From Methyloprofundus sp. (GTDB taxonomy: Bacteria > Pseudomonadota > Gammaproteobacteria > Methylococcales > Methylomonadaceae), in assembly GCA_030619185.1 (NCBI GenBank), contig JAUXBW010000102.1, positions 1-8,073 of the forward strand: a stretch of 8,073 nt of DNA, given 5' to 3'. The translations under genes were made by a program, and so were the position numbers. Shown piece after piece: positions 1-8,073 of the stretch. Position 1 is the stretch's first letter, and every line of letters begins with the position of its first letter. The notes beneath the pieces are model-generated. The model was not told the origin of the DNA. It searched no databases and saw nothing but the letters and a program-made list of their open reading frames with translations.

Positions 1-26
1 CAAGGCCCTTGGGGTTTTGCTGAGGA

Positions 27-41
27 CGGCCTTTTAGGCCG
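27..41 (+). repeat. Left-side hairpin, TTT loop
   Basis: Perfect 6-bp stem CGGCCT (27-32) and AGGCCG (36-41) around TTT. It is the left counterpart of the hairpin at 697-710 and a candidate left-end recognition structure for TnpA. It is not followed by a T-run, so it is not a standard terminator. Confidence 0.6.
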
Positions 42-47
42 AATGTA

Positions 48-70
48 AACCACGTTTTATAAGCGTGGTT
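48..70 (+). repeat. Left-side hairpin, 7-bp stem
   Basis: AACCACG (48-54) pairs perfectly with CGTGGTT (64-70) around a 9-nt loop. Its position, some 140 bp before tnpA, fits a subterminal structure of the insertion element. It lacks the TTTA loop of the other hairpins, so it may do a different job or belong to flanking DNA. Confidence 0.5.
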
Positions 71-168
71 GTTGATTGACTAGCATTAATACCCTGCTTA
101 AATTTTTCCCCTGCATTATCCAGCAAGCGATTGAGCACTTTTATTGTTTCAGTCGTTAGTAAAAACTA

Positions 169-182
169 TGCACTTTAGTGCA
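169..182 (+). repeat. TTTA-loop hairpin upstream of tnpA
   Basis: TGCAC (169-173), TTTA, GTGCA (178-182) form a perfect small hairpin 23 bp before the tnpA start codon. It has the loop of the hairpins downstream of the gene but an unrelated stem. It could be a TnpA-binding site or part of the structured leader that limits tnpA expression. Confidence 0.55.
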
Positions 183-215
183 AGACTTTTAGTATACTCT
201 CATTCATGAGGTCTT
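182..215 (+). promoter_or_regulatory. Stem-loop enclosing the tnpA start codon
   Basis: TGAGGTCTT (207-215), which includes the last two bases of the start codon, can pair with AAGAC (182-186) plus CTCA (199-202), leaving a 12-nt bulge and a TTCA loop that holds the A of the ATG. No Shine-Dalgarno sequence precedes the start. Known IS200 elements keep transposase translation very low by burying the initiation region in RNA structure, and this looks comparable. The pairing is read by eye and its stability has not been calculated. Confidence 0.45.
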
Positions 216-640
216 ATAGAAAGTCATCCCACACAATTCACGATTTAAAAGTTCATCTGGTTTGGATAACCAAGTACCGATATGCGGTACTCACAAAAGA
301 GGTTGGAATCCGTGCTAGGGAAGTAATTCGTCAAGTTTGTGACCAGAAAGATATTAAAATTATCAATGGAGTTGTGAGTAAAGATCATGTTCACTTGTAT
401 ATATCTTACCCGCCGAAATACTCGGTAAGTGACATGGTTAAATGGTTTAAAGGTAGGTCATCAAGAAAGCTTCAGGATGATTTTCCACAGTTAGGAAAAG
501 TATATTGGGGTAAACATTTTTGGGCGGTTGGTTACGCGGCATTTAGCTTAGGACATATAACAGGTGAGATGATAAAAGAGTACCTTGAAAACCATGATAA
601 ACATTCAAATCATAATGATGATGATTTTAAAATTGAGTGA
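206..640 (+). CDS. tnpA: IS200/IS605-family Y1 transposase TnpA
   Basis: A 144-residue single-domain HUH endonuclease that would excise and insert the element as single-stranded DNA through a covalent tyrosine-DNA intermediate. Visible signatures are the N-terminal HLVWITKYRY strand (about 18-26), the metal-binding HUH pair H61-V-H63 in KDHVHLYI, the family segment PPKYSVSDMVKWFKGRSS (69-86), and the late helix EMIKEYLENHD in which Y126 is the expected nucleophile. Length is normal for the family and no frame break is seen, so it is probably intact. The ATG at 206 gives the standard N-terminus but has no clear ribosome-binding site and lies in a potential hairpin. The stop codon lies inside the next hairpin (636-652). 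The gene has no functional tie to the peptide and polysaccharide genes to the right. Confidence 0.93.
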   Translation: MRSYRKSSHTIHDLKVHLVWITKYRYAVLTKEVGIRAREVIRQVCDQKDIKIINGVVSKDHVHLYISYPPKYSVSDMVKWFKGRSSRKLQDDFPQLGKVYWGKHFWAVGYAAFSLGHITGEMIKEYLENHDKHSNHNDDDFKIE

Positions 641-652
641 CTTTTAGTCACT
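636..652 (+). repeat. Hairpin overlapping the tnpA stop codon
   Basis: AGTGAC (636-641), TTTTA, GTCACT (647-652) form a perfect 6-bp stem. The TGA stop (638-640) is in the left arm. It is the first of a run of hairpins downstream of tnpA with T-rich loops ending before or at AG. The structure could limit read-through or act as a right-end element. Confidence 0.55.
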
Positions 653-666
653 TAGTTATTATTCGT

Positions 667-684
667 ACTGACTTTTTAGTCAGT
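667..684 (+). repeat. Downstream hairpin, TTTT loop
   Basis: ACTGACT (667-673) pairs perfectly with AGTCAGT (678-684) around TTTT. It is the second member of the run after tnpA. Followed by TTTC rather than a long T-run, it is at best a weak terminator. Confidence 0.55.
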
Positions 685-696
685 TTCTGCTTTTAG

Positions 697-726
697 TCGG
701 CTTTAGCCGAAAAACGACTTTCAGTC
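697..726 (+). repeat. Right-end double hairpin
   Basis: TCGGC (697-701), TTTA, GCCGA (706-710) is followed directly by GACT (716-719), TTC, AGTC (723-726). An alternative outer pairing, AGTCG (695-699) with CGACT (715-719), encloses the first hairpin. The 697-710 hairpin resembles the left hairpin at 27-41, so this is the best candidate for the right-end structure, with the element ending within roughly 20 bases after it. Confidence 0.5.
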
Positions 727-769
727 CATAGTTTGTTGATTTCCAGGTGCCTAATGCTTTCAACAACAG

Positions 770-817
770 ACACACATATAACTAGCGTTCATCCGATATT
801 TCTAGCTTTATGTGTGT
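770..817. repeat. Inverted repeat in the leader of the HprK-like gene
   Basis: ACACACATA (770-778) and TATGTGTGT (809-817) are perfect 9-bp arms around a 30-nt centre that contains CTAG twice (782-785, 802-805). It lies 53 bp before the ATG at 871. It could be an operator-like site or an mRNA leader hairpin. The rest of the gap (741-870) shows no convincing sigma-70 promoter by eye, and the last 20 bases before the gene are C-rich with no Shine-Dalgarno sequence. Confidence 0.35.
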
Positions 818-870
818 TCGATTAGCTATCTAAATACCAGTCGCTCAGCCAACACCCCACACCCCACAAT

Positions 871-1758
871 ATGATAGCTTTTAACTTTAATATCTTTTTT
901 CCTTGCGAGCCATCATTACAGGATAATGACTACAATCCTGTATTAGAAACAGTTCGGGTATTACCAGCGGGGGAAGATATACGCCAGAGCCAATTAGAGT
1001 TTAGCTCTGGCTGGCAGGATATGTCGGGGCGTAAAGCCAGATATCGGGCGAAAAATGAGTTTTCATTATCTACCGGGACTGGCTGTCTATGGGCATTGGA
1101 TATAGAAGATGTTGTGATGCTATATTGGTCTATCGACAGTCATGTTCTTCAGTATCACCCAAAAGCACAGTTTACCCCGGAGCGTTTACGGTTTTGGGTA
1201 TGTCATACTGTGTTGCCGTTAAAATTTGCCCTGGAAAAGCGTTATGAAATGTTACATGTCGGGGCTGTTGAAGTGGCAGGGCGGCCCATTTTCTTTGCGG
1301 CTGAATCATTCGGTGGAAAATCAACCCTGACAGACTATTTTATTCAGCAGGGCCACGCACTGTATTCCGATGACTCATTGGCAATCTTTCAGCGGGAGGG
1401 AGTTTTTTTTGCAGTCGCCTCATACCCTTTTCATCGCCCGTATCGAGAGCCAGAAGTGCTAGGCTATGCGGTGGATAATATTGCACAGCAACCTAAGCCG
1501 CTTTATGCTGGTTATGTACTGGAAAAGGCTGCGGCGAATGCGATGATCACTATTGACCAGCTGCAAGGCGTGGAAAAGTTCAAAGCCTTTCACTTTAGTG
1601 GGTTTATTGATTTGAATTTCTTCAAAGCGCAACACTTTTTATTACGTAGCGCATTGGCACAAGCTATTCCCGTTTATAAAGTTACGCTGCCTTGGGAGCT
1701 AGCACGTTTGCCGGAGATGTATCATAAAATAGTGAAGCATATCACAAATTCCAGTTAA
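871..1758 (+). CDS. HprK-like P-loop kinase, probable RiPP-type system
   Basis: A 295-residue soluble protein resembling the HPr kinase-related families found beside PqqD-like proteins. The C-terminal half carries the kinase core: HVGAVEVAGRPIFFAAES (129-146), the phosphate loop AESFGGKST (144-152) with K150 and S151, and YSDDSLAIF (165-173) with D167/D168 as the likely metal-binding acidic pair. The N-terminal half (1-120) is unassigned and presumably a substrate-binding region. Two glycines of the HprK loop GxSGxGKS are replaced (A144 and F147). HprK homologues such as PadeK and ThcoK phosphorylate lasso precursor peptides, which suggests a peptide substrate here; the actual substrate is unknown. 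The start ATG has no Shine-Dalgarno sequence and follows a tandem CACCCCA repeat, so initiation is unusual or the true start differs. A T8 run (1403-1410) lies in codons 178-180. No PTS HPr gene is nearby. Confidence 0.75.
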   Translation: MIAFNFNIFFPCEPSLQDNDYNPVLETVRVLPAGEDIRQSQLEFSSGWQDMSGRKARYRAKNEFSLSTGTGCLWALDIEDVVMLYWSIDSHVLQYHPKAQFTPERLRFWVCHTVLPLKFALEKRYEMLHVGAVEVAGRPIFFAAESFGGKSTLTDYFIQQGHALYSDDSLAIFQREGVFFAVASYPFHRPYREPEVLGYAVDNIAQQPKPLYAGYVLEKAAANAMITIDQLQGVEKFKAFHFSGFIDLNFFKAQHFLLRSALAQAIPVYKVTLPWELARLPEMYHKIVKHITNSS

Positions 1759-1893
1759 ATCTACTCTGCCCAGCTTACTAGATACAAATCACCTATAGTA
1801 CGTTCCTTCTGGTAGTTTGCTGCGCACAACACACGCTATGGAGATTGTATCATCAGATTTTTTATTGGGTGAAGTGGCGTTAGTGATTTCTTA

Positions 1894-1902
1894 TGTTACA
1901 AT
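1894..1902 (+). promoter_or_regulatory. Possible extended -10 promoter for the three-gene operon
   Basis: TGTTACAAT matches an extended -10 element (TGn then TACAAT, five of six to TATAAT). No good -35 hexamer is present at 16-18 bp, which extended -10 promoters can tolerate. Transcription would begin near 1909 and give a leader of about 36 nt. Assigned by eye in A+T-rich sequence. Confidence 0.35.
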
Positions 1903-1912
1903 TTTATTCAAT

Positions 1913-1928
1913 TTAATTTTAAAATTAA
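1913..1928. promoter_or_regulatory. Perfect 16-bp A+T palindrome before the operon
   Basis: TTAATTTT followed by its exact complement AAAATTAA, with no spacer, lies just after the presumed transcription start and three bases before the Shine-Dalgarno sequence of the 72-residue gene. Its place suits an operator for a dimeric repressor. It could also arise by chance in A+T-rich DNA. Confidence 0.3.
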
Positions 1929-1930
1929 TA

Positions 1931-1937
1931 GATGGGG
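1931..1937 (+). promoter_or_regulatory. Ribosome-binding site selecting a GTG start
   Basis: GATGGGG lies 7 nt before the GTG at 1945. The strong complementarity and good spacing support GTG as a real initiation codon, although no ATG is available at this position. Confidence 0.65.
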
Positions 1938-1944
1938 TTTTACT

Positions 1945-2163
1945 GTGAATAAAAGACCTGAAGATTCAGGACAAACGGATGTGTCTGCTACGCGTCGCAG
2001 TTTCATAAAAAAGGCGGTATATACGACACCGACACTATTCGTCTTAGGTGGTCTGGTAAAAAGTAACGTTGCTAAAGCTGACTTTGGTTTGCCGCCAAGT
2101 TTGTGTGCGCCGACTGATTGTGCTGCTTCAGCGGTTGCGAATAGACGTCAGCGTCGAAAATAA
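1945..2163 (+). CDS. 72-residue Tat-signal-like peptide, candidate RiPP precursor
   Basis: A short protein beginning at GTG behind a strong ribosome-binding site. A polar N-terminus is followed by TRRSFIKK (16-23), a good twin-arginine motif, a hydrophobic stretch to about residue 38, and AKA (43-45), a plausible signal-peptidase site. Cleavage there would leave 27 residues starting DFGLPPS, with two cysteines (C54, C59) and a basic tail ending RRQRRK. Overlapping the hydrophobic part is Y26-x-x-P29-x-L31-x-x-x-G35, the lasso-leader motif recognised by PqqD-like B1 proteins; such a protein is encoded at 5142-5459. FGLPP recurs at the C-terminus of the third operon gene. It could be a modified peptide precursor, a small Tat-exported protein, or both. 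Lasso cores normally follow a Thr at -2 and start with Gly, which is not seen, so a lasso fold is not supported. The next gene starts 15 bp downstream. Confidence 0.75.
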   Translation: MNKRPEDSGQTDVSATRRSFIKKAVYTTPTLFVLGGLVKSNVAKADFGLPPSLCAPTDCAASAVANRRQRRK

Positions 2164-2178
2164 ATAGAGGACAATAAA

Positions 2179-4176
2179 ATGCAACGACATGTTAAACAAT
2201 GGATAACAACGATAGCGACTCTCTTAGTCTTAAGTAGTACCGGGATTGTTCAGGCTGCTCCGGTTATTGTCGAACAAATATTACCCAACAATGGAGGTCA
2301 TTCGGTTGTCATTGATGGCGAATGGGGTTTTGTTGGTTCCGGGGAGGGTACCGGTCAAGTTTTCTGTCAGGTCAAGGTTTATAAATATGACTATTTCACT
2401 CATAAATGGGGTAATGGTGGCTTAGGTGTGGGCAATACTGCTATTACGGGAGTCATTCTTGAGGATGAGCCCTATACGCAATTACGTAATACTGGATCAT
2501 GCAATACAGCCCGATTTGGTGGTTTTGGTAACTCTGTTTCCACCTCAAATGGTCTGTTAGCTGTTGGTGCACACCTTGCCAAAGATGGTGGCAGTATCCG
2601 GGGGGGGGAAATATTTTTCTATCAATTTGATCCTGCTCAAATAGCCAATGGAAAGGGGGGGTGGGTGCAAGATACTGCCGTTGGTTTCGCTGTAAACATG
2701 AATGGCAGTAGTGATATTCAACAAGATTCTGGTTTTGGATCGTCGGTATCCGTGCGTTATGACCCTGTAACAAATACAGCCGTTGTATTATCTGGAGCGC
2801 CAAGATATGATGACTCTGGAAAAACTGATGCTGGGAAGGTGTATCACTATAAATGGGATGGTAATGCGACTCCAAACACGATTACTTTCCAGAATTCTCA
2901 TGCGGGTGATACTGCAGGCGATGAGTTTGGCACAGCAGTCACCTCAAATGGACAATCAATATTGATCGGTGCCCCATTCTTTGATACCCCGGGTTCGACT
3001 TTCAGCAATGACGGCGCGGTTTTTTTGTACGATGATACTTTCACCTACCAGGCCCAGTTTGATGCTAATACCACTGGCATTACTGCTGGGAACAATTATA
3101 ACCTGGGAGTCTCCGTTTCACTTAGCCCAGGGGCAGAGAGTGTAATGTTGCTTGGAAGTTCGGGAGGGTATGGCAGCGGTGCGTACCAATTTAAGTTCAA
3201 TGGTACAAGCTATGATTATCTGCGTTCCCATGTAAATACTAATTCTGGTGATGTATCCCAGAGTGGTACTACGGCAGGCTTCGGCTATAGAAGCAGGTCC
3301 GTGCAACTCTATTATGATAACCAGGATAGTACAGGGCTGGAAAACTGGAGGTACGATAAGTTCGAGGCTGATTATGGCCGTGATATCAGCGTTAGCGGCA
3401 CTACTCGTGTTATGGTTAATGGTAATAGCGCTAATCAGGCCTATGCTTATTATACTGCTTGTGGTCATGTCGGGACGTTAAAGGCCAACGAATGGACTAT
3501 GATTGGTATGCCATGTCTTGTGAAAACAGTTGCGACAGGCACCCCTGCCACAATCGGTGAAATATTCACCGATTTAGGTACTTATGGTACTAACTCTGAC
3601 TGGGTGATGTATAAGCAAAATGGCATTGATTATGAAGGGCATCAGAATGCTTATGTCTTACTTAATGAACAAGATGTTATGGTTCAAGGTCAGGGCTACT
3701 GGATTATTTCCGGGACTGATAAAAAGTGGCAAGTTCCGAATACTTTGATAGCCCTTGGAACCCCAGTATTTGCTGACCCTACACCAGGTTTTAGTGGTAG
3801 AGAAAATGTTGCCGCTGTGCATGTACACGATCTTAATGCAATGCTGACTGGATTAGTGATACCGACAGCTGATATTCGAGTGATGCTTGCCAATCCATTT
3901 CCAAGTGCTATAGACTGGAGTTTAACTATACTTCAGGGTAATGTTTCTGATTTCCATCTGATTGATGGTAGTGCAGATGGTTTTTTTGAAGATTCTCCAC
4001 CGCGTCCGATTGCTTATGTTTACTCGGCGGGAGGGTATCAAGCTATTACAGCAGGTACGCCAGGAACACCTAGGAAAATAGAGTCGGCAGAAGGTTTTTA
4101 TGTCCGCTTTAGTGGTTTTTTTCATGCAGCCATGGTTGGTGATTCATTCTCACTTCTACTCGCAGAGCTTAAATAA
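2179..4176 (+). CDS. Secreted FG-GAP beta-propeller protein with C-terminal GYW domain
   Basis: A 665-residue exported protein. Residues 1-26 form a Sec signal peptide ending VQA before APV. Residues about 40-428 hold some six propeller-blade repeats of FG-GAP type; the clearest are FGNSVSTSNGLLAVGAH (116-132), FGSSVSVRYDPVTNTAVVLSGAP (186-208, stated as its FGSSVSV and VLSGAP ends) and FGTAVTSNGQSILIGAP (250-266). Residues about 430-665 form another domain with EWTMIGMPC (438-446), GQGYWIISG (504-512) and a later EGFYVRFSG (638-646), which reads as two related beta modules. No C-terminal anchor is visible, so it is probably periplasmic, surface-bound or secreted. FG-GAP domains serve adhesion or ligand binding in other proteins; the ligand here is unknown. 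AGAGGA 7 nt before the ATG gives strong translation. G9 (2600-2608) and G7 (2655-2661) tracts lie in codons 141-161. The next gene follows after 14 bp. Confidence 0.8.
   Translation: MQRHVKQWITTIATLLVLSSTGIVQAAPVIVEQILPNNGGHSVVIDGEWGFVGSGEGTGQVFCQVKVYKYDYFTHKWGNGGLGVGNTAITGVILEDEPYTQLRNTGSCNTARFGGFGNSVSTSNGLLAVGAHLAKDGGSIRGGEIFFYQFDPAQIANGKGGWVQDTAVGFAVNMNGSSDIQQDSGFGSSVSVRYDPVTNTAVVLSGAPRYDDSGKTDAGKVYHYKWDGNATPNTITFQNSHAGDTAGDEFGTAVTSNGQSILIGAPFFDTPGSTFSNDGAVFLYDDTFTYQAQFDANTTGITAGNNYNLGVSVSLSPGAESVMLLGSSGGYGSGAYQFKFNGTSYDYLRSHVNTNSGDVSQSGTTAGFGYRSRSVQLYYDNQDSTGLENWRYDKFEADYGRDISVSGTTRVMVNGNSANQAYAYYTACGHVGTLKANEWTMIGMPCLVKTVATGTPATIGEIFTDLGTYGTNSDWVMYKQNGIDYEGHQNAYVLLNEQDVMVQGQGYWIISGTDKKWQVPNTLIALGTPVFADPTPGFSGRENVAAVHVHDLNAMLTGLVIPTADIRVMLANPFPSAIDWSLTILQGNVSDFHLIDGSADGFFEDSPPRPIAYVYSAGGYQAITAGTPGTPRKIESAEGFYVRFSGFFHAAMVGDSFSLLLAELK
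2600..2661 (+). repeat. Two poly-G tracts (G9 and G7) inside the propeller gene
   Basis: G9 occupies 2600-2608 (Arg141-Gly-Gly-Glu) and G7 occupies 2655-2661 (Lys159-Gly-Gly-Trp), followed by T and three more Gs. As written, the frame is open. Deletion of one G from G9 brings in TAG at 2642-2644; insertion of one G brings in TGA at 2628-2630. Tracts like these mediate slipped-strand phase variation in surface genes of several Gram-negative bacteria. Confidence 0.6.
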
Positions 4177-4190
4177 GGGGGATATAAAAA

Positions 4191-4943
4191 ATGACAAACT
4201 TTGATAAAAGAATGATGCTTTCGCTGGCCGCCATTATGGCTCTAAGTAGTTTTAGCAATATCGCAGTGAGCAAGGGAAAGCCAGAGCCTGGAAATCAAAA
4301 GCCAAATAAGCAATGGTTTTTAAGAACCAAGGTCTCTGTTGATGATAATGACATAACTTATAAAGGTATTAATGAGGCAGTATTAGGTCAATTAACTGAA
4401 TGTAAACAAACCTGTCCTCAACATATCATTAAACCATTTAACTCTCTAGCAAGCAGCCATAATGTTAAAGCTGCTGTGGTCTTTATACTTGATGGCAGTA
4501 TAGAATCTTTTGCTGATTACCATGGTTTTAAACAAAGTGATATCTGGGAGTTGACTGTTTTGGCCGCTAAAGGTGGCGATGTTACTTTAAGCTGGGATGG
4601 TGCTGCTTTGACATCCACTAAAGAAAAAGATCGTGCTCCCCTTTATAAGGAAACTCCATTGCGCAAGGATGACTGGAAAGGTCTAGATCTTAGTGTAATC
4701 GATTTGAAAACACTGGAAGTTATTCCAATGGAGATATTTGAAGGCCATTATAATAGCTATACATTTACCATGGATACAGATGAAACTGCCCGCCTATTCC
4801 GCATTGTTAAAGGCCCTATTAATGCCAGTCAATTTGACCCTGCCAGTGGCGCACTGCAATATATCAAAGAACACCAGCCTCATGTTTTGCGTCAGCGTCG
4901 CAGTGTAAAACAGGTGGGTAAGTTTGGTCTACCGCCGAATTAA
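4191..4943 (+). CDS. Secreted protein of unknown family ending in FGLPPN
   Basis: A 250-residue protein whose family I do not recognise. An N-terminal signal peptide is visible: the basic stretch DKRM, a hydrophobic core LSLAAIMALSS (10-20) and a likely cleavage near residues 25-28. The mature protein begins with a Lys/Pro/Gly-rich linker, has a close cysteine pair (C71, C75, CKQTC), and then a segment rich in predicted strands, including DVTLSWDG (130-137) and YNSYTFTMDTDETARLFRIV (187-206), which suggests a beta-sandwich. The C-terminus, LRQRRSVKQVGKFGLPPN (233-250), carries RQRR and FGLPP, both also present in the 72-residue first protein of the operon. Cleavage after RQRR would release a 13-residue peptide, which is speculation. 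GGGGGA lies 8 nt before the ATG and 14 bp separate it from the propeller gene, so the three are co-transcribed. The terminator at 4966-4995 follows. Confidence 0.7.
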   Translation: MTNFDKRMMLSLAAIMALSSFSNIAVSKGKPEPGNQKPNKQWFLRTKVSVDDNDITYKGINEAVLGQLTECKQTCPQHIIKPFNSLASSHNVKAAVVFILDGSIESFADYHGFKQSDIWELTVLAAKGGDVTLSWDGAALTSTKEKDRAPLYKETPLRKDDWKGLDLSVIDLKTLEVIPMEIFEGHYNSYTFTMDTDETARLFRIVKGPINASQFDPASGALQYIKEHQPHVLRQRRSVKQVGKFGLPPN

Positions 4944-4965
4944 TTAGAAATTTTAGCGAAAGTAC

Positions 4966-4995
4966 AAAAAAGGCAGCTTATAGGCTGCCTTTTTT
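4966..4995. terminator. Bidirectional intrinsic terminator after the three-gene operon
   Basis: A6, then GGCAGC (4972-4977), loop TTATAG, GCTGCC (4984-4989), then T6. The stem is perfect and G+C-rich and has a T-run on each strand, so it can end transcription from the operon on the left and catch transcription of the PqqD-like gene from the right. Confidence 0.93.
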
Positions 4996-4997
4996 GT

Positions 4998-5014
4998 TTC
5001 TACACGCAGTAGAA
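4998..5014. repeat. Small hairpin just after the terminator
   Basis: TTCTAC (4998-5003), ACGCA, GTAGAA (5009-5014) form a perfect 6-bp stem. It may add to termination in the converging direction. Between here and 5141 I see no gene; the stretch also holds an A8 run (5093-5100) within a hairpin formed by TGTGGG (5085-5090) and CCCACA (5107-5112). Confidence 0.35.
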
Positions 5015-5138
5015 GCTTATAATATTTCATGACGATCTGTAGAACTGGGCAGGCAAAGCCACTTCTTGGTGTATAAATTAAGTCTGTGGGTTAAAAAAAA
5101 CTACTCCCCACATTATCGGTTATTTAGAGTGTGTCTAG

Positions 5139-5161
5139 GTACTAGAGTGCTGAACTAGTAC
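5139..5161 (-). repeat. Inverted repeat over the stop codon of the PqqD-like gene
   Basis: GTACTAG (5139-5145) and CTAGTAC (5155-5161) are perfect 7-bp arms around a 9-nt loop, and the gene's stop codon lies in the left arm. No T-run follows on the minus strand within 30 nt, so it is not a complete intrinsic terminator; it may protect the mRNA 3' end. Confidence 0.4.
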
Positions 5162-5459
5162 GGGAGTGGGCGTTATCGTTTATTTCAACAGTAATTAACC
5201 CAGCATCCAGCAACTTATCCAAAAGTACTTGTAAATCATGTTCCAGTTGCGTTGCATCAACATCGTATTCCTCTAGCAAAATATTGTATACTTTTTGTAG
5301 TTCATTATGCTCTTGCAATAACTGCCAGATTCGCGTACCTACTTCATCCAGGCCAAAGTAATTTTCACTTTGCAAATCAAGTAATACTGTTTCTCCGTCA
5401 ACCTCTTGAGTAAACACTTCGCTGGAAATTGATATGTTGCTGGATAATGGAGTTGGCAT
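5142..5459 (-). CDS. PqqD-like RiPP recognition element (RRE) protein
   Basis: A 105-residue soluble protein of the PqqD / lasso B1 family. The diagnostic stretch VLLDLQSENYFGLDEVGTRI (25-44) continues into WQLL: a beta hairpin, the YFGLDEVG turn, then the first helix. Helices follow at about 52-66 and 69-87, giving the winged-helix fold that binds leader peptides along its third strand and last helix. Length is normal for a stand-alone member; about 15 polar residues at each end look disordered. Such proteins bind precursor leaders and present them to modifying enzymes. Candidate partners here are the HprK-like kinase and the 72-residue peptide with its YxxPxL motif. The gene is transcribed against that operon and meets it at the shared terminator. 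The RBS is weak (TAAAG a few bases before the ATG). Family membership is secure; the partner is inferred. Confidence 0.85.
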   Translation of the reverse strand: MPTPLSSNISISSEVFTQEVDGETVLLDLQSENYFGLDEVGTRIWQLLQEHNELQKVYNILLEEYDVDATQLEHDLQVLLDKLLDAGLITVEINDNAHSRTSSAL

Positions 5460-5481
5460 ATTGCTTTACTTGGGTATTAAA

Positions 5482-5510
5482 AATATAAATATTCTAATTT
5501 AACTGAACAA
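5482..5510 (-). promoter_or_regulatory. Possible promoter of the PqqD-like gene
   Basis: Reading leftward, TTGTTC (complement of 5505-5510) is followed after 17 bp by TATATT (complement of 5482-5487). The -10 is good and the -35 poor. The spacing is ideal and transcription would start close to the ATG at 5459. The sequence is A+T-rich, so confidence is low. Confidence 0.3.
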
Positions 5511-5540
5511 TAATATCCAGATTAAAATAGTTATTTAATT

Positions 5541-5612
5541 CCCATTCCTATGTATGCAGGAATCTCGCTGGTTAAGCAAAGATTCCCGATAAAAGGCTTC
5601 GGGAATGACGAG
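5541..5612. repeat. Dispersed ATTCC/GGAAT palindromic repeat, MITE-like
   Basis: Two hairpins lie in tandem: ATTCCT (5544-5549) with AGGAAT (5558-5563), and ATTCCCGA (5582-5589) with TCGGGAAT (5599-5606), followed by GACGAG. The pattern of ATTCCCG...CGGGAATGAC is typical of the small palindromic repeats scattered between genes of many proteobacteria. It separates the promoters of the divergent PqqD-like and ABC exporter genes. Otherwise 5460-5697 contains no gene. Confidence 0.6.
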
Positions 5613-5687
5613 ACTCTTAACATGCTGATATTTAAAGATGCTAGATAATGATTAGCCGCATGCTTTCGTTACAGTTGCCATGTAAAC

Positions 5688-5690
5688 AGG
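5688..5690 (+). promoter_or_regulatory. Weak ribosome-binding site favouring a TTG start
   Basis: AGG (within ACAGGTAG) is 7 nt before TTG 5698 and 13 nt before ATG 5704. The spacing favours the TTG, although the core is only three bases, so the ATG two codons later remains possible. Confidence 0.35.
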
Positions 5691-5697
5691 TAGACTA

Positions 5698-7350
5698 TTG
5701 CACATGAAATTTTCTGAATTATTACTCTTTTTTATCCCGCACCGACGCGTATTGTTTGCAATACTTATCTTATTACTTATGGGTAGCCTGCTTTCTCTTG
5801 TTAATCCGTGGCTTGCAGGGCAGTTGACCAAGTCAATGCTGGGGAGTGAAAGCTATTTTCCATCTATTCAATGGATGCTACTCGCCTGGCTAGCTTTGAT
5901 TAGCCTGAAAAGTATACTGGCTTTTGCGACGCAGTACCTGATTGGCAGCACGGGAGAATCAATCACTGCCAGTTTACGCACGCGCTTGTATGATCACCTG
6001 CAGATGCTGCCCATGACATACTATCATACGCAACGCCCGGGTGATGTATTGACTTTGTTAAGTAACGATGCTGAAGCAATTAGTACCTTTGTTTCTGGCG
6101 CTTTAGTGCAGTTATTACCTTTGCTACTCACCTTTCTGGGAGCATTCGTGATGATGGCTTTGATTGATCCATCCATTGCCTTGCTGGCGGTTGTTTTGCT
6201 GCCTGTTTATTATGTCGCGATGAAATTGATTGGTCGGCGTATTCGTCCTTTGACCAGGGAATGGATTGATTCTTATTCTGATATGGTTTCCTTTATCGAA
6301 GAGAATCTAGGCTTACTGCCAGCCATTAAGGTTTTTATTCGTGAGCCCCTGGAAGCGGAACGATTTGATAAAAAAAACACACGCTTATTGGCGATTTCCA
6401 AACGGCAATTATTTATCCAGTCGATCTTGTCCCCGGCGATTAGCTTTCTAGCGGGGATAGGCATGTTGTTATTGCTGTGGCTGGCGAGTGTGCAGTTGGA
6501 AAATGGACAATTGACTTCAGCTGATTTGGTGAGCCTGTTACTGTATGCGATGTTATTATCTCAGCCTATAGGCAGTTTGGCGAATGTCTATGGGCAAATC
6601 CAGCGTACGCGCGGAGCAGCAGAAAGAATACTGGCATTTTTTTCGGTACAGCCAGAACCCAAAGGTGAGGGTAAGCCTGAGCTAGCATCAGTTAACGGAT
6701 GTATTTGCTTTGAAAATGTTTATTTTGCTTATCCTGGGCGGCCCGATATTTTACAGGGGCTTGATCTTAATATTCAGCCGGGGGAGACGGTTGCGATTAT
6801 AGGTGAAAATGGGGCCGGAAAAAGTACGCTGGTGCACTTGTTAATGCGTTTGATTGATCTTAAAGGTGGGCGAATTCTAATTGATGATACGGATATAAGT
6901 GATGTTTCTCTGGCAAGTTTGCGCGCTCAAATAGGGCTGGTTGCGCAACATACCTTGCTGTTAAACGGTACCGTCAGGGAGAACATTGCCTATGGGCGTT
7001 CCCTTTCCAGTCAGCAAGAAATTGAGCAAGCAGCACGGGCAGCGCATGCACATGACTTTATCTCTGAACTACCTGAAGTTTATGATACCTTGATTGGCGA
7101 TCAGGGGCTTAGATTGTCTGGTGGACAACGCCAGCGCATTGCCTTGGCTAGGACTTTGCTGAAAGACCCTCCCATTATAGTGCTTGATGAGGCAACGTCC
7201 ATGTTTGATCCAGGAGGTGAGCAGAGTTTTATTGAGGAATGTCATCATCTACTGACACAAAGAACGGTGATACTGATAACCCACAGGCCTGCTAGTTTAG
7301 CTCTGGCTGATCGTATCGTTACACTAAAGAAGGGAGTGATTGTTGCGTAA
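5698..7350 (+). CDS. MsbA/LmrA-type ABC exporter, fused membrane and ATPase domains
   Basis: A 550-residue half-transporter that would work as a homodimer in the inner membrane. The membrane domain (about 15-300) has six hydrophobic segments, clearest near 18-38, 57-80, 134-155, 158-176, 243-263 and 275-292. The ATPase domain (about 335-550) is complete: Walker A GENGAGKST (369-377), Q-loop Q417, signature LSGGQRQR (473-480), Walker B IIVLDE with catalytic E498, and switch histidine H529. No N-terminal C39 peptidase domain is present, so it would not itself trim a double-glycine leader. Lasso and other RiPP loci use such exporters (type D), and lipid or glycan loci use MsbA-like ones; the neighbourhood permits both, and motifs cannot settle the substrate. 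The preferred start is TTG 5698, with ATG 5704 as alternative. An 87-bp gap separates it from the phosphatase gene. Confidence 0.9.
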   Translation: MHMKFSELLLFFIPHRRVLFAILILLLMGSLLSLVNPWLAGQLTKSMLGSESYFPSIQWMLLAWLALISLKSILAFATQYLIGSTGESITASLRTRLYDHLQMLPMTYYHTQRPGDVLTLLSNDAEAISTFVSGALVQLLPLLLTFLGAFVMMALIDPSIALLAVVLLPVYYVAMKLIGRRIRPLTREWIDSYSDMVSFIEENLGLLPAIKVFIREPLEAERFDKKNTRLLAISKRQLFIQSILSPAISFLAGIGMLLLLWLASVQLENGQLTSADLVSLLLYAMLLSQPIGSLANVYGQIQRTRGAAERILAFFSVQPEPKGEGKPELASVNGCICFENVYFAYPGRPDILQGLDLNIQPGETVAIIGENGAGKSTLVHLLMRLIDLKGGRILIDDTDISDVSLASLRAQIGLVAQHTLLLNGTVRENIAYGRSLSSQQEIEQAARAAHAHDFISELPEVYDTLIGDQGLRLSGGQRQRIALARTLLKDPPIIVLDEATSMFDPGGEQSFIEECHHLLTQRTVILITHRPASLALADRIVTLKKGVIVA

Positions 7351-7422
7351 ATTAAACTTTAAGTGCTACATAAATTGTGGTGTTGCTGATCGTTTGATAA
7401 AATTATGCATTAACTCAATATC

Positions 7423-7428
7423 AAGAGA
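7423..7428 (+). promoter_or_regulatory. Ribosome-binding site for the TTG-initiated phosphatase
   Basis: AAGAGA lies 9 nt before TTG 7438. No nearer ATG gives the conserved N-terminus, so the TTG is the best start despite an imperfect Shine-Dalgarno core. Confidence 0.45.
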
Positions 7429-7437
7429 TATTCACGC

Positions 7438-7878
7438 TTGTTTGAAAATATACTCGTAGTTTGCATAGGTAATATTTGTCGTAGTCCAGTGGCGGAAGCG
7501 CTACTGAAAGCAGCTCTGATCAACAAAGGCAAAAAAAATTATAATATTAGTTCCGCAGGGATTGGTGCGTTGGTTGGCCATCAGCCAGACCAGTATGCTT
7601 GCGAATTGATGCTAGAAAGGGGGATAGATATATCAAGCTATCAGGCGACCCAAATAAACCAGCGGATGATTGTTAATTCTGATCTTATTCTGGTTATGGA
7701 AATGGCACATAAAGAGCTTATTGAACATAAGGAGCCCAGTGCGAAAGGGAAGGTGTTCAGGTTAGGTCAATGGGGAGGTTTTGATATAGCAGACCCTTAT
7801 CGTCAGGAACGTAAAGTATTTGAAAATGCCGTGATGTTAATTGAAAAAGGTGTTAATGACTGGGTGACTAAGCTTTAA
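7438..7878 (+). CDS. wzb: Low-molecular-weight protein tyrosine phosphatase, Wzb-like
   Basis: A 146-residue cytoplasmic phosphatase. The catalytic loop C9-IGNIC-R15-S16 follows the first strand at the N-terminus, as in all LMW-PTPs, and the general acid is D119 in the DPY motif (119-121). The N-terminus MFENILVVCIGNICRSPVAE closely resembles that of Wzb, which dephosphorylates the tyrosine kinase Wzc that controls capsule and colanic-acid polymerisation and export. The start is TTG 7438: it gives exactly the standard N-terminus, and an ATG would have to lie beyond the catalytic cysteine. Full length and intact. The partial Wza-like lipoprotein gene lies 115 bp downstream, supporting the polysaccharide role. 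The order wzb then wza differs from the enterobacterial wza-wzb-wzc. Arsenate reductases share this fold, but the context argues against that. Confidence 0.9.
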   Translation: MFENILVVCIGNICRSPVAEALLKAALINKGKKNYNISSAGIGALVGHQPDQYACELMLERGIDISSYQATQINQRMIVNSDLILVMEMAHKELIEHKEPSAKGKVFRLGQWGGFDIADPYRQERKVFENAVMLIEKGVNDWVTKL

Positions 7879-7893
7879 AACAACAGCGTGAGC

Positions 7894-7956
7894 AGAAGTA
7901 CTCAGGCTACTTCTTAATAGGGGGATGTGTGGTTATGCTATCGTGTGTAGCACACA
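7894..7956 (+). repeat. Two small hairpins between the wzb-like and wza-like genes
   Basis: AGAAGTA (7894-7900) pairs with TACTTCT (7908-7914), and TGTGT (7944-7948) with ACACA (7952-7956). Neither is followed by a T-run, so neither is a good intrinsic terminator; they could attenuate or stabilise the message. The remaining spacer (7957-7993) is A+T-rich and may hold a promoter, though no clear -35/-10 pair stands out. Confidence 0.35.
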
Positions 7957-7993
7957 TATGGCAGATTTATCTTAATAAAAAATATTTATAATA

Positions 7994-8073
7994 ATGATAC
8001 ACATTAAACGTCTGATTTTGATATTGGCTACGTATGGATTGGCAGCCTGTTCAGTTATTCCCGGTATGCATTG
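7994..8073 (+). CDS. wza: Wza-like polysaccharide export lipoprotein, 5' end only
   Basis: Only 26 codons lie inside the window; the gene continues past its right edge. The translation is a short basic start (HIKR), a hydrophobic core LILILATYG and a lipobox LAAC with C19 as the lipidated residue, followed by SVIPGMH. The post-cysteine C-[ST]-V-[IL]-P-G pattern matches the mature N-terminus of Wza (CTVLPG), the outer-membrane channel for group 1 capsule and colanic acid. The adjacent Wzb-like phosphatase supports this. No good Shine-Dalgarno sequence precedes the ATG. The fragment is short, so the identification rests on the lipobox, the following residues and the neighbour. Confidence 0.65.
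   Translation, partial: MIHIKRLILILATYGLAACSVIPGMH

Follow-up and report, generated by a model that had tools for sequence, protein, structure and literature searches.

T, a predicted 72-residue precursor peptide encoded at positions 1945..2163 (plus strand) of the DNA analyzed here, probably enters a linear RiPP pathway in which the PqqD-like protein D holds the leader, the HprK-like kinase K phosphorylates a core serine, the Tat system exports the product and signal peptidase frees the core. The window, by which we mean the whole stretch of 8,073 nucleotides from Methyloprofundus sp., is one entire contig of a 1.72-Mb assembly (genome G000) that is 66% complete. In the proposed order of events (binding, phosphorylation, export, cleavage) D would bind the T leader via [Y/W]xxPxL...G, K would phosphorylate the conserved core serine (probably Ser52 in the window), the modified peptide would leave via the Tat machinery and a cut by signal peptidase after AKA45 would free a short core. 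Because the predicted RRE-binding stretch is contained in the Tat signal, D would keep that signal masked while K worked, and export by Tat would act as the release from D. Sequence and comparison point to this scheme through conserved motifs that overlap, the co-occurrence of T, K and D and the key residues of K and D. Comparison also shows that the machinery and a tail are held in common with lasso precursors, with the cyclase and B2 absent from most T loci. An earlier note on this DNA had read T as a precursor or substrate that uses one leader twice, and both motif conservation and co-occurrence lend support to that reading.

Re-reading of the sequence returned the T ORF (GTG start, TAA stop) and every T residue named in the earlier note exactly, and the neighbors that it had listed are present: the HprK-like gene K (871..1758, plus strand, 5' of T), the PqqD-like gene D (5142..5459, minus strand) and a gene for an MsbA-like ABC transporter (5698..7350, plus strand), a neighbor of doubtful membership. 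D is a discrete RRE of the lasso B1 type (PF05402, 5.9e-18). Two frequent partners are encoded on the plus strand: B (2179..4176), a secreted FG-GAP protein having a C-terminal domain common to the B proteins of related loci, and F (4191..4943), a secreted protein of 250 residues that ends KFGLPPN (last six codons 4923-4940). T, B and F lie in direct succession, with gaps of 15 bases (T-B) and 14 bases (B-F). A promoter and terminator scan gave promoter-like sites at the level of shuffled sequence. A Wzb-like phosphatase gene (7438-7878) lies 3' of the transporter gene and is followed by a lipoprotein-like ORF, read by eye, of which the first 26 codons (7994-8073) precede the window end; these two could be the start of an exopolysaccharide export operon. 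An IS200/IS605-type transposase is encoded 5' of the kinase gene (206-640; NF033573, 148 bits).

The T leader contains the twin-arginine motif TRRSFIKK (residues 16-23, 1990..2013), followed by the predicted RRE-binding motif Y-x2-P-x-L-x3-G (residues 26-35, 2020..2049) and by AKA (residues 43-45, 2071..2079), a predicted signal peptidase I site. FGLPPS (2083..2100) is the predicted start of the core and Ser52 its predicted modified residue; all four features are on the plus strand. When 51 T relatives were aligned Arg17, Arg18, Phe20, Lys22, Tyr26, Pro29 and Gly35 were invariant, whereas Ala45, Gly48, Ser52 (at least 90% conserved) and Pro56 were nearly so. The window T is aberrant relative to these proteins in its 27-residue tail after AKA, which begins DFGLPPSLC and has two cysteines and a basic end, RRQRRK. 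The combined pattern RR-x-[FL]-x-[KR]..[YW]-x2-P-x-[LIVAMF]-x3-G had a single match in the window, read in all six frames, and 1000 base shuffles of the window produced one match in total.

A single-sequence search with T recovered only T itself, and in 60 other genomes such a search gave about twenty weak matches, none of them convincing (best E 0.025). Relatives of the kinase pointed to Campylobacterota contigs having the same gene order and small proteins of the T layout, two in locus L025 and one in L026, and these three together with the window T made up a four-row profile. The profile matched 117 proteins at E<=10, of which 109, including the window's own T, had E<1e-6. The T relatives, about 110 in number and mostly of about 60 residues, have the layout RRxFxKKA-Y-x2-P-x-L-x3-G, an AxA site and a short core. 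Conservation of the Tyr, Pro, Leu and Gly positions was what the earlier note had proposed to check in homologs, and Y-x2-P-x-[LIVAMF]-x3-G was kept in 110 of the 117 matches (the exceptions being the seven proteins P0111-P0117), a conservation that is partly selection because the candidates were drawn by five-residue words shared with the four seeds. In 109 of these 110 (three of which have RRR) the Tyr follows the first twin-arginine Arg at a distance of nine residues; P0104 lacks RR. Typical relatives end AKA-GFGKPPSGPTW, giving a core of about 12 residues, and PS was present in 100 of 110 cores as cut by a rough script, two rows having none. Among the copies of T found in genomes the core varies more than in the word-seeded profile set; their aromatic residue is Tyr except in L058 and L064, which have Trp.

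Co-occurrence was scored in 298 genomes of one Campylobacterota order, where T was present in 11, K in 17 and a PqqD-like gene in 57. All 11 T genomes have K and all 17 K genomes have a PqqD-like gene; the hypergeometric values of 3.6e-16 (T with K) and 6.9e-14 (K with the PqqD-like gene) assume independent genomes, which these are not. T and K lie on different contigs in G232, G282 and G485 and hence the co-occurrence is not only linkage. D was within the fetched stretch of seven of the ten T-K loci; L057, L058 and L064 lacked it, although their genomes have one. The suggestion that a PqqD-like gene goes with T was thereby upheld, and what we found was the opposite of a family that keeps the Tat motif alone with no linked PqqD-like gene. 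Side-by-side T-K-D triads are seen in L055, L060, L062 and L063, the last two of which lack B and F, and T stands without K on the stretch in L053, L054 and L059. F and B together accompany T in 7/10 T-K loci; the cyclase and B2 do so in 1/10. The 20 kinases of the set comprise 10 with T in the locus, 6 that adjoin a lasso cyclase gene and 4 with neither (L089, L093, L094 and L095, from G422, G232, G282 and G485). Among the six kinase-only genomes five have K beside the cyclase, and G422 has about 3 kb between the two.

The ABC exporter, which the earlier note had listed among the genes within 5 kb, proved not to be a conserved partner. A complete exporter was near T in one of the ten T-K loci (L061, as part of a lasso module), and L058 has an ATPase subunit only. 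As the exporter is not near T elsewhere, its candidacy as the exporter of T is weakened. Two loci had further arrangements. L063 encodes in a row on the minus strand (8188-11441) T, the kinase, the RRE, an NTP transferase and a second T with a repetitive Asn/Gly-rich tail, approximately the full core set of the linear polyphosphorylated peptides (LPPs) considered below but with Tat leaders. In L089 the kinase and RRE genes are head to head (7189-8465) with no precursor recognized there, and a second set of RRE, B2, ABC and NTP transferase genes follows at 11146-16846, with a cyclase gene a few kb away.

By its sequence T has the features of a Tat substrate, the twin-arginine motif, the hydrophobic stretch and the AxA site all being present. 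A TIGR01409 scan left the window T unreported at E<=1 and the copies of L025 and L061 passed the family cut-off. A core of twelve residues would be uncommon as a cargo of Tat, a system known for transporting folded proteins. According to the available text of PMC13381572, [Y/W]xxPx[L/V/I/F/A] is the motif held by lasso-type RREs, and the aromatic residue of T, Tyr or Trp, matches both residues given there for RRE-binding leaders. An alternative, which we consider unlikely, is that T is a plain small Tat-exported partner of B and F, that YxxPxLxxxG is a signal-peptide shape and that D and K come from a nearby lasso cluster. The contiguity of T, B and F in the window and their frequent company elsewhere fit this explanation, as do a lasso cyclase with its own kinase in G000 and the FGLPPN end of F, which is like the start of the T core. 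However, [YW]xxPx[LIVAMF] was present in none of 30 ordinary Tat signals, where the matching place had no Pro and two Tyr; this control was 30 of many TIGR01409 matches from 16 genomes of the T study and about a dozen were versions of one protein. Moreover, B and F are missing beside the T-K-D sets of L062 and L063, T-K-D without a cyclase is the rule and, in the copies seen, Tyr is replaced by Trp only. Among the papers listed from the open literature (subscription journals being largely outside the search) we found none describing a Tat signal that is also the leader of a RiPP. Judged from the sequences, one leader that would serve as RRE bait and Tat signal at once is likely what is new here.

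His129, Lys150, Asp167 and Asp168 of K are constant in all 42 kinases (42/42), and the available text of PMC9266682 gives the same quartet, His-Lys-Asp-Asp, for lasso kinases. In profile scans K fell below the curated family cut-offs. The predicted K model (pLDDT 91.6) gave HprK/P as the best structure match (TM 0.54 by target, 0.34 by query) with PEP carboxykinase next, and by this model K shares the nucleotide core with HprK/P and differs in the remainder. Kinase relatives of 72-73% identity are from Methyloprofundus sp., which makes the host a probable methanotroph, and Sulfurovum sp. CS9 also has a related kinase. Among 201 genomes of the host's family a close copy of K was found in G000 only, which suggests that K was acquired horizontally. 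D scored 61 bits against the lasso model NF033536 (cut-off 80), and its best match among solved structures was TbiB1 (2.4e-14, or 3.6e-22 as a profile); the D profile matched LppB (9x8z) more weakly, at 4.1e-9. All 12 D proteins compared, taken from Tat and lasso loci, have Asp at position 75. This residue aligns with Asp70 of LppB, which is hydrogen-bonded to the leader Tyr (PMC13381572, available text). As Asp75 is also present in the D proteins of lasso loci, it argues for an ability to hold Tyr rather than for a Tat-specific trait.

The B proteins of 11 loci match the window B over the C-terminal part and differ in their front parts, which have FG-GAP in the window and P-domain and laminin-G in L060. 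F proteins end FGLPPN (window), FGLPPR and FGYPPL (L025), FGLPPM (L026) or FGLPPSL (L059), other F proteins ending differently, and a membrane protein ends FGEPPE in L056 (9798-10217) and FGEPPL in L090 (14770-15153). The T cores, which start [G/D]FGxPPS, resemble these C-terminal FGxPP sequences. As a DNA pattern, one that overlooks TAG stops and tails extended by another residue, FGxPP was not enriched in 25 genomes (10 matches versus 20 for the reversed control); five of the ten matches end open ORFs and all five lie within T-related loci. The predicted F structure (pLDDT 52) was too poor for a fold search. L090 has F and B twice (11141-14553 and 15241-17000) and the profile gives its two F copies equal scores; the F duplication is perhaps recent.

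The FGxPP tails of F and of the membrane protein are one argument for a second, improbable alternative, in which T is RRE-guided but K marks F or B, or in which the phosphate is a handle to which an NTP transferase adds a sugar-phosphate, so that T ends as a glycophosphopeptide. Its other arguments are the distribution of NTP_transf_5 (PF14907, LppN-type), which we found in 9/11 T genomes, 5/6 other K genomes and 1/13 genomes lacking K, and PsmN, which adds a hexose to phosphoserine in a lasso pathway (PMC9266682, available text). However, the F tails of the window, L025 and L026 lack the Ser, and no NTP_transf_5 was found in G000 (66% complete), G225 or G485. The transferase, the distribution of which also counts in favor of the preferred reading, lies within the locus in three of the ten T-K loci (L058, L062 and L063). 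L062 and L063 sit among polysaccharide export and chain-length genes (capsule or exopolysaccharide), and LPP clusters lie in capsule loci (PMC13381572, available text).

The kinase-only genomes carry lasso clusters with precursors, as at L027, L087, L090 and L092. The L090 lasso precursor, ...MATK|GSTIGGTDSGGQSANVPSDPGGW (the bar marking the predicted cleavage), adjoins F and B, as does the L056 Tat precursor, ...RAKADQFGGPPSDPSGW. The two precursors have the tails PSDPSGW and PSDPGGW, the common form of which is PSDP[S/G]GW, and the L056 and L090 kinases are sisters (support 100/100 in a tree of 24 kinases); identities between the two loci are 67% for K, 67% for F, 45% for B and 58% for D. 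On the kinase tree, 9 of the 21 inner branches of which are weak, the T label changes 3 times versus 8.2 times in shuffles (0/500 as low). L061 (G378) combines a T-K pair with a lasso module and has one D. Contig C37 of G000 encodes a second HprK-like kinase, the gene of which overlaps that of a lasso cyclase (L033, 23-2415). This cyclase is of the asparagine-synthase type and runs to the contig end, and thus G000 holds part of a lasso cluster. No PF13471 match over the cut-off, as sought for B2, was found in G000 (66% complete), and both cyclase and B2 are absent from the window.

The earlier note had argued against a classical lasso peptide and we concur. Both the core GFGKPPSGPTW of typical relatives and that of the window, DFGLPPSLC after AKA, lack an Asp or Glu at positions 7-9 to provide a ring residue and a Thr at -2, and nine of the ten T-K loci have no cyclase or B2, so that T was rejected as a classical lasso precursor. 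That T is a lasso precursor for which cyclase and B2 are supplied from elsewhere in the genome would accord with lasso clusters whose kinases belong to this family, present in G000 (C37) and beside T in G378 (L061), and with the tail of the L090 lasso precursor, but in view of this core, these loci and a twin-arginine signal that would be lost on the B2-cleaved peptide, we regard it as highly improbable.

Returning to the phosphorylated linear peptide as the preferred reading of T, the observations can be joined in a broader picture that we put forward as tentative. T would represent a Tat-exported phospho-RiPP class of Gram-negative chemosynthetic bacteria in which the leader is read twice, RRE and Tat recognition being mutually exclusive such that only the finished peptide leaves. 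The core would be a fixed ligand rather than a variable antibiotic, and recurrence of its FGxPP head as a C-terminal tag on F and on the membrane protein would reflect one cell-surface receptor common to the peptide and the tagged proteins. Lasso and Tat-linear precursors would have replaced each other within the same neighborhood. If true, phospho-RiPP chemistry of the LPP kind is not confined to Bacillota but reaches Campylobacterota as well as a probable methanotroph and is tied to capsule loci on both sides, and there is a case of exchange of lasso and linear precursors in one gene neighborhood. The conserved T core with its fixed partners would also give a handle on the function of phosphorylated lasso peptides and LPPs.

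Several known systems invite comparison. The HPr-rel-A system (TIGR04352/TIGR04353) has an HprK-related kinase with a PqqD-family protein; this identity was rejected for K and D, which scored far below the cut-offs (20.3 bits versus 200 and 20.2 versus 35, respectively). MNIO RiPPs having Sec signal peptides, the bufferins among them, are like T in that the leader is an export signal, with the attendant problem of premature export, but they differ in the use of Sec rather than Tat, an MNIO rather than a kinase and a DUF2063-type partner rather than a PqqD-like RRE (PMC12452194, available text). In the same text masking of the export signal by a partner protein is proposed for MNIO RiPPs, and premature exit of signal-bearing precursors is an open question for the Sec-borne bufferins. 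As the T recognition motif lies inside the export signal, the masking idea becomes directly testable with one kinase and a pair of small proteins. Kinase-bearing lasso peptides (paeninodin, PadeK/ThcoK/SyanK) resemble T in the His-Lys-Asp-Asp kinase, the B1-type RRE and the YxxPxL...G leader and, in the case of L090, also in the tail and the neighboring genes. The differences are that the typical T lacks cyclase, B2, ring acceptor and Thr(-2), that its leader has a Tat signal and that its Ser is internal whereas theirs is C-terminal.

The closest known system, judged from the available text of PMC13381572, is that of the LPPs of Bacillota (lppA-K-B-S-D-N, 2026). Both systems have a precursor with a YxxP leader, a discrete lasso-type RRE, an HprK-like kinase, no cyclase, an NTP transferase (in most T genomes) and a Ser near the core start, and both occur in genomes that also hold lasso clusters and, in some loci, among capsule genes. 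They differ in that the T leader combines a Tat signal and an AxA site, whereas the LPPs as described in that text have no Tat leader. The T motif YxxPxLxxxG shares only YxxPx[LVI] with the LPP consensus YxxPxVLxHQxIxFETxxS, the T core has about 12 residues, with strong conservation among the relatives found, and T occurs in Campylobacterota and a probable methanotroph rather than in Bacillota. An RRE-linked SipW-like (SpI) peptidase was not seen among the window genes or in seven T-locus gene lists, read by eye with Pfam for part; given this and the differing leader consensus, we do not class T as an LPP proper. The earlier note had called the system undescribed. This stands for the Tat leader, for which we found no precedent among the papers listed, and does not for the logic of kinase, RRE and precursor, which the available text of PMC13381572 gives for LPPs. 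From the sequences, T probably behaves as LPP precursors do, except that its leader would also be a Tat signal.
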